Source of the DNA: Barnesiella viscericola DSM 18177
Lineage (GTDB): Bacteria; Bacteroidota; Bacteroidia; Bacteroidales; Barnesiellaceae
Direction of reading: 5' to 3'
Assembly (NCBI RefSeq): GCF_000512915.1
Contig: NZ_CP007034.1
Span: forward strand, 1,922,001 to 1,986,000
Length of the DNA stretch: 64,000 bases
In this document: one piece after another, positions 1-64,000 of the stretch
How the letters are laid out: the number at the start of each line of letters is the position of its first letter
Numbering within the stretch: the stretch's first letter is position 1
Position numbers and translations under genes: made by a program
Notes under the pieces: model-generated
The model's input: the letters and a program-made list of their open reading frames with translations, nothing else
What the model was told of the DNA's origin: nothing
Database searches by the model: none

Positions 1-185
1 GCTACCGGGTGAAGATTACCCCCGATCTGGTACAGGAGATTTATGCGTTGGGATTCTGGCAGGCCGAGGTGCTGGCCCCCCGGTCGTTGCGCGAGGCGGT
101 GGCGGCGCGGTTGGCCGAGAGTCTGTCGCATTACGGGCCGTCGGGTACCACCCCGGGAGGGTCGTCGGCTCAATCGCCGGTATAG
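1..185 (+). CDS. WYL-domain transcriptional regulator, C-terminal end (cut by window edge)
   Basis: This is an open frame from the window edge to a TAG at 183-185, giving about 60 residues. It contains VKITPDLVQEIYALGFWQAE, then VLAPRSLREAVAARL, ending in a Ser/Gly/Pro-rich tail. The pattern (beta strand, short helix, G-x-x-x-EVL-P-x-x-LRE) resembles the WCX extension that closes WYL-domain regulators. In that family an N-terminal helix-turn-helix binds DNA and the WYL/WCX part senses a ligand, often a nucleotide or nucleic acid. The DNA-binding part lies outside the window. The gene converges on the DUF3108 gene and overlaps its stop by 16 bp. The assignment rests on a short segment. Confidence 0.6.
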   Translation, partial: YRVKITPDLVQEIYALGFWQAEVLAPRSLREAVAARLAESLSHYGPSGTTPGGSSAQSPV

Positions 186-973
186 ACTGCCTTCATCGAT
201 CCCAGAGCCAGCTTGCCCTCCACTTTGAGCGGAATGCGTCGGGAGTCGGTACCGATCCAGGCCGAGATGTTGTCGCTGGTCTTCTTGCCCGCCGAGTTGT
301 AGAAATGGAGCCGCACCTTGAAGGTATTGTACTCCTTTTTGTTCTGTTTGAGAATCTCTTGTCCCAGGTATTCGATGTGGAGGTATTCGAGGCTCTTCCC
401 CGAAAAGATTTTGGTTTTATAAAGCTGGTTCATGTGCATTGCCCGGAAATCGAAGGCGCGAATGACGTAAAAGACACTGAGCATGTCGTACACGAAGCCG
501 GGTTCGGTGAGGGTGTAATCCTCGACCACATTCCGCTTGGGCCGATAGAGTCGTATCTGGCCGGTAGTCGCCGTGCCGTTGTAAAGGTAGTGTACCTCGT
601 CCTTGCGGTACGTATGGTCCTCGTCGGCCAGTTTGGCATAGTAGATGGGCGTGAGGGCTCGGTTGCGGTGCATGTCGGCCACGAGCGTGTCGCGCACCCG
701 GAATATGTTGTCGGCAAAGGGGAGGGTGCGTGCGGTCAGTACCGAGTGGTAGCTGTTGGGGCGGACGGTCAGTTGCAGGGTGGCGGTAGCCGCCCGTTTC
801 CAGAGGAATCCCAGTTGGTAGATAATGTCGTAGGAGAGCCGTTCGTTCTGTACACCCGGCAGATTTTGAGCCCGTAAAGTCGCTGCCGGGAGCAGACTCC
901 CGATGAGTAGAGCGACGGCCAGCACCAGGTTGCGCAGGGTCGTTGCGGTAGAAATGAGAGACAGGTGACGCAT
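170..973 (-). CDS. DUF3108 domain protein, exported
   Basis: 267 aa. It starts with a signal peptide (hydrophobic stretch at about residues 14-35, ending LRAQ) and continues as a beta-rich DUF3108 domain. Typical elements are ERLSYDIIYQLGFLWKRAATA near the start of the mature protein, a central FVYDMLSVFYVIRAFDF segment, and the closing RIPLKVEGKLALGSMKA. DUF3108 proteins are predicted periplasmic or envelope proteins with no settled function. The gene lies 23 bp after the Ig-like lipoprotein gene on the same strand and is probably co-transcribed with it, which suggests a shared envelope role. Confidence 0.85.
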   Translation of the reverse strand: MRHLSLISTATTLRNLVLAVALLIGSLLPAATLRAQNLPGVQNERLSYDIIYQLGFLWKRAATATLQLTVRPNSYHSVLTARTLPFADNIFRVRDTLVADMHRNRALTPIYYAKLADEDHTYRKDEVHYLYNGTATTGQIRLYRPKRNVVEDYTLTEPGFVYDMLSVFYVIRAFDFRAMHMNQLYKTKIFSGKSLEYLHIEYLGQEILKQNKKEYNTFKVRLHFYNSAGKKTSDNISAWIGTDSRRIPLKVEGKLALGSMKAVYTGD

Positions 974-996
974 AGGATCAACTGTTTTTAGCGAAG

Positions 997-2871
997 TCAG
1001 AATCTTCGGACTTTCTGTTTGGGTTTGTTTTTCTTGATCTTGTCGGGTTTTTGCTTATCGACCGGCGTTTCATAGATGTCCCAATCCTGCTCAACGTCCC
1101 AGTTGGCTTTCAGTTCCAGGGCCTGAGGATAGTACGACACCTCTTCGGGTTGACGTTTCTCGGCATAGTTGCCGGTATCGTATTGGCCGTTCTCGTTGCG
1201 GTCGATGTAGAGACGGGCATAGTAGGTGCCCGGGTTGAGATACATGAACTCCGCCCCGCCGTCGACGACCGGGGCCGACCGGATAGGTTTGTCGTTCGAG
1301 TCGAGAATTTCGACGACAGCCGGGCCGGTAGGCCCGGTAATGGCCAGATAGAGGTTGGAGTACTCTTCGAGCGCCTTGACCGTGAACTCCTGGGTATAGT
1401 CGTCGGTAAAGAGCCCGTAGATATTGGTAAAGGCGATGGAGTCCATCGTCACGCGGTAGGTCTCGCCCGGAGCCCATTTGTAGGAGAGCTTGTAGTTGCG
1501 CAAGGCCAGGGTGTCTTGCTGGAAGTTGAACAGCGAGTCGGCTATCGGAATCCATAGCGTGTCGCGCTTCTGTTCAAGGTGAATCTTGGAGCGGTCGTAG
1601 CTTTGGATCGGTTCGGCAAAGGTGTATTCGAGCGATTTGTAAACGTCGAGTTTACCGCTCGCCTTGGGTGTCATTTGCAGGAACTTGATTTCGGGAGCCT
1701 CGATGGAGTCGGTCTCTTTCTTCTTCTCCTTCTTGGGCGTCGATTTGTTGACACGTTTCCTCATGATAAATTTGAGGGTGTCGTTGTAGGGCGACAGTTG
1801 GCGCAGGGAGTCGGTGCGCAGGTATTCGGCGGCAAAGAGCAGCGTGTCCATGTTGTAGATAAGCGAGTCCTTGATCCAGTAGTGCAGGGTATCGTTGTGG
1901 ACCGACCGTTCGAGAATCGCCCAGTCGTCGCCCTCGAAGTTGAGCGGTTTCAGCCGGGGCAGCGAATCGGCCGGAGCCTTGAAATAGAGGCTGATTTTGC
2001 GGCGGTCGGTGCGCTCCTCCTTGTCGAGGTATTGCGACTGGAATCCCTCGTTGAACGAGGTGAGCAGAATGTCGTTGGGATAGAAGTGCGTGTGGTTGTA
2101 CTCGATGATGGTGTCGATGGTGACGCTGTCTTTCCACAGGGTGTCGACATGCAGTTTGACATCGGCCGTGGGCACCACGATGGAGTCGAAGAAGGCAATC
2201 TCCTCCGAGGGGTTGTCAAACCGGTAGTCGCGGTTAAGGTCTTTGAGTGCAAAGAGGCGGTATTTTCCGGGTGCGACGTTGCGAATGGTGAAGTGTCCCC
2301 GTTCGTCGGAGCTGGCAATGCGCTCCAAAGGCAACTTTTGGAAAGCCGAGTCGTCAAGGTTGCTGTGCAGTCCCACCATCATGCCGGTTATCGGTTCCAG
2401 GTCACTGGCATTGAGCAGGATACCCGACACCTGCAACGTGTCGATTTTGGGCCCTGTCGAGAAGGCATAGGCAAAGTTATACAACGGGTTTTTCTCGTTG
2501 TTGTCGACAATGGCGTTGGAAAAGTCGATGGTGTAGGTGGTATTGGGCAGTAACGAATCTTTGAGCAGTATGCTCACCTTGCGGCCCGTGGCCCGAATCT
2601 CGGGCATATCCTTTTGCGGAGGCGATACGACCACCTTCTCGCCGGGGCTCTCGACCTGAATGATTTCGTCGAATTCGATTTCGACCCGTTGTTTCGACAC
2701 GTTCAGCTCACCGGGAGCCGGGGTACTCTTGACAAACTTGGGGGGAGTTACATCGTAGGGTCCACCGCCGGGCCTCGACATATTGGCGCAGGAGTATATC
2801 GACAGCGCCAGAATCAAGGCAGCCGCGAGCCGGTAGGCTATGGTGTTGGAATGGGGTTGTTTCGAGTTCAT
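997..2871 (-). CDS. Ig-like (Big_5) domain lipoprotein
   Basis: 624 aa from ATG at 2871; an ATG 33 nt further upstream is also in frame but would place a charged stretch before the signal. The N-terminus has a lipoprotein signal (hydrophobic AALILALSIYSC, lipidated Cys), followed by a Gly/Pro-rich SRPGGGPYDVTPPKF. Next comes a Big_5/SbsA-type Ig-like domain with STPAPGELNVSKQRVEIEFD and TTYTIDFSNAIVDNNEKNPL. A middle carboxypeptidase-regulatory-like segment contains GKYRLFALKDLNRDYRFDNP, and the C-terminal part repeats DRNENGQYD. The tail is Lys-rich. This is a common Bacteroidota envelope protein of unknown function, first gene of a pair with the DUF3108 gene. Confidence 0.85.
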   Translation of the reverse strand: MNSKQPHSNTIAYRLAAALILALSIYSCANMSRPGGGPYDVTPPKFVKSTPAPGELNVSKQRVEIEFDEIIQVESPGEKVVVSPPQKDMPEIRATGRKVSILLKDSLLPNTTYTIDFSNAIVDNNEKNPLYNFAYAFSTGPKIDTLQVSGILLNASDLEPITGMMVGLHSNLDDSAFQKLPLERIASSDERGHFTIRNVAPGKYRLFALKDLNRDYRFDNPSEEIAFFDSIVVPTADVKLHVDTLWKDSVTIDTIIEYNHTHFYPNDILLTSFNEGFQSQYLDKEERTDRRKISLYFKAPADSLPRLKPLNFEGDDWAILERSVHNDTLHYWIKDSLIYNMDTLLFAAEYLRTDSLRQLSPYNDTLKFIMRKRVNKSTPKKEKKKETDSIEAPEIKFLQMTPKASGKLDVYKSLEYTFAEPIQSYDRSKIHLEQKRDTLWIPIADSLFNFQQDTLALRNYKLSYKWAPGETYRVTMDSIAFTNIYGLFTDDYTQEFTVKALEEYSNLYLAITGPTGPAVVEILDSNDKPIRSAPVVDGGAEFMYLNPGTYYARLYIDRNENGQYDTGNYAEKRQPEEVSYYPQALELKANWDVEQDWDIYETPVDKQKPDKIKKNKPKQKVRRF

Positions 2872-3039
2872 GATTCCATAATTTCGGGTATAAAGATAGT
2901 GCAAACGGCGGTAGAAACCAACAGGTATCGTTCTGCCCGCGTGGCCGCTACGGTCGGGAGCGAAAGAACGGGGCGGTTGCTCGCCCGCGTTACGGCCCGG
3001 CCCTTGGCAGGCGCCGTGAACAACTCATGCACCGTTATG

Positions 3040-3047
3040 CAAAGATA
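3040..3047 (-). promoter_or_regulatory. -7 element, candidate promoter of the Ig-like lipoprotein gene
   Basis: TATCTTTG on the minus strand is an exact Bacteroidota TAnnTTTG box. It implies a leader of about 160 nt before the start at 2871. No clear -33 box was seen, and a weaker TATCTTTA lies closer at 2891-2898. Confidence 0.4.
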
Positions 3048-3125
3048 CAACAAAAAAATGCGAGAACTTTCGCTTATTTCCTTTAATGCCCTAAAATACC
3101 GCTAATAATAAATAAATCGAATAAT

Positions 3126-3158
3126 TTTGGGCATCTGTGAAAAAATAATATATCTTTG
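3126..3158 (+). promoter_or_regulatory. Promoter of secDF
   Basis: -33 TTTG at 3126-3129 and -7 TATCTTTG at 3151-3158, with a 21-nt spacer. This matches the Bacteroidota sigma-ABfr consensus. The leader to the ATG at 3214 is about 50 nt, AT-rich and without a Shine-Dalgarno sequence, as is usual in this phylum. Confidence 0.75.
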
Positions 3159-3213
3159 CACCTTGATAAAAATACGAAAATCAATTAAAACAAAAAAATA
3201 AAGTACTAATCAC

Positions 3214-6213
3214 ATGCAAAACAAAGGATTTATTAGAGTCATTGCGGTTTTGCTTACACTTATCTGCTTGTTTTACATTTCGTTTTCGGTTGTAACAGCT
3301 ATTTACAACAATAAAGCGAAAGAGTATGCAGCCGGCGATGAGGCGAAGTATAAACATTATATCGACTCTATCTCTACGGAAAAGGTGTCTTGGTGGTATT
3401 ATACGTATCAGCAATGCCGTGAAATGGAAATAGGTTTGGGCCTCGACTTGAAAGGCGGTATGAATGTAATGCTGCAAATTTCGGTGGCCGATGTGCTCAA
3501 ATCGTTGTCGAATAACAACCCCGACCCCAATTTCAATGCGGCTATTGCTGCCGCACAGGCTGCACAAGCCGGGAACAACGATTTTATCGCTTCGTTCTAC
3601 GACGAATACAGAAAAATCGATCCCAATGTGCGATTGTCGGCTATTTTCAGTACTTTCCAATTAAAAGATAAGATAACGCCCCGTTCGACCAACGAAGAGG
3701 TAATTGCCGTTTTGCGCAACGAATTGAACAGCGCGGTAGACAACTCGTATAATGTATTGCGCACGCGTATCGACCGCTTCGGCGTGGTTGCTCCCAATAT
3801 CCAAAAGTTGGAGAAAGACGGTCTTATCTCGATAGAATTGCCGGGTATCAAAGAGCCCGAACGTGTGAGAAAATTGTTGCAAGGTAGCGCAAACCTCGAG
3901 TTTTGGGAAACTTATAAGCTCGACCAGCTCATTGCCAAACTCGATGCTGTAAACAACGCTCTGGCTGCTGCCAATGCCAGCCAGGCTACCGACTCGGTAG
4001 CTGCCGAGACTCCCGTTACCGAACCTGCACCGGCTGCAACCGACACGACGGCTACTGCCGCTGCCGCTACGGGCGACAGCACCGCTCAGTCGCTGAAAGC
4101 CAAACTGCAGAAAGAGGAGTCGGATGCCGAAATGATGGCTCGTTTCCGCAAACAGAATCCGTTGCTTTCGCTGATGAACTATACACAAGCCTACGGCGGT
4201 TCGCCGGTAATCGGTATTGTGAACAAAAACGATACGGCTGCCGTAAACAGCATGTTGTCGAGCAAGATTGCCCGCGACATCCTGCCCAGCGACCTTATCC
4301 TGCGCTGGACGGTGAAACCCATCGACGAGAAACAGACCATGTACCAGCTCATCGCCTTGAAGGCCGGCAAGGGTGGCAAAGCCCCGCTGGGTGGCGATGT
4401 GATTACCGACGCTCGTGACGATTTCGACAAACTGCAAGGTTCTGTCGTGAGCATGACCATGAATGCCGAGGGTGCCAAGACGTGGGAGAAACTGACCCGC
4501 GACAACATCGGTAACGCCATTGCCATCGTGCTCGATAACCAGGTATATTCGTTCCCCAATGTGAACCAAGCCATCACGGGCGGTAGCTCGCAGATTACCG
4601 GCGGATTCTCTCCCGAAGAGGCCAAAGACTTGGCCAATGTGCTCAAATCGGGTAAGATGGCAGCTTCTGTAACGATTGTACAAGAAGACATCATCGGTCC
4701 TTCGCTGGGCCAGGAGGCTATTCAAAACGGATTGATTTCGTTCTTGGTCGCTTTGGTGCTGCTGATGGCCTATTTGATTATCATGTACGGCTGGACGCCG
4801 GGCCTTATTGCCAGCTTCGGTGTGATATGCAACCTTTTCTTCACTGTGGGTATTCTTGCCTCGCTGCAAGCCGTGCTCACCCTTTCGGGTATTGCCGGTA
4901 TCGTGTTGTCTTTGGCTATGGCGGTCGATGCCAACGTGCTGATTTTCGAGCGTACCAAAGAAGAATTGCGTGCGGGTAAGAATATGAAATCGGCGGTTGC
5001 CGATGGTTACAAGAATGCATTCTCGGCAATCTTCGACTCGAACTTGACCTCTATCATCACGGGTGTGATTCTGCTGATTTATGGAACGGGTCCCATCTTG
5101 GGCTTTGCCACAACCTTGATTATCGGTATCGCTACTTCGTTCTTTACGGCTATCTTTATCACCCGTCTCATTTTCGAGGCTGGTCTGAACCGCGGGAAAT
5201 TCAATAATATGACTTTCACTACGGCTATTTCGCGTAATTTCCTCACCGATACCCACATCAATTTCGTAGGGTTGCGCAAGATAGGTTATATCTGCATTCT
5301 GGCCGTAATAGCCGTGTTTGTCGTTTCGTTCTTCACTCGTGGAATGAATCAAGGTATCGATTTCTCGGGAGGCCGTAACTACGTGGTTCGATTTGAACAA
5401 CCGGTAAGCCCGCTCGAAATCGAAAATATGCTTGAACCTTCGTTCGAAGGGCATTCGTTGTCGGTAATCACCATCACGAGCAGCAATCAAGTGCGTATCT
5501 CGACCAATTACCGTATTGCCGATAACGGCGAGGAGGTTGACCGTGAAATCGAAACAAAACTCTACGAGGGTATGAAGAGCCTGCTGGGCGATACTACCTA
5601 CGAAGAGTTTTCCGAGAATATGATTCAGAGCCGCCAGAAGGTAGGCCCGACTATTGCCGACGATATTAAGGTGGGAGCCTATTGGGCAGTCTTTTTCTCG
5701 TTGATTGCGATGGCTCTGTATATCTTGCTCCGATTCCGCAACATCGCGTTCAGTGCGGGTACGCTGGTTTCGGTAGCCTTTACCACTTTCTCGGTAGTGG
5801 GCTTGTACTCGCTGCTTTATGGAGTTTTGCCCTTCTCGATGGAAATCGATCAGAACTTTGTCGCTGCGGTATTGACGGTTATCGGTTACTCGGTGAACGA
5901 TACGGTGGTAATCTTCGACCGTATTCGCGAGGAAAAAACGCTCTATCCCAAGCGCGATTTGGTAACGTCGATTAATAGCGCCTTGAACAGTACGTTGCCT
6001 CGTACAATCAATACGGGACAAAGTACGATTATCGTGTTGCTGTGTATCCTCTTGTTGGGTGCTGAGTCGGTTCGTAGCTTTGCATTTGCCATGCTGTTCG
6101 GTGTAATCATCGGTACGTTCTCGACCTTGTTCGTGGCTACGCCCATCGCTTATGAAATACAGCGTCGTGGTTTGGCCAAGAAAGCTGCCAAGGAGGCTGC
6201 CGCTGCCAAATAA
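3214..6213 (+). CDS. secDF: Protein translocase subunit SecDF (fused)
   Basis: 999 aa, one polypeptide joining SecD and SecF. They form the RND-like proton-driven partner of SecYEG that pulls preproteins across the inner membrane. Membrane segment 1 lies at about residues 8-28. The SecD signature GLGLDLKGGMNVML follows, then the periplasmic P1 domain, VTIVQEDIIGPSLGQEAI, and the transmembrane VDANVLIFERTKEELR motif. The SecF half starts near residue 700 with GMNQGIDFSGGRNYVVRF and carries NDTVVIFDRIREE. An Ala/Thr/Pro-rich low-complexity stretch occupies about residues 252-290 within P1. The C-terminus is Lys/Ala-rich. The gene is monocistronic, with its own promoter and a strong terminator. 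Confidence 0.97.
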   Translation: MQNKGFIRVIAVLLTLICLFYISFSVVTAIYNNKAKEYAAGDEAKYKHYIDSISTEKVSWWYYTYQQCREMEIGLGLDLKGGMNVMLQISVADVLKSLSNNNPDPNFNAAIAAAQAAQAGNNDFIASFYDEYRKIDPNVRLSAIFSTFQLKDKITPRSTNEEVIAVLRNELNSAVDNSYNVLRTRIDRFGVVAPNIQKLEKDGLISIELPGIKEPERVRKLLQGSANLEFWETYKLDQLIAKLDAVNNALAAANASQATDSVAAETPVTEPAPAATDTTATAAAATGDSTAQSLKAKLQKEESDAEMMARFRKQNPLLSLMNYTQAYGGSPVIGIVNKNDTAAVNSMLSSKIARDILPSDLILRWTVKPIDEKQTMYQLIALKAGKGGKAPLGGDVITDARDDFDKLQGSVVSMTMNAEGAKTWEKLTRDNIGNAIAIVLDNQVYSFPNVNQAITGGSSQITGGFSPEEAKDLANVLKSGKMAASVTIVQEDIIGPSLGQEAIQNGLISFLVALVLLMAYLIIMYGWTPGLIASFGVICNLFFTVGILASLQAVLTLSGIAGIVLSLAMAVDANVLIFERTKEELRAGKNMKSAVADGYKNAFSAIFDSNLTSIITGVILLIYGTGPILGFATTLIIGIATSFFTAIFITRLIFEAGLNRGKFNNMTFTTAISRNFLTDTHINFVGLRKIGYICILAVIAVFVVSFFTRGMNQGIDFSGGRNYVVRFEQPVSPLEIENMLEPSFEGHSLSVITITSSNQVRISTNYRIADNGEEVDREIETKLYEGMKSLLGDTTYEEFSENMIQSRQKVGPTIADDIKVGAYWAVFFSLIAMALYILLRFRNIAFSAGTLVSVAFTTFSVVGLYSLLYGVLPFSMEIDQNFVAAVLTVIGYSVNDTVVIFDRIREEKTLYPKRDLVTSINSALNSTLPRTINTGQSTIIVLLCILLLGAESVRSFAFAMLFGVIIGTFSTLFVATPIAYEIQRRGLAKKAAKEAAAAK

Positions 6214-6232
6214 GAGAGGCGTTTCAGATAAC

Positions 6233-6268
6233 AAAAAAAGGAATCCGAATTTTCGGATTCCTTTTTTT
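6233..6268 (+). terminator. Rho-independent terminator of secDF
   Basis: Inverted repeat AAAGGAATCCGAA / TTCGGATTCCTTT followed by a T run, 20 bp after the secDF stop. Confidence 0.9.
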
Positions 6269-6326
6269 GTCTCCCTGCCGGGCAGGGCGTTCTTCGTGGA
6301 GGGAGCCTTGGCTTGGTCGTCACGAC

Positions 6327-6364
6327 AAAAAGGGCTGAACCGATATACCGGTTCAGCCCTTTTT
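6327..6364 (-). terminator. Terminator of tRNA-Arg (bidirectional shape)
   Basis: A perfect 12-bp stem AGGGCTGAACCG / CGGTTCAGCCCT (6331-6342 and 6349-6360) with a 6-nt loop. It has T runs on both strands and sits directly downstream of the minus-strand tRNA. It could also back up the secDF terminator. Confidence 0.8.
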
Positions 6365-6365
6365 G

Positions 6366-6437
6366 TACCCCCGCCGAGAATCGAACTCGGATTTAAAGTT
6401 TAGGAAACTTCCGTTCTATCCATTGAACTACAAGGGC
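6366..6437 (-). tRNA. tRNA-Arg (anticodon CCT)
   Basis: A full cloverleaf reads on the minus strand. The acceptor is GCCCTTG / CGGGGGT with three G-U pairs and discriminator A. The D stem is GTTC/GAAC, the anticodon stem GAAGT/ACTTT with loop TTCCTAA (anticodon CCT), and the T arm CCGAG-TTCGATT-CTCGG. CCA is not encoded. Confidence 0.92.
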
Positions 6438-6492
6438 GTTCAGCCGACAAAAGTAGTACAAATATTTGTATTCGTCAACCCCTGGCGCGAGA

Positions 6493-7218
6493 TTAGTCGA
6501 AGAGGGCTTTCAATATTTCGGGCGAGCGCAGTTCGCCAATGCCGGGCTGGTGCAGGCGGTAGTAGGTGAGTATGCGGTCGAGCACGGCGTTGCGTTCGCC
6601 CCGGTTGAAGTGGAAGTAGCGCAGGTTGTTGAAATCCATGCGGGTGAGCTGGGCGAAGATTTCGGCTTCGCGCGGAGCGAGCACATAGGCATGCAGCGGG
6701 CGGGTCGAGGTAAATATCCCGTTGAGCATGTCGAAGCAGTAGCCCGGGCGGTAACTCTCCATGTTGGGACTGAACCCCAGGAAACTGCACAGTTGTAGCA
6801 GGAAGCAGAGGTGAAAGTTGGCCTTCCCCTCGTCGATGAGGTTGAGTACCTGAATGGCCTGTGCCACAAAGGCGAAGAGCTGCGGATTGGGTTCGGGCTC
6901 TTTGAGTGTCTGTCCCAGCATCTCGGCCAGAAACAGCGTTTCGGCATTTTTCACCGGGTCGGTATAGATGTTTTGCAGGGGGAGCACGGTGCGGGCCTCG
7001 ACAATCTTCTGAATCTCGCGGGTGTTGCGGTAGTCGATGTCTAGTTCGAGAATCGAGAAGGGCATGAAGAGCGGACGGTACATGCGAGCCTTCCTACCGT
7101 TTCCCTGAGGGAACAGAAAAGAGGTGCGCCCATACTCGCGGGTGTAGAGGTGTGCCACGGCCACCTTGTCGTTATAGGGAATGAGGTGTAAGACGATACC
7201 TAATGTTTTTTGCAGCAT
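6493..7218 (-). CDS. recO: DNA repair protein RecO
   Basis: 241 aa from ATG 7218; the frame stays open 30 codons further upstream, but homology begins at MLQKTLGIVLHLIPYNDKVAV. The N-terminal OB fold runs to about residue 80 (YGRTSFLFP, then the basic GRKARMYRP). The rest is helical (LNLIDEGKANFHLCFLLQLCSFLGFSPN). RecO works with RecR to load RecA onto SSB-coated single-stranded DNA in the RecFOR pathway. The four-cysteine zinc site found in some RecO proteins is absent. A -7 box TATTTTTG lies about 20 nt upstream, which supports the shorter start. Confidence 0.92.
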   Translation of the reverse strand: MLQKTLGIVLHLIPYNDKVAVAHLYTREYGRTSFLFPQGNGRKARMYRPLFMPFSILELDIDYRNTREIQKIVEARTVLPLQNIYTDPVKNAETLFLAEMLGQTLKEPEPNPQLFAFVAQAIQVLNLIDEGKANFHLCFLLQLCSFLGFSPNMESYRPGYCFDMLNGIFTSTRPLHAYVLAPREAEIFAQLTRMDFNNLRYFHFNRGERNAVLDRILTYYRLHQPGIGELRSPEILKALFD

Positions 7219-7238
7219 CGAATCGTAAAGTTTTCCTG

Positions 7239-7246
7239 CAAAAATA
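7239..7246 (-). promoter_or_regulatory. -7 element of recO
   Basis: TATTTTTG on the minus strand fits TAnnTTTG and gives a leader of about 15 nt. No good -33 box. Confidence 0.5.
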
Positions 7247-7354
7247 GCTTTTTTCAGGTAAAGTAGATAACCCCAAACCTCAGGTTTTTCCCACAGTTTT
7301 TGTAGCAAAATGATAAAAGAGCCTCACAGCAAAGGGGTCTCTGGAATAAGGGCT

Positions 7355-7362
7355 TATATTTG
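7355..7362 (+). promoter_or_regulatory. -7 element of the AraC-type gene
   Basis: TATATTTG, 23 nt before the ATG at 7386. No clear TTTG at -33, which would fit a regulated promoter. Confidence 0.5.
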
Positions 7363-7385
7363 TAACGGAAACGTAAAGAAATGGT

Positions 7386-8204
7386 ATGGAACGGTTGGAA
7401 GTTTTTGATTGCTCGAATGTGCTTATTGCGAGTTATTTTACCGATGACCGCGGTTGTGCCCATGAAAACCGAGATCACACGCTCATCTATCTGCGCTCGG
7501 GGGAGTTGGAGATCGAGGAACGGGGACGACGTACCGTGCTGCGTGCCGGCGATTGCGCCTTTATGCGTCGTGATAACCGCATGTGGCTGCAAAAGCGCAT
7601 CGTAGGTGACGAGCCTTATCACTCGATTACTTTGAGATTCTCAAAGGCTTTTCTCAGGGAGTTTTATCAGCAGCGGTTAGACCCCAAGGAGATTCCCGCC
7701 GAGAGTCGCCAGGAGAAGACAAGTCTGTGGTTGTTGCCACGCGATCGGGCCGATGTGCGCTCGCTGTTCGAGTCGGTTATCCCCTATTTTGAAGCGGAGG
7801 AGAAACCCTCGGAGGAGATTCTGAAACTGAAAATGATCGAGGGTGTGTATGTACTGCTGCACACCGACAGCAGTCTGTATGCCACGCTGTTCGATTTTGT
7901 CGAGCCGTGGAAAATCGATATCCTCGATTATCTGAACGAAAACTACATGTTTGACCTTTCGTTGAGCGAGATTGCCAGCTACACGGGGCGCAGCCTGGCT
8001 ACCTTCAAGCGCGATTTTGCCAAGGTGAGCGATCTCACTCCACAAAAGTGGATTATCCGTCGGCGGCTGGCCGCCGCCCACGACCTGATTCAGGGCGGGA
8101 ACCATCGCATTACCGACGTCTGCTACGAGGTGGGCTTCAAGAATCTGGCCCACTTTTCCAGAGCCTATAAAGAGGTTTACGGAGTCCCACCATCGGCAAA
8201 GTGA
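7386..8204 (+). CDS. AraC/XylS-family transcriptional regulator
   Basis: 272 aa. The N-terminal cupin-like sensor (about 1-160) contains LRSGELEIEERGRRTVLRAG. The C-terminal double helix-turn-helix (about 175-272) contains LSLSEIASYTGRSLATFKRD, then RRRLAAAHDLIQGG and ITDVCYEVGFKNLAHFSRAY, the AraC signature. It binds DNA as a ligand-responsive regulator. The effector cannot be read from the sequence. The gene lies upstream of the SDR/aldo-keto reductase pair in the same direction, separated by a terminator and a new promoter, so those two genes are its likeliest targets. Confidence 0.9.
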   Translation: MERLEVFDCSNVLIASYFTDDRGCAHENRDHTLIYLRSGELEIEERGRRTVLRAGDCAFMRRDNRMWLQKRIVGDEPYHSITLRFSKAFLREFYQQRLDPKEIPAESRQEKTSLWLLPRDRADVRSLFESVIPYFEAEEKPSEEILKLKMIEGVYVLLHTDSSLYATLFDFVEPWKIDILDYLNENYMFDLSLSEIASYTGRSLATFKRDFAKVSDLTPQKWIIRRRLAAAHDLIQGGNHRITDVCYEVGFKNLAHFSRAYKEVYGVPPSAK

Positions 8205-8223
8205 GCTTCTCAGTCAAATAGAT

Positions 8224-8258
8224 TGAGCCTTGCAACAAACCCGCTGCAAGGCTCGATT
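8224..8258 (+). terminator. Terminator of the AraC-type gene
   Basis: 10-bp stem GAGCCTTGCA / TGCAAGGCTC, then GATTTTTAT. Its T run merges into the promoter of the following SDR gene. Confidence 0.75.
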
Positions 8259-8260
8259 TT

Positions 8261-8268
8261 TATCTTTG
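8261..8268 (+). promoter_or_regulatory. -7 element of the SDR operon
   Basis: TATCTTTG, 23 nt before the SDR start and immediately after the preceding terminator. Where a -33 box would sit, the sequence is part of the terminator stem. Confidence 0.6.
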
Positions 8269-8291
8269 CATAACACCAAATCAAAGTTATT

Positions 8292-9044
8292 ATGGAAACG
8301 ATGCAAGGAAAAGTAGTGTTGGTTACCGGGGCGGCTGCCGGTATCGGGCTGGCTTGTGCCGAGGCGTTTGCCTGTGCGGGAGCTGTTGTAGTCATGGCCG
8401 ATATTCACGAGCCTGTTGACCAGGCTGCCCGGTTGGTTCAGGCTGGTTATGCGGCTGTGCCCTATTGCTGTGATGTTTCAGATACTCGTGCAGTAGAGGC
8501 GATGGTCGAGTGGATTGTGGCTACCTATGGCCGACTCGATGCGGCACATAACAATGCCGGGATACAGACTCCGCAACGGCCCATGGCCGAGATTACCGAC
8601 GAGGAGTTTGACCGCACGGTGGCCGTCGATTTGAAAGGCGTGTGGAACTGCATGCGTTATGAAATACGCCAGATGCTCAAACAAGGAGGTGGTGCGATTG
8701 TCAACACCTCGTCGCAAGGTGGTGTTACGGGATTTCCCGGGCAGGCGGCCTATATTGCCTGCAAACATGCGGTGATAGGTCTCACCCGCACGGCGGCCAT
8801 CGACTATGCCGCCCGGGGAATACGCATCAATGCCGTGTGTCCCGGTGTCATCAGAACCCCCATGGCCGACGAGCTGTTGCGCCGGAATCCTGCTTTGGAA
8901 CAAGAACTGGTGCGCGACATTCCGGCCGGCCGCATGGGGCGCCCCGAGGAGATAGCCCATGCCGTGCTGTGGCTCTGTTCCAGTGAAGCCAGTTTTGTCG
9001 ACGGGCATGCGTTGCTGGTCGACGGTGCATTTTCGATTCATTAA
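8292..9044 (+). CDS. Short-chain dehydrogenase/reductase (SDR)
   Basis: 250 aa, classical SDR length. The Rossmann cofactor motif is VTGAAAGIGLACAEAF (TGxxxGIG). Other motifs are HNNAG, the catalytic Ser in VNTSSQGG, and YIACK as YxxxK. The C-terminus has AHAVLWLCSSEASFVDGHAL. The acidic MADIH after beta-2 suggests NAD(H) preference. The substrate is unknown. An alternative start lies three codons in (MQGKVV). The aldo/keto reductase follows after 13 bp, so the two form an operon that may act on one carbonyl compound. Confidence 0.9.
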   Translation: METMQGKVVLVTGAAAGIGLACAEAFACAGAVVVMADIHEPVDQAARLVQAGYAAVPYCCDVSDTRAVEAMVEWIVATYGRLDAAHNNAGIQTPQRPMAEITDEEFDRTVAVDLKGVWNCMRYEIRQMLKQGGGAIVNTSSQGGVTGFPGQAAYIACKHAVIGLTRTAAIDYAARGIRINAVCPGVIRTPMADELLRRNPALEQELVRDIPAGRMGRPEEIAHAVLWLCSSEASFVDGHALLVDGAFSIH

Positions 9045-9057
9045 GAGAGAGGTTGTG

Positions 9058-10236
<1,179 letters not shown>

Positions 10237-10387
10237 GGTCGCTGGCAGCAGCCTACCTGCTTAACGGCTCCTCGTTTTGTAGTTACCTCTTGTCCTGGGC
10301 ATGACCGGTCGGGGATATGTTCCCGGGGCAGAGGTTACTCGAAATAAGGCTCAGAAAGGGGTAAATGAAAGATTTTTAGGGAAAAAT

Positions 10388-10418
10388 TTTGCCAATTCAA
10401 AAAACCGCTCTATATTTG
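10388..10418 (+). promoter_or_regulatory. Promoter of the tRNA-Glu/rpsT cluster
   Basis: -33 TTTG at 10388-10391, 19-nt spacer, -7 TATATTTG at 10411-10418. It is the only good promoter seen ahead of the tRNA-rpsT-tRNA cluster. Confidence 0.75.
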
Positions 10419-10475
10419 CACTCGCATTTGGAAAGGGCGCCTTACTTTATATATCTAAGGCGCATTTTTATCAAG

Positions 10476-10547
10476 GGCCCATTCGTCTATCGGCTAGGAC
10501 GCAAGATTTTCATTCTTGAAAGAGGAGTTCGATTCTCCTATGGGCTA
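10476..10547 (+). tRNA. tRNA-Glu (anticodon TTC), copy 1
   Basis: Acceptor GGCCCAT/ATGGGCT with discriminator A, D-arm GTCT...AGGAC, anticodon stem CAAGA/TCTTG with loop TTTTCAT, T arm AGGAG-TTCGATT-CTCCT. CCA is not encoded. Identical to the copy at 10895. Confidence 0.93.
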
Positions 10548-10582
10548 CGAATTAAAAATAAAATAATTAGGAGACTATTGAG

Positions 10583-10834
10583 ATGGCAAATCATAAATCG
10601 TCGGAAAAAAGAATCAGACAAACACAAGTGAGAAATTTGCGTAACCGTTACTACGCAAAAACTGCTCGTAACGCCGTTCGTAAATTGCGCGCTACTACTG
10701 TGAAAGAAGAGGCCGCCGCTTTGTATGTAAAAGTGAGCTCGATGTTGGACAAGCTGGCTAAGAAAAATGTGATCCACAAAAACAAAGCTGCCAACTTGAA
10801 ATCGAAACTGGCTCTTCACGTCAACAAACTGTAA
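10583..10834 (+). CDS. rpsT: 30S ribosomal protein S20
   Basis: 83 aa, the normal length. It opens [21 protein letters not shown] and is a basic, three-helix protein that binds 16S rRNA early in small-subunit assembly. It lies between two identical tRNA-Glu genes. There is no separate promoter in the 35 bp before it, so it is probably transcribed with the first tRNA and released by tRNA processing. AGGAGA precedes the start. Confidence 0.97.
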
Positions 10835-10894
10835 TTTCGTAGAGATTGAAATATCGGCAGGGGTGGTGAAAAACGCTCCGCAGGTCACAGGTAC

Positions 10895-10966
10895 GGCCCA
10901 TTCGTCTATCGGCTAGGACGCAAGATTTTCATTCTTGAAAGAGGAGTTCGATTCTCCTATGGGCTA
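10895..10966 (+). tRNA. tRNA-Glu (anticodon TTC), copy 2
   Basis: Same 72-nt sequence as the copy at 10476, 60 bp after rpsT and followed by a strong terminator. Confidence 0.93.
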
Positions 10967-10971
10967 CTCGA

Positions 10972-11005
10972 AGGTGCGACAGGAATAACTGTCGCACCTT
11001 TTTTG
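10972..11005 (+). terminator. Terminator of the tRNA-Glu/rpsT cluster
   Basis: Perfect 11-bp stem AGGTGCGACAG / CTGTCGCACCT, 6-nt loop, T run. Confidence 0.92.
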
Positions 11006-11073
11006 TATGCTGATATTTGATCGTAATGGAAAAAAGGGGACGAAATATTTTTTTTAATTATGTCGGGAATAAA

Positions 11074-11104
11074 TTTGGCTGTTAATGACTTTTGACTATT
11101 TTTG
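11074..11104 (+). promoter_or_regulatory. Promoter of the DUF4234 gene, with long leader
   Basis: -33 TTTG at 11074-11077, 19-nt spacer, -7 TATTTTTG at 11097-11104. The transcript would have about 170 nt of untranslated leader before 11281. That leader contains a short palindrome (CACCAT-TG-ATGGTG) and a possible hairpin CACTC...GAGTG. Confidence 0.7.
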
Positions 11105-11280
11105 CAAAAGTGAAACAATATTTATTGTTGCACTTGTGAATTAACACCATTGATGGTGGGGACAGATTGAATTCGTAACATTATAACTAATCAAAAACAA
11201 GCAGAGCCATAACTGTGTAAAAGGGGACAAGACACTCGCGAAGTCGAAAGAGTGGGGCTTAATTATTTTAAATTTGTCAT

Positions 11281-11685
11281 ATGGAAAAATTAACGACAAA
11301 TCGTGGCTTTTGGTTGACTATCTTGTTGACCATTGTTACGTTGGGATTTTATCAATGGTATTTAATTCATGCTTTTGCAAAGGAGACCAACCTCGTTTGC
11401 AAGGACGATGGAAAGAAAACCTCGGGTTTGGTGGTGTATATCCTTCTGACCGTCATTACCTTGGGTATTTATGGCATTGTGTGGTGGTGCATGTGGATAA
11501 ACCGTTGCAACGGGTATCTGTCTCGGAATGGTAAACCCGAGGGGTTGCAGGTTTCGACCTATCTGCTCACCCTGTTCCTGTTGGGCTGGCTCACGCTGGG
11601 AATTATGTATCTGGTTGTTTTCTGCAAGCAACTCTATTTGCAGAATGCCGTGAATCAGACCTATAATGAATTGAATAATTTGTAA
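11281..11685 (+). CDS. DUF4234 membrane protein
   Basis: 134 aa with three hydrophobic segments at about 10-30, 48-70 and 92-112. The first two share the pattern TILLTIVTLGFYQWYLI and ILLTVITLGIYGIVWW, an internal repeat typical of DUF4234. Basic and Cys-containing loops lie between them. The family has no known function. The gene stands alone, with its own promoter, long leader and terminator. Confidence 0.82.
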   Translation: MEKLTTNRGFWLTILLTIVTLGFYQWYLIHAFAKETNLVCKDDGKKTSGLVVYILLTVITLGIYGIVWWCMWINRCNGYLSRNGKPEGLQVSTYLLTLFLLGWLTLGIMYLVVFCKQLYLQNAVNQTYNELNNL

Positions 11686-11705
11686 TTACATCATATCTTT
11701 ACGAG

Positions 11706-11748
11706 AAGCACGGGGGGAGATACCATACTCTTTCCCCGTGCTTTGTGT
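11706..11748 (+). terminator. Probable terminator of the DUF4234 gene
   Basis: 10-bp stem AAGCACGGGG / CCCCGTGCTT with an 18-nt loop and a broken T run (TTTGTGTTT). Confidence 0.6.
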
Positions 11749-11909
11749 TTGTAGGTCAAGAGTCCTTGAATCGGTTGAAATCTCAGATAGAAGTCTCTTG
11801 GGTAGTGGGTTGGGCGTATGGCGATTGCCTGTTGTTCCCGCGTGCCGAAATCAGGGTTTGCGGAGTGTGATTTCTTGGCTCGATATTTCGCTGTTCCAAC
11901 TTTTTTGTG

Positions 11910-11917
11910 TATTTTTG
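11910..11917 (+). promoter_or_regulatory. -7 element of gyrB
   Basis: TATTTTTG, about 118 nt before the gyrB ATG. The stretch 11744-11900 before it shows no gene. The leader (11925-12020) holds GC-rich inverted segments (GAGAG...CTCTC, and CCCCG...CGGGG) that could fold. Confidence 0.5.
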
Positions 11918-11956
11918 TTTGTTCGTGGAGAGACGGCCTTTTGGGTCGCTCTCTGA

Positions 11957-13990
<2,034 letters not shown>

Positions 13991-14010
13991 TACAGCATGA
14001 AAATATCCCA

Positions 14011-14043
14011 GTCAGCCCGGTCTCCTATCGGGCTGACGTTGTT
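14011..14043 (+). terminator. Terminator of gyrB
   Basis: 9-bp stem GTCAGCCCG / CGGGCTGAC (14011-14019, 14029-14037), then GTTGTTT. The insertion sequence starts directly behind it. Confidence 0.7.
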
Positions 14044-14049
14044 TAAATA
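14044..14049. repeat. Target-site duplication, left copy
   Basis: TAAATA abuts the left end of the insertion sequence and is repeated at 15082-15087. Confidence 0.8.
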
Positions 14050-15081
14050 ACGTGAGTTCGATATAAATTAAAACATCGTGAGTTGTCCGTCTTTGACAAA
14101 ACGTACGTCAATGGCGGGCTTCTTTTCAAAGAAGCAGTATGCAGCTATGGCAGAGAGCGAGTTGGCAATAAAGTTATTGAAGGAACGGTGTCTGGAGTGT
14201 TCAATCTGGGCGATGTTCTTTAACTCGTCATTGACTGTTTCAATCAAAGCACGTTTTCTCAGCAGGATTTTGTCCGCTATGCTCATCAGGGAGTTCTTCA
14301 TGTTGTTCTTCACTTTGGTTATCAACTGTATGCCGTTAAGAAATAGGTTCTCGAACAAGGTTTGCCCGATATACCCCTTGTCCGCACACAGTTTGCCCTT
14401 GATGTTCTTCAGGAACTTTGTCTGTTTCAGCGGTTCACGGTCATCCACATTTCCCGGAGTAAACATGAAATTGAGAATTTCACCCTTATCGTTGATGATC
14501 AGGTGAAGCTTAAACCCGAAGAACCATCCCATGGAGCATTTTCCACGTTCGGCGAGACCCTTAAAAGTCTTGTGAATCAATATGCGTTGGTTTCGGCATA
14601 CACGCAGCGGTGTGGAATCCACAAAGCTGATACCGGTACAAGTACCCAACAGGACTTCCTTGATGAAAATGGTCAGCTGCAGCAGGACTTCCTTTTCCAG
14701 TTCTACAAAACGGTTATAGGACACACGTCTGGGAAAGAGATGCGTCAGATGTTTGCATACATATTCTTTGTAGTAATGCTTGAAACATCTGAAGCCTCCC
14801 GAGTGGAACAGGACTAGGATGACCATGATTTCCGCATCACTCATCCGGTTCGGCTTATTCCGATGCTTATGATTCTTGTCTTCAACCATATATTTTTCCT
14901 GTGTTTTGGCAAATTCCTTGCAAAAATCATCCGCCATACAAAAAATCTCCGTAACTTTAGCCTCTGAGAACATAGTGGTAGTCGCTTAAATGTTATAATT
15001 GAGCACTATAAATTTAATGCTTTTATCGCTATGTTCCTAATTTTCAAACTGATAATTTCAATCTTTATATCGAACTCACGT
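14050..15081 (-). mobile_element. IS982-family insertion sequence, complete
   Basis: 1032 bp bounded by perfect 18-bp terminal inverted repeats ACGTGAGTTCGATATAAA (14050-14067; inverted at 15064-15081) and flanked by the direct repeat TAAATA. It carries one transposase gene on the minus strand. The transposase stop codon touches the inner edge of the left repeat. All parts are intact, so the insertion may be recent and mobile. Confidence 0.92.
14068..14973 (-). CDS. IS982-family transposase
   Basis: 301 aa, full length for the family. A helical N-terminus is followed by a DDE-type core: FVDSTPLRVCRNQRI (first Asp), GFKLHLIINDKGEI and FTPGNVDDREPLK, then LCADKGYIG (second Asp), and RALIETVNDELKN with the Glu. 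It cuts and joins the ends of the surrounding element. The frame is uninterrupted. Codon use is AT-richer than that of gyrB and rnr. Confidence 0.92.
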   Translation of the reverse strand: MFSEAKVTEIFCMADDFCKEFAKTQEKYMVEDKNHKHRNKPNRMSDAEIMVILVLFHSGGFRCFKHYYKEYVCKHLTHLFPRRVSYNRFVELEKEVLLQLTIFIKEVLLGTCTGISFVDSTPLRVCRNQRILIHKTFKGLAERGKCSMGWFFGFKLHLIINDKGEILNFMFTPGNVDDREPLKQTKFLKNIKGKLCADKGYIGQTLFENLFLNGIQLITKVKNNMKNSLMSIADKILLRKRALIETVNDELKNIAQIEHSRHRSFNNFIANSLSAIAAYCFFEKKPAIDVRFVKDGQLTMF

Positions 15082-15087
15082 TAAATA
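15082..15087. repeat. Target-site duplication, right copy
   Basis: TAAATA after the right inverted repeat. Joining the flanks restores the region between the gyrB terminator and the next small gene. Confidence 0.8.
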
Positions 15088-15140
15088 GCGTGTAAAACCC
15101 GGCCGGGGGTATGCCCCGCCTTAAACCCAGAAGAAACGCG

Positions 15141-15410
15141 ATGGAACGGAAAGCGTTGAACAGTCTCGGCTACATGGAGTTGGTGGCCTTTTTCATTTTC
15201 GTGCTGTTTTTGGTCGGCGTCTATTTCGACCTGACCTGGCTGCAAACGGCCATGGCTGTCTGTTTCGTGGGGCCCGTGGCCGGAATCCTGCGCTATCCCG
15301 CCCGCTGCAAGTCGACCGGCGAACCGTTTGTCAAGGCCCGTTTCGCCTGGTCGGTTATCACTCTCTTCCTCTATCTGGGTATGGCCTTCGGGGTGCTGTC
15401 GCTCTTCTGA
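15141..15410 (+). CDS. Small membrane protein, unknown function
   Basis: 89 aa from ATG 15141 (MERKALNSLGY); the frame is open ten codons further up. Three hydrophobic segments: about 12-29, 33-48 and 68-87. The loop between the last two is basic (LRYPARCKSTGEPFVKARF). I do not recognise a family. It lies behind gyrB, now separated by the insertion sequence. No TAnnTTTG box lies between the element and the start, so expression may depend on read-through or on the element. Confidence 0.6.
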   Translation: MERKALNSLGYMELVAFFIFVLFLVGVYFDLTWLQTAMAVCFVGPVAGILRYPARCKSTGEPFVKARFAWSVITLFLYLGMAFGVLSLF

Positions 15411-15530
15411 CAGGCAGGGCCCGGGGGTAGCCGTACGAGGACCGTGGGCCGAGACGGGAGCCGGGGTTGTGACATAAGTCGCATTTTCCCTCCCATAAGG
15501 CGCGTGTCACCCGAATGAAATCGAATTTTA

Positions 15531-15561
15531 TTTGTTTCTGCGCACACTTTCATTATCTTTG
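15531..15561 (+). promoter_or_regulatory. Upstream promoter of rnr (P1)
   Basis: -33 TTTG at 15531-15534, 19-nt spacer, -7 TATCTTTG at 15554-15561. About 95 nt of leader before rnr. Confidence 0.65.
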
Positions 15562-15626
15562 TAGGAGATAGGAGGCGTCTCAGCATAAAAATCAAGCGAG
15601 CTTGTTTTTCTGCATTCGACTTTCGC

Positions 15627-15634
15627 TATCTTTG
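15627..15634 (+). promoter_or_regulatory. Proximal promoter of rnr (P2)
   Basis: TATCTTTG, 28 nt before the start. The preceding TTCTGC-n2-CGA-TTTCGC pattern resembles the stretch ahead of rfbC at 60921-60948. Confidence 0.6.
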
Positions 15635-15662
15635 TATATGGCAAAGATTAAACCCCTATAAC

Positions 15663-17804
15663 ATGAAACAGACGAAGAAGAAAGATTCCAAGCGAATCAA
15701 AAAGGAAGATATGCTGGCCAAGATGGTCGAGTTCTTCAATCAGGACAGAAAGCGGGCGTTTAATTACAAACAGGTCGCGCATGGGGTGGGGGCAACGACT
15801 ACGCCCCAGAAACAGATGGTGTTCCAGTTGCTCGAAGGCATGGCCGAACAGGATTTCCTGATCGAGGTCTCGCCGGGCAAATACAAGGCCAACAGTCGGG
15901 GTACCGAGGTGATAGGTCGCTTTGAACGCCGTTCCAACGGTAAGAATCATGTGATTACCGACGACGAGCAGTCGATATTCATCGCCGAGCGCAATTCGAT
16001 GCACGCCATGGACGGCGACAAGGTGCGTGCGCTGGTCTATGCCAAGCGCAAGGGGCACGATGCCGAGGGCGAGGTGGTCGAGATTATCGAGAAGAATCCC
16101 CAGACCTTTGTGGGCACCCTCGAAGTGCAGAAACATTTTGCCTTCCTGCTCACCGACAACAAGGTGTTGGCCAACGACATATTCATTCCCAAGAATGCCC
16201 TCAAAGGGGGCAAGACGGGCGACAAGGCGGTGGTGCGCATCACCGAGTGGCCCGACCGTGCCCGTAACCCCTATGGCGAGGTCGTCGACATCTTGGGCCC
16301 GGCCGGCGAGAACAATACCGAGATTCACGCCATCTTGGCCGAGTTCGGGTTGCCCTACCGCTATCCCGAGGCTGTGGAGAAGGCGGCCGACAAGATACCC
16401 GATACCATTACCCCCGCCGAGATTGCCGCCCGCGAGGATTTCCGGTCGGTAACCACCTTTACCATCGACCCGAAAGATGCCAAGGACTTTGACGACGCCC
16501 TCTCGATTCGTCGTCTCGACAACGGTCATTGGGAGGTAGGTGTGCACATTGCCGACGTGAGCTACTATGTGAAGCCCGGCAGCATCATCGACAAGGAGGC
16601 CGAGAACCGCGGCACGTCGGTCTATCTGGTAGACCGGGTGGTACCCATGTTGCCCGAGCGGTTGTGCAACGACGTCTGCTCGCTGCGTCCCGATGAAGAC
16701 AAACTCACCTTCTCGTGCATCTTCGAGTTGAACGACAATGCCGAGGTGAAGAAGTCGCACATTGCCCGCACCGTAATCCGTTCGAATCGCCGCTTTGCCT
16801 ACGAAGAGGCACAAGCCGTCATCGAGACCGGCGAGGGCGATTTCAAGGACGAGATACTCGCCTTGAACGACCTGGCACAGAAGCTGCGCAAACGTCGGTT
16901 TGAACATGGGTCAATCAACTTCGACCGCCACGAGGTGAAGTTCGACATCGACGAAAACGGCAAGCCCATCGGCGTTTACTTCAAGGTATCGAAAGAGGCC
17001 AACAAACTCATCGAGGAGTTCATGCTGCTGGCCAACCGCACGGTGGCCGAGTTTGTGGGCAAACCCGCAAACGGGCGCAAACCCAAGGCCTTCGTCTACC
17101 GGGTACACGATACCCCCGACCCCGACAAGATGTCGCTGTTTGCCGCTTTCATAACCCGCTTCGGTTACAAAATCAAGACCGAGGGCAGCAAGAGCGATCT
17201 GTCGAAAGGCATCAACAACCTGTTGGCCAAGGTGCAGGGACGTCCCGAGGAGAATCTGGTCGAGACCGTTGCCATACGCGCCATGGCCAAGGCCGTCTAT
17301 ACGACCGTCAACATCGGCCACTATGGTCTGGCCTTTGACTACTATACCCACTTTACCTCGCCCATACGCCGGTACCCCGACTTGATGGTACACCGGTTGC
17401 TCGAACGCTATATGGCCGGAGGGCGCAGCGTCAATGTGCACACGTTGGAGGACGAGTGCGAACACGCCTCGGACATGGAGCAACTGGCTGCCAACGCCGA
17501 GCGCGCCTCGATCAAGTACAAGCAGGTCGAGTATATGAGCGAACGGCTGGGACAGGAGTACGACGGAGTCATCTCGGGCATTACCGAGTGGGGCCTCTAT
17601 GTCGAAATTAACGAGAACAAGTGCGAGGGGCTGGTACCCATTCGCGACCTCGAAGACGACTACTACGAGTTCGACGAGAAGAACTACTGCCTGATGGGGC
17701 GCCGCAAGCATCGCATCTACCGGCTGGGTGACCCGATTCGCATCAAGGTGGCCCGGGCCAATCTCGAGCGCAAGCAGCTCGACTTTGCCCTGGTCGAGGA
17801 GTAG
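15663..17804 (+). CDS. rnr: Ribonuclease R
   Basis: 713 aa 3'-5' exoribonuclease of the RNase II/R family, which degrades structured RNA processively. Domains: Lys-rich N-terminus with a helix-turn-helix (about 10-75), cold-shock domains (about 80-230), and the RNB catalytic domain with TIDPKDAKDFDDALS (about 268-282), whose aspartates hold Mg2+. Within RNB are HIADVSYYVKPGS and HFTSPIRRYPDLMVHRLL. A C-terminal S1 domain begins near 632 (GVISGITEWGLYVEI). The Lys-rich tail of some RNase R proteins is missing. Two tandem promoters precede it. Confidence 0.96.
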   Translation: MKQTKKKDSKRIKKEDMLAKMVEFFNQDRKRAFNYKQVAHGVGATTTPQKQMVFQLLEGMAEQDFLIEVSPGKYKANSRGTEVIGRFERRSNGKNHVITDDEQSIFIAERNSMHAMDGDKVRALVYAKRKGHDAEGEVVEIIEKNPQTFVGTLEVQKHFAFLLTDNKVLANDIFIPKNALKGGKTGDKAVVRITEWPDRARNPYGEVVDILGPAGENNTEIHAILAEFGLPYRYPEAVEKAADKIPDTITPAEIAAREDFRSVTTFTIDPKDAKDFDDALSIRRLDNGHWEVGVHIADVSYYVKPGSIIDKEAENRGTSVYLVDRVVPMLPERLCNDVCSLRPDEDKLTFSCIFELNDNAEVKKSHIARTVIRSNRRFAYEEAQAVIETGEGDFKDEILALNDLAQKLRKRRFEHGSINFDRHEVKFDIDENGKPIGVYFKVSKEANKLIEEFMLLANRTVAEFVGKPANGRKPKAFVYRVHDTPDPDKMSLFAAFITRFGYKIKTEGSKSDLSKGINNLLAKVQGRPEENLVETVAIRAMAKAVYTTVNIGHYGLAFDYYTHFTSPIRRYPDLMVHRLLERYMAGGRSVNVHTLEDECEHASDMEQLAANAERASIKYKQVEYMSERLGQEYDGVISGITEWGLYVEINENKCEGLVPIRDLEDDYYEFDEKNYCLMGRRKHRIYRLGDPIRIKVARANLERKQLDFALVEE

Positions 17805-17833
17805 TCCCGCCGCACGGAAAAACGAATTTCACA

Positions 17834-17876
17834 AAGCCCGACAGCCGCGTAAAGCCCTGCCGGGCTTCGTTTTATT
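17834..17876 (+). terminator. Probable terminator of rnr
   Basis: 7-bp outer stem AAGCCCG / CGGGCTT with a long loop, followed by CGTTTTATTTCTT. Confidence 0.5.
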
Positions 17877-17930
17877 TCTTAAAAAGGTCGTAAAAAGGGA
17901 GTTATTCTTTTTTTACTCTCTTTTTAGCGT

Positions 17931-17938
17931 TATCTTTG
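17931..17938 (+). promoter_or_regulatory. -7 element of parE
   Basis: TATCTTTG, 44 nt before the parE start, behind a T-rich stretch. No exact TTTG at -33. Confidence 0.6.
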
Positions 17939-17981
17939 TAAGGAAAGCCGGTACAGATAGAATCGGCGGAATGGAAACTTT

Positions 17982-19847
17982 ATGGCAGAAAATACACTGG
18001 AAAATACAGACTTTGAGTATGGCTCCGACGCCATCAAGACTCTCGACTGGAAGGAGCATATCCGCCGCCGGCCCGGTATGTACATCGGAAAGCTGGGCGA
18101 CGGCTCGCACGCCGACGACGGTATCTACGTGCTGTTGAAGGAGGTTCTCGACAATGCGCTCGACGAGCACATGATGGGCTTCGGCAAACAGATTGTTGTC
18201 GAGATTTCGAGCGAGGTGGTCTCGGTGAGAGACTACGGGCGGGGTATTCCGCTCGACAAGGTGAGAGACGTGTCGTCGAAGATGAACACCGGCGGCAAGT
18301 ACGACTCCAAGGCCTTCAAGAAATCGGTGGGACTGAACGGCGTGGGTATTAAGGCGGTGAATGCCTTGTCGTCGAGCTTCTTCATACAGTCCTATCGCGA
18401 CGGCATGAGCAACTCGGTGAGCTATGCCTGCGGCGAGGTCATCACCGAGAGCGGCCTCACCCCCACCGACGAGCCCAACGGCACGTTGGTGCAGTTTGCC
18501 CCCGATGGCACGATTTTCAAGAACTATGCCTATCGCGAGGAGTTCATCGAGCCCCTGCTCAAAAACTATGTCTTCCTGAACACCGGCCTCACCATTTTGC
18601 TGAACGGCCGCAAGTTCCACTCCCGCAACGGTCTGGTCGACCTGCTCAACGAGAACATGACCACCGAGCCGCTCTACCCCATCATACATCTGTCGGGCAC
18701 CGACATCGAAGTGGTCATCACACACGGCAACCAGTATGGTGAAGAGTACTATTCGTTTGTCAACGGACAACATACCACCCAGGGCGGTACCCACCTGACG
18801 GCGTTCAGAGAGTCGGCCTCGCGCACCATCAAGGAGTTCTATGCCAAGAACTTCGAGTACACCGATATTCGCAACGGTATGGTGGCCGCCATCAGCATCA
18901 AGGTGGAAGAGCCGGTCTTCGAGTCGCAGACCAAGACCAAGCTGGGCTCGAAGGATATGGGTCCCGAGGGTCCTACGATTGCCAAGTTCATCGGCGACTT
19001 CATGAAGAAGGAGCTGGACAACTATCTGCACAAGCATGGCGATGTGGCCGAGGTGATGTTGAAGAAGATATTGGCCTCGGAGAAGGAGCGTAAAGCCATT
19101 GCCGGGGTAACGAAACTGGCTCGCGAACGGGCCAAGAAGGCCAACCTGAACAACCGCAAGTTGCGCGATTGCCGCATACACTACAACGACACGAAGGGCG
19201 ACCGCCAGGACGAGAGTTGCATATTCATTACCGAGGGCGACTCGGCCAGCGGTTCGATTACCAAGATTCGTAATGTAGAGACGCAGGCCGTCTTCTCCCT
19301 GCGGGGTAAGCCGCTGAACACCTATGGACTCACACAGAAGGTGGTCTATGAAAACGAGGAGTTCAATCTGTTGCAGGCCGCTCTCAACATCGAGGACGGC
19401 ATCGAGGGGCTCCGCTACAACAAGGTGATTATCGCCACCGATGCCGATGTCGACGGCATGCACATCAGGCTGCTGATGATAACCTTCCTCTTGCAGTTCT
19501 TCCCCGACCTGATCAAGAAGGGGCACGTCTATATCTTGCAGACCCCGCTCTTCCGGGTGCGCAACAAGAAGGAGACCTACTATTGCTATACCGACGAGGA
19601 GCGCATCGCCGCCATCGAAAAGTGCGGTGCCAATCCCGAGGTGACCCGCTTCAAGGGATTGGGCGAAATCTCGCCCGACGAGTTCCGTCAGTTTATCGGG
19701 CCCGACATGCGCCTCGACCGGGTGTCGCTGCGCAAGGAAGACCTGGTGAAGGACCTGCTCGAATTCTACATGGGCAAGAACACCATGGAGCGGCAAAATT
19801 TTATCATACAAAATCTGGTTATAGAAGATGACACCAATCTCGTCTAA
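17982..19847 (+). CDS. parE: DNA topoisomerase IV subunit B
   Basis: 621 aa. GHKL ATPase: [72 protein letters not shown] near residue 415 and [14 protein letters not shown] near 486, then [18 protein letters not shown]. The DSASGSI version of the first TOPRIM motif and the [11 protein letters not shown] segment distinguish it from the gyrB at 12035 (DSAGGSA). With ParC it decatenates daughter chromosomes; parC is not here. Its last 20 bp overlap the coaD start, implying translational coupling. Confidence 0.9.
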
Positions 19848-20301
19848 ACGCATTGCCGTATTTCCCGGAACCTTCGACCCCTTTACCATCGGCCACCTGT
19901 CGATTGTGAACCGGGGTCTCGAACTGCTCGACGAAGTGGTAATCGCCATCGGTATCAACGATGCGAAGCGTACCTATTTCACCGTGGAGCAGCGGCTCGA
20001 CATGCTGCGCAAATTTTTCCACGACAATCCCCGGGTGCGGGTGCTGGCCTACGATTGCCTCACCATCGACCTGGCCAAGCAGTGCCACGCCGGGTTTATC
20101 CTGCGGGGAATCCGGTCGATCAACGACTTTGAATATGAAAAGACCATTGCCGACGTGAATCGCAAGTTGTCGGGGGTGGAGACCATCATTTTATTTACCG
20201 AGCCCGAGTTGACACACGTCAGTTCGACCATCGTGCGGGAGCTGTTGCGCTTTGGTCACAGTGTCGACGAGTTTGTGCCCAAGGGCTTGAAACTGGGATA
20301 A
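19828..20301 (+). CDS. coaD: Phosphopantetheine adenylyltransferase
   Basis: 157 aa. Transfers AMP from ATP to 4'-phosphopantetheine, the penultimate step of coenzyme A synthesis. Nucleotidyltransferase motif [12 protein letters not shown] (T/HxGH) at residues 12-23; [14 protein letters not shown] binds phosphopantetheine; [11 protein letters not shown] near the C-terminus matches the ISSTxVRE motif. The start lies inside parE, and the S41 peptidase follows after 13 bp. Confidence 0.95.
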
Positions 20302-20314
20302 ATTGGGACAGAAG

Positions 20315-21907
20315 ATGAAACGACTTTTTTTGATGATACTCCTGCTGGGTGTGACCGCAGGAGCAGTATGTGCGCAGGGCCAGAGCGAAGGCATGCGCAA
20401 GCTGAGTCTGGCCGATTTTGCCATAACGAACCTCTATGTCGATGAGGTCGACGAGAACAAACTGGTCGAGGACGCCATACGGGGCATGCTCGAGAAGCTC
20501 GACCCGCACTCCACCTATACGACTGCCGAGGAGACCAAGGAGATGAACGAACCGTTGCAGGGCAATTTCAGCGGCATCGGCATTCAGTTCAACATGAACA
20601 AAGACACGCTCTATGTCATACAGACCATCGTGGGCGGTCCCTCGGAGAAGGTGGGAATCCTGGCCGGCGACCGCATCATCACGGTGAACGACACGGTAAT
20701 CGCTGGTGTGAAAATGAAGAATACCGACATCATGAAGCGCCTGCGTGGCGAGGCCGGCACGGTGGTGCGGGTGAGTGTATTGCGCCGGGGCGTGAAGGAG
20801 CCCATCGAGTTTCGTATCGTGCGCGACAAGATTCCCATTTACAGCATCGATGCCTCCTATATGGCCGATAAGGAGACCGGCTACATACGGGTGAGCCGCT
20901 TTGCCGCCACTACCGACAAGGAGTTTGCCGACGCCTTGAAGGCCTTGAAGAAGCAGGGTATGAAGAATCTGATTGTCGATTTGCAGGGCAACGGAGGCGG
21001 GTATCTGGTGAGCGCCATTGCGATGGCCGACGAGTTTCTCGACGACGGGCAGTCGATTGTCTACACCGAGGGGCGCCGTTCGCCCCGCGACGATGCTTTT
21101 GCCACCAAGCAGGGGCTGTTCCAGAAGGGCAAACTCGTCCTGCTGGTCGATGAGAGTTCGGCCTCGGCCAGCGAAATCCTCTCGGGAGCCGTGCAGGACT
21201 GGGACCGCGGGGTAATCGTGGGGCGCCGCACCTTCGGCAAAGGTCTGGTGCAACGGCCTATCCCCTTCCCCGACGGATCGATGATACGCCTCACCGTAGC
21301 CCGCTATTACACGCCGGCAGGCCGCAGCATACAGAAACCCTACGACAAGGGTCACGAGGCCTATGAGCGGGAGTTGCTCGACCGTTTCAACCACGGGGAG
21401 CTCATCTATACCGACAGCATTCACTTCCCCGACTCGTTGCAGTACCAGACGTTGAAGAGCAAGCGTACCGTCTATGGCGGCGGAGGAATTATGCCCGACG
21501 TGTTCGTTCCGCTCGATACCACCATCTACACCGACTTTCACCGCGATCTGCTGGCCAAGGGGGTGTTGGGACAATATCCCGTGACCTACCTCGACGAGCA
21601 CCGCAAGGAGTTGACCGGCCACTATAAAAACGTAGAGCAGTTTGCCGAGGGTTTTGTGGTGACCGACGAGATGCTGGCCGACCTGTTGAAGATGGGTGAG
21701 GCCGAAAAGGTGAAATACAACGAAGAGCAATATCAGAAATCGCGTGCGCTCATCGCCTTGCAGGTAAAGGCGCTTATCGCTCGCGACCTGTTCGATACCA
21801 CGGCCTATTTCCGCATTATCAATCCCGAGAATGCCTCGTTCAGCAAAGCGATGGCGATTATCCACGACGACGCGGAATATAACCGGTTGCTCCAACCTCG
21901 GGAGTAG
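20315..21907 (+). CDS. S41-family C-terminal processing peptidase
   Basis: 530 aa from ATG 20315; a TTG four codons upstream is possible. Signal peptide MKRLFLMILLLGVTAGAVCAQ. PDZ domain about 75-160 (GIGIQFNMNKDTLYVIQTI, GILAGDRIITVNDTVI). Protease core: GYIRVSRFAATTDKEF, VDLQGNGGGYL, nucleophile Ser in DESSASASEILSGAV, and Lys in RTFGKGLVQ. It is predicted to trim or degrade periplasmic proteins. Third gene of the parE-coaD operon, closed by a long hairpin. Confidence 0.92.
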   Translation: MKRLFLMILLLGVTAGAVCAQGQSEGMRKLSLADFAITNLYVDEVDENKLVEDAIRGMLEKLDPHSTYTTAEETKEMNEPLQGNFSGIGIQFNMNKDTLYVIQTIVGGPSEKVGILAGDRIITVNDTVIAGVKMKNTDIMKRLRGEAGTVVRVSVLRRGVKEPIEFRIVRDKIPIYSIDASYMADKETGYIRVSRFAATTDKEFADALKALKKQGMKNLIVDLQGNGGGYLVSAIAMADEFLDDGQSIVYTEGRRSPRDDAFATKQGLFQKGKLVLLVDESSASASEILSGAVQDWDRGVIVGRRTFGKGLVQRPIPFPDGSMIRLTVARYYTPAGRSIQKPYDKGHEAYERELLDRFNHGELIYTDSIHFPDSLQYQTLKSKRTVYGGGGIMPDVFVPLDTTIYTDFHRDLLAKGVLGQYPVTYLDEHRKELTGHYKNVEQFAEGFVVTDEMLADLLKMGEAEKVKYNEEQYQKSRALIALQVKALIARDLFDTTAYFRIINPENASFSKAMAIIHDDAEYNRLLQPRE

Positions 21908-21931
21908 GTTGAGGAGGTGACGATATATAGT

Positions 21932-21969
21932 AGCAAGGGCTGCCCGAAATAAATCGGGCAGCCCTTGCT
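21932..21969. terminator. Hairpin between convergent genes
   Basis: Perfect 15-bp stem AGCAAGGGCTGCCCG / CGGGCAGCCCTTGCT with an 8-nt loop, between the S41 gene and the oppositely oriented M3 gene. There is no T run, so its terminator role is inferred from position. Confidence 0.65.
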
Positions 21970-21997
21970 GTATGATGGAGGGAAACTATCCTTGGGA

Positions 21998-24091
21998 TTA
22001 TTTCAGACCGCGGCTACGGAGCAGGGCTTCGGGGTTGGGGTCGGCTCCGCGGAATTGGCGGTAGAGCTTCATGGGATCTTCGCTGCCGCCCTTCTCGAGA
22101 ATGTTCTCACGGAAGGCTTTGGCGGTAGCCGGGTCGAAGATACCGTGTTCGATGAAGGCATCGAAGGCATCGGCATCGAGTACCTCGGCCCAGGTGTAGC
22201 TGTAATAGCCGGCACAGTAGTCGTTGGTGAAGATGTGCGAGAAGTAGGTGCTACGATAGCGGAAGGTAATCTCGTCGATGAGTCCGATGGACTGAGCTAC
22301 CTCTTTTTCAAACTGGCGCACGTCATACTCTTTGGCTTCGGTAATCTCGTGCCAGCGCATGTCGAGAATCGAGGCGGCAATCAACTCGGTGGTGATAAAG
22401 CCCTGGTTGAATTTCGAGGCGGCTTCGAGTTTCTCGATGAGCGAGTCGGGAATGACTTCGCCCGTCTGGTAGTGTTTGGCGTAGAGTTTAAGCACCTCGG
22501 GGTGAGTAGCCCAGTGTTCATTGATTTGCGAGGGGAGTTCCACAAAGTCGCGGGCCACGTTGGTACCGCTCACCGAGGGATAGTGGCAGCGGGTGAGCAT
22601 GCCATGCAGTGCGTGTCCGAACTCGTGGAAGAGGGTCTGTACCTCGTCGATGGTGAGCAGGGCAGGCGTGTCGCCGGTGGGTTTGGTAAAGTTGGCTACG
22701 TTGTAGACGATGGGGCGTACCTCGTTACCGTCCTGTACGTAGGCTTCGCGGAAGTTGTACATCCAGGCTCCCGACCGTTTGCTGGGGCGGGGGAAGTAGT
22801 CGGTATAGAACACGGCCAGGTGCTTGCCGTCGGCATCTTTCACCTCGAAGGCACGTACGTCGGGGTGGTAGACCGGTACATCTTTCAGCTCGGTGATGGT
22901 GATGCCGTAGAGCTTGTTGGCTACCATGAAGGCCCCTTCGCGCACGTTGTCGAGGCTGAAATAGGGTTTCAGCTCATCTTCGTTAAGGTCGTATTTGGCT
23001 TTGCGCACCTTCTCGGCATAGTACCACCAGTCCCAGGGAGCCAGCTTGAAGTTACCCCCTTCGGCATCGATGATTTTCTGCATGTCGGCCACCTCTTCCT
23101 TGGCCCGGGGAACGGCGGCGTCCCATACCCGTTTGAGCAGGTTGTTCACGTTCTCGTCGGTCTTGGCCATGCGGTCGTCGAGGGCAAAATCGGCATAGCT
23201 CTTGAAGCCCAGCAGATTGGCCTTTTTGAGGCGGAGGTTGACAATTTGCGAAACGATTTTCTTGTTGTCATATTCGTTGTCGTTGTCCCCTTTGCTGATA
23301 TAGGCTTTATAGACTTTTTCGCGCAAGGCCCGATTATCGGCATATTGCAGGAAGGGGATACGGCTGGGAGCGTCGAGGGTGAATACCCATTTGCCGGAGA
23401 GGTTGCGGGCGGCAGCTTCGTCGGCGGCAGCTGCAACGACAGCCTCGGGCAGACCGGCCAGGTCGGCCTTGTTGTCGATAACGAGCTGGAAGGCATTCGA
23501 TTCGGCCAGTGCATTGTCGCCAAACTGAATGGAGAGCATGGCCAGCTCTTTGTTGATTTCGCGCAACGAATCCTTGGCGGCTTCGGAGAGAAGGGCGCCG
23601 GCCCGCACGAAATCCTTGTAGTGGTTTTCGAGCACCTTCATCTGTTCGGTGTCGAGACCCTCGTTCTCGCGGTTGTCATATACGGTTTTGATGCGTTGGA
23701 ACAGTTTGTCGTTGAGCGAGATGTTATCGTAGTGTTCGGTCAGTTTGGGCGAAATCTCCTTGGCGATGGCTTGGAGCTCGTCGTTGGTATCGGCCTCGGT
23801 GAGGCTGCTGAAAATGAGGTTGATGCGGGAGAGCAGCAGGCCGCTGAATTCGAGCGGCTCGATGGTGTTCTTGAAGGTCGGAGCCTCGGGGTTGTTGACA
23901 ATCGCCTCGATTTCGGCGTTGTGTTGTTTAATGGCCTCCTCGAAGGCGGGCATATAGTGTTCGGTCTTGATTTGCTCGAAAGGCGGTACACCGAACGGAG
24001 TGTTAAACTTGCCGAGTAGAGGGTTCTCTTGTTGCTGATGGCATGAAATCATCATAAGAGCGGTTAATGATGTGACTAAAAGTTTTTTCAT
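21998..24091 (-). CDS. M3-family peptidyl-dipeptidase, lipoprotein
   Basis: 697 aa, related to Dcp/oligopeptidase A. Lipoprotein signal (ALMMISCHQQQ). Zinc site in QTLFHEFGHALHGML (HExxH) with the third ligand Glu in the following helix (SGTNVARDFVELPSQINEHW). The C-terminal FTNDYCAGYYSYTWAEVLDAD is a family signature. It removes dipeptides from peptide C-termini. Lipidation suggests a periplasm-facing envelope form. Last gene of a minus-strand operon, 29 bp after the exonuclease-family gene. Confidence 0.93.
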   Translation of the reverse strand: MKKLLVTSLTALMMISCHQQQENPLLGKFNTPFGVPPFEQIKTEHYMPAFEEAIKQHNAEIEAIVNNPEAPTFKNTIEPLEFSGLLLSRINLIFSSLTEADTNDELQAIAKEISPKLTEHYDNISLNDKLFQRIKTVYDNRENEGLDTEQMKVLENHYKDFVRAGALLSEAAKDSLREINKELAMLSIQFGDNALAESNAFQLVIDNKADLAGLPEAVVAAAADEAAARNLSGKWVFTLDAPSRIPFLQYADNRALREKVYKAYISKGDNDNEYDNKKIVSQIVNLRLKKANLLGFKSYADFALDDRMAKTDENVNNLLKRVWDAAVPRAKEEVADMQKIIDAEGGNFKLAPWDWWYYAEKVRKAKYDLNEDELKPYFSLDNVREGAFMVANKLYGITITELKDVPVYHPDVRAFEVKDADGKHLAVFYTDYFPRPSKRSGAWMYNFREAYVQDGNEVRPIVYNVANFTKPTGDTPALLTIDEVQTLFHEFGHALHGMLTRCHYPSVSGTNVARDFVELPSQINEHWATHPEVLKLYAKHYQTGEVIPDSLIEKLEAASKFNQGFITTELIAASILDMRWHEITEAKEYDVRQFEKEVAQSIGLIDEITFRYRSTYFSHIFTNDYCAGYYSYTWAEVLDADAFDAFIEHGIFDPATAKAFRENILEKGGSEDPMKLYRQFRGADPNPEALLRSRGLK

Positions 24092-24120
24092 GTGTTTATA
24101 ATATTACTGTGTTAATGTAT

Positions 24121-25191
24121 TCAGGCGGGAGGCTCCCACACAAAGCGGGTGAGGAGCGGGTAGTGGTCGGAACTCTTGCATCGCAGTCGTTGCAGCCAGC
24201 GGGCCTCCATGTCGCCCCGGTAGAGAATGTGGTCGATGCGGAACCAAAACCGGTTGGCGTGATAGGTGATGCCGGGGCCCAGGGCCAGCTCGTTGTAGGC
24301 GTTGCGGAATCCCATGCGACGGAACCGGCGCACGGCATAAGATAGAGGGGAGTCGTTGAAGTCGCCGCAGACGATTACGTTGCCCGGAATATCCTCTATC
24401 CGTTCGGCGGTGAGGTCGGCTTGCTTGTTGCGGGCGCGGGCTGCGTTGATGAGTTTGGAGAGCAGGAGCTCCTTTACCTCGTCGATAGAGTTGGTCGAAG
24501 GGTGAGCCGTTATTTCGTGGTAGAGCTCCTTGTCGGTCTGGGTCAGCCCGATAGACTCCATGTGCTGGTTGATGATCGTGACTTCGTGCCCTTCGATCTG
24601 TACTCGATAAGCCGCAAAGGCGCTCGATTCGGAATAGACGGTATCGAAGAGCAGTTCGGCCGGATATTTCGAGAGGAAATTCATGTTCAGGCTCGTGGGT
24701 ATGCGATAGGGGTATATTGCGTGAATACTGTCGATTTGGGCTTCCGATATTTTCAGTCCGCGATTGGGTGAGGCCAGTTCGGGGCTTTCTTGCAGGCACA
24801 CCAGATCGGCATTCTGTTTGAGCAGGAGCGAGAGGGTGCGGTTTTGTGACGTCCCTTTCCCTTCGTGGTCGAGCATGTGGTAGACGTTGTAGGTCATGAG
24901 GGTGAATCCCGGTTGGCTGTTGTCGGGAGCTTTGGGCTTGTGTATGGGGCAATAGCGGGCTATTCCCCCCCACGAGAGAATGAGTGCCGCTGCGGGAACC
25001 CATATGTAACGGGGGTTATAAGCCAGCCATACGAAGAGGAAGGCGACGCATACAAACAGGTTAATCGGGAACAGCAATTCGAGCAGTATGCCTATGCGGG
25101 TGGGGCAATAGGCCGAGTAGGCTCCCATAATGAGGAGTACTCCCCATAATGTATTGATGATTAATAGTATAACCTTGACAATATGTTTCAT
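24121..25191 (-). CDS. Endonuclease/exonuclease/phosphatase-family membrane protein
   Basis: 356 aa. Three hydrophobic segments at about 5-25, 38-58 and 65-82 precede an EEP domain with LMTYNVYHM (Asn), LVCLQES (Glu), VCGDFNDSP (Asp/Asn) and the final SDHYPLLTRF (His). These are the Mg2+ and catalytic residues of a phosphodiesterase or nuclease fold. The membrane anchor suggests a phospholipid or extracytoplasmic substrate; the exact substrate is unknown. It follows a rhomboid gene with a 7-bp gap. Confidence 0.88.
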   Translation of the reverse strand: MKHIVKVILLIINTLWGVLLIMGAYSAYCPTRIGILLELLFPINLFVCVAFLFVWLAYNPRYIWVPAAALILSWGGIARYCPIHKPKAPDNSQPGFTLMTYNVYHMLDHEGKGTSQNRTLSLLLKQNADLVCLQESPELASPNRGLKISEAQIDSIHAIYPYRIPTSLNMNFLSKYPAELLFDTVYSESSAFAAYRVQIEGHEVTIINQHMESIGLTQTDKELYHEITAHPSTNSIDEVKELLLSKLINAARARNKQADLTAERIEDIPGNVIVCGDFNDSPLSYAVRRFRRMGFRNAYNELALGPGITYHANRFWFRIDHILYRGDMEARWLQRLRCKSSDHYPLLTRFVWEPPA

Positions 25192-25198
25192 ATTCCGG

Positions 25199-26104
25199 TC
25201 ATTTTTTACCGGCCTCGAAGAGGCGTTTTTTCTCCTCGGCAGTCAACGAGGTGTATCCCGACTGTTTTATCTTGTCGAGAATGGCGTCGATTTCGTCGCT
25301 CTCCCGTTTCTTGCGGGCCCGGTACTCCATGTCGGTCTCGGGTCGTGCCGAAGCTCGGTAATTGGCTCGGGCCGAGGGTCGTTTCACCCGAATGCGGGGT
25401 CGGGGTTTACAGGCCGTGACAAGGCGGTCGATCAGTCGGTTGAGGGGAGCCGTCAGGTCCTTTCCCTTCTCCCAACGGACAATGAACCAGTAGCCCAGCA
25501 AGGCGCCACCCAGGTGGGCGATGTGTCCGCCACCATTGGCCGAGGTAACGCTGAGCAGGTCGATGAGAATCGTGACGATAGCAATATATTTCAGTGAGAT
25601 GGCTCCCAGGAAGAGCAGGTTGATTTTATAGTCGGGCATGCGGAATGCCGTGGCTACGACAATGGCGATAATCGAGGCCGAGGCTCCGCACATGAGTCCC
25701 TGTTTTCCCTCGAAATAGGGGAAGAGGTTGTAGGCCAGCAGGTAAAGCAATCCGCCGGCAATACCGCCCCACAGGTATAAGCCCACCATCTGTTTCTCAC
25801 CGAAGGCCATGAGGAATATCTGTCCGAACCAGTAGAGCCACAGCATGTTGAACAAGATGTGCCACACGTCGTAGTGGACAAACATGTAGGTGAGCAGGGT
25901 CCACGGGTGTGTGATGAACTCGTAGGGATCGGAAGGCATCTCGATGTAGGGGAGTATCACCGAGAGGTCGAGGTTGAACAGCAGGAACACAACCCCCGTC
26001 AGCCGCAGCAACAGGAATATCGCTACGTTGATATAGATGAATTTCAGCAATATCGACCCTCGGTTGAATTGCTGTTTGAGGTTGTCAAAGATAGAAGCCG
26101 CCAC
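25199..26104 (-). CDS. Rhomboid-family intramembrane serine protease (second of pair)
   Basis: 301 aa. Six hydrophobic segments within about 20-210. Rhomboid hallmarks: YMFVHYDVWHILFNMLWLY, catalytic Ser in MCGASASIIAIV (GxSx) and His in GGGHIAHLGGALLGYW. The cytosolic tail (about 225-301) is highly charged and ends in a short helical KKRESDEIDAILDKIKQSGY motif seen in Bacteroidota rhomboids. It cleaves membrane-protein substrates within the bilayer. Its start overlaps the end of the first rhomboid by 20 bp. Confidence 0.9.
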   Translation of the reverse strand: MAASIFDNLKQQFNRGSILLKFIYINVAIFLLLRLTGVVFLLFNLDLSVILPYIEMPSDPYEFITHPWTLLTYMFVHYDVWHILFNMLWLYWFGQIFLMAFGEKQMVGLYLWGGIAGGLLYLLAYNLFPYFEGKQGLMCGASASIIAIVVATAFRMPDYKINLLFLGAISLKYIAIVTILIDLLSVTSANGGGHIAHLGGALLGYWFIVRWEKGKDLTAPLNRLIDRLVTACKPRPRIRVKRPSARANYRASARPETDMEYRARKKRESDEIDAILDKIKQSGYTSLTAEEKKRLFEAGKK

Positions 26105-26783
26105 CGCCTATTCCTTTCTTTTTCCAATAGCGAATGAGGAAGAATCCGAACAGCATGCCTCCCAGGTGGGCAAAGTGAGCTACACCGCTCATGGTGCCGC
26201 TGATGCCGAACAGCAATTCGAGGAGACCGTAGAAGATGACAAAATATTTAGCCTTGATGGGAATGGGGATAAATATAATGAAGAGCGGGGCATTGGGGAA
26301 CAGCATACCGAAAGCCAGCAGGATACCGAAGGCGGCACCCGAGGCTCCCACGGTGATAAACTGGTTGAGCAGCATCGAGGTCTGCTCCCAACCCAGTTGG
26401 GCGACGGTAGCGTTGATGGCCGAGTGCAGATCGAAATACCAGGCCATCTCCTGTACCAGACCGGCGCCGATGCCCGTGGTGAGGTAGTAGAAGAGGAATC
26501 GTTTGCCCCCCCACACCATTTCGAGCGTGCGCCCGAACATGAAGACCGAGAACATGTTGAAGAAGATGTGTCCGAAACTGCTCGTGTCGTGAAGAAACAT
26601 GTAGGTTACCAGCTGAATCACGTTGAAGTCGTCGGCCTCGATGTAGTGTAGTCCCAACAGATAGTTCAGGTCTATACCGGCGATCTTGGGGAGTGTCAAT
26701 GCCGCCAGCCACACAATGAAGTTGATGATGATAATGTTGAGTGTAACGGGCGGTATCGATCCGAAAAAAGATCTGTTTTGCAT
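26085..26783 (-). CDS. Rhomboid-family intramembrane serine protease (first of pair)
   Basis: 232 aa from ATG 26783 (MQNRSFFGSIPPVT); the frame is open 37 codons upstream, but that part holds the promoter. Six membrane segments. Motifs are TYMFLHDTSSFGHIFFNMFS, catalytic Ser in ITVGASGAAFGIL, and His in GVAHFAHLGGMLFGFF. It ends in KKKGIGGGGFYL. Longer loops set it apart from its neighbour, so the pair probably has different substrates. Confidence 0.9.
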   Translation of the reverse strand: MQNRSFFGSIPPVTLNIIIINFIVWLAALTLPKIAGIDLNYLLGLHYIEADDFNVIQLVTYMFLHDTSSFGHIFFNMFSVFMFGRTLEMVWGGKRFLFYYLTTGIGAGLVQEMAWYFDLHSAINATVAQLGWEQTSMLLNQFITVGASGAAFGILLAFGMLFPNAPLFIIFIPIPIKAKYFVIFYGLLELLFGISGTMSGVAHFAHLGGMLFGFFLIRYWKKKGIGGGGFYL

Positions 26784-26862
26784 AAATAATACTCTTTTTC
26801 TTAGAGGGGATAATTGTCTTGAAATCCAAGACATATAACAGATTATCCCTTGATTTTGCGAA

Positions 26863-26895
26863 CAAAAATAGTGATTTTTCAAGGATTTACTCAAA
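26863..26895 (-). promoter_or_regulatory. Promoter of the rhomboid operon
   Basis: -7 TATTTTTG (26863-26870) and -33 TTTG (26892-26895) on the minus strand with a 21-nt spacer. The leader is about 70 nt. It supports the start at 26783. Confidence 0.7.
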
Positions 26896-26951
26896 TAAGG
26901 GTGAGATATATTATAAAATAGCGACTTTTATTATATTTTTTTACTTTATTG

Positions 26952-26983
26952 TTTGCACCGTTTCATTTTAATATTTACATTTG
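26952..26983 (+). promoter_or_regulatory. Promoter of the HU gene
   Basis: -33 TTTG at 26952-26955, 20-nt spacer, -7 TACATTTG at 26976-26983. Confidence 0.75.
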
Positions 26984-27035
26984 CCGTGCTGCTCTTCATG
27001 GAGATTAATTTACTTAACTTTAAATTATACACGTT

Positions 27036-27308
27036 ATGAACAAGACTGAACTAATCAATGCTATGGCCGAAAAAGCCGGTTTGAGCAAAGTTGATGCAAA
27101 AAAGGCATTGGACGCTTTTGTAGAAGCAGTTTCGGAATCACTCGTTAAAGGGGACAAAGTGGCTCTTATTGGTTTTGGAACTTTTGGCGTTGCAGAAAAA
27201 GCTGCTCGCACCGGTATCAACCCGGCTACTAAACAAAAAATCACGATCGCTGCTAAGAAAGTGGTTAAATTCAAAGCTGGTGCTGAGTTGGCCGACCGAG
27301 TAAAATAA
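27036..27308 (+). CDS. HU-family DNA-binding protein
   Basis: 90 aa, standard length. MNKTELINAMAEKAGLSKVD opens the helical dimerisation part; ALIGFGTFGVAEKAARTGIN-P starts the beta arms that insert the DNA-bending proline. It ends KFKAGAELADRVK. HU compacts and bends DNA. The gene is monocistronic, with a strong promoter and terminator and codon use typical of high expression. Bacteroidota carry several paralogues, so no specific symbol is given. Confidence 0.93.
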   Translation: MNKTELINAMAEKAGLSKVDAKKALDAFVEAVSESLVKGDKVALIGFGTFGVAEKAARTGINPATKQKITIAAKKVVKFKAGAELADRVK

Positions 27309-27330
27309 AGAAGTTATTTTATGGCAGCAT

Positions 27331-27366
27331 AAAAAAAGAGGGACTCATCGAGTCTCTCTTTTTTTG
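27331..27366 (+). terminator. Terminator of the HU gene
   Basis: A-run, 10-bp stem AGAGGGACTC / GAGTCTCTCT (one G-T pair), 3-nt loop, long T run. The 165 bp after it (27367-27530) show nothing recognisable. Confidence 0.85.
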
Positions 27367-27530
27367 TTTCATAGGCTGTGAATGGGCTGGCAGTTCATGG
27401 AGTTGCACAGACCGAATAGGCGGTGAGTAGCAGAGGTAGTGCCAACGCTTTTGAGGGAGGACAAGGTAACTTGCAAGGGGCGAGCCTTTATACCCTTCGA
27501 GTGTAAGGTGAACAAGCGGACGACAGCGCC

Positions 27531-29681
27531 TTACAATTCGATTTTCTTTTTACGGTTGCGGTGGGTCCACCGTTTTTTGTAAGCAATGAGTTGCCTGAAA
27601 ATCTTTTCGATACCCAGTATGTCGGTGTGGCTGAGCATATCGTGCGACAAAGGTTCTACAAACGAGGCCGGAGCCGGTTCGGCAGTACCGAACTGTTCGG
27701 GGTAGAGCACAATGAGGTTGTTGTTGGCAAAATATTTGGAGAGGAACGACGGTATGTGGTCGGCGTCGGCATTGAACGATACCGAGGTAGGTCGGGCACT
27801 CACCACGATGAAGAGGTCGTCGTCGAGTACCACGTTGGCCAGCAGCAGAAAGTCGTCCCAGCTTTCGAGCTTCTCAAACTCGTTGCGAATGTTGTACCGG
27901 CCCGCTCTCAACCGGGCTTTCAGGTAGGGAATGGTTTCGGGATAGGCATAGAATATGGCGCGGCAGCCAATCTGCTTGGCCATGTTGGCCACCCGGTCTA
28001 TCCAGCGGGCAAAGCCTGTTTCGTATTCGGCTTTGCGGGGCACGGCAATGACGATGCGGGTAACGGTGTTGATGGGATTGACACACTTCGAGATGAGAAT
28101 CATCTTGTTGGTATTCTTCAACAGCGACTCGATTTTGGCGCCGAAGAAGGTGTCGACAATGTTGGCCTTGTGGTGCAGACCCAATACCACCTCGGTGATG
28201 TTCCGCTCCTTCATCGTGTGGATAATGCCGCTGGTGATGTTCATGTCGTACCGGGCGATGGGTATCAGCTTCGTGTCGGCCGACGAGGCCACCTTACCGG
28301 CAAATTCGAGAATCGATTGCGAACGGTAGTTGCTCGTCTTGCTGTCGTCGGTCACATGCAGCGCATACAGGGGCGACCGCCGTTGGGGCGATTTGAGTAG
28401 CAGCGCCAGGTTGATGAGGTTCTCGATGGTGCTGGGATTGGCGATGGGGATAAGAATCTGTTCGCTCTGCACGGACGATTTGGAGGTGGGCGGTTCGTTG
28501 TTCTGCATGGCGACCACCATTTGCCGGGCGGCCTTCTCGGTCACCAGCGTGCTGATGATGCAGGTGACCAGAATCATCACGATTGTACCGTTGAGTATCT
28601 CGTCGTTGAAGAGTCCGATGTTGTGCCCGATGATGACAGCGGCCAGTGTCGCCGCGGCCTGGGCGTTGCTCAACCCGAAGATGAGGTTGCGGTCGATCTT
28701 GGTCATGTGGCAAGTCTTCTGGGTGAGCCAGGCGGCCAGCCATTTGCAGAGGGTAGCCACTATCGACATGTTGGCTGCCACGATAATCGTTTCGGTATTT
28801 TTGACCACCCGCAGGTCGATGAGCATTCCCACGCCGATGAGGAAATAGGGAATGAAGAGGGCGTTGCCCACAAATTCGAGTCGGTTCATCAACGGCGATA
28901 CGTTGGGAATGAACCGGTTCAGGACGATGCCCGCGAAGAAGGCGCCCAAGATGGCTTCCAGTCCGATGACTTGTGCCATGTAGGAGGCGAGAAAGACAAG
29001 GGCCAGAATGAAGATAAACTGGGTGATGTTGTCGTTGTAGTTTTTGAAAAACCAGCGCGTGAGCCGTGGATAGATGTAGAGTATGGCCACGCTGTAAATG
29101 ATGATGTTCACCGTCAGCCTCAGCCAGAAGAATTCGGTGAGGTCGCCCCGTACCATACCGGCAATCACGGCCAAGATGATGAGGGCTCCCAGCACGGTGA
29201 AGATGGTACCGGCAATAGTGACCGGCACGGCTCGGGTGCGCGAGATGCCATACCGGCTGATGATGGGGTAGGCAATGAGCGTGTGCGAGGCATACATGCT
29301 GGCCAGTAGTATCGAGGTCATGAGGTTGAGGTGCAGGGTATAATAGCTGATAACCGTTCCTAAAATCATGGGAATGAGGAAGGTGTATAGCCCGAAGATG
29401 ACGCCGTCTTTCCGGCTCTTCTTGAAGTCGTTCATGTCGATTTCGAGACCGGCCAGGAACATGAGGTAGAGAATACCCACGTTGCCGAATATCTCGAAAC
29501 TGCTGTCACGGGCCAGCAGGTTGAGCCCGTTGGGACCGATGATGACACCGGCGATGATGAGCCCGATGATGTGGGGCACCCGTATGCGATTCAGTAATAT
29601 GGGCGCAAGCAAGATGATTACCAGTACGATGAAGAAAATCAATACCGGATTCTCTATCGGTAGAGTCGAGAAGAAGCTCAT
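27531..29681 (-). CDS. Cation:proton antiporter (CPA2 type) with C-terminal USP-like domains
   Basis: 716 aa from ATG 29681; the upstream open frame contains the promoter. About twelve membrane segments (about 8-420) form a Na+/H+ exchanger fold. Seen in it are RVPHIIGLIIAGVIIGPNGL, LYLMFLAGLEIDMNDFKK and GLEAILGAFFAGIVLNRFIP, all typical of CPA2/KefB-like proteins. The cytosolic half (about 450-716) resembles tandem universal-stress-protein domains (SEQILIPIANPSTIENLINL, VVLGLHHKANIVD) rather than a RCK/TrkA domain. It likely handles Na+ or K+ exchange against protons under nucleotide or stress control. Confidence 0.88.
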   Translation of the reverse strand: MSFFSTLPIENPVLIFFIVLVIILLAPILLNRIRVPHIIGLIIAGVIIGPNGLNLLARDSSFEIFGNVGILYLMFLAGLEIDMNDFKKSRKDGVIFGLYTFLIPMILGTVISYYTLHLNLMTSILLASMYASHTLIAYPIISRYGISRTRAVPVTIAGTIFTVLGALIILAVIAGMVRGDLTEFFWLRLTVNIIIYSVAILYIYPRLTRWFFKNYNDNITQFIFILALVFLASYMAQVIGLEAILGAFFAGIVLNRFIPNVSPLMNRLEFVGNALFIPYFLIGVGMLIDLRVVKNTETIIVAANMSIVATLCKWLAAWLTQKTCHMTKIDRNLIFGLSNAQAAATLAAVIIGHNIGLFNDEILNGTIVMILVTCIISTLVTEKAARQMVVAMQNNEPPTSKSSVQSEQILIPIANPSTIENLINLALLLKSPQRRSPLYALHVTDDSKTSNYRSQSILEFAGKVASSADTKLIPIARYDMNITSGIIHTMKERNITEVVLGLHHKANIVDTFFGAKIESLLKNTNKMILISKCVNPINTVTRIVIAVPRKAEYETGFARWIDRVANMAKQIGCRAIFYAYPETIPYLKARLRAGRYNIRNEFEKLESWDDFLLLANVVLDDDLFIVVSARPTSVSFNADADHIPSFLSKYFANNNLIVLYPEQFGTAEPAPASFVEPLSHDMLSHTDILGIEKIFRQLIAYKKRWTHRNRKKKIEL

Positions 29682-29724
29682 AACCTCATTCGGTTTAATG
29701 GTAATTGAAACTGTAAATTTGCAA

Positions 29725-29755
29725 CAAAAATACAAATAAAAGTTCGCTCTTGCAA
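29725..29755 (-). promoter_or_regulatory. Promoter of the antiporter gene
   Basis: -7 TATTTTTG (29725-29732) on the minus strand with TTG about 20 nt upstream (29753-29755). Leader of about 40 nt. Confidence 0.55.
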
Positions 29756-29854
29756 GCCAAAACGCCCCTTCCGTATCCAATATGTGACAATGACCAAAAA
29801 ACGGCAAGAAGAATATAATTATTTCGTTTTGATATGATTTCGTTGAAATAGTTG

Positions 29855-29862
29855 TATATTTG
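29855..29862 (+). promoter_or_regulatory. -7 element of asd
   Basis: TATATTTG; a TTTG at 29828-29831 is 23 nt upstream, slightly long for a -33 box. The leader is about 57 nt. Confidence 0.55.
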
Positions 29863-29925
29863 CACCACTTTTTTAGAGAATAGGGGTAAACCCGATTTTG
29901 GAATGTAAATTAGAAAAGAAAGAAG

Positions 29926-30930
29926 ATGAAAGTCGCTATTGTGGGCGCCAGCGGCGCCGTCGGACAAGAGTTCCTGAGAGTTTTGGACGAGCGGAATTTC
30001 CCGATCGACGAACTGTTGTTGTTCGGTTCCTCTCGAAGTGCAGGTCGTGCTTATCCCTTCCGGGGTAAACAGATTGTAGTCAAGGAGCTGAAGCACAATG
30101 ACGATTTCAAGGGAGTTGACATAGCCTTTACGTCGGCCGGAGCCGGTACCTCGAAGGAGTTTGCCGAGACGATTACCCGCTATGGTGCCATCATGATCGA
30201 CAATTCGAGCGCTTTCCGCATGGACGACGATGTGCCTTTGGTGGTGCCCGAGGTGAATGGCGACGACGCTTTCGTGCGTCCGCGCGGAATCATCGCCAAC
30301 CCCAACTGCACGACCATACAGATGGTGGTGGCCTTGAATGCCATCGAGGCCCTCTCGCACATCAAGCGGGTGCATGTGGCCACCTATCAGGCTGCCAGCG
30401 GTGCCGGAGCATCGGCCATGGCCGAACTGAAAAAACAGTTTGAACAGCTTGTCGCCGGCGAACAGCCTACGGTCGAAAAGTTCTACTTCCAGCTGGCCTA
30501 CAACCTCATTCCCCAGGTCGATGTCTTTACCGACAACCTCTATACCAAGGAGGAGATGAAGATGTATAACGAGACGCGCAAGATCATGCACTCCGATATT
30601 GCCGTGAGTGCTACCTGTGTGCGTGTGCCGGTGATGCGGGCTCACTCCGAGGCCATCTGGATCGAGACAGAGCGCCCCGTGTCGGTGGCCGAGGCCCGCG
30701 AGGCTTTCGCCCATGCCAAGGGTGTGGTGCTCGAAGACGACCCGGCCAACCGGGTATATCCCATGCCGCTCGAAAAGGCCGGTTGCGACCCTGTGTATGT
30801 GGGCCGTATCCGCAGCGACATCGCCAATCCCAACGGCTTGACCTTCTGGACGGTGAGCGACCAGATCAGGAAGGGGGCCGCCCTGAATGCCGTGCAGATT
30901 GCCGAATACCTGCTGGCTCACGGGGAGTAG
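29926..30930 (+). CDS. asd: Aspartate-semialdehyde dehydrogenase
   Basis: 334 aa. Reduces aspartyl phosphate to aspartate semialdehyde, the branch point to lysine/diaminopimelate, threonine and methionine. NADP site [15 protein letters not shown] at 5-19; active-site Cys in [11 protein letters not shown] near residue 127; substrate residues in [19 protein letters not shown]-terminal [20 protein letters not shown]. Single gene between the antiporter promoter and a strong terminator. Confidence 0.96.
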
Positions 30931-30994
30931 TCCCTGTCGGGGAGGGGTGCCAACCTTTTGCCCATATTGAAATTTGTATTGTTTATAAATGACC

Positions 30995-31031
30995 GACAGC
31001 CGCATGGAGCAATCCGTGCGGCTGTCTTTTT
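30995..31031 (+). terminator. Terminator of asd
   Basis: 10-bp stem GACAGCCGCA / TGCGGCTGTC followed by TTTTT. It also ends the approach to the convergent hexosaminidase gene. Confidence 0.85.
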
Positions 31032-31058
31032 AGGTCATTATCGAGTAGTTTTGGTAGG

Positions 31059-33569
31059 TTAATCGTTGGGGTTGGCATAGTCGGTGGTAAGACTCGCTTT
31101 ACCCAGGTAGAAAAGGCGGGCCTTCACGACCGAAGCCTGGCAGTCGACCGGCGCCTCCCAACGGGGCGATTCGGCGGTAGGTTCACTGCCGTCGGTGGTG
31201 TAGCGAATCTCGGCCTGGGGGATAGGCGAGTTGGCATAGAGCTTGCCTTCGACGATGCGGATACCCGGCTGGGGCAGACGGAAGTTCACCCCTTCATCGG
31301 CCAGGCGTGGCATCTCGATGCCGGCAATCTTGGCGTTGTAGATGGCCCGGGCCTTCTCATAGAGCGCCTGCTTGTCGTCGGTCGGGGTGGGCGACCACTC
31401 AGGGAAGGTGTTCCAGCCGCGCTCGACGAGACCGAAAATCTTGGGGAAGGTGTAGTATTGCACCATGTCGAAGCTGCCCAGAGTCTCGGCGAAGAGCTGT
31501 GCCTGTATGCCTTTGATGTGGGTACGTCCCTGAGCCGTGAGGGCTATCTTGCCGCGGGCGGCCGTTTTGAGGTCGTTGCTCACGCCGTCGCGGTTCTCGC
31601 GGGCCGAACCGTAGATGTTGAAGGGGAGCATGTTGAACGAGGCAAACTGGTCGACATAGCCGCCCCAGATGAGTCCCGGTTCGTCCTTGTGGGGATTGTA
31701 GGCCAGGTCGAGGTAGAAGTTGTTGACGTTGCAGAGTATCACGTCGTACCCCTCGTTGGCCACGGTGTAGGGCACCACGTCGCTGTTGCCGATGGTGCTC
31801 CAGCAGTAAACGCCGTCGAATCGGGGAGCCACGCGGGCATTCAGTTCAGGCGAGTGGTGGAGAGCCACCTCCTGCCACCCCGATACCTTCACCCCTTTAT
31901 CGGCCAGCATACCCGATACTTTGTCCAGGAAATATTCCGAGAGCTGGTGCAGGTCGGTCATGCCGTTCTCTTCCATGAACCGGCGGCAGCTGGGCGAACC
32001 GGCCCACGAACCGTGAGGTACCTCATCGCCGCCGATGTGTATGGCTGCCAAGGGAACACCGGCATCGCGGTACATGGCGATAATTTCGTCGCTCACCTTC
32101 TCCATGAAGCGGTAGACCGAGGGGAGAGATACATTCATGATGTTATCGGTGTAGGCCTGAGCCGATACATATTTCGAGGTGTCGGCCTCCTCCGAGAGCA
32201 GATATTCTCGGGCTTGCTCGGGATTGGAATCCTTCAACCGGTTGTAACGGGCCCTCATCGCCACGATGGCGGCACGGGCGTGACCCGGCGATTCGATTTC
32301 GGGGATTACGGTGATATGCCGCTGGGCCGCATATTGCAGCAGGTCGATAAAGTCTTGTCGGGTGTAGTAGCCGTTGCCCGTGACGGTTGTATCGGCCGGG
32401 TTCCACCCGCCGTAGTAGTTGGGGTAGAGGCATTGGCTCTCGTCGCGGGTGAAGCCCCGGCGCGAGCCTATCGAGGTGAGCTCTTCGAGCCCGGGAATTT
32501 CGAGCCGCCACCCTTCGTCGTCGCTGAAATGGAAGTGGAACACGTTCAGCTTATAGGCTGCCAGCAGGTCAATCAGTTTGAAGAGGTCGGCCTTGCGGGT
32601 ATAGTTGCGCGAGATGTCGAGCATCATGCCGCGGTAGGGCAGGTCAGGGTAGTCGTTGATGGCCACGTTTTCGAGTCGGGCGGGAATCGCCTGCCGTTTC
32701 AGCAGCGAGAGCAGCGTCTGGGTGCCGTTGAAGATGGCGTGAGGCGTCCCTCCGCTGATGGTGATGTAGTTGTCTTTCACGTCGAGACGGTAGTGTTCGT
32801 CGTTGCGCGCCTGACTGTTCTTGGGGAAGTGACAGAGGGCGATGACGGTCTGTCCGTTGTTGGTGACGTGGTAACCTATCTTTTCCAGTTCCTGTACCAG
32901 CAGACGGGCTTCACCGGCAAATCCCTCCTCGACGCTGAGCGAGATGTTTTCGGCGATCACCGACACCCCCTCGCGCGGGGTCACCTCTTTGAGCGAAGGC
33001 AGCAGGTCGTAGGTTTGCAGTTGGTAGTCGGTTTGCAAGGCCTCGTTCTGGGCATAGCACACCTCGCCGTCGGGGTAGTTGGGCGCCTTGTGTCCCGGTA
33101 TTGTCCATTGCGATTCGCGGGTGAAGGGGGCGATGGTAAAGGGTATGGAGACCGCTTTGTCGTCGGCCGAGACGAAGAAGGGCGACTTGGGGGTGAACTG
33201 TGTCTGGATAAAGGTGCCCCCGTTCAGGTAGGGAATGGCAATCGAGTCGCCCGGAGCGAGCGGTTGCCACGAATCGGCCGGAGCTATTTTATAGTAGCCG
33301 GGGTTGACCATCTCGATAGTCACCGGTGACTCTTCACAGGCCTTGACACCTCGCGGGGAGAGTTGGGTGAAGTAGATTTCCCAGCCCGATTCGAGGGGCT
33401 TTGTCGAGGTGTTGACCAAGGTGAAGGTACTTTCGTAGTAGTCTGGTTCGACTTGATTTTCGCCCATTTCCCATTGCAGAGACACGGGGCTTTGCGTCGA
33501 CGTGTTGCAGGCTGCCAACGTACCGAGGGCCAGCGCGCAGAGCAGGTGATGTGATTTTTTCATGTTCAT
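31059..33569 (-). CDS. GH20 beta-N-acetylhexosaminidase, lipoprotein
   Basis: 836 aa from ATG 33569 (MNMKKSHHLL) or the ATG two codons later; the frame stays open for 130 codons upstream but there runs over the TPM gene. Lipoprotein signal LGTLAACN. Order: chitobiase-like N-terminal Ig domain (about 25-150), GH20b alpha/beta domain (about 165-310), GH20 barrel with HFHFSDDEGWRLEI near 348 and the catalytic Asp-Glu in HIGGDEVPHGSW near 510, then a C-terminal chitobiase-like domain (IRYTTDGSEPTAESPRW). It removes terminal GlcNAc/GalNAc from glycans such as mucin or host N-glycans. No SusC/D genes adjoin it. Confidence 0.93.
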   Translation of the reverse strand: MNMKKSHHLLCALALGTLAACNTSTQSPVSLQWEMGENQVEPDYYESTFTLVNTSTKPLESGWEIYFTQLSPRGVKACEESPVTIEMVNPGYYKIAPADSWQPLAPGDSIAIPYLNGGTFIQTQFTPKSPFFVSADDKAVSIPFTIAPFTRESQWTIPGHKAPNYPDGEVCYAQNEALQTDYQLQTYDLLPSLKEVTPREGVSVIAENISLSVEEGFAGEARLLVQELEKIGYHVTNNGQTVIALCHFPKNSQARNDEHYRLDVKDNYITISGGTPHAIFNGTQTLLSLLKRQAIPARLENVAINDYPDLPYRGMMLDISRNYTRKADLFKLIDLLAAYKLNVFHFHFSDDEGWRLEIPGLEELTSIGSRRGFTRDESQCLYPNYYGGWNPADTTVTGNGYYTRQDFIDLLQYAAQRHITVIPEIESPGHARAAIVAMRARYNRLKDSNPEQAREYLLSEEADTSKYVSAQAYTDNIMNVSLPSVYRFMEKVSDEIIAMYRDAGVPLAAIHIGGDEVPHGSWAGSPSCRRFMEENGMTDLHQLSEYFLDKVSGMLADKGVKVSGWQEVALHHSPELNARVAPRFDGVYCWSTIGNSDVVPYTVANEGYDVILCNVNNFYLDLAYNPHKDEPGLIWGGYVDQFASFNMLPFNIYGSARENRDGVSNDLKTAARGKIALTAQGRTHIKGIQAQLFAETLGSFDMVQYYTFPKIFGLVERGWNTFPEWSPTPTDDKQALYEKARAIYNAKIAGIEMPRLADEGVNFRLPQPGIRIVEGKLYANSPIPQAEIRYTTDGSEPTAESPRWEAPVDCQASVVKARLFYLGKASLTTDYANPND

Positions 33570-33622
33570 GGTATAATTGGGGTGAATGATTCCTGTTTTT
33601 GTTTCGGTCGGTTCAGGGCCGG

Positions 33623-34864
33623 TTACCAGCCCGACGAGGCGCCGCCACCACCGGTAGAGCCTCCGCCAAAGCCTCCGCCGAATCCGCCACCACCAAAACC
33701 ACCGCCCCGGCCCGAACCACCTATGATGGCAGCCGCGGCAACCACGGGAATAATGTAGGATTTGCGGACGGTCTTGTGGCAGTGGGCGCAGGTGTAGCGC
33801 TTCTCGCCCAACCCGGTGCTCACGGCAGTGGCCCGACGCAAGATGTAGTCGCCTTCGAGGCTGTAAGCCCGGCTGTGGCAGTAGGGGCAGCGCTGGTACT
33901 GGGTGAACTGGTTTTCGTAGGGGTAGACGAGCGTGTTGCCGCAGTGGTCGCAGAGCCACACGTCGTAGTCGACCGAGTTGAGATGTTCCTCGGTATTCTC
34001 CTGGGGGGTGAGGTAGAGGTTATCCTCCTCCTCGTTCAGTTTGCGCATGGGGCTGCCGCACGATTCGCACTTGCGGGGTTTGTTGCGCAGCCGTCTGAGC
34101 CGCCGGTTTATCCCGGCATAGAGCAGCCACACGAAGAAGGGGAAGATGAAGCTGCCGGTCAGCAGGAACGGACGGAATGCCACCAGTCGTTTGTATTGCT
34201 CGTAGGGCCCTTTGCGGGCATAGCGGGCCATGATCCACAGCATGGTAAAGAGCAAGATGTGCGAGACAACGAGCGACACGGTGAGGTAGATGTTGAAGAT
34301 GCGTCCCCAGTCTATTTCCAGCCCATGTACCTGCTGCGGGGCGGTAATCTCCTCGACTGCCGCAGGGTCGGTGAGTATGCGGCTGACGGCCGTGATGCCG
34401 TCGAGCATACCCTGGTCGTAGTTCCCCTCCTTGAATCGGGGCAGGATATATTGCGTCTGTATGCGTTTGCAGATAGCGTCGGGCAGGACACCTTCCAGTC
34501 CGTAGCCGGTGCGGAAGACGATGCGCCGCTGGTCGAGCACGAGCAGTACGAGCAGTCCGTTGTCGTTCTGCTTGCCGATGCCCCACCGGGTGAAGAGGTC
34601 GGTGGCGAAGAGGTCGGGCGAGGTGTCGCCAATCGATGCGAGAGCCACGACGGCCACCTCCGAGGTGTTGACCCCTTGCAGGTCGAGGAGCATCTGGTCG
34701 AGCCGGGTCACGGTCTCGGCCGAGAGGATGCCGTCGGGGTTGCTCACAAACCGGCGGCCGTCGGTCTGGTGAACATTGGGTACTTGCTCGGGCGTATATC
34801 CGGCCGCACGCAGCAGAGGGACAAAGAGCAGAAGCAGGAGTATCGTGCAGATTCTTTTTTTCAT
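33623..34864 (-). CDS. TPM-domain membrane protein with four CxxC knuckles and Gly-rich tail
   Basis: 413 aa. Signal peptide 1-20, TPM_phosphatase/YgcG-type domain about 28-165 (SNPDGILSAETVTRLDQMLL, TRWGIGKQNDNGLLVL, FRTGYGLEGVLPDA). Two membrane segments follow at about 191-211 and 232-250. The cytosolic part has four CxxC pairs: CESC 266-269, CDHC 305-308, CPYC 326-329 and CAHC 359-362, consistent with two zinc ribbons. The tail (about 382-413) is a Gly-rich repeat ending SSGW, common in this family. Function unknown. It sits between dgt and the hexosaminidase gene in one operon. Confidence 0.85.
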   Translation of the reverse strand: MKKRICTILLLLLFVPLLRAAGYTPEQVPNVHQTDGRRFVSNPDGILSAETVTRLDQMLLDLQGVNTSEVAVVALASIGDTSPDLFATDLFTRWGIGKQNDNGLLVLLVLDQRRIVFRTGYGLEGVLPDAICKRIQTQYILPRFKEGNYDQGMLDGITAVSRILTDPAAVEEITAPQQVHGLEIDWGRIFNIYLTVSLVVSHILLFTMLWIMARYARKGPYEQYKRLVAFRPFLLTGSFIFPFFVWLLYAGINRRLRRLRNKPRKCESCGSPMRKLNEEEDNLYLTPQENTEEHLNSVDYDVWLCDHCGNTLVYPYENQFTQYQRCPYCHSRAYSLEGDYILRRATAVSTGLGEKRYTCAHCHKTVRKSYIIPVVAAAAIIGGSGRGGGFGGGGFGGGFGGGSTGGGGASSGW

Positions 34865-34878
34865 GAGGGTATTCGTGT

Positions 34879-36243
34879 TTAGAGCGAAGGGAGGCTCATG
34901 CCGTTGATTTTGCGATAGAGGTCGAGGGCGTAGACGTCGGTCATGCCCGAGATGTAGTCGATGACCGCCTGCACCTTCCCGTAGAGGGTGGGGGCGTGCA
35001 TCTCGTATTGTTCGGGTACCTTGTTGAGCAGCAGCCGCGAGTAGGCCTTGTCGGGGAAACGCACGGCGTCGAGAAACTTGTCGAGCAGTACCGAGATGAT
35101 GCGGTTACCGGCCAGCTCGATGTCGAGTACGTCGGACGACTTGTAGATTTTCTCGAAGGCGGTTTCGGAGCAATGCCGGTAGGCCTGGCAGGGACGGTCG
35201 GAGATGTGCTCGACCAGCGACCCGGTGAAGCGCCCTTCGAGCAACGCTTGCTCTTCGCGGCAGAAGAGGGCCGAACACTCGTCGATGAGGGTGCCGATGA
35301 CACAGGAGCGCAGGTAGACGATTTGTTCGTTGAGGTCGGTCACCACTTTGAGCACGTCGAGAATGTGCTGTTGCCGTTTCGCGTCGAAGAAGTCGAGGAA
35401 GAGTCCTTTGACCGTCTCGGTGTCGAGTATTTTCAATTTGTGGGCATCTTCGATGTCCATGATCTGGTAGCAGATGTCGTCGGCAGCCTCCACCAGATAG
35501 ACCAGCGGGTGGCGGTGGTAGCGTTCGCCACTGTCGCCCTCGGGGAGCATGCCCAGGTCGTCGGCGATACGCAGGAAATCTTTCTTCTCCGAAGTGAAGA
35601 ATCCCGACTTGCCCCGTTTGGTCGACTGTATCGACGAATAGGGGTATTTCACGATCGAGGCGAGAGTCGAGTAGGTGAGCGCGAAACCTCCCGGCCGACG
35701 GCCATGAAACTGGTGGGTGAGCAGGCGGAAGGCGTTGGCATTCCCCTCGAAGTGGGTAAAGTCCTGCCAGTGATGTTCGTTTCTCAACTCCTTTTTCAAC
35801 ACCTGCCCGTTCCCTTCGGAGAAGTAGGTGGAGATGGCGCGCTCGCCCGAATGACCGAAAGGCGGATTGCCCAGGTCGTGAGCCAGACAGGCGGCCGAGG
35901 TGATGGCCCCCAGGTGGTAGAGCTTGTGGCACCAGGGTTCGGAGCTGTACTTTTCGGATAGCGTGGTCGATACGTTATTGCCCAGTGAACGCCCTACGCA
36001 CGATACTTCAAGGCTGTGGGTGAGGCGGTTGTGCACGAATATACTGCCCGGCAGCGGAAAGACCTGCGTCTTGTTCTGCAACCGGCGGAAGGGCGCCGAA
36101 AAGACCAGCCGGTCGTAGTCGCGCTGGAAATCGGTGCGGGTGTGGTGCCGCTCGTCGTGATACTTCTCCATGCCGAATCGCTTGGAGGTAATCAGTCGGT
36201 CCCAGTGCATTTGGGTGGGGATATCCTTGGCTTGCGTATTCAT
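34879..36243 (-). CDS. dgt: Deoxyguanosinetriphosphate triphosphohydrolase-like protein
   Basis: 454 aa. HD-domain enzyme that splits dGTP or other dNTPs into nucleoside and triphosphate. Motifs: FRRLQNKTQVFPLPG, HNRLTHSLEVSCVGRSLG (first His), CLAHDLGNPPFGHSGE (HD pair), and the later Asp in YLVEAADDICYQIMDIED. The length fits the tetrameric dNTPase group. First gene of a minus-strand operon; the TPM gene follows after 14 bp. Confidence 0.92.
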   Translation of the reverse strand: MNTQAKDIPTQMHWDRLITSKRFGMEKYHDERHHTRTDFQRDYDRLVFSAPFRRLQNKTQVFPLPGSIFVHNRLTHSLEVSCVGRSLGNNVSTTLSEKYSSEPWCHKLYHLGAITSAACLAHDLGNPPFGHSGERAISTYFSEGNGQVLKKELRNEHHWQDFTHFEGNANAFRLLTHQFHGRRPGGFALTYSTLASIVKYPYSSIQSTKRGKSGFFTSEKKDFLRIADDLGMLPEGDSGERYHRHPLVYLVEAADDICYQIMDIEDAHKLKILDTETVKGLFLDFFDAKRQQHILDVLKVVTDLNEQIVYLRSCVIGTLIDECSALFCREEQALLEGRFTGSLVEHISDRPCQAYRHCSETAFEKIYKSSDVLDIELAGNRIISVLLDKFLDAVRFPDKAYSRLLLNKVPEQYEMHAPTLYGKVQAVIDYISGMTDVYALDLYRKINGMSLPSL

Positions 36244-36265
36244 GATTTCTTCTCAACAATCGGTA

Positions 36266-36273
36266 CAAATGTA
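36266..36273 (-). promoter_or_regulatory. -7 element of the dgt operon
   Basis: TACATTTG on the minus strand, 22 nt before the dgt start. No well-spaced -33 TTTG. Confidence 0.55.
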
Positions 36274-36382
36274 GTAAAAAAGAGAGACAAAAACAGGAGC
36301 GGAGGGTAAAATACTCGGACTCGATTGTCGGGGTATCACATTAAAATATAAAAAATAGGGTGCTTTTTTGAGAGTATTTCGT

Positions 36383-36390
36383 TATTTTCG
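36383..36390 (+). promoter_or_regulatory. Possible -7 element of the dut operon
   Basis: TATTTTCG, one base off the TAnnTTTG consensus, 47 nt before dut. Confidence 0.35.
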
Positions 36391-36437
36391 CAGATTAAAA
36401 GAGTGAAAATAAGTAGTCTTTATAAAAGTATATCCCG

Positions 36438-36878
36438 ATGAAAGTCTCTGTCAAGATAGTCAACAAGTCGCACCATGCGCTGCCCTCTTACAGTACGCTG
36501 TTTTCGGCCGGAATGGATATTCGTGCCAACCTGTCGGAGCCGGTGACCCTGGCACCCCTCGAACGTATGCTCATACCTACCGGCCTCTATATTGCTCTGC
36601 CCGAGGGCTATGAGGCTCAGATACGGCCGCGCAGCGGGTTGGCCTTGAAACACGGCATCACGATTCCCAACACGCCGGGCACCATCGATGCCGACTATCG
36701 GGGCGAGGTGGGCATCATCGTGCTCAACGTGTCGGACAAGCCTTTTACCATCGAGGACGGCGAGCGCATCTGCCAGATGGTGGTGAAGGAGTATTGCCGG
36801 GTCGAATGGGACGAGGTCGAGTCGCTCGACGAGACCGAGCGCGGTGCCGGCGGTTTCGGGCATACGGGTGTAAAGTAA
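36438..36878 (+). CDS. dut: dUTP diphosphatase
   Basis: 146 aa, trimeric dUTPase. Hydrolyses dUTP to dUMP and keeps uracil out of DNA. Motif 1 [10 protein letters not shown], motif 2 RPRSGLALK, motif 3 [19 protein letters not shown], motif 4 ERICQMVV, and motif 5 [10 protein letters not shown] that closes the active site. First gene of a co-directional run with the TPR lipoprotein (22 bp), DUF4292 and EnvC-like genes. Confidence 0.96.
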
Positions 36879-36900
36879 ACAGTCTTCCCAAACAATAACG

Positions 36901-38646
36901 ATGGGGATAGGAATGCAAAGATACAGATCGATTGTGTGGCTGTGTGCCGGGCTCTGCCTCGTGCTGACGAGTTGTGGCCTGTATCGAAACACGGCCGGGG
37001 GTGAGTTGTCGGACGAGGCTCGCCAGAAGTTTGAATATTTCTACTTGGAGGCCGAGCGGCAAAAGGCTCTCGGCCACAACGACGCGGCTTTCGACCTGAT
37101 GTGCCGGGCTGCCGAAATCGATACGACCAGTGCGGCCGCCCGCTTCTTCCTGGCGCCTTACTACCTGCAACTGGGCAACTACGAGCAGGCCCGTACCGAC
37201 TTGCGGTATGCGGCCGAACAGTACCCCGGGAACTACTGGTACAACGTGGTGTATGCCAATTTCTCGCAACAGAGCGGGCAGCACGACGAGGCGATACGCA
37301 TCTGGTCGCGCCTGCTCAAACAGAATCCCGACAAGGGCGAAATCAACTCGGCTCTGGCCGAGGCCTATACGGCCAAAGGCGACTTGAAATCGGCCGTGGC
37401 CTGCTACGACAGTTTGGAGTCGGCCATGGGCATGATGGAGCCGATTACCATCGAGAAACTGAAATTGTACGGGTATATGGGCAACCGCGAAGCCATGGTG
37501 GCCGAGGCCGAGAAGTTGCAGCGCACCTTCCCCCAGAATACCGACTACATGCGGCTGCTGGGCGACATCTATCTCGAAGTGGGTCGTGACTCGGCCGCCC
37601 TATCGATGTACGACCGGGCTTTGGCCCTGGAACCCAAGAACGGCTACGTCTATCTGTCGAAAGCCGGTTACTACGAGAAGAAGGGCGACTCCATCGCCTA
37701 CAATAACGAAATTCGCAATGCCTTGATGAACAGGCATATCGACGTGAATACGAAACTGAATATTTTCAGCACCTACATCATCGACCTCATGAAGAAGAAG
37801 CAGGAGCTGAACCGGGTCGATTCGCTCTTTGCCGACATGCTCGAACAATACCCGCAGGAGGAGCCCGTGCATCGGCTCTTCGGCATGTATCTGTCGAGCC
37901 GGAAGGAGTTTACCCGGGCCGAGGAGCAGTATGCCATCGCTGCCGATCTGGCTCCCACCAACCCCGAGAACTGGTTGCAGCTCATTGGGCTGTATCTCTA
38001 TCAGGAGAAATACCCCGAGGTGATTGAGGTGGGGAAGCGTGCCATACAGTATGTGCCCGACCAGAAGGATATCTACATGTATGTGGCGGTGGCCAGTACC
38101 CAGACCAAGAGTTATGCCGAGGCCCTCGACATGTTGGAGACGGGGCTCACCTATGTCGATGAAGGGGACAACGAAACGAGGTCGTTCTTCTACGGACAGA
38201 TGGGCGACATCTATCTCGAAGTGGGGCGCGACTCGGCCGCTCTGTCGATGTACGACAAGGCCCTGTCGTACAACGCCTCGAACATAGCGGTGCTGAACAA
38301 TTACAGCTACTTCCTGGCCACCGAGGGACGCGACCTCGACAAGGCCGAGCGCATGAGCGCCCAGACGGTGAAGGCCGAGCCCGACAATGCCACCTATCTC
38401 GATACCTATGCCTGGATATTTTTCAAGAAGGGCGACTATTCGCTGGCTCGTCTCTACATGAAGAATGCCCTCGACAAGAGTCAGGAAGCCAGTGCCGAAC
38501 TGTTTGAGCACTATGGCGACATACTCTATATGCTGGGCGAGGTCGACGAGGCGGTAGAGTACTGGCAGAAGGCACTCGATGCGGGGAGCGAGTCGGCCGA
38601 GTTGTTGAAGGAGAAAATCAAGCAAAAGAAATATATTGAACCATGA
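36901..38646 (+). CDS. Tetratricopeptide-repeat lipoprotein
   Basis: 581 aa (an alternative start lies four codons later). Lipoprotein signal (LCAGLCLVLTSCG). The rest is a TPR solenoid of about 12-14 repeats, for example YLQLGNYEQARTDLRYA, YTAKGDLKSAVACYDSL, YLEVGRDSAALSMYDRALAL and EVDEAVEYWQKALDAG. The segment GDIYLEVGRDSAALSMYD occurs twice almost unchanged. TPRs scaffold protein contacts. Together with the following genes it suggests an envelope assembly role. Its end overlaps the DUF4292 start in ATGA. Confidence 0.92.
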   Translation: MGIGMQRYRSIVWLCAGLCLVLTSCGLYRNTAGGELSDEARQKFEYFYLEAERQKALGHNDAAFDLMCRAAEIDTTSAAARFFLAPYYLQLGNYEQARTDLRYAAEQYPGNYWYNVVYANFSQQSGQHDEAIRIWSRLLKQNPDKGEINSALAEAYTAKGDLKSAVACYDSLESAMGMMEPITIEKLKLYGYMGNREAMVAEAEKLQRTFPQNTDYMRLLGDIYLEVGRDSAALSMYDRALALEPKNGYVYLSKAGYYEKKGDSIAYNNEIRNALMNRHIDVNTKLNIFSTYIIDLMKKKQELNRVDSLFADMLEQYPQEEPVHRLFGMYLSSRKEFTRAEEQYAIAADLAPTNPENWLQLIGLYLYQEKYPEVIEVGKRAIQYVPDQKDIYMYVAVASTQTKSYAEALDMLETGLTYVDEGDNETRSFFYGQMGDIYLEVGRDSAALSMYDKALSYNASNIAVLNNYSYFLATEGRDLDKAERMSAQTVKAEPDNATYLDTYAWIFFKKGDYSLARLYMKNALDKSQEASAELFEHYGDILYMLGEVDEAVEYWQKALDAGSESAELLKEKIKQKKYIEP

Positions 38647-39473
38647 GGTATATACCCATAGCACTCTGCATCGTGTTGCTCTCAGTTTTGGCTGGCTGTA
38701 AAGGGGGAAAAGAGCTGGCCACCGGCCAGTCGGTGCCGCAGGAGATCCGGAACGATTTCGAGAATCTCGTCGCCTCGTATCCCCAGTGGAGTACCTTCTC
38801 GTCGAAGGGGTCGGCCGACCTGGCTTTGGGGCAGGGCGGTTCGCTGAGTGCCTCGACCCAGGTGCGCATGGTGCGCGGCGAGTCGCTGCAAATCTCGGTG
38901 CGTATTTTTCTGGGTATCGAGGTGGCCCGTCTCTACATGACGCGCGACAGCCTCTTCCTTGTCGACAAGATGCAGCGGCGCTACATGGCCGAGTCGCTGG
39001 CCGACATCGGCAACCAACTCGCCCAGACCTTCTCGCTGGCTACGGTGCAAGATGCCCTGTTGGGCCGCATCTTCCTGTTGGATACGACATCGGGTCAGTA
39101 TCGCATCGACGATTTCGAGGTGGTGGCCTCGGGTTCGTCGCGCTGGTCGCTGTTGCCCCGCCGGCAAGATGCCCGGTTTGGCTATCGCTTCGACCTGAAC
39201 GGCACGAAGTTGCTCTCGACGAAATGCACCTCGGCCGACGGCCGCAAGTCGGTGGCGTGTCACTATGCCGATTTCATCAGGCAGGGGCAGAGCGACAATT
39301 TCCCTACAAGCATGCAACTGGCCCTCACGGGGCTGAGCCTGCCGCTGTCGCTCAACCTGCACTATGATGCCTCGTCGGTAGCCTGGAACGGGAGTGTGAG
39401 TGTAGAGAAACCCAATTTGTCAAGATATACGCGTGTCACGGCCACGCAGTTGTTAAAGGAGTTGTCGTTATGA
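38643..39473 (+). CDS. DUF4292 lipoprotein
   Basis: 276 aa. Signal and lipobox IVLLSVLAGCKGG. The mature part is a beta-rich DUF4292 domain (FSSKGSADLALG, ISVRIFLGIEVARLYMTRDS, FLVDKMQRRYM), resembling the LolA/LolB-type half-barrel fold used for hydrophobic cargo, though that link is inference. It overlaps both neighbours by 4 bp (ATGA), so translation is coupled with the TPR and EnvC-like genes. Confidence 0.85.
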   Translation: MRYIPIALCIVLLSVLAGCKGGKELATGQSVPQEIRNDFENLVASYPQWSTFSSKGSADLALGQGGSLSASTQVRMVRGESLQISVRIFLGIEVARLYMTRDSLFLVDKMQRRYMAESLADIGNQLAQTFSLATVQDALLGRIFLLDTTSGQYRIDDFEVVASGSSRWSLLPRRQDARFGYRFDLNGTKLLSTKCTSADGRKSVACHYADFIRQGQSDNFPTSMQLALTGLSLPLSLNLHYDASSVAWNGSVSVEKPNLSRYTRVTATQLLKELSL

Positions 39474-40714
39474 AAAGGTGGTTGATCCTGTTATGTATAA
39501 TCGGTTTGGGGGCTTCGACGGCTCTCTTCTCCCAAACCCTCGAAATGGAAAAGCTGCGCCGGAATCGGGAGCAGACCTTGAAAGAGCTGAACGAGACCAA
39601 CAAGAAACTGAACAAGACGCTGCGCAGCGCCAAGAGTTCACTCAACGAGTTGAACAGCATCACGGCCGAGATTAAGCAGCAGCGTAACCTCATTGCCAAA
39701 ATCAACAAGGAGATTGCCACCATCAACCGCAAACAACGGGCGGTGAAAGATACCATCTATCTGTTGCAGAAGGACCTCACGGCCAAGAAGCGCAGCTATG
39801 CCGGTGCCGTGAAGCGCATGGGACACCGGCGGTCGGAGTATGACGAACTGATGTTCATCTTTTCGGCCTCGTCGTTGAGCGAGTCGTATCGGCGGGCCCG
39901 GTACTTGAAAGAGTATTCGGCCTGGCGCAAACGGCAGGCGGCCGAGATTGCCGAGCGCAAACAGCAGCTCGAAGAGTTGCAGCAGCAGTTGGCCAAGAGT
40001 GTGGCCGAGAAGAATGCCGTGTTGAAGGAGCGCAGTGCCGAGGCCGAGGTGTTGCAGAAGCAGGAGAGCAGCAAGCGCAACCTCATTGCCGGACTGAAAA
40101 AACAGGAGAAACAGCTGAAACAGGAGATAAACCGCAAGCGCAAACAGGCCGAGGCACTCGACCGCAAGTTGGAGCAACTCATTGCCGAGGAGGAGCGCAA
40201 GTCGTCGGAACGGGCCGACAAGGCCGACGGAAAGAGCTCGACAGCCAAGCGTTCGACCAAGGGTTACAAGATGACCAAGGAGGAGCTGGCCTTGTCGGGC
40301 AGCTTCGCGAAGAACAAGGGCAAGTTGCCCTTCCCGCTCTCGGGCAGCTACAAGATTGTGGCCCACTTCGGCCGTCAGCAGCACCCCGAGTTGCGCTATG
40401 TGCAGACCGAGAACAGCGGTATCGACATTGAGACGACACCGGGTACGAGAGCACGCGCCGTCTTCAACGGCGTGGTTTCGCGCATCTTTGTGACCCCGGG
40501 CTACAACAGCACCATCATCGTGCGTCACGGTAACTACCTCACGATTTATGCCAACCTGAGCGAGGTCTATGTGCGGGCCGGTGAGAAGGTGAAGACCGGG
40601 CAGAACCTGGGTAAGATCTACTCCGACTCGCAGGACGGTAACCGCACCATCTTGACCTTCCAGCTGTGGAAGGAGCGCACGAAGCTGAATCCCGAATCGT
40701 GGTTGAACATGTAA
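39470..40714 (+). CDS. EnvC-like coiled-coil protein with degenerate M23 domain
   Basis: 414 aa. Signal peptide 1-21. Long coiled coil about 22-125 and 155-265 (MEKLRRNREQTLKELNETNK, QKQESSKRNLIAGLKKQEKQ). C-terminal LytM/M23 domain about 300-414. In active LytM enzymes the zinc ligands lie in HxGIDI, YAHLS and HLHF; here they read NSGIDI, YANLS and ILTF, so most ligands are gone. That is the pattern of EnvC-type proteins, which activate periplasmic amidases instead of cutting peptidoglycan. It overlaps the DUF4292 gene by 4 bp. Confidence 0.88.
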   Translation: MKRWLILLCIIGLGASTALFSQTLEMEKLRRNREQTLKELNETNKKLNKTLRSAKSSLNELNSITAEIKQQRNLIAKINKEIATINRKQRAVKDTIYLLQKDLTAKKRSYAGAVKRMGHRRSEYDELMFIFSASSLSESYRRARYLKEYSAWRKRQAAEIAERKQQLEELQQQLAKSVAEKNAVLKERSAEAEVLQKQESSKRNLIAGLKKQEKQLKQEINRKRKQAEALDRKLEQLIAEEERKSSERADKADGKSSTAKRSTKGYKMTKEELALSGSFAKNKGKLPFPLSGSYKIVAHFGRQQHPELRYVQTENSGIDIETTPGTRARAVFNGVVSRIFVTPGYNSTIIVRHGNYLTIYANLSEVYVRAGEKVKTGQNLGKIYSDSQDGNRTILTFQLWKERTKLNPESWLNM

Positions 40715-40733
40715 CCGACAAGGAGAGACCCCT

Positions 40734-41669
40734 ATGATGGAGATACACCGATACACGGCGGCCTATCACCGCGACTGGAACGATTTCGTCAACGAATCGT
40801 CGAACGGTACTTTTCTGTTTCTGCGCGAATACATGGAGTATCACGCCGACCGCTTTACCGACTATTCGCTGCTGGTCTACGACGATAACAAACTGCTGGC
40901 GCTGCTGCCGGCCAACCGGCAGGGCGATGTGCTCTATTCACACGCCGGCCTCACCTACGGCGGTCTGATCATGACCACCCGCAACACCACGGTGCAGGTG
41001 CTCGCAATCATGCAGCTCATTGCCGACTTTCTGCGCAAGGAACGGTTCGTCAAATGGGTCTATAAATGTGTGCCCCATATCTATCACCGCTATCCGTCGG
41101 AGGCCGACCTCTATGCTCTCTTCCGACTGGGTGCCCGTTGGGTGGGGTGCAACATCTCGTCGGCAGTGCAGCAGGAGAATCCGCTGCGCTTCCGGGCCGA
41201 CCGCCGCAGCCGCATGAAGAAGGCCGTACAGGCTGGTTTGCAGGTGGTCGAGACAACCGATTTCGCCCCCTTCTGGCAAGTGTTGGAGTCCAATCTGCAA
41301 GAGCGCTATCGGGTGAAGCCGGTCCATTCGCTGGCCGAGATCGAACTGCTGCACAGCCGTTTTCCCGACCGCATACGCCACTTTGTCACCCTGCGCGGCG
41401 ACGAGGTGCTGGCCGGTAGTGTCATCTACGACACGGGTATCGTGGCCCACGCGCAATACACCTCGGCTTCGCACGAGGGGAAGCACTCGGGAGCTCTCGA
41501 CCTGTTGTACGGGGAAATCATCGGCGAGGTATTCGCCTCCCGCAAGTGGTTCGACTTCGGGCAGTCGACCGAGGAGATGGGCCACTACCTCAACGAGGGG
41601 CTCATCACTCAGAAAGAGGGGTTCGGGTGCCGGGGCGTCGCCTACAATATTTACGAAATAGACTTATAA
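40734..41669 (+). CDS. FemAB/GNAT-like N-acyltransferase
   Basis: 311 aa. Resembles FemAB/GNAT-like transferases often found in polysaccharide loci: NSSNGTFLFLREYMEYH-type opening (here NESSNGTFLFLREYMEYHAD), LYSHAGLTYGGLIM in the first half, and in the second half VTLRGDEVLAGSVIYD followed by GALDLLYGEIIGEVFASRKW and FDFGQSTE. It may transfer an acyl or aminoacyl group to a sugar or lipid. Two start codons lie in tandem (ATGATG). 19 bp after the EnvC-like gene and 74 bp before the flippase, so it heads the polysaccharide block. Confidence 0.72.
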   Translation: MMEIHRYTAAYHRDWNDFVNESSNGTFLFLREYMEYHADRFTDYSLLVYDDNKLLALLPANRQGDVLYSHAGLTYGGLIMTTRNTTVQVLAIMQLIADFLRKERFVKWVYKCVPHIYHRYPSEADLYALFRLGARWVGCNISSAVQQENPLRFRADRRSRMKKAVQAGLQVVETTDFAPFWQVLESNLQERYRVKPVHSLAEIELLHSRFPDRIRHFVTLRGDEVLAGSVIYDTGIVAHAQYTSASHEGKHSGALDLLYGEIIGEVFASRKWFDFGQSTEEMGHYLNEGLITQKEGFGCRGVAYNIYEIDL

Positions 41670-41743
41670 CCGGTATGCCCGGCGGGGAGGATAAAACGAT
41701 ATACCGTGCCATTGTGAAGGAAACCGGATTCAAAATTATATAA

Positions 41744-43267
41744 ATGAGCGAGTTACCGACAAAAGAAGTAGGACAGGAGGACGCCACATACGAACATATT
41801 ATAAAATATACGGGTTTGTTTGGTGGTGTGCAGGGGGTGACTATGCTTGTCGGTGTAATCAGAAACAAATTGACAGCGGCCTTGTTGGGGCCTTCGGGGT
41901 TGGGCTTGATTAATATTTACAACAACGTAGTTCGACTCCTGAGCGAAGCCACAAATTTCGGCATATCATTTAGCGCTGTCAGAAATGTATCGGAGCTTTT
42001 TGACGAAGGAGACACGAGGAAAATTGCCGATTTTGTCGATACTGTCAGGACTTGGAGCCTCATGACCGCGATATTTGGCATGGTTGTCTGTTGCGCCATC
42101 TCACCGTTACTGAGCCTGTGGACTTTCAAAAATTACGAATATACGGCAATATTTTGCGCCATTTCGCCCATCGTTGCAATGATGAGCATCATAGGGGGTG
42201 AAATTGCCATTCTGAAAGGTCTCAGGCAACTGAAACGTGTAGCTCTCATATCGGTATTTGGAGCCGCCTCTACCTTGATACTAAGTACGCCCTTGTATAT
42301 TTGGCTGGGGATAAAAGGTATAGTACCCGCATTGCTTCTAAGCAATCTTGCTGTGACGGTAATACACCTGCACTATTCCACAAAAACTTATCCGTGGCAG
42401 GCAACATGGCGTTCCATGAACAACATAAAAAAGGGGATACCGCTCATAAAACTTGGTGTTGCATTTATCTTGTCCGGTGTATTCGGGCAAGGAGCCGAGC
42501 TGTTGATACGAATAGCCCTACTCGATCTTGGTGGACTTGACGATGTGGGATTTTACAACAGCGGATACATGATGGCTGTGACGTATGCCTCTGTGATATT
42601 TGTTGCTCTTGAAACCGATTACTTCCCTCGCCTGTCAGTGGCATGTTTCGATAAGAAGAAAATGAATGTGACCATCAACCGGCAGATTGAAGCCTGTGTA
42701 TTGCTGATGTCGCCATTTCTTACCATTTTTGTCATGGCTATGCCTCTGATTGTACAGATTCTGTTTACCGACCGGTTTACGCCTGCAATCCCGATGGCCA
42801 CATGTGCTGCACTTTACATGTACTTCAAGTCACTGACTCTTCCGGCAGCTTATCTCCCGTTGGCCGTCGGAGATTCTAAAATGTTTCTTACCGTAGAATT
42901 TATTTACGACGCTTTTGTAGCGATAGCCATACCTGTCGGATACAAGATGGCAGGCCTCACCGGTACGGGAATTGCCCTTTCGGTAGCGGGATTTGTAGAT
43001 ATGCTCGTCATACATCTGACACACAGATGGAAATATGGATTCAAATTCAGTTTTACTCCCATGCCTCTATATTTGGCACAGTTTGTCCTGTTAGTGAGCT
43101 GTATTGTAGTATCGTTCTCTGAAAACCCTATGATCAAATGGACCATTGGGCCTGTGTGTGTGTTTATCTCGGTTGCCATATCGTTGTATATACTCAACAG
43201 GGAGATGAATATCATCAGTAAAATAATGAATAAAGTGAAAAAGGGTAAGGATAATGCAGACCAGTAA
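41744..43267 (+). CDS. O-antigen/oligosaccharide flippase (Wzx-like)
   Basis: 507 aa with about 12-14 membrane segments, MATE/MVF-like fold. It opens with YEHIIKYTGLFGGVQGVTML, followed by RNKLTAALLGPSGLGLINIY, typical of the O-antigen translocase group. It should flip undecaprenyl-linked oligosaccharide units to the periplasmic face. Base composition is AT-richer than in the genes up to 41669, suggesting exchange of this block. It overlaps the next glycosyltransferase by 14 bp. Confidence 0.88.
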   Translation: MSELPTKEVGQEDATYEHIIKYTGLFGGVQGVTMLVGVIRNKLTAALLGPSGLGLINIYNNVVRLLSEATNFGISFSAVRNVSELFDEGDTRKIADFVDTVRTWSLMTAIFGMVVCCAISPLLSLWTFKNYEYTAIFCAISPIVAMMSIIGGEIAILKGLRQLKRVALISVFGAASTLILSTPLYIWLGIKGIVPALLLSNLAVTVIHLHYSTKTYPWQATWRSMNNIKKGIPLIKLGVAFILSGVFGQGAELLIRIALLDLGGLDDVGFYNSGYMMAVTYASVIFVALETDYFPRLSVACFDKKKMNVTINRQIEACVLLMSPFLTIFVMAMPLIVQILFTDRFTPAIPMATCAALYMYFKSLTLPAAYLPLAVGDSKMFLTVEFIYDAFVAIAIPVGYKMAGLTGTGIALSVAGFVDMLVIHLTHRWKYGFKFSFTPMPLYLAQFVLLVSCIVVSFSENPMIKWTIGPVCVFISVAISLYILNREMNIISKIMNKVKKGKDNADQ

Positions 43268-44261
43268 AGTATCTATCTTGGTAGCCGTTTATAATGCCGA
43301 GAAATATCTCGGCAAATGCCTGGATTCTCTTGTGTCGCAGACTTACGGGAATATTGAAATACTATGTATTGACGACGGCTCAAATGATAGTTCGGCCGAT
43401 ATCTTGAACAGATATGCATTGACCGATGACCGAATAAAGGTTTTGACACTGTCAAAAAACTCAGGCTTGGCCAATGCAAGAAACGAGGGGTTGAAAGTTG
43501 CTTCTGGACAATACATTACCATGCTCGACAGTGACGATTGGTTTTCCGACGACTCGATAGAAAAAGCCGTTGAAGCCATAGAATCAGAACCGGATGCCGA
43601 TGCCTCCCTGTTTCGGTTGATGCAATACTATGAAGAGACCGGGAAGATGGTCGAATACAAAAATAAAACCGATAAAAAATGTATAAGCGGCGAGGAGGCA
43701 TTCGTACTCAGCCTCGATTGGAGTATACATGGCTTATATATGCTCCGCGCTGAAATACACAAGAAATATTTGTTCGACAACTCAACCTTGCTTTACAGCG
43801 ATGAGAATGCAACCCGATTGCATTACCTGCATTCACGCAAAGTCGTTATGTCGGAAGGTAAATACTTTTACAGAAGACATGTGGAATCGATGACCAACTC
43901 ATGTTCCATACGGAGATTCGACATACTTGCGGCCAATTACAGCTTGTTGCAGCTGCTTAAAAAAGAGGAGAGAGAAGGTTCGCTGACGGACGCCGACAAG
44001 ATTTTCGATTTGTATGAGAACATAAGGTGGCTCAACGTTGTGGGTGCTTACTGGTATTATTTCAACAACAAACAGCACTTTACCGTTGAAGAACAAAAAG
44101 AGATATTGAGCAAAATCTCATCGGCACTGGAAACAATTGATGCCCGAAGGATAAGGCTCGCATTAAAGTTCAAGATCGGTTACTATCCGTTTAAGAATTT
44201 CAGACTTTTTCTCTTATCCGAGAACATCTATTTCCATTTAAGAAAACTGTTGGGCCGATGA
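43254..44261 (+). CDS. Glycosyltransferase family 2
   Basis: 335 aa. GT-A fold: VSILVAVYNAEKYLGKCLDS at the start, EILCIDDGSNDSS, LANARNEGLKVASGQYIT, and the metal-binding DxD as MLDSDDWF near residue 90. The C-terminal half is specific and untraceable. It transfers a sugar from a nucleotide donor to the growing repeat unit. Like the flippase it overlaps, it is AT-rich compared with flanking genes. Confidence 0.9.
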   Translation: MQTSKVSILVAVYNAEKYLGKCLDSLVSQTYGNIEILCIDDGSNDSSADILNRYALTDDRIKVLTLSKNSGLANARNEGLKVASGQYITMLDSDDWFSDDSIEKAVEAIESEPDADASLFRLMQYYEETGKMVEYKNKTDKKCISGEEAFVLSLDWSIHGLYMLRAEIHKKYLFDNSTLLYSDENATRLHYLHSRKVVMSEGKYFYRRHVESMTNSCSIRRFDILAANYSLLQLLKKEEREGSLTDADKIFDLYENIRWLNVVGAYWYYFNNKQHFTVEEQKEILSKISSALETIDARRIRLALKFKIGYYPFKNFRLFLLSENIYFHLRKLLGR

Positions 44262-44322
44262 GTTCGGAGGAAAGTGAATAAAGTTTCAAAGAAAGAGCTA
44301 AATTGAAGGAGAGTATAGGTTC

Positions 44323-45432
44323 ATGAAGATATTGTTAGCAGGTGATTACAGCAATTATCATCGGGCCCTGTCGTTGGCCTTGCGTAGAATGGGGCATGAG
44401 GTGGTCGTGGCATCGGACGGGTCGCAGTGGATGAATACGGCCCGCGATATTGATACGTCGAGGCCTTTCAAGAACAAGGTGGGGGGACTGTTGCTGTGGG
44501 CCAAATTGAATATGCTCTTGAAATCGCGGTTGGAGGGATTTGATGTCGTACAGATTAATTCACCGGGATTTGTCGCCTTGCAACCTTGTCGATTGCGCTT
44601 GTTGTTTGATCACCTGCTTGCCAGGAACGGGGCGGTCTATCTCACCGCTATGGGGACCGATACCTACTACATCGATTTTTGCCTGTCGGGTGCGTTGCGG
44701 TATAACGAATGGAAAGTAGGCAATCAACCCTCGCCGCTTGCCCTTGCCCAACCCGACGAGCTTCGGCGCTGGCAGGCCCCGGTACTGACCGATTACACCC
44801 ATTATGTATATGACCGTGTGCGCGGGATTGTGAGCGGCCTGTATGAATACAACGAGTCGTGTCGCCGGGTGGTCGATTCTTCGCGATTGGCCTATGCCGG
44901 CATTCCCATCGATACCGACTCTTTTACGATGGCGCATGGCGATGAGGTGCCATCGCGGGTCAGACTTTTCCTGGGGGTACATCGCGACCGTATGGTCGAG
45001 AAGGGAACCGACCGTATGTGGGCTGCGGCCCGTCGGGTTGCGGAGCGTCACCCCGACAAGTGCGAGTTGGTTTTTGTCGAGAATCGTCCTTATAGCGAAT
45101 ATGTGGGGTTGATGAGGTCGTCGCATGTAGTGCTTGACCAGCTGTACAGCTATACCCCGGCAACCAATGCTTTGCTGGCGATGGCTCAGGGGTTGGTTGC
45201 GGTGAGTGGTGCCGAGCCCGAATACTACGATTTTATCGGGGAGACCGAGAACCGGCCTGTCGTGAATGCCATACCCGACGATGAGAAGTTGGAAGCTCAA
45301 CTGGAAGATATTGTGCTGCACCCCGAACGTTTGCCTGAACAGGCTCGTCGCAGCCGCGAGTTTGTGGTCAAGCACAATCGCGACGAGGTGGTAGCCCGGC
45401 GATTCCTCGACTTTTGGGCTCGCTGCAAGTAG
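44323..45432 (+). CDS. Glycosyltransferase, GT4-like
   Basis: 369 aa. It opens MKILLAGDYSNYHRALSLAL, a GT-B N-terminal strand-loop with RRMGHEVVVAS. The C-terminal domain has AYAGIPIDTDSF, LFLGVHRDRMVEKGTDRMWA, then VVLDQLYSYTPATNALLAMA and GAEPEYYDF, corresponding to the donor-binding region. The usual EX7E motif is weak, so the family call is tentative. GC-rich codon use returns here, in contrast to the preceding flippase/GT2 pair. It converges on the next GT2. Confidence 0.7.
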   Translation: MKILLAGDYSNYHRALSLALRRMGHEVVVASDGSQWMNTARDIDTSRPFKNKVGGLLLWAKLNMLLKSRLEGFDVVQINSPGFVALQPCRLRLLFDHLLARNGAVYLTAMGTDTYYIDFCLSGALRYNEWKVGNQPSPLALAQPDELRRWQAPVLTDYTHYVYDRVRGIVSGLYEYNESCRRVVDSSRLAYAGIPIDTDSFTMAHGDEVPSRVRLFLGVHRDRMVEKGTDRMWAAARRVAERHPDKCELVFVENRPYSEYVGLMRSSHVVLDQLYSYTPATNALLAMAQGLVAVSGAEPEYYDFIGETENRPVVNAIPDDEKLEAQLEDIVLHPERLPEQARRSREFVVKHNRDEVVARRFLDFWARCK

Positions 45433-45458
45433 TTATCCAATGTAAGTAGGGCTTGATT

Positions 45459-46484
45459 TCAAAGGTGTTTCTTGATTCCCTCTTTCCCTCGTGAGAGGAG
45501 CAGCAACATGCCGTCGGTGAGTGGGCGGTTTTTCCATTTCAATGCCATCTTCATAAGTCGGAAGATGAGGGGTAGCCGGGTCGCCTTTATCACGAAGTCG
45601 TAGTCTTGTTGATAAACCCCTTCCAGGAATTTCCAACGCTCTTGTGGGGGGTAATTTCCCTCGGCTGTATACAGACTGTAAATCGACTGGTAGATGAGGT
45701 GTGCCCGTTCTTCCAGCAGGTAGCGGTCGTACTCCCGATTGTCGATACCGAGTTGGGCGATGAGTCCTTGCCGCAGGACATAGGCCTCGCGAGCGTAGGC
45801 CGACAGTTGCCGGTAGGGTAGCAGTTTGTGGGAGAGAGATAGGTTTTTGCGGTGGATATAGAGGTAGTCGATGTGGGCAATTTGTGCTATCGACTGGCCG
45901 TGTTTCACAAATTCCAATACGAACAGGTGATCTTCGCCATAGGAGTAGCGCGGGTCGAAGCGAAGGTGATGCTGCTCGATAATCTCGCGCTTGAACAGCT
46001 TGTTGCAAGGCCCTTTGGTGGTGTCGTGTATTTCGGCATCGGCAAAGATCATACCCCGTTCCCGATCGGTGTGAGCCGAGCGGGTGTGTTCAAATCCGTG
46101 AGACTCCGTTCGTCCCGACGACTCATAAAGTAGCGATATGCCAGCTATCATCAAGTCGGCCTGCACCGAAAGCAGATGGGAGAGGTAGGAGGAGGTTACC
46201 CGGTCGTCGGCATCGACGAAGGCGATGTATTCGCCCCGGGCCTCGGCCAATCCCCGGTTGCGGGCAGCCGATACTCCGGCGTTGCTTTGGTGCAGGGCTA
46301 CGATACGTGGCTCTCGGGCTGCATATCGGTCGATGATAGCCGCCGAGTTGTCGGTCGAACCGTCGTCGATGACCAGAATCTCAAACGACGAATAGTCCTG
46401 ACTCAGCACGCTGTCGAGGCAGGCCGGCAGGAACGGTTCGGCATTGTAGACCGGTATGATGACGGAGATGAGCGGATTATTCAT
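45459..46484 (-). CDS. Glycosyltransferase family 2
   Basis: 341 aa. GT-A motifs: ISVIIPVYNAEPFLPACLDS, EILVIDDGSTDNSAAIIDRY, VSAARNRGLAEARGEYIAFV, DADD near residue 92, and a Glu-Asp pair (RYSYGEDHLFVLEF) near 185 that often serves as catalytic base. It probably adds one sugar in surface-polysaccharide assembly. Minus strand, alone, with a -7 box 40 nt upstream; it ends 26 bp from the oppositely oriented GT4-like gene. Confidence 0.9.
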   Translation of the reverse strand: MNNPLISVIIPVYNAEPFLPACLDSVLSQDYSSFEILVIDDGSTDNSAAIIDRYAAREPRIVALHQSNAGVSAARNRGLAEARGEYIAFVDADDRVTSSYLSHLLSVQADLMIAGISLLYESSGRTESHGFEHTRSAHTDRERGMIFADAEIHDTTKGPCNKLFKREIIEQHHLRFDPRYSYGEDHLFVLEFVKHGQSIAQIAHIDYLYIHRKNLSLSHKLLPYRQLSAYAREAYVLRQGLIAQLGIDNREYDRYLLEERAHLIYQSIYSLYTAEGNYPPQERWKFLEGVYQQDYDFVIKATRLPLIFRLMKMALKWKNRPLTDGMLLLLSRGKEGIKKHL

Positions 46485-46524
46485 AAGTCTGCGAGTCGGT
46501 GGATATGAGGAAACGGACCTCAGA

Positions 46525-46532
46525 CAAAAGTA
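46525..46532 (-). promoter_or_regulatory. -7 element of the minus-strand GT2 gene
   Basis: TACTTTTG on the minus strand, 41 nt upstream of the start. No -33 TTTG at the right distance. The rest of 46533-46770 is AT-rich, without a supportable gene. Confidence 0.5.
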
Positions 46533-46772
46533 GTGATTTTTCTCAAAAATCCGATGTTAAAATAGGAATGTATTAGAAATAAGCTACTTATGAGCTTTTC
46601 TCAAAGGGCGAGGTAATGACTTGGCAACGGTCGCAAATTCTGTGATATGCGGTGTATTTCTGTCAAACAACTCTTATCGGATGCAAATGTACACAAATAA
46701 AGCGGATGAAAAGAAGAATATAGTATTTTTTTCATGGCTCTGTGGCTATGCGGAGAGCCGCCAGCCTTTTGA

Positions 46773-46814
46773 CAAAATAAAACATCGCCATACACTCAAA
46801 GAGGTTGGCGATGT
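46773..46814 (-). terminator. Terminator of the DUF4377-like lipoprotein gene
   Basis: 9-bp stem ACATCGCCA / TGGCGATGT with a 15-nt loop. On the minus strand it is followed by TTTATTTTGTC, 64 bp after the gene. Confidence 0.8.
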
Positions 46815-46877
46815 GGCAGAGGGGAAATATGATTGGAAAATCAAAAATGGACAAGGAATAGAAATATAATGCTCGGC

Positions 46878-47771
46878 TTAAAGGCTTTCAGCAGAGAGCG
46901 TATAAGATATCACAACCGTTCCCACATTGGCTTCCGGATATTTGGTTTTGTAATACTCGGTCAGGTCTTTATAAAGATAGATGGCACTTGGTGTTCTATC
47001 AACATCTTTTGTTTGAGTAGCATAGCCCATAAATACATCAAATGACAGATTATCAATCGGGGTTTCTGCTTCATCTAAAAAAATCCATTCTCCATAACCG
47101 ACTATCCGTGCATCCAGGGGAAGTATTTTATAGGACTCCGGCATTTCCTCCGGTGCTTTACTTTTGGACTGTATGATATACGGACCAAGCACTTTGTTGT
47201 CATCTTGTAAGGCTATACATTTAAGGATAGCGTCCTCATCACGATAAAGCATATCGTGATAATCCAACGGAATAAGAGAGTTGTCTTTCAAATCCTGTTC
47301 AATGAGTTCTTTATTATCCGCTTCTACCGCATACCTGTATTGTGGTAGTGGAATGTTGTCGTAATATGCTTTTGGAATAAGATGTAATGGCAAGTTTTCC
47401 GAGTCTTTTTTATCTTTGGATATCACTTCAAGTAACTTGCGTTCTGTCCATGCAGGAGTTCCCATACTATAATCCAAATAACTGGTTTCGCCAATTTTAA
47501 TTTGGTATTCATATCCTTTTTCAAACTCAAACCCAGCAATGGAGCCACATGCACTCCATTCATCGGACTGCTCTTGTTTTACAGCATAAACTTCTGACAA
47601 GTAATTAAATCCGTCAGACCAAAGGACACCCGGTATTTTCTCAGATGCCACAGTCAGTACAAATTCTTTATAGCCAGTTATTTTTCGACCTTCTTCATCG
47701 TTATCATCGCAGCTGATAAAGCTAAAGACGCAGAAGAATAAAATCAATACTCCCAATTCTTTTGTTCTCAT
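46878..47771 (-). CDS. DUF4377-like lipoprotein, probable cargo of a lost mobile element
   Basis: 297 aa. Lipoprotein signal LILFFCVFSFISC followed by Asp/Glu residues. The first third matches the DUF4377 pattern (VYAVKQEQSDEWSACGSIAG, FEFEKGYEYQIKIGE). The rest is unrecognised, with an acidic middle and a closing TVVISYTLSAESL. Codon use is clearly AT-richer than that of neighbouring chromosomal genes. It lies downstream of the relaxase remnant on the same strand, which suggests arrival with it. Function unknown. Confidence 0.72.
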   Translation of the reverse strand: MRTKELGVLILFFCVFSFISCDDNDEEGRKITGYKEFVLTVASEKIPGVLWSDGFNYLSEVYAVKQEQSDEWSACGSIAGFEFEKGYEYQIKIGETSYLDYSMGTPAWTERKLLEVISKDKKDSENLPLHLIPKAYYDNIPLPQYRYAVEADNKELIEQDLKDNSLIPLDYHDMLYRDEDAILKCIALQDDNKVLGPYIIQSKSKAPEEMPESYKILPLDARIVGYGEWIFLDEAETPIDNLSFDVFMGYATQTKDVDRTPSAIYLYKDLTEYYKTKYPEANVGTVVISYTLSAESL

Positions 47772-47856
47772 TTTAATCTAATGTATGATGATTATTATTA
47801 CCAAGATAATGTTCTTTTTCTCGTATGTTTCGGAGAAAGTTACCTCAATCCGCTTA

Positions 47857-47864
47857 CAAAAGTA
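47857..47864 (-). promoter_or_regulatory. -7 element of the DUF4377-like gene
   Basis: TACTTTTG on the minus strand, 86 nt upstream of 47771. A hairpin AGGGGAT...ATCCCCT (47863-47892) overlaps it. Confidence 0.45.
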
Positions 47865-47935
47865 GGGGATTTTTCCGATAATCCCCTATCTTCTAATGTT
47901 TTTATTTGCTTTTGGAGTGGATTTTAGAGTACGTT

Positions 47936-48480
47936 CTATATTTTCAGCCTTTTATCCTGCTTTGTAGGTGTAATCCCCAAACAGTTTCTCCATTCATTCG
48001 CTTTCTGTCTGAACCATTGCACAAGCGGAATGTCATTCATGCATATATGGTAGTGTCCTTTCCTGTTCTTGTCCTCCTCAAACGAGAAAGCCGCACTCTC
48101 GTCTCGGAACTTTCGGTTGAACTCGGGAGAATAGAAATCACCTTTCAACCTCACTTTCTTCAATTTACACAACTCCTGAACTACTCTTTCGGAGAATTTC
48201 AAGGTGTTCCGGCAGAAGTCAATCAGCGGCAACAACTTATCCACGTAAGGGAAGTAACGCTGTATCTTGTCCATATACTCGTTGAACTTGGTGCGTTCTT
48301 CCCTATGTGTCCATTCCATCGTTTCAATCTGCCGTACCAATTCTTCGTTCTGACTTTCAAGGGCGGATATGCGTTGCTGCAATTCCTCCCTTTCCGCTTT
48401 CAACTTATTGCCGCCCAAAAGAGAACCGACCCTTGCCACGAGTGCCGTCTTCGCTTCGGTCTTGCCGGGCAGCAGTTCCC
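47936..48480 (-). pseudogene. MobV-type relaxase (Pre/Mob), C-terminal remnant
   Basis: About 180 codons on the minus strand down to a stop at 47936. The segment starts near TALVARVGSLLGGNKLKAER, has a coiled coil (LQQRISALESQNEELVRQIE), and then YFPYVDKLLPLIDFCRNTLK. The end, IPLVQWFRQKANEWRNCLG then TPTKQDKRLKI, matches the C-terminal region of Bacteroides plasmid/transposon mobilisation proteins. The catalytic N-terminal half is missing. The frame continues to 49042 only because it runs antisense through the TolC fragment, and no relaxase sequence is seen there. The junction falls at about 48465-48485. Confidence 0.8.
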
Positions 48481-49066
48481 CGAGATTTTCAACGTGGGGG
48501 TTCCCCTGCGGCTGCTCTCGAAGCGACCCGATGTGCGTGAGGCCGAGATGACGCTGGCCAGTGCCTACTACACGACCAATCAGGCCCGTTCGGCCTTCTA
48601 TCCCAACCTCACCCTGTCGGGGAGTGCCGGGTGGACCAATGCCTTGGGGCAGGTGGTGACCAATCCCGGCGGGTGGATTCTCTCGGCCGTGGCCTCGCTG
48701 ACCCAGCCCATTTTCAACCGGGGCAAGCTGGTGTCGAATCTGCGGGTATCGAAAGACGAGGAGCAGATTGCCCTGCTCAACTACAAGCAGACACTGCTCG
48801 ATGCCGGGCAGGAGGTGAGCGACGCACTCTATGCCGTCGAGTCGGCCCAACGCAATCTCGATATTCACCAGAAGCAGTGCCGCGAGCTGGAACGTACGGT
48901 CGAGACCTCGACCGCTCTCTATAAGACGGGCAATGCCACCTATCTCGAACTGCTCACGGCGCAGCAGTCGTTGCTGAACGCCCGGTTGAATATGGTGTCG
49001 GACAGTTTCACCCATTGCCAGGCCATCATCACCCTCTACCATGCGTTGGGGGGTGGTAGCGACTGA
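48470..49066 (+). pseudogene. TolC-family outer-membrane efflux protein, C-terminal half
   Basis: About 198 codons. It starts near QQFPEIFNVGVPLRLLSKRP, the conserved entry into the second half of NodT/OprM-type outer-membrane factors, and runs through AEMTLASAYYTTNQARSAFY, PNLTLSGSAGWTN and the QPIFNRGKLVSN segment. It ends with TYLELLTAQQSLLNARLN and a normal stop. Signal peptide, lipobox and first repeat are missing. The upstream part of the same frame (from 47906) is merely the complement of the relaxase remnant. The cognate MacAB/RND pump genes are not in the window. It could only be translated as a chimera and is not expected to work. Confidence 0.85.
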
Positions 49067-49081
49067 CCGTGGTGACGATTG

Positions 49082-49855
49082 TCACCGGTTCTTTTCGGTG
49101 AGGTATTTCCAGTAACGCACGGGCATATCCTTCCGTTGCTTGCGGGGGTTGAGTCGCTCCCGTATGCAGATGGACTTGAAATAGGTGCGCCACAAGTCCT
49201 GGAACAGCTTTTCGTCGTCGGCCATGAGCGACTCGTCCAGTTGGCCCGTGACGAAGTGGGGCAGGCTCTCGTCGAAAGTCACCTCGGTGACCTCGTGCTG
49301 GTCGTAGTAATAGCCGTAGTGACGTCTCTTGTCGTAGATAACGAAAGGCTGGTCGGCAAAGCGGTCCTTGAAGTGGGCTATGGCCAGCGGCAGCACGTTG
49401 TACTGCGGCTCCATGATGCCGAAGTAGGTGCCGTCGGCCGCCTTTTGGAAGCGGAGGAACTGCATCATGCGCAGGCGTTCGTAGAGTACTTTGCGGAAGG
49501 TGTCGGTGACAAATCGTATGTCGTCGTCGGCAAAATTGCGTTCGAGGCTCACGGGGCTGTCGATGTTCTTGCAGATGTAGTTGAAGAGGTGCAGGTCCAG
49601 CTCGGGAAGCTCCGACAGGTAGCTCACGGTGATACACGAGAGCGCCTCTTTCGAGAGCTTCTTTTCGAGAGCCCTCCACACGCGGCCCGCCTTCTCCTCG
49701 TCGGTGATTACCGGGTGCACTTCGTCGTGGAACAACGGCAGCGGCTCGTCCATGCCCTGTATGATCTGGGGAAAGGTGCGTCGGGCGTAGGCGTCGAAGA
49801 CGGCCGTGAGCATGCCGTCGAAAGTGCGGTCGTATTGGAAGATGGCGAGTGACAC
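49082..49855 (-). CDS. TIGR03915-family putative DNA repair protein
   Basis: 257 aa. It opens AIFQYDRTFDGMLTAVFDAY, the start of this family (DUF4130-like). Later segments are KEALSCITVSYLSELPELDL, FADDDIRFVTDTFRKVLYER and YFGIMEPQYNVLPLAIAHFK, and it ends RERLNPRKQRKDMPVRYWKY. The family almost always sits next to the radical SAM protein found here 16 bp upstream, and the pair is annotated as DNA repair by association. The reaction is not established to my knowledge. Confidence 0.88.
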   Translation of the reverse strand: MSLAIFQYDRTFDGMLTAVFDAYARRTFPQIIQGMDEPLPLFHDEVHPVITDEEKAGRVWRALEKKLSKEALSCITVSYLSELPELDLHLFNYICKNIDSPVSLERNFADDDIRFVTDTFRKVLYERLRMMQFLRFQKAADGTYFGIMEPQYNVLPLAIAHFKDRFADQPFVIYDKRRHYGYYYDQHEVTEVTFDESLPHFVTGQLDESLMADDEKLFQDLWRTYFKSICIRERLNPRKQRKDMPVRYWKYLTEKNR

Positions 49856-49871
49856 GTGACGAGGTTTGGGG

Positions 49872-51131
49872 TTAGAAAAGGGGTAGCTGCAACTGGCGGT
49901 CGTCCCGCTTCGGAGAGGTCGACGGGGTCAGCAGTCGCCTGACGTTCTCGGGGCGGAGTTCGTTGACGGTAGGCGACGACAGTTCGCCGCAGGTGATGAA
50001 GTACTTGGCCTTCTTCATCACCACCCCCATCTTTTTCAGGTGGTAGCTGTTGATGCGCCCGAAGCGGCGGGAGTTGACAATCTGCATGGCCGATTTCACG
50101 CCGATGCCGGGCACCCGGAGAATCATTTCGTAGGGAGCTTTGTTGATGTCGACGGGGAATACCTCGGGGTGTCGCAACGCCCAGGCCAGTTTGGGGTCGA
50201 TTTCGAGATCGAGGTCGGGGTTGGCATCGTCGACAATCTCGTCGACCTTGAACTGGTAGAAACGCAGCAGCCAGTCGGCCTGGTAGAGGCGGTTCTCGCG
50301 CACCAGCGGCGGTTGCTTCAGCATGGGCAGACGCGTGTCGTAGGTGTTGACGTGAATGTATCCCGAGTAGTAAACCCGTCGCATGGTGGGGCGGGCATAA
50401 AGGGCCGACGACAACCGCAAGATGTCACGGTCGTGGTCGGGGGTGGCCCCCACGATCATCTGCGTACTCTGTCCGGCCGGGACGAATCGCGGGGCATGTT
50501 TGAACCGTTTGCGCTCCTCTTTGGCGGCAAGCGTCTGTTGCTGGATATAAGTCATGGGTTCATAGACGCTCTTGAAATCCTTCTCGGGAGCCAGCAGTTT
50601 CAGGGAACTCTCGTTGGGAATCTCGATATTGACGCTCATGCGGTCGGCATATTTCCCGGCCTCGTTCACCAGCTCCTGACTGGCACCGGGAATGCTTTTC
50701 AGGTGGATATAGCCGTTGAAGCGGTGCAGCGTGCGCAGGTCTTTCACGATAGCTACCAGCCGCTCCATGGTGTAGTCGGGGTTGCGCACGACGCCCGAAC
50801 TGAGGAACAGCCCTTCGATGTAGTTGCGCCGGTAAAACTCGATGGTCAGCTCGACCAGTTCCCTTACCGAAAAGGTAGCCCGGGGAATATCGTTGCTCCG
50901 CCGGTTGATGCAGTAGGCACAGTCGTACATGCACGAGTTGGTAAGCATCGTTTTCAGCAGGGAGATGCAACGCCCGTCGTCGGCAAAACTGTGGCATATA
51001 CCTATCCCGCCCACCGTGTTGCCCAGTCCTCCGCGAGAGTTGGACCGCACGGTACCGCTCGACGAGCACGATACGTCGTACTTGGCCGACTCGGTGAGTA
51101 TCTTCAATTTCCTTAGGGTCTCTTCGGTCAT
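49872..51131 (-). CDS. Putative DNA modification/repair radical SAM protein (TIGR03916)
   Basis: 419 aa. Radical SAM cluster motif CMYDCAYC at residues 67-74 holds the 4Fe-4S cluster that cleaves SAM; IEGLFLSSGVVRNPDYTMER follows. The C-terminal part has a helix-hairpin-helix DNA-binding segment (LRVPGIGVKSAMQIVNSRRF, about 336-356) and ends exactly in RQLQLPLF, which resembles a beta-clamp-binding peptide. These features support action on DNA. Neighbour of the TIGR03915 gene in an operon. Confidence 0.9.
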   Translation of the reverse strand: MTEETLRKLKILTESAKYDVSCSSSGTVRSNSRGGLGNTVGGIGICHSFADDGRCISLLKTMLTNSCMYDCAYCINRRSNDIPRATFSVRELVELTIEFYRRNYIEGLFLSSGVVRNPDYTMERLVAIVKDLRTLHRFNGYIHLKSIPGASQELVNEAGKYADRMSVNIEIPNESSLKLLAPEKDFKSVYEPMTYIQQQTLAAKEERKRFKHAPRFVPAGQSTQMIVGATPDHDRDILRLSSALYARPTMRRVYYSGYIHVNTYDTRLPMLKQPPLVRENRLYQADWLLRFYQFKVDEIVDDANPDLDLEIDPKLAWALRHPEVFPVDINKAPYEMILRVPGIGVKSAMQIVNSRRFGRINSYHLKKMGVVMKKAKYFITCGELSSPTVNELRPENVRRLLTPSTSPKRDDRQLQLPLF

Positions 51132-51170
51132 GACGGTATGCTATGGGTTGAGAGGTATATTGTTGGTAAT

Positions 51171-51199
51171 CAAATATATATTGAACAGGAGCCGTCCAA
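51171..51199 (-). promoter_or_regulatory. Promoter of the radical SAM/TIGR03915 pair
   Basis: -7 TATATTTG (51171-51178) on the minus strand with TTG 18 nt upstream (51197-51199). Leader of about 33 nt. Confidence 0.55.
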
Positions 51200-51320
51200 G
51201 ATGTGGGAACTGTCGCCTTGGTGGTCCCGGAGGATAAAGTTACGGAGTTTTTGTCGCATCGGCGACGATTTTAAGAAAAGAAATTATAAATAGTGGAGAA
51301 AAGTGTCGATATTTGTACCG

Positions 51321-52265
51321 ATGGAACCGAGCAAGATAGCCATAGTAGTCCCCGTCTATAACCGGGAGAAGGAGTTGGTGCGGACCTTTGCCTCAATCGT
51401 GGCGCAGACCTACCGGCCCCTGCATGTCGTGCTGGTGGACAATGGCTCGACCGACCGCTCGCTGGCGCTGTGCCAGGAGTTGAAGGCCCGGTACGAAAGC
51501 GACGATTTTGCGGTGACGGTGGCTCAGGAGGCGAAGCGAGGCCCTTCGGCCGCCCGCAATCGGGGGCTGTCGTGTGTCGAGGAGGAGTATGTCTCTTTTT
51601 TCGATAGCGACGATACCTATGCCCCTGAGGCGATTGCGCTGTATATGCAGGCTTTCGAGCAGAATCCGTCGGCCGACATCGTGGGCTGTACGGTCGAGAT
51701 GGTGCCCGAGACGGGTCGCCCTTATCGGGCCAAGGCTGTTTTCTCGAACCGGGTGGAGCCACATTTGTTCCACTGTACGTTGGGAACCCAGCGTTATGCC
51801 GTGCGTACGGCTTTGGTGCGAGTTGTCGGTGGGTGGCACGAAGATTATATGCGTTGGGAGGACTGGGAGCTGGGGCTGCGTCTGCTGCTGACGACCGATC
51901 GGGTGGTGTGGATCGAGCGTCCGCCGCTGGTCCATGTCTATCTCCATGCCGACAGTATTACCGGCTATCGCTATACCCCCAACAGCGACGATATTTTGCG
52001 GGCCATTGCCCATGCTCATGACGATGTGGAACGGAGTGGTTATCCCAATAAGCGGCGCCTGCATCGCCTGTTGCTCTATAAACAGATAGTAGTGGCTGGA
52101 CTCTGCCATCGCGAGAAGAGTGTGCGGGGGGCCGAGATTTATCGCCTGACCATGGAGCAGGCCGGGCACGACCGCACGTTGCGCTGGTTCCTGCCGCTGG
52201 TCTATCGCTATGTGTCGTACGGGGGGCGCGGTTCGGCTATTCTGGCCGAATGGTTGTTACACTGA
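51321..52265 (+). CDS. Glycosyltransferase family 2
   Basis: 314 aa from ATG 51321; a GTG six codons upstream is also in frame. GT-A motifs: IAIVVPVYNREKELVRTFAS, VVLVDNGSTDRSLALC, GPSAARNRGLSCVEEEYVSF, FDSDDTY near residue 95, and the late RWEDWELGLRLLL, with an Asp-Trp-Glu pattern typical for the acceptor side. It probably works on a surface glycan. It stands alone between the repair pair and the M20 gene, which it overlaps tail to tail by 9 bp. Confidence 0.87.
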   Translation: MEPSKIAIVVPVYNREKELVRTFASIVAQTYRPLHVVLVDNGSTDRSLALCQELKARYESDDFAVTVAQEAKRGPSAARNRGLSCVEEEYVSFFDSDDTYAPEAIALYMQAFEQNPSADIVGCTVEMVPETGRPYRAKAVFSNRVEPHLFHCTLGTQRYAVRTALVRVVGGWHEDYMRWEDWELGLRLLLTTDRVVWIERPPLVHVYLHADSITGYRYTPNSDDILRAIAHAHDDVERSGYPNKRRLHRLLLYKQIVVAGLCHREKSVRGAEIYRLTMEQAGHDRTLRWFLPLVYRYVSYGGRGSAILAEWLLH

Positions 52266-53345
52266 TTCTTTTCCGATTTCCAGTTGGTCGAGTAGACAGA
52301 TGTACAGCTCGATGGCTTCGCGTATCTCGTCGAGGACGATATACTCATCGGCCGTGTGGGAACGGGCCGAGTCGCCCGGCCCTATCTTGACCGAAGGGAA
52401 GGTCATGTGTGTCTGGTCGGAGAGGGTTGGCGACCCGAAGGGCTCGCGTCCGGCCAGGGTACAACGCCGTATGAAGGGGTGCTGAGGCGACAGGGACGAG
52501 GAGTTGAGCCGCAGCGAACGGGGTGTGATGGTGATGTCGGGGAAATTCTCACGCAGGATTTCGACCGCTTGGGCGTTGGAGTAGCTGTCGTTGGTGCGCA
52601 GGTCGATCACGAAGTCACAGTGGTCGGGTACCACGTTGTGCTGGGTCCCGGCTTGAATCTGGGTGACGGTGAGTTTTACCCGACCCAGCCACGGCGAGAC
52701 GAGCGGGAACTCGAACCGACGCAGCCGTTCGATGGCCTCGGTGGCCAGATAGAGGGCGTTGATGCCCTCTTCGCGGGCGGCGTGTCCCGACTTCCCGTGG
52801 GTGGTGCAGTCGAGCACGAGCAATCCCTTTTCACAGATGGCCGGACGCATGGTTGTGGGTTCGCCCACGACGGCAAAGTCAATCGGCGGCAGTTCGCCCA
52901 GTGCCAGGGCAATGCCGTTGGCTCCCGACACCTCCTCTTCGGCCGAGGCCAGGAAGATGAGGTTGTAGGGCTGTTCGGTCGAGGCCAGGAACAGGAAAGC
53001 ACCGAGCAGCGACACCACACTGGCCCCGGCATCGTTGCTGCCCAGTCCGTAGAGGCGTCCCTCCTCCTCGACGGGAGTGAAGGGGTCGCGAATCCAGCTG
53101 GCCGCCGGTTTCACGGTGTCGAGATGCGAGTTGAGCAGCAGGGTGGGTTTGGCCGGGTCGTAGGCTTGGGCCAGGGTCCACACGTTGTTGCCGATGCGGT
53201 GTGGGGTAAATCCTTGTTTTACAAGAGTATCGTGCACGAGTTGGGCTGCCGCCTCCTCGTTTCGGCTGATCGAGGGGGTGTGAATGAGCTTTCGCAGCAG
53301 GTCGGTCGCTATGTAGTAAAGTTCGTCTTTCGATTCCATGGTCAT
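52257..53345 (-). CDS. M20-family metallohydrolase (ArgE/DapE-like deacylase)
   Basis: 362 aa from ATG 53345, or 360 from ATG 53339; the frame is open further but contains the promoter. Two-zinc peptidase-fold enzyme: LLNSHLDTVKPA (His, Asp), GLGSNDAGASVVSLLGAF (bridging Asp), LASAEEEVSGANGI (catalytic and metal Glu), VVGEPTTM (metal ligand), the dimerisation insert HGKSGHAAREEGINA, and the last His in SARSHTADEY. It is likely to remove an acyl group from an amino acid. In Bacteroidota the relevant substrate in arginine synthesis is an N-acetyl- or N-succinyl-citrulline/ornithine; argB lies 3 kb away. Confidence 0.87.
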   Translation of the reverse strand: MTMESKDELYYIATDLLRKLIHTPSISRNEEAAAQLVHDTLVKQGFTPHRIGNNVWTLAQAYDPAKPTLLLNSHLDTVKPAASWIRDPFTPVEEEGRLYGLGSNDAGASVVSLLGAFLFLASTEQPYNLIFLASAEEEVSGANGIALALGELPPIDFAVVGEPTTMRPAICEKGLLVLDCTTHGKSGHAAREEGINALYLATEAIERLRRFEFPLVSPWLGRVKLTVTQIQAGTQHNVVPDHCDFVIDLRTNDSYSNAQAVEILRENFPDITITPRSLRLNSSSLSPQHPFIRRCTLAGREPFGSPTLSDQTHMTFPSVKIGPGDSARSHTADEYIVLDEIREAIELYICLLDQLEIGKESV

Positions 53346-53357
53346 CTTCGCTTTCTG

Positions 53358-53365
53358 CAAAAGTA
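53358..53365 (-). promoter_or_regulatory. -7 element of the M20 gene
   Basis: TACTTTTG on the minus strand, 13-19 nt before the possible starts. It argues against the longer frame. Confidence 0.5.
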
Positions 53366-53593
53366 GTTTATTTTTGTCTTTCTCAGTCACTTCTTGCGGC
53401 GATTGTAGGGAAAGGTCGAGAAACGGGTATAAAATATTAACCATTATTAACTATTTCGGATTGGGGGTATAAATAGCTTGAAACATTGATGAATAGATGG
53501 AGTAGCCCTTTGTTTTGCCACATTGAGTTGACAAAATGAAAGAACAAATCTGCTTAAAACTTATTAAAATGGGCATTGAGCCAATATAATGCG

Positions 53594-53601
53594 TAACTTT
53601 G
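53594..53601 (+). promoter_or_regulatory. -7 element of the acyl-CoA ligase gene
   Basis: TAACTTTG, 24 nt before the start. No exact -33 box. Confidence 0.55.
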
Positions 53602-53624
53602 CGGCAGATTTATAATCTCATTTT

Positions 53625-55433
53625 ATGGTAAATCAACTTACCTCGTTGGTCCGCAAGCAGGCTGCCAAATACGGAAACCGTGAGGCGTTCAGCCACAAGG
53701 ACTACACAAAAAATCAATGGGTTCCTACCTCTTGGAACCGTTTTTCAGAACAGGTCTCATACATGGCGCAGGCCATGGTTCTCTTAGGCATTCGCGAGCA
53801 GGAAAACATTTCGACATATACACAGAACAAACCCGAAGGTTTCATCGTGGACTTTGCGGCATTCGACAACCGTGCGGTGGTCGTTCCGCTCTATCCTACC
53901 AGCTCGCTCGACCAGATTGAATACATTATCAACGAAGCCGAGGTGCGCTTTCTGTTCGTAGGCGGACAGGTGCAATACGACAATGCCATTGTCGCTTTGC
54001 GGGAGTGCCCCACGCTCGAAAAACTGATACTTTTCGACCCCGCCATCAAGCGGACGGCCGACGACACGACATCGGTCTATTTCGACGACCTGCTGGAGCA
54101 GGGCCGTCAGGCAGGTGCCGACGTAGCTGCCGAGGTGGAACGCCGCCGTCAGGCCGGTAGCCCCGACGATTTGGCTACACTTATCTATACCTCGGGAACG
54201 ACCGGTGAGCCCAAGGGGGTGATGCTGGCCCACTCGAACTACGACGAGGCCATGCGCATTCACCTGCAACGGCTGGTGACCTGCTCCGACAGCGACGTGT
54301 CGCTCTGCTTCCTGCCGCTGACTCACGTGTTTGAACGGGCCTGGTCGTACTACTGCCTCACGGTGGGCATGCGCATCGCCATCAATGTCGACCCCAAGGA
54401 TATACAGAACACCATATGCGAGGTGCGTCCCACCATCATGTGCAGCGTACCCCGTTTCTGGGAGAAGGTCTATGCCGCCGTTCAGGATAAGCTCTCGAAG
54501 ACGAAAGGGGTGACCCGTCGTCTGGCCGAACGGGCCTGCGGCATCAGTCGCCGTCGCAATATCGACTGCCTGCGTGCCGGCAAGCGTCCCCCGATGTGGC
54601 TCGAATGGCAATACCGCTTCTACGACAAGTTTGTCTTCTCGAAAATCCGTCGGGCTGTCGGGGTGGAAAACGGAAACATCTTCCCCACGGCCGGAGCTCC
54701 GCTTTCCGACACGATCAACGAATTTCTGCACATCTGCGGCATCAACATCGTCTATGGCTACGGTCTGTCGGAGACGACGGCTACGGTGAGCTGCTTCGAC
54801 CGCACGGGTTATGAATTTGGTACGGTGGGGTCGCTCATGCCCGACATTCAGGTGAAACTGGGTGAGAACAACGAGATACTGGTGAAGGGCAAAACCGTGA
54901 TGAAGGGCTATTACCGCAAACCCGAGGAGACGGCCCGCGTCTTTACCAAGGACGGCTGGTTCCGCACGGGCGATGCCGGCAAGATAAACGACGAGGGGGC
55001 TTTGGCCCTGACCGAACGGTTGAAGGACCTCTTCAAGACCTCGAACGGGAAATACATCGCTCCGCAGGCATTGGAAACCCGCCTGGGCGAAGACAAGTAC
55101 ATCGACCAGGTGGCTGTCATCGGCGACCAGCGCAAGTATGTGACGGCCATCATCATTCCGGCCTTCGAGGCTTTGAAGGAGTATGCCGCTCAAAAGCATA
55201 TCCAGTATCGTAATCTCGAAGATCTGGTGAAGAACCAGAAGATTCACGCCCTTATCTCGGAACGTATCGACGCCTTGCAGAAGAACTTTGCCCGCTTCGA
55301 GCAAATCAAGCGCTTCACGCTGCTGCCGCGTGCATTCAGCATGGAGAAGGGCGAGCTCACCAACACGTTGAAGATACGCCGGTCGGTCATCAACCTGCTC
55401 TACAAGGAGGAGATAGAGGCGATGTATGCCTAA
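53625..55433 (+). CDS. Long-chain fatty-acid-CoA ligase (AMP-forming)
   Basis: 602 aa, FadD15-like. ANL-superfamily motifs: P-loop LIYTSGTTGEPKGVMLAHSN (about 186-205), A5 YGLSETTATVSCFD (about 372-385), A7/A8 GWFRTGDAGKINDEGALALT and RLKDLFKTSNGKYIAPQALE, and the C-terminal catalytic Lys in SMEKGELTNTLKIRR. Activates fatty acids through an acyl-adenylate and transfers them to CoA, for lipid remodelling or uptake. Monocistronic; its terminator carries the promoter of prfB in the loop. Confidence 0.93.
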   Translation: MVNQLTSLVRKQAAKYGNREAFSHKDYTKNQWVPTSWNRFSEQVSYMAQAMVLLGIREQENISTYTQNKPEGFIVDFAAFDNRAVVVPLYPTSSLDQIEYIINEAEVRFLFVGGQVQYDNAIVALRECPTLEKLILFDPAIKRTADDTTSVYFDDLLEQGRQAGADVAAEVERRRQAGSPDDLATLIYTSGTTGEPKGVMLAHSNYDEAMRIHLQRLVTCSDSDVSLCFLPLTHVFERAWSYYCLTVGMRIAINVDPKDIQNTICEVRPTIMCSVPRFWEKVYAAVQDKLSKTKGVTRRLAERACGISRRRNIDCLRAGKRPPMWLEWQYRFYDKFVFSKIRRAVGVENGNIFPTAGAPLSDTINEFLHICGINIVYGYGLSETTATVSCFDRTGYEFGTVGSLMPDIQVKLGENNEILVKGKTVMKGYYRKPEETARVFTKDGWFRTGDAGKINDEGALALTERLKDLFKTSNGKYIAPQALETRLGEDKYIDQVAVIGDQRKYVTAIIIPAFEALKEYAAQKHIQYRNLEDLVKNQKIHALISERIDALQKNFARFEQIKRFTLLPRAFSMEKGELTNTLKIRRSVINLLYKEEIEAMYA

Positions 55434-55448
55434 AAACGAAAAGCGAAA

Positions 55449-55480
55449 TTTGGTAAATAAGGCAAGGGTGTATAATTTTG
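55449..55480 (+). promoter_or_regulatory. Promoter of prfB, nested in a terminator
   Basis: -33 TTTG (55449-55452), 20-nt spacer, -7 TAATTTTG (55473-55480). The -7 box coincides with the loop of the preceding terminator hairpin. Confidence 0.65.
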
Positions 55481-55493
55481 TACACCCTTTTTT
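55464..55493 (+). terminator. Terminator of the acyl-CoA ligase gene
   Basis: 9-bp stem AAGGGTGTA / TACACCCTT, 8-nt loop, T run. Confidence 0.85.
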
Positions 55494-55515
55494 AATAGAA
55501 AATTTTTAGAACAAC

Positions 55516-56638
55516 ATGATTACACAAGAACAATTAAAAGAGACAGAAGAACGCAAGTTGGCGTTGAGGAGGTATCTTTGACATCGATTCCAAGAAAATC
55601 GAAGTAGAAGAAGAGGAGTTGCGCACCCATGTGCCCGATTTCTGGGAGGACCAGAAGAAGGCCGAAGCGCAGATGAGAAAGGTAAAGGCTTTACACTTTT
55701 GGATAGACAGCTATACCGAAATCGAGAAATCGGTCGAGGAGTTGAAACTGGCCTTCGATTTCGTGAAGGAGGGTATCGTGACGGAAGAGGAGGTCGACGA
55801 GATTTACCACCGCACGATGACGCAGATCGAGAATCTCGAATTGCGCAACATGCTGCGCCGCGAGGAGGACAAGTTGGGCGTCGTGCTGAAAATCAACTCG
55901 GGTGCCGGCGGTACCGAGGCGCAAGACTGGGCGTCGATGCTCATGCGCATGTACTTGCGCTGGTGCGAGCAGCACAACTACAAGACCTCCATCTCCAATA
56001 TTCTCGAAGGCGATGAGGCCGGTATCAAGTCGGTAACGATACAGATCGAGGGCGATTATGCCTATGGTTATTTGAAGAGCGAGAACGGCGTGCACCGGCT
56101 GGTGCGGGTGTCACCCTACAACGCCCAGGGCAAGCGCATGACCTCGTTCGCCTCGGTATTTGTCACCCCGCTGGTCGACGATACCATCGAAATCAACATC
56201 AATCCCGCCAACATTTCGTGGGATACCTTCCGTTCGAGCGGTGCCGGTGGACAGAATGTGAACAAGGTGGAGTCGGGCGTGCGGTTGCGCTACCAGTTCA
56301 AAGACCCCTATACCGGTGAAGAGGAGGAAATCTTGGTCGAGAATACTGAGACGCGCGACCAACCCAAGAACCGCGAGAATGCCATGCGTCAGTTACGCTC
56401 TATCTTGTATGACAAGGAGTTGCAGCACCGTATGGCCGAGCAGGCCAAAATCGAGGCCGGCAAGAAGAAAATCGAGTGGGGGTCGCAGATACGCAGTTAC
56501 GTCTTCGACGACCGCCGGGTGAAAGACCACCGCACCAACTACCAGACCTCCGACGTGCAAGGCGTCATGGACGGCAAGATCGACGGCTTTATCAAAGCCT
56601 ATCTGATGGAGTTCGGTGGAGACGAAAGCAACGCATAA
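55516..56638 (+). CDS. prfB: Peptide chain release factor 2, with programmed +1 frameshift
   Basis: 373 aa after a +1 shift: codons 1-21 at 55516-55578, in-frame TGA at 55579-55581, reading resumes at GAC 55580. The site AGGAGG-TAT-CTT-TGA-C is the classical RF2 autoregulatory frameshift, with an internal Shine-Dalgarno three bases before CTT. Low RF2 lets ribosomes slip and make more RF2. Downstream: AGGTEAQDWASMLMRMY, the GGQ peptidyl-tRNA hydrolysis motif in SSGAGGQNVNKVESG, and SPY (VRVSPYNAQGKR) where the stop-codon-reading tripeptide is SPF in E. coli. argB follows after 12 bp. Confidence 0.95.
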
Positions 56639-56650
56639 CCTCTGTTTACG

Positions 56651-57424
56651 ATGGAAAAACTTACGCTGATAAAAGTTGGCGGCAAGATAGTGGAGGAGCA
56701 GGAGGCATTGAGCCGCCTGCTCGCTTCGTTTGCCGCGATACCCGGTCGCAAGGTGCTGGTACACGGCGGCGGCCGGTCGGCCACGGCCATGGCAGCCCGG
56801 CTGGGTATCGAGAGCCGCATGGTGGGTGGCCGTCGCATTACCGACCGTCCGATGCTCGAAGTGGTGACGATGGTCTATGGCGGACTGGTCAACAAGAATA
56901 TCGTGGCGGGCTTGCAGGCCCTGGGTGTGAATGCTCTGGGTATGACAGGAGCCGACATGAATATCCTCCTCTCGGACAAGCGGCCGGTGCAGGAGGTTGA
57001 CTACGGTTACGTGGGCGATGTGCGTCGGGTCGACGGTGCCGCCCTGTCGGGACTGATCGAGATGGGGGTGGTCCCTGTCATCGCGCCTCTTACTCACGAC
57101 GGGAAGGGCTCGATGCTCAATACCAATGCCGACACCATGGCGGGCGAAACGGCCAAGGCTTTGGCCTCGCGTTACGACGTGTCGCTGGTCTACTGCTTTG
57201 AGAAGCGGGGTGTGCTGCGCGACGAGAACGACGACAACAGCGTGATTGCCCAGATGACCCGCTCGCAGTTCGAGGATTATCGGGCACAGGGCATTGTGCA
57301 GGGCGGTATGATACCGAAACTCGAAAATGCCTTCGATGCCATTCGTCACGGGGTGCGCGAGGTGGTCATTACCCGGGCCGATGCCATCGGCAAGGAGCAT
57401 GAAGGGACCCGCATCGTGGAATAA
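56651..57424 (+). CDS. argB: Acetylglutamate kinase (or acylglutamate kinase)
   Basis: 257 aa amino-acid kinase fold. LIKVGGKIVEEQEAL binds ATP phosphates, HGGGRSATAMAARLGIESR binds the acylglutamate, and MLNTNADTMAGETAKAL and MIPKLENAFDAIRHGVREVV complete the site. Phosphorylates N-acetylglutamate in arginine synthesis; in Bacteroides the succinylated substrate is used downstream, so the acyl group here is open. The N-terminal arginine-sensing helix is absent, so feedback inhibition is unlikely. It lies 12 bp after prfB. Confidence 0.93.
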   Translation: MEKLTLIKVGGKIVEEQEALSRLLASFAAIPGRKVLVHGGGRSATAMAARLGIESRMVGGRRITDRPMLEVVTMVYGGLVNKNIVAGLQALGVNALGMTGADMNILLSDKRPVQEVDYGYVGDVRRVDGAALSGLIEMGVVPVIAPLTHDGKGSMLNTNADTMAGETAKALASRYDVSLVYCFEKRGVLRDENDDNSVIAQMTRSQFEDYRAQGIVQGGMIPKLENAFDAIRHGVREVVITRADAIGKEHEGTRIVE

Positions 57425-57485
57425 GGCGGGAAGGCTTTTCCTGCAATCGGAACAGGACCGATGAAGACCGGGCAAGTTAAGACAG

Positions 57486-57531
57486 AATAAAACAGCGAGG
57501 GCTGTTCCCCATCGGGGAGCAGCCCTCACTG
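57486..57531 (-). terminator. Terminator of the GlmU-like gene
   Basis: 18-bp imperfect stem (57493-57510 with 57514-57531; two mismatches), 3-nt loop. T-rich TTTTATT follows on the minus strand only. It may also stop argB transcripts. Confidence 0.75.
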
Positions 57532-57554
57532 TATCTGGTCGTGAGACCGGCGTT

Positions 57555-58748
57555 TTATTTCAACTGTTCGGCCTGGTTGTAGATAGCCTCGAATATGGTC
57601 TTGTCGGCCTCGGTGAGCAAGCGCCCGCGGCGCGCCATTATCTTCTCGGCAATGGCGTAGAACTTGGGCAGTTGTACGTCGGTAAATCCGGCCGTACCGC
57701 CTTCGCTGAACGAGGCAACGAAGTTGCGGGGGAATCCGGCCCCGTGAATGTTGACCCCCACGCCTATCACCGTGGCGGTGTTGAACATGGTGTTGATGCC
57801 GGCCTTGGAGTGGTCGCCCATGATGAGACCGCAGAATTGCAGATGCGTGGGCAGGAAACGGCGGGTGGGGTAGTTCCACAACTTGATTTCGCTGTAATCG
57901 TTTTTGAGGTTCGAGGCCACGGCTCCGGCACCCAGGTTGCACCATTCGCCGATGACGGCGTTGCCCAGGAACCCGTCGTGCGCCTTGTTGGAGAAGCCGA
58001 ACATCACCACGTTGTTCAGTTCACCGCCCACCTTGCAGTAGGGGCCCAGCGTGGTGGCTCCGTAGATTTTGGTACCCATGTTGACATAGGCATGCTCGCA
58101 GGCGGCAAACGGTGCCCGTATGCAGCTGCCCTCCATCACCTCCGAGTCGGCGCCCAGATAGATGGGGCCGTTGGTTACGTTGAAAATGGCGCACTCGGCC
58201 TTGGCACCGGGCTCAACGAAAATCTTGGAGGTGCCGTCGGCAAAGCAGGGGTCGCCGATGATGCGGTTCGAGGGGCTGAGCGGCTGGCTGGTGCGTCCGC
58301 GGGTGATGAGTTTGAAATCGGCTTCGAGACACTCGCCGTTGAGCAGGAAAATATCGTAGAGATGTTGTATGTACCGAAGTTTGCGGGAGCTTTCGAGGGT
58401 GTGGGCATAGCGGCTCTCCCGGAAGTCGGCTTCACTCCCGCGGAAGGCAACGACCGTCTGCTGGTCGATGAGCGCTTCGCCGGGATTCAGGATATTGACC
58501 TGTCGGGCCAGCTCCTCGTCGGGAATCAGATGGCCGGCTATGAAAAGGTTGTCGTCGGTAAAGTGAGCCGGGTATTTCCCGGCCATGTAATCGGGGGTGA
58601 GGTAGGAGTAGTTGCCGGACAACATGCGTTCCCACTTTTCGCGTATGGTGAGGATACCTATGCGTATGTCGGCGATGGGCCGGGTAAACGCCAGGGGCAG
58701 CAGTTCGAGATGCTGCTGGTTGATGTCGAAGAGAATGATATTTTTCAT
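57555..58748 (-). CDS. GlmU-like putative sugar nucleotidyltransferase
   Basis: 397 aa. The N-terminal half (about 1-180) resembles a nucleotidyltransferase-like fold starting MKNIILFDINQQHLELLPLA with FTRPIADIRIGILTIREKWE. The C-terminal half (about 185-370) is a left-handed beta helix with hexapeptide repeats (GPIYLGADSEVMEGSCIRAP, NAVIGEWCNLGAGAVASNLK). The standard GlmU signature GxGTRM is missing, so it is probably not the housekeeping GlmU. The family is common in Bacteroidota and its substrate is unproven. A well-formed promoter faces it from the ACP-like gene side. Confidence 0.85.
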   Translation of the reverse strand: MKNIILFDINQQHLELLPLAFTRPIADIRIGILTIREKWERMLSGNYSYLTPDYMAGKYPAHFTDDNLFIAGHLIPDEELARQVNILNPGEALIDQQTVVAFRGSEADFRESRYAHTLESSRKLRYIQHLYDIFLLNGECLEADFKLITRGRTSQPLSPSNRIIGDPCFADGTSKIFVEPGAKAECAIFNVTNGPIYLGADSEVMEGSCIRAPFAACEHAYVNMGTKIYGATTLGPYCKVGGELNNVVMFGFSNKAHDGFLGNAVIGEWCNLGAGAVASNLKNDYSEIKLWNYPTRRFLPTHLQFCGLIMGDHSKAGINTMFNTATVIGVGVNIHGAGFPRNFVASFSEGGTAGFTDVQLPKFYAIAEKIMARRGRLLTEADKTIFEAIYNQAEQLK

Positions 58749-58773
58749 AATCGCCTATAATTGATTGATACAT

Positions 58774-58805
58774 CAAAGGTAATGTAAAACTTGTGGAAAA
58801 TCAAA
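58774..58805 (-). promoter_or_regulatory. Promoter of the GlmU-like gene
   Basis: -7 TACCTTTG (58774-58781) and -33 TTTG (58802-58805) on the minus strand, 20-nt spacer, leader about 19 nt. Confidence 0.7.
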
Positions 58806-58883
58806 ATCTGTGGCGAGGTATTGCGTGGAGGGCGGGCGATTGAACAAATGGCGCCACGTGGTCGTTTATGCAGAAAAAAGTCT

Positions 58884-59129
58884 ATGGAAGAGAATCGTTT
58901 CGTACAGCTGGTTGCGGGTATGTTGTACCGGACGGACCGCGACTCGGTTACGCCGGAAACCCGATATAAGGGATTGAAAGAGTGGAATTTCTTGTTTGAG
59001 GTGTCGCTGGCGATGATGCTCGAAGAGGAGTATCACGTGGAGGTGACGCCCGAGGATTTTTCGAGTACGGGAACTCTGGACGAACTGTTTCGGCGGGTGT
59101 GCGCCCCTCGTTTGGTCAATAAGGATTAA
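58884..59129 (+). CDS. Acyl-carrier-protein-like protein lacking the phosphopantetheine serine
   Basis: 81 aa from ATG 58884; the frame is open 31 codons upstream, but that part has no ACP character. It is acidic and helical, with ACP layout: helix 1 (about 1-18), YKGLKEW loop, helix 2 beginning NFLFEVSLAMMLEEEYHVEV, and VTPEDFSSTGTLDELFRRV as loop and helix 3. In carriers the helix-2 start is D-S-L with Ser bearing 4'-phosphopantetheine. Here it is N35-F36-L37, and the codon is TTC, so it cannot be loaded in the normal way. The AsnB-like gene follows after 27 bp and is probably co-transcribed. Confidence 0.7.
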   Translation: MEENRFVQLVAGMLYRTDRDSVTPETRYKGLKEWNFLFEVSLAMMLEEEYHVEVTPEDFSSTGTLDELFRRVCAPRLVNKD

Positions 59130-59156
59130 CAAGATGATGAGGAGGTGTAACGGATT

Positions 59157-60845
59157 ATGAGCGGCTTGTCGGGAATTGTAGGGGAGGTAGAGTGGATAGA
59201 ACGGGTGTTGCGGCAAATGGCCGAGGCGCAGGAGCATCGGGGTGGAGAGAAACCGGTAGGGTGGGTCTCCTCGTTTGTCGATGCCCGGGTGGGCCTGATG
59301 CACAATCGCCGGGTGACCATCGAGTCGGCCCGGGCCCCGAGCCAGCCGTTTGACGATACTGACACGGGGCTGGTCGTCATGCTCGACGGCGAGATATTCA
59401 ACTATGCCGAGGTGCGTGAACGCCTCTCCAACTACTACCGGTTTTCGACCGAGGGGGTGTGCGAGGTGGTGGCTAAGGCCTATGACCGCTGGGGTGATAG
59501 CTGTTTCGACCGCTTCGAGGGCTATTTTGCGATAGTTATCTACAACCGTTTTTCCGAGGAGTTGCTGCTCTGTCGCGACCGCTTTGGAATCAAGCCGTTG
59601 TACTATGCCACCCATCGGGGTAACCTCTACTTTGCTTCGGAGGTGCGAGCCCTCTTTGCCGCAGGAATCAGGCCGTTGCTCTCGGCCGAGCGATGGGCCA
59701 GCTACCTGGCCTATTCGACCTACGGCAGTCCCTACGAGACCTTTTGGGAGGGGGTGCATCAGCTGCCGGCCGGATTTCTGTTGCACTACAACGGTTATTC
59801 GCTGGTCGAGAGGCGGTGGTATGCGTTTGAAAACCGGGTGAAGGCGTGGAGCGAAGAGTCGCCCGAGCGCCAGACCGAAGCCTTCCTGGACCAGTTGCAC
59901 CGCAGCGTGGGGTACAGCCTCATGGGCGATATGCCCAAGGGGCTCTCGTTGGACGGCGGGGTGGAGTCGGCCCTCTTCATCGCGTTGATGAAGGCGGTAG
60001 GGTGCCCCCGGTATTTGAAAAGTTACATGCACTATCGCGGCAAACTGCACCAAAGCAGTGCCCTGTGGGGAGCCGAACTGTTGTCGGAGACCGCATTGCC
60101 GCTGGAGCAGGTGGCCATCACGAAGACGATGTTGCTGAAAGAGCTCGACTACCTGACCCGTTGGCAGGAAGAGCCGGTCGACGGGGTGGATATGGTAGCC
60201 CGCTCGGCCTTTTTCAGGGTGATGCGCAAGCGGGGGCTTGCCGTGGTCAGCGGCGGTTGGGGGTTAACCCATCTCCTGGGTAATACACCGCTTCCCGGCG
60301 ACCGGTACTCGTCACTGGTGCCGTCGGAGCTGCTGTCGGCCGATTTTCGCCAGCTAGCCCGGAAACCGCGCTATCGGCATCTGTTCGAGTCGGAGAACGA
60401 CCAGTTGAGGTTTTGCGACCTCTGTTATGAGCGCCTGCCCCACCTGTTGCGCAGTGTAGACAAGATGAGCATGTATTACGGGGTGCAGCTCAGAAATGCC
60501 TTTCTGAATCACAACCTCGTTGAGATAGCCTTTGCCCGGGCCGAGGGTTCACCCTCGGGCCGTAACCGTAGGCAATGGTTCGCCCGGCAGATTGTGGAAC
60601 CGCTGCTCCCGGCACAGATACGGCTGGCCCCTGAGGACGAACCGGGAGAGCCCGAACTGACCTCCGATTTGAAGTCGTGGGCCGATGAGGTGGTGTTCGA
60701 CCTGCGCTACGGACGAGCCTCGGCCTGGTTCGACCACACCCGGTTGGAACGGGAGTGGCAACAGGGCGACGAGGGGCTCTTTGCCGACCCGATGAAGGTG
60801 TGGAAGCTCCTCTCGTTGTGTCTGCAACTGAAAAACCTGCCGTAG
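59157..60845 (+). CDS. Asparagine-synthetase-like protein with altered active sites
   Basis: 562 aa with AsnB architecture: N-terminal Ntn-glutaminase-like domain (about 1-200) and C-terminal synthetase-like domain (about 235-530). Family landmarks remain (LLCRDRFGIKPLYYATHRGN, SVDKMSMYYGVQLRNAFLNH), but key residues differ. The start is MSGLSGIVG, with no Cys at position 2. NGEIYN reads DGEIFN (77-82). The pyrophosphate loop SGGLDSS reads DGGVESA (266-272). SGEGADELF reads SGGWGLTHL (365-373). FLDH reads FLNH (449-452). An in-frame stop lies just upstream of the ATG, so no better N-terminus is hidden. Glutamine hydrolysis and adenylation are both unlikely. The role is unknown, perhaps structural or regulatory with the ACP-like partner. 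Confidence 0.85.
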   Translation: MSGLSGIVGEVEWIERVLRQMAEAQEHRGGEKPVGWVSSFVDARVGLMHNRRVTIESARAPSQPFDDTDTGLVVMLDGEIFNYAEVRERLSNYYRFSTEGVCEVVAKAYDRWGDSCFDRFEGYFAIVIYNRFSEELLLCRDRFGIKPLYYATHRGNLYFASEVRALFAAGIRPLLSAERWASYLAYSTYGSPYETFWEGVHQLPAGFLLHYNGYSLVERRWYAFENRVKAWSEESPERQTEAFLDQLHRSVGYSLMGDMPKGLSLDGGVESALFIALMKAVGCPRYLKSYMHYRGKLHQSSALWGAELLSETALPLEQVAITKTMLLKELDYLTRWQEEPVDGVDMVARSAFFRVMRKRGLAVVSGGWGLTHLLGNTPLPGDRYSSLVPSELLSADFRQLARKPRYRHLFESENDQLRFCDLCYERLPHLLRSVDKMSMYYGVQLRNAFLNHNLVEIAFARAEGSPSGRNRRQWFARQIVEPLLPAQIRLAPEDEPGEPELTSDLKSWADEVVFDLRYGRASAWFDHTRLEREWQQGDEGLFADPMKVWKLLSLCLQLKNLP

Positions 60846-60940
60846 ACGAGGCGGCTGCCCGGCGGGTCACTCCGCATGCACTCGGGAAAGCCGTCGATAA
60901 AATAAAGCCGATTTGTCTTCGTTCTGCCCGAGGATTGCAC

Positions 60941-60948
60941 TATCTTTG
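60941..60948 (+). promoter_or_regulatory. -7 element of rfbC
   Basis: TATCTTTG, 18 nt before the first ATG. The stretch ahead (TTCTGC, CGAGGATTGCAC) resembles that ahead of rnr P2. Confidence 0.55.
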
Positions 60949-60966
60949 TCGAAAGACCAAAAAGAG

Positions 60967-61518
60967 ATGATGAACTTTATCGAGCAGAAACTGAAAGGCG
61001 TTTTCGTCATAGAGCCGCAAGTCTTTGGCGACAGCCGGGGCTATTTCATGGAGAGTTATAAAAAAGAACTTTTCGAGCAATATGTCGGGCCGGTCGATTT
61101 CATTCAAGACAACGAGTCCCGGTCGAGTTACGGCGTGTTGCGCGGCCTTCATTATCAGAAGGGAGAGTGGTCGCAGGCCAAGCTGGTGCGGGTCACCCAG
61201 GGGCGGGTCTATGACGTGGCGGTAGACTTGCGCCGGTCGTCGCCCACGTTCGGGCAATACATCGGGGTAGAGCTCTCCGACGAGAACAAGAGGCAACTCT
61301 ATATCCCGCGCGGATTTGCCCACGGATTTGCCGTGCTGAGCGAGACCGCCCAGTTCTGCTACAAGGTCGACAACGTGTATGCCCCCCAGCACGAAGCCAC
61401 GCTGCGCTACGACGACCCCCGGGTGGGGGTGGTGTGGCCGGTGAAAGCCGAGGAGATGCTCCTCTCGGACAAAGATCGGGTCGGACTCGGGTTCGACGAA
61501 ATCGAAACCTTTGAATAA
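60967..61518 (+). CDS. rfbC: dTDP-4-dehydrorhamnose 3,5-epimerase
   Basis: 183 aa from ATG 60967 (a second ATG follows directly). Cupin fold of the RmlC type: VFGDSRGYFMESYKK, QDNESRSSYGVLRGLHYQKG with the catalytic His, the substrate-binding VRVTQGRVYDVAVDLRR, and IPRGFAHGFAVLSE. Converts dTDP-4-keto-6-deoxyglucose to the L-rhamnose precursor. The other rml genes are not in the window. It follows the AsnB-like gene by 121 bp with its own promoter, so a functional link is only suggested by order. Confidence 0.94.
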   Translation: MMNFIEQKLKGVFVIEPQVFGDSRGYFMESYKKELFEQYVGPVDFIQDNESRSSYGVLRGLHYQKGEWSQAKLVRVTQGRVYDVAVDLRRSSPTFGQYIGVELSDENKRQLYIPRGFAHGFAVLSETAQFCYKVDNVYAPQHEATLRYDDPRVGVVWPVKAEEMLLSDKDRVGLGFDEIETFE

Positions 61519-61596
61519 AAAACTTCAAAAGGTAGTACATACCTCCCAACCTGTTGTGGCATAAAGATAAAATGCCGAAAAAATAATCCCAATATG

Positions 61597-61628
61597 TTTG
61601 GTTTTTAATGATTTAGTGCTTATCTTTG
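61597..61628 (+). promoter_or_regulatory. Promoter of the str operon
   Basis: -33 TTTG (61597-61600), 20-nt spacer, -7 TATCTTTG (61621-61628). The leader to rpsL is about 135 nt, room for autoregulatory structure, though none is clear by eye. Confidence 0.75.
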
Positions 61629-61770
61629 CACCACTTTTGATGCCGTAAAAGGCCGATACGATTGTGTAATCGATTGATTATGTGAACGTAGTGGCCGATT
61701 TTGGCGTCTTGGGCCGAGAGAATAAAAAGGAAAATTATAAGTAAAAAGATTTTTAAAAAAGTTCTAAGAA

Positions 61771-62175
61771 ATGCCTACGATTCAACAATTAGTAAGAAAA
61801 GGACGGGTTGTATTGGAAGACAAGAGTAAATCTCCTGCATTGGATTCATGTCCGCAAAGACGTGGCGTTTGCGTGAGAGTTTACACGACGACTCCTAAGA
61901 AACCTAACTCTGCCATGCGTAAAGTTGCTCGTGTACGTTTAACCAACGGAAAAGAGGTGAACTCTTATATCCCCGGTGAAGGTCACAATCTGCAAGAGCA
62001 CTCTATCGTACTCGTTCGTGGCGGTCGTGTAAAAGACCTCCCCGGTGTTCGTTATCACATCGTACGTGGTACATTGGATACTGCCGGTGTAGGTGGCCGT
62101 ACGCAACGTCGCTCGAAATATGGCGCCAAGAGACCGAAAGCAGGAGCTGCACCTGCCGCAAAAGGTAAGAAATAA
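61771..62175 (+). CDS. rpsL: 30S ribosomal protein S12
   Basis: 134 aa. [12 protein letters not shown] at the start, [20 protein letters not shown] holding the decoding-centre lysine linked to streptomycin response (wild type Lys in the PKKPNSA loop), and [20 protein letters not shown] as the second decoding loop. The C-terminal [10 protein letters not shown] tail is a common variant. S12 monitors codon-anticodon pairing. First gene of the str operon; 167 bp to rpsG. Confidence 0.97.
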
Positions 62176-62342
62176 TCGAACCCTTTGACAAGACAGCACA
62201 GAGAAATTAAAAAGAATTAGTGTCAAACACTGGTTCGCGTTTATTGGATAGGCTGATTGGGTTGAGTAAATGAAATCGGCGGATTTCGTTGAAGATGTAA
62301 AGAACAGCAACCAAAAACAAGAACGACAATTTATTGTAAAAA

Positions 62343-62819
62343 ATGAGAAAAGCAAAACCAAAGAAACGGGTTGTATTACCAGATCCCGTATTCAATGATG
62401 TAAGGGTTTCAAAATTTGTGAACCACTTGATGTATGATGGTAAAAAGAGTATAGCTTACTCTATTTTCTACAGCGCATTGGAGATTGCGAAATCGAAACT
62501 GCCCAACGAGGAAAAATCGGCCCTCGAAATCTGGAAGAAAGCCCTCGAAAATATTACACCTCAAGTAGAGGTTAAGTCTCGCCGTGTGGGTGGTGCTACA
62601 TTCCAAGTACCTACGGAAATCCGCCCCGATCGTAAGGAATCTATTTCAATGAAAAATCTTATTATCTATTCTCGTAAGAGAGGTGGCAAAACGATGGCCG
62701 ACAAACTGGCTGCCGAAATTGTCGACGCTTTCAACGAGCAGGGTGGTGCATTCAAACGTAAAGAAGACATGCACAAGATGGCCGAGGCCAACCGTGCATT
62801 CGCTCATTTTAGATTTTAA
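62343..62819 (+). CDS. rpsG: 30S ribosomal protein S7
   Basis: 158 aa. [20 protein letters not shown], then the helical body ([20 protein letters not shown]) and [19 protein letters not shown] at the end. Primary binder of the 16S rRNA 3' domain and nucleator of the small-subunit head. fusA begins 26 bp downstream. Confidence 0.97.
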
Positions 62820-62845
62820 TTGAATTAAAATAAGGAATAAAGAAA

Positions 62846-64000
62846 ATGGCAAAATCTGACGCTCATTTGAAATATACCAGAAACATTGGTATTATGGCAC
62901 ACATCGATGCCGGTAAGACAACAACTTCGGAACGTATCTTGTACTACACGGGGTTGACTCACAAAATCGGCGAGGTTCACGATGGTGCCGCTACCATGGA
63001 CTGGATGGAACAGGAGCAAGAGCGCGGTATCACGATTACGTCGGCCGCCACAACCGCTTTCTGGAACTATAAAGGCGAGAAATACAAAATCAACTTGATC
63101 GATACTCCGGGGCACGTTGACTTTACGGTAGAGGTAGAACGCTCGTTGCGTGTACTCGACGGTGCCGTGGCTACGTTCTGTGCCGTAGGTGGTGTAGAAC
63201 CCCAATCGGAAACCGTATGGCGCCAAGCCGACAAATACAACGTACCTCGTATCGGTTATGTAAACAAAATGGACCGCTCGGGCGCCAACTTCTTTGAAGT
63301 GGTTCGCCAGTTGAAAGATGTGCTGGGTGCAAACCCCTGCCCCATTCAAGTGCCTATCGGCGCTGAGGAGACCTTCAAAGGCGTAGTCGACCTGATTCGT
63401 ATGAAAGCCATCTACTGGCACGACGAAACCATGGGCGCCGACTACAACATGGAGGAGATCCCCGACAACATGAAAGCCGAGTGCGACGAGTGGAGAGACA
63501 AGATGCTCGAAAAGATTGCCGAGTGCGACGACGACTTGATGGAGAAATACTTCTCCGATCCCTCGACCATCACCGAAGAGGAGATTGTTCGCGCTATCCG
63601 CAAAGGCACCCTGGCCATGCAAATCGTCCCGATGATTTGCGGATCGTCGTTCAAGAACAAAGGTGTACAACCGCTGCTCGATGCCGTGTGCGCATTCTTG
63701 CCCAGCCCCGTTGATACACCGGCCGTAGTAGGTCACGACATGAACGACCCCGAGAAAGAAGTGGTACGTCACCCCTCCTTCTCCGAGCCCATGTGTGCCC
63801 TCGCCTTCAAGATTGCAACCGACCCCTATGTAGGCCGTCTCTGCTTCTTCCGCGTATATTCGGGTGAGGTTGTTGCCGGTTCCTACGTGCTCAACTCCCG
63901 TTCGGGCAAGAAAGAGCGTGTATCGCGTCTGTTCCAGATGCACTCGAACAAACAGAACCCCAAAGAGTCTATCGACTGCGGCGATATCGGTGCAGGCGTA
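62846..64000 (+). CDS. fusA: Elongation factor G, N-terminal part (cut by window edge)
   Basis: 385 codons in frame to the window end, no stop. GTPase motifs: G1 [17 protein letters not shown]2 [16 protein letters not shown]3 [16 protein letters not shown]4 [12 protein letters not shown]5 [14 protein letters not shown]. Domain II starts near 305 ([20 protein letters not shown]). It drives translocation of tRNA and mRNA on the ribosome. Third gene of the str operon. Standard EF-G features are all present; some Bacteroidota have a second, non-canonical EF-G elsewhere. Confidence 0.96.

Follow-up and report, generated by a model that had tools for sequence, protein, structure and literature searches.

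A conserved serine-less ACP-like gene and a motif-deficient AsnB-like gene beside rfbC in Barnesiella viscericola

The DNA analysed here, referred to as the window, is a stretch of 64,000 nucleotides from the genome of Barnesiella viscericola DSM 18177, which measures 3.08 Mb in a single contig. Positions 58884-61518 run from the ATG of an ACP-like gene lacking the attachment serine (58884..59129, plus strand, 81 aa; assigned from a PF00550 match below cut-off and an AF2 fold model) through the stop of rfbC. A gap of 27 bp on the same strand (59130..59156), containing a GGAGG-type ribosome-binding site, separates the ACP-like gene from an AsnB-like gene (59157..60845, plus strand, 562 aa), which was assigned from the Pfam domains GATase_7 and Asn_synthase and by setting its motifs against those of 21 + 7 intact homologues. 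They are followed by rfbC (60967..61518, plus strand), encoding a dTDP-4-dehydrorhamnose 3,5-epimerase (TIGR01221, 250.4 bits; curated cut-off 155.75), and by rpsL, while a divergent GlmU-like gene (57555..58748, minus strand; TIGR03991 alt_bact_glmU, 377.9 bits; curated cut-off 225.3) lies on the other side of the pair. The rfbC gene was the sole match in this genome, and each of five Barnesiella genomes searched gave one match. Coordinates, strands, the 27-bp gap, the position of rfbC on the 3' side and the opposed GlmU-like gene all agreed with the original prediction. A reading as an anti-phage defence component was rejected, as no PADLOC family matched any of the four proteins searched at E 0.01 or better. 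Elsewhere in the window, a 301-aa ORF (14068-14973, minus strand) resembles an insertion-sequence transposase by eye, and GT family-2-like ORFs with weak matches to a GT2-like query were seen within 43254-52265 (at 43254 on the plus, 45459 on the minus and 51321 on the plus strand), which may mark a polysaccharide locus some 7 kb upstream of the ACP/AsnB pair.

ACPs are defined by the serine that bears the phosphopantetheine arm, and an ACP without this serine cannot carry an acyl group. The window protein scored 18.2 bits against PF00550 (PP-binding), below the cut-off of 20.8; its genome holds one ACP above the Pfam cut-off, the serine-less gene falling below it. An AF2 model (eight sequences) reached a pLDDT of 80.5, and in a Foldseek comparison with the PDB an ACP was named in eight of the ten best rows, with TM values of 0.55-0.69 and none at E 0.001 or better; model and best rows together agree with a four-helix ACP fold. 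At the N-terminus of helix II, Asn35-Phe36 takes the place of the attachment Asp-Ser, so that the gene is serine-less as had been claimed, and the EW(S/N/G)SL of its relatives is EWNFL in this protein. Residues 33-37 are EWN(F/Y)L in all nine Barnesiella genomes, with Phe or Tyr at the position of the arm-bearing serine in 9/9. Ser41 was considered as a replacement serine and rejected, being the ordinary 'ALS' serine of helix II that is also found in intact ACPs.

The same feature was found in 19 serine-less ACPs, 15 from a sample of 393 genomes of the order and four from further Barnesiella: the serine is absent in 19/19 and its position, preceded by EWN in every case, is taken by F, Y, L, I, M or V. 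The 15 sequences, 14 complete and one ended by a contig edge (G333, recognised from sequence), are distributed over the families f1 (five), f61 (four), f69 (four) and f89 (two). A profile of the serine-less ACPs (A4) recovered 14 members in the order sample at E 1.9e-31 or better, the next match following at 2.1e-20, and in the tree the group forms one clade with a bootstrap of 100 (14 of 30 tips). Outgroup ACPs kept the serine in 16/16 inspected, a count from which lower-ranked matches without a locus were left out. A sample of 395 genomes of the phylum yielded no additional serine-less ACP at E 1e-18; the two matches were the window protein and an intact ACP in G534. The serine-less group is ancient, the serine having been lost in the ancestor of all its members.

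The AsnB-like protein has both expected domains, GATase_7 (112.5 bits, cut-off 25) and Asn_synthase (62.1 bits, cut-off 21). It scored below the cut-off of the glutamine-hydrolysing AsnB model TIGR01536 (222.6 vs 267.1 bits) and far below that of TIGR03108 eps_aminotran_1, the WbpS-type model (169.7 vs 816.9 bits). The residues of a glutamine-hydrolysing AsnB, namely the N-terminal Cys, the oxyanion Asn with D98 and the SGGxDS pyrophosphate loop, are all missing: S2 stands at the Cys position, DGE replaces NGE with D77 at the oxyanion Asn, the D98 position has no Asp and SGGxDS reads DGGVES. GxGxDE has become GGWGLT. Numbers such as R49, N74 and D98 follow the E. coli numbering; a further loop position, that of Glu348 in E. 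coli, was dropped as a diagnostic because it is occupied by E, Q, T, D or H among intact homologues. An AsnB without the pyrophosphate loop cannot adenylate. The model of the AsnB-like protein was left out of the fold search because of its pLDDT of 38.8.

Relatives that are about 37-42% identical over the full length were found in f61 (two of five genomes), f89 (one genome) and f22 (five genomes in the sample), and the resulting 17 proteins (nine from Barnesiella, three from f61/f89, five from f22) were compared with 21 AsnBs of the order and seven of the phylum. The intact AsnBs kept Cys, R49, N74, D98, SGGxDS and the DE pair in 21/21 and 7/7, respectively, and none of the 17 AsnB-like relatives has N74 (the oxyanion Asn) or D98. 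The remaining signatures differ by family. Cys, R49, SGGxDS and the DE pair are all kept in the three f61/f89 proteins; the Barnesiella proteins keep R49 in 9/9 and Cys in 4/9, with SGGxDS and DE lost in 9/9; in those of f22, R49 and SGGxDS are gone in 5/5, as is the Cys, replaced by Ser in four and by Gly in one, which leaves SGGxDS absent in 14/14 proteins of f1 and f22. The window protein bears out the described loss of catalytic residues, but the term 'cysteine-less' does not apply genus-wide, since four of the nine Barnesiella proteins begin with MCG.

In the AsnB tree (44 tips), the AsnB-like group is supported at 100 and is sister to seven intact AsnBs, again at 100; within it, f1 and f22 join at 100 and f61 and f89 at 75. 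Those Barnesiella proteins that carry the Cys are grouped in a clade (92), which is not the case for the Cys-less ones. By residue distribution and tree, AsnB function was lost stepwise: the glutaminase residues went first, then the pyrophosphate loop in the f1/f22 ancestor and finally the Cys. Catalysis had been proposed to disappear from both partners together; simultaneous loss is rejected by the residue distribution, the ACP serine being gone already in the ancestor of its group and the AsnB residues vanishing one step at a time.

Gene order and strands are the same in 9/9 Barnesiella genomes, and the ACP-AsnB gap measures 19-28 bp in all of them. The gap between AsnB and rfbC is 65-131 bp in eight of the nine and 1222 bp in L018, where about 1.1 kb is inserted relative to the other Barnesiella; that between rfbC and rpsL is 247-253 bp in eight and 4251 bp in L017, which has an insertion of about 4 kb. 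Since the order is shared by all nine and the nine AsnB-like reading frames contain no internal stops, the locus is neither chance nor a sequencing error. Median pairwise dN/dS values within Barnesiella (Nei-Gojobori) were 0.070 for the ACP-like and 0.108 for the AsnB-like gene, compared with 0.082 for the GlmU-like gene, 0.040 for rfbC, 0.054 for argB and 0.037 for fadD (nine rows each for the first four genes, four for argB, three for fadD); these ratios are rough because dS was often saturated, being finite in 30/36 ACP pairs and 23/36 AsnB pairs. Catalytic motifs that are lost in frames under purifying selection are what is expected of conserved pseudoenzymes, and conservation in 9/9 Barnesiella under such selection argues against a decaying remnant.

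The original prediction called for conserved co-occurrence in other genomes, and this was found in part. The pair is present in 12 genomes of three families (9/9 Barnesiella, 2/5 f61, 1/3 f89), its two genes sharing a strand and lying no more than 1.3 kb apart in every case, and in f61 and f89 it sits at an unrelated genomic site; five genomes in each direction hold one of the genes alone. It had further been held that intact catalytic residues should not prevail among such pairs, which is true of the ACP, without serine in 12/12, and partly true of AsnB, where the Cys is present in 7/12 and the pyrophosphate loop in 3/12, the oxyanion Asn and D98 being gone in 12/12. In the 393-genome order sample, the AsnB clade occurs in 13 genomes, the ACP clade in 15 and both in eight. 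Five genomes (G076, G180, G272, G338 and G197) have the ACP but gave no AsnB match at 1e-30, a set that excludes G173 and G333, where the locus is cut off by a contig end; conversely, five f22 genomes have AsnB but lack the ACP. With five genomes keeping each gene alone, neither needs the other everywhere and their losses are not strictly coupled. In G197, the ACP and a GT2 gene are kept and AsnB is cleanly missing between the neighbours that flank it in G096 (L078): the AsnB-like gene is absent at L089:10219-10369, between the GT2-like and META-domain-like genes. In an rpoB tree of 24 tips, the five families f1, f22, f61, f69 and f89 form a clade (0.993) and f1 groups with f22 (0.999), a grouping of f61 with f89 not being recovered; f89 was represented by G284 alone and f69 by two genomes, G338, G096 and G197 having no rpoB match, and the G272 row was left out. 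As the five families form one clade, the tree is compatible with one origin and separate later losses.

The neighbours are conserved to different degrees. The GlmU-like gene keeps its place and orientation in 9/9 Barnesiella and adjoins the AsnB-like gene in 5/5 f22 genomes, which makes it a conserved neighbour. In f22, just as in Barnesiella, the AsnB-like gene has the GlmU-like gene to one side and the ribosomal genes of the rpsL side to the other. The distance of rfbC varies outside Barnesiella: from AsnB it is 67 bp away in G068 and about 7.4 kb in G265; in G076 it lies at 2.4 kb from the ACP, and in G180, G338 and G096 it is on other contigs.

The proposed setting in surface-sugar synthesis was supported by the relatives, in that sister AsnBs and outgroup ACPs do lie in surface-polysaccharide-type loci. 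The seven intact sister AsnBs (L191-L197, other Bacteroidia; about 565 aa) are preceded by neuC-like and neuA-like ORFs in 7/7 and accompanied by a neuB-like ORF in 6/7, as judged by eye; in L191, the one locus tested by Pfam, NeuB, Epimerase_2 and CTP_transf_3 were confirmed. They differ from the AsnB-like group in keeping Cys, R49, NGE, D98, SGGxDS and DE in 7/7, and no ACP of the serine-less profile occurs within their 18-kb stretches. By profile, the ACP-like protein is closest to intact ACPs of ACP-SDR-KASIII cassettes (e.g. L199), which in contrast carry the attachment serine and adjoin short-chain dehydrogenase and KASIII-type genes (one locus by Pfam). Among AsnB superfamily proteins of surface-glycan pathways, the WbpS/WbqG-type uronamide synthases such as P. 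gingivalis PGN_1234 are comparable, but the window protein is far below TIGR03108, also below TIGR01536, and lacks the catalytic residues. Deletion of WbpS in P. gingivalis abolishes the uronamide (PMC7468200), and uronamide formation, as demonstrated for this enzyme, is the intact function closest to the AsnB-like body.

The three pairs outside Barnesiella (f61, f89) have the order ACP, glycosyltransferase, AsnB. The intervening gene is GT2-like in G265 and G096, as also in G197, and GT4-like in G068, as also in G173, which is ended by a contig edge. The GT2-like proteins are short (L076:8692-9372, L078:10020-10748 and an ORF from 9278 in L089) and have lost the DDGS and EGDD motifs in 3/3, a relative in G116 keeping DDAS and EGDD; with DDGS and DxD lost, the GT2-like gene between ACP and AsnB may be a pseudo-glycosyltransferase. 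The G068 protein is related to a protein of a neu-type locus (E 5e-21 to L195) and has neither a match in Pfam nor a useful one in the PDB, its designation as GT4-like resting on inspection by eye and on that similarity.

Overall, the observation behind the original prediction was confirmed and its interpretation partly supported: the locus is a conserved pseudo-carrier/pseudo-amidotransferase pair of one Bacteroidales branch, for which neighbours and ancestry suggest a role in envelope glycans. That catalytic residues were lost while selection keeps the genes suggests binding rather than catalysis. Our preferred reading, to which we assign a probability of roughly 45%, is that the two proteins, once a carrier and a uronamide-type amidotransferase, are retained for protein binding without catalysis, as an adaptor or scaffold serving envelope-glycan synthesis. 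Lacking a prosthetic group, the ACP-like protein would use the face of helix II to dock on the AsnB-like body or on an envelope glycosyltransferase, and the pair could stabilise, tether or regulate a step of envelope-glycan assembly, plausibly one using dTDP-rhamnose, because rfbC adjoins. The genomes that keep one gene alone and the mirror-tree result given below speak against this reading, and a glycan link is weakened by the distance of rfbC in one of the nine Barnesiella and by its being unlinked in several relatives. In f61 and f89, where the synthetase loop is kept, the AsnB-like protein may have remained a ligase that draws nitrogen from something other than glutamine.

The closest functional precedent for such a binding role is AcpM on the mycobacterial cell-wall arabinosyltransferase EmbB. 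This ACP is described as a bound subunit held via helices 2 and 3, with a branching signal going down by about 40% when the contact is broken (PMC7305291). EmbB-AcpM and MmpL5-AcpM, in which an ACP is bound to an envelope enzyme, also account for several of the best fold matches of the ACP-like model; they differ in that AcpM is a true carrier with its serine and that its mycobacterial partners, being membrane proteins, have no relationship to AsnB. More tentatively, and with less than even odds in our estimation, the locus could encode a sub-complex made up wholly of non-catalytic relatives of glycan enzymes (pseudo-carrier, pseudo-amidotransferase and, in some families, pseudo-glycosyltransferase) that regulates or chaperones envelope-glycan synthesis in one Bacteroidales branch.

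Two independent pseudo-proteins might instead share an operon, each with partners of its own, their adjacency reflecting joint transcription with rfbC. Such independence, which we consider rather unlikely, would agree with the persistence of each gene alone in five genomes and with the co-variation data: ACP and AsnB protein distances correlated at r 0.77, with a partial r of 0.19 given the GlmU-like neighbour, so that the mirror-tree analysis showed no excess beyond common descent and no signal of the co-evolution that had been proposed, nine close genomes giving it little power. It is at odds with 12 pairs in three families that are always co-directional and within 1.3 kb, also at the unrelated site of f61 and f89.

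It is less probable still that the AsnB-like protein remains an enzyme of altered chemistry, with Ser as nucleophile or, in f61/f89, as an ATP-dependent ligase using another amine, the ACP-like protein being its activator. The four signatures kept in all three f61/f89 proteins would suit such an enzyme, as would purifying selection on the Barnesiella synthetase core (residues 245-460, dN/dS 0.082), where constraint equals that on the remainder of the protein and exceeds that on the C-terminal tail; the pyrophosphate loop, however, is gone in 14/14 Barnesiella and f22 proteins, and in one f22 protein the nucleophile position is occupied by Gly instead of Ser. Slow decay of a polysaccharide cassette is the least probable explanation, for although motifs were lost stepwise, the intervening GT2 genes are short and motif-less and AsnB has dropped out of G197, decaying pseudogenes are disfavoured by dN/dS values near those of housekeeping neighbours, zero internal stops in nine AsnB frames, an intact order in 9/9 Barnesiella and, for the ACP, an EWN motif that is both new and invariant.

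No paper describing a serine-less ACP/AsnB-like pair was found among titles and abstract starts of open-licence PMC papers, which is weak evidence of novelty because the search covered those papers only. A whole ACP clade without the serine, with Asn followed by a hydrophobic residue fixed and selection still acting, would provide a clear-cut example from nature of a binding-only ACP fold. The AsnB relatives, caught at successive stages of losing catalysis, would offer a testable series from biosynthetic enzyme to non-catalytic partner in gut Bacteroidales.
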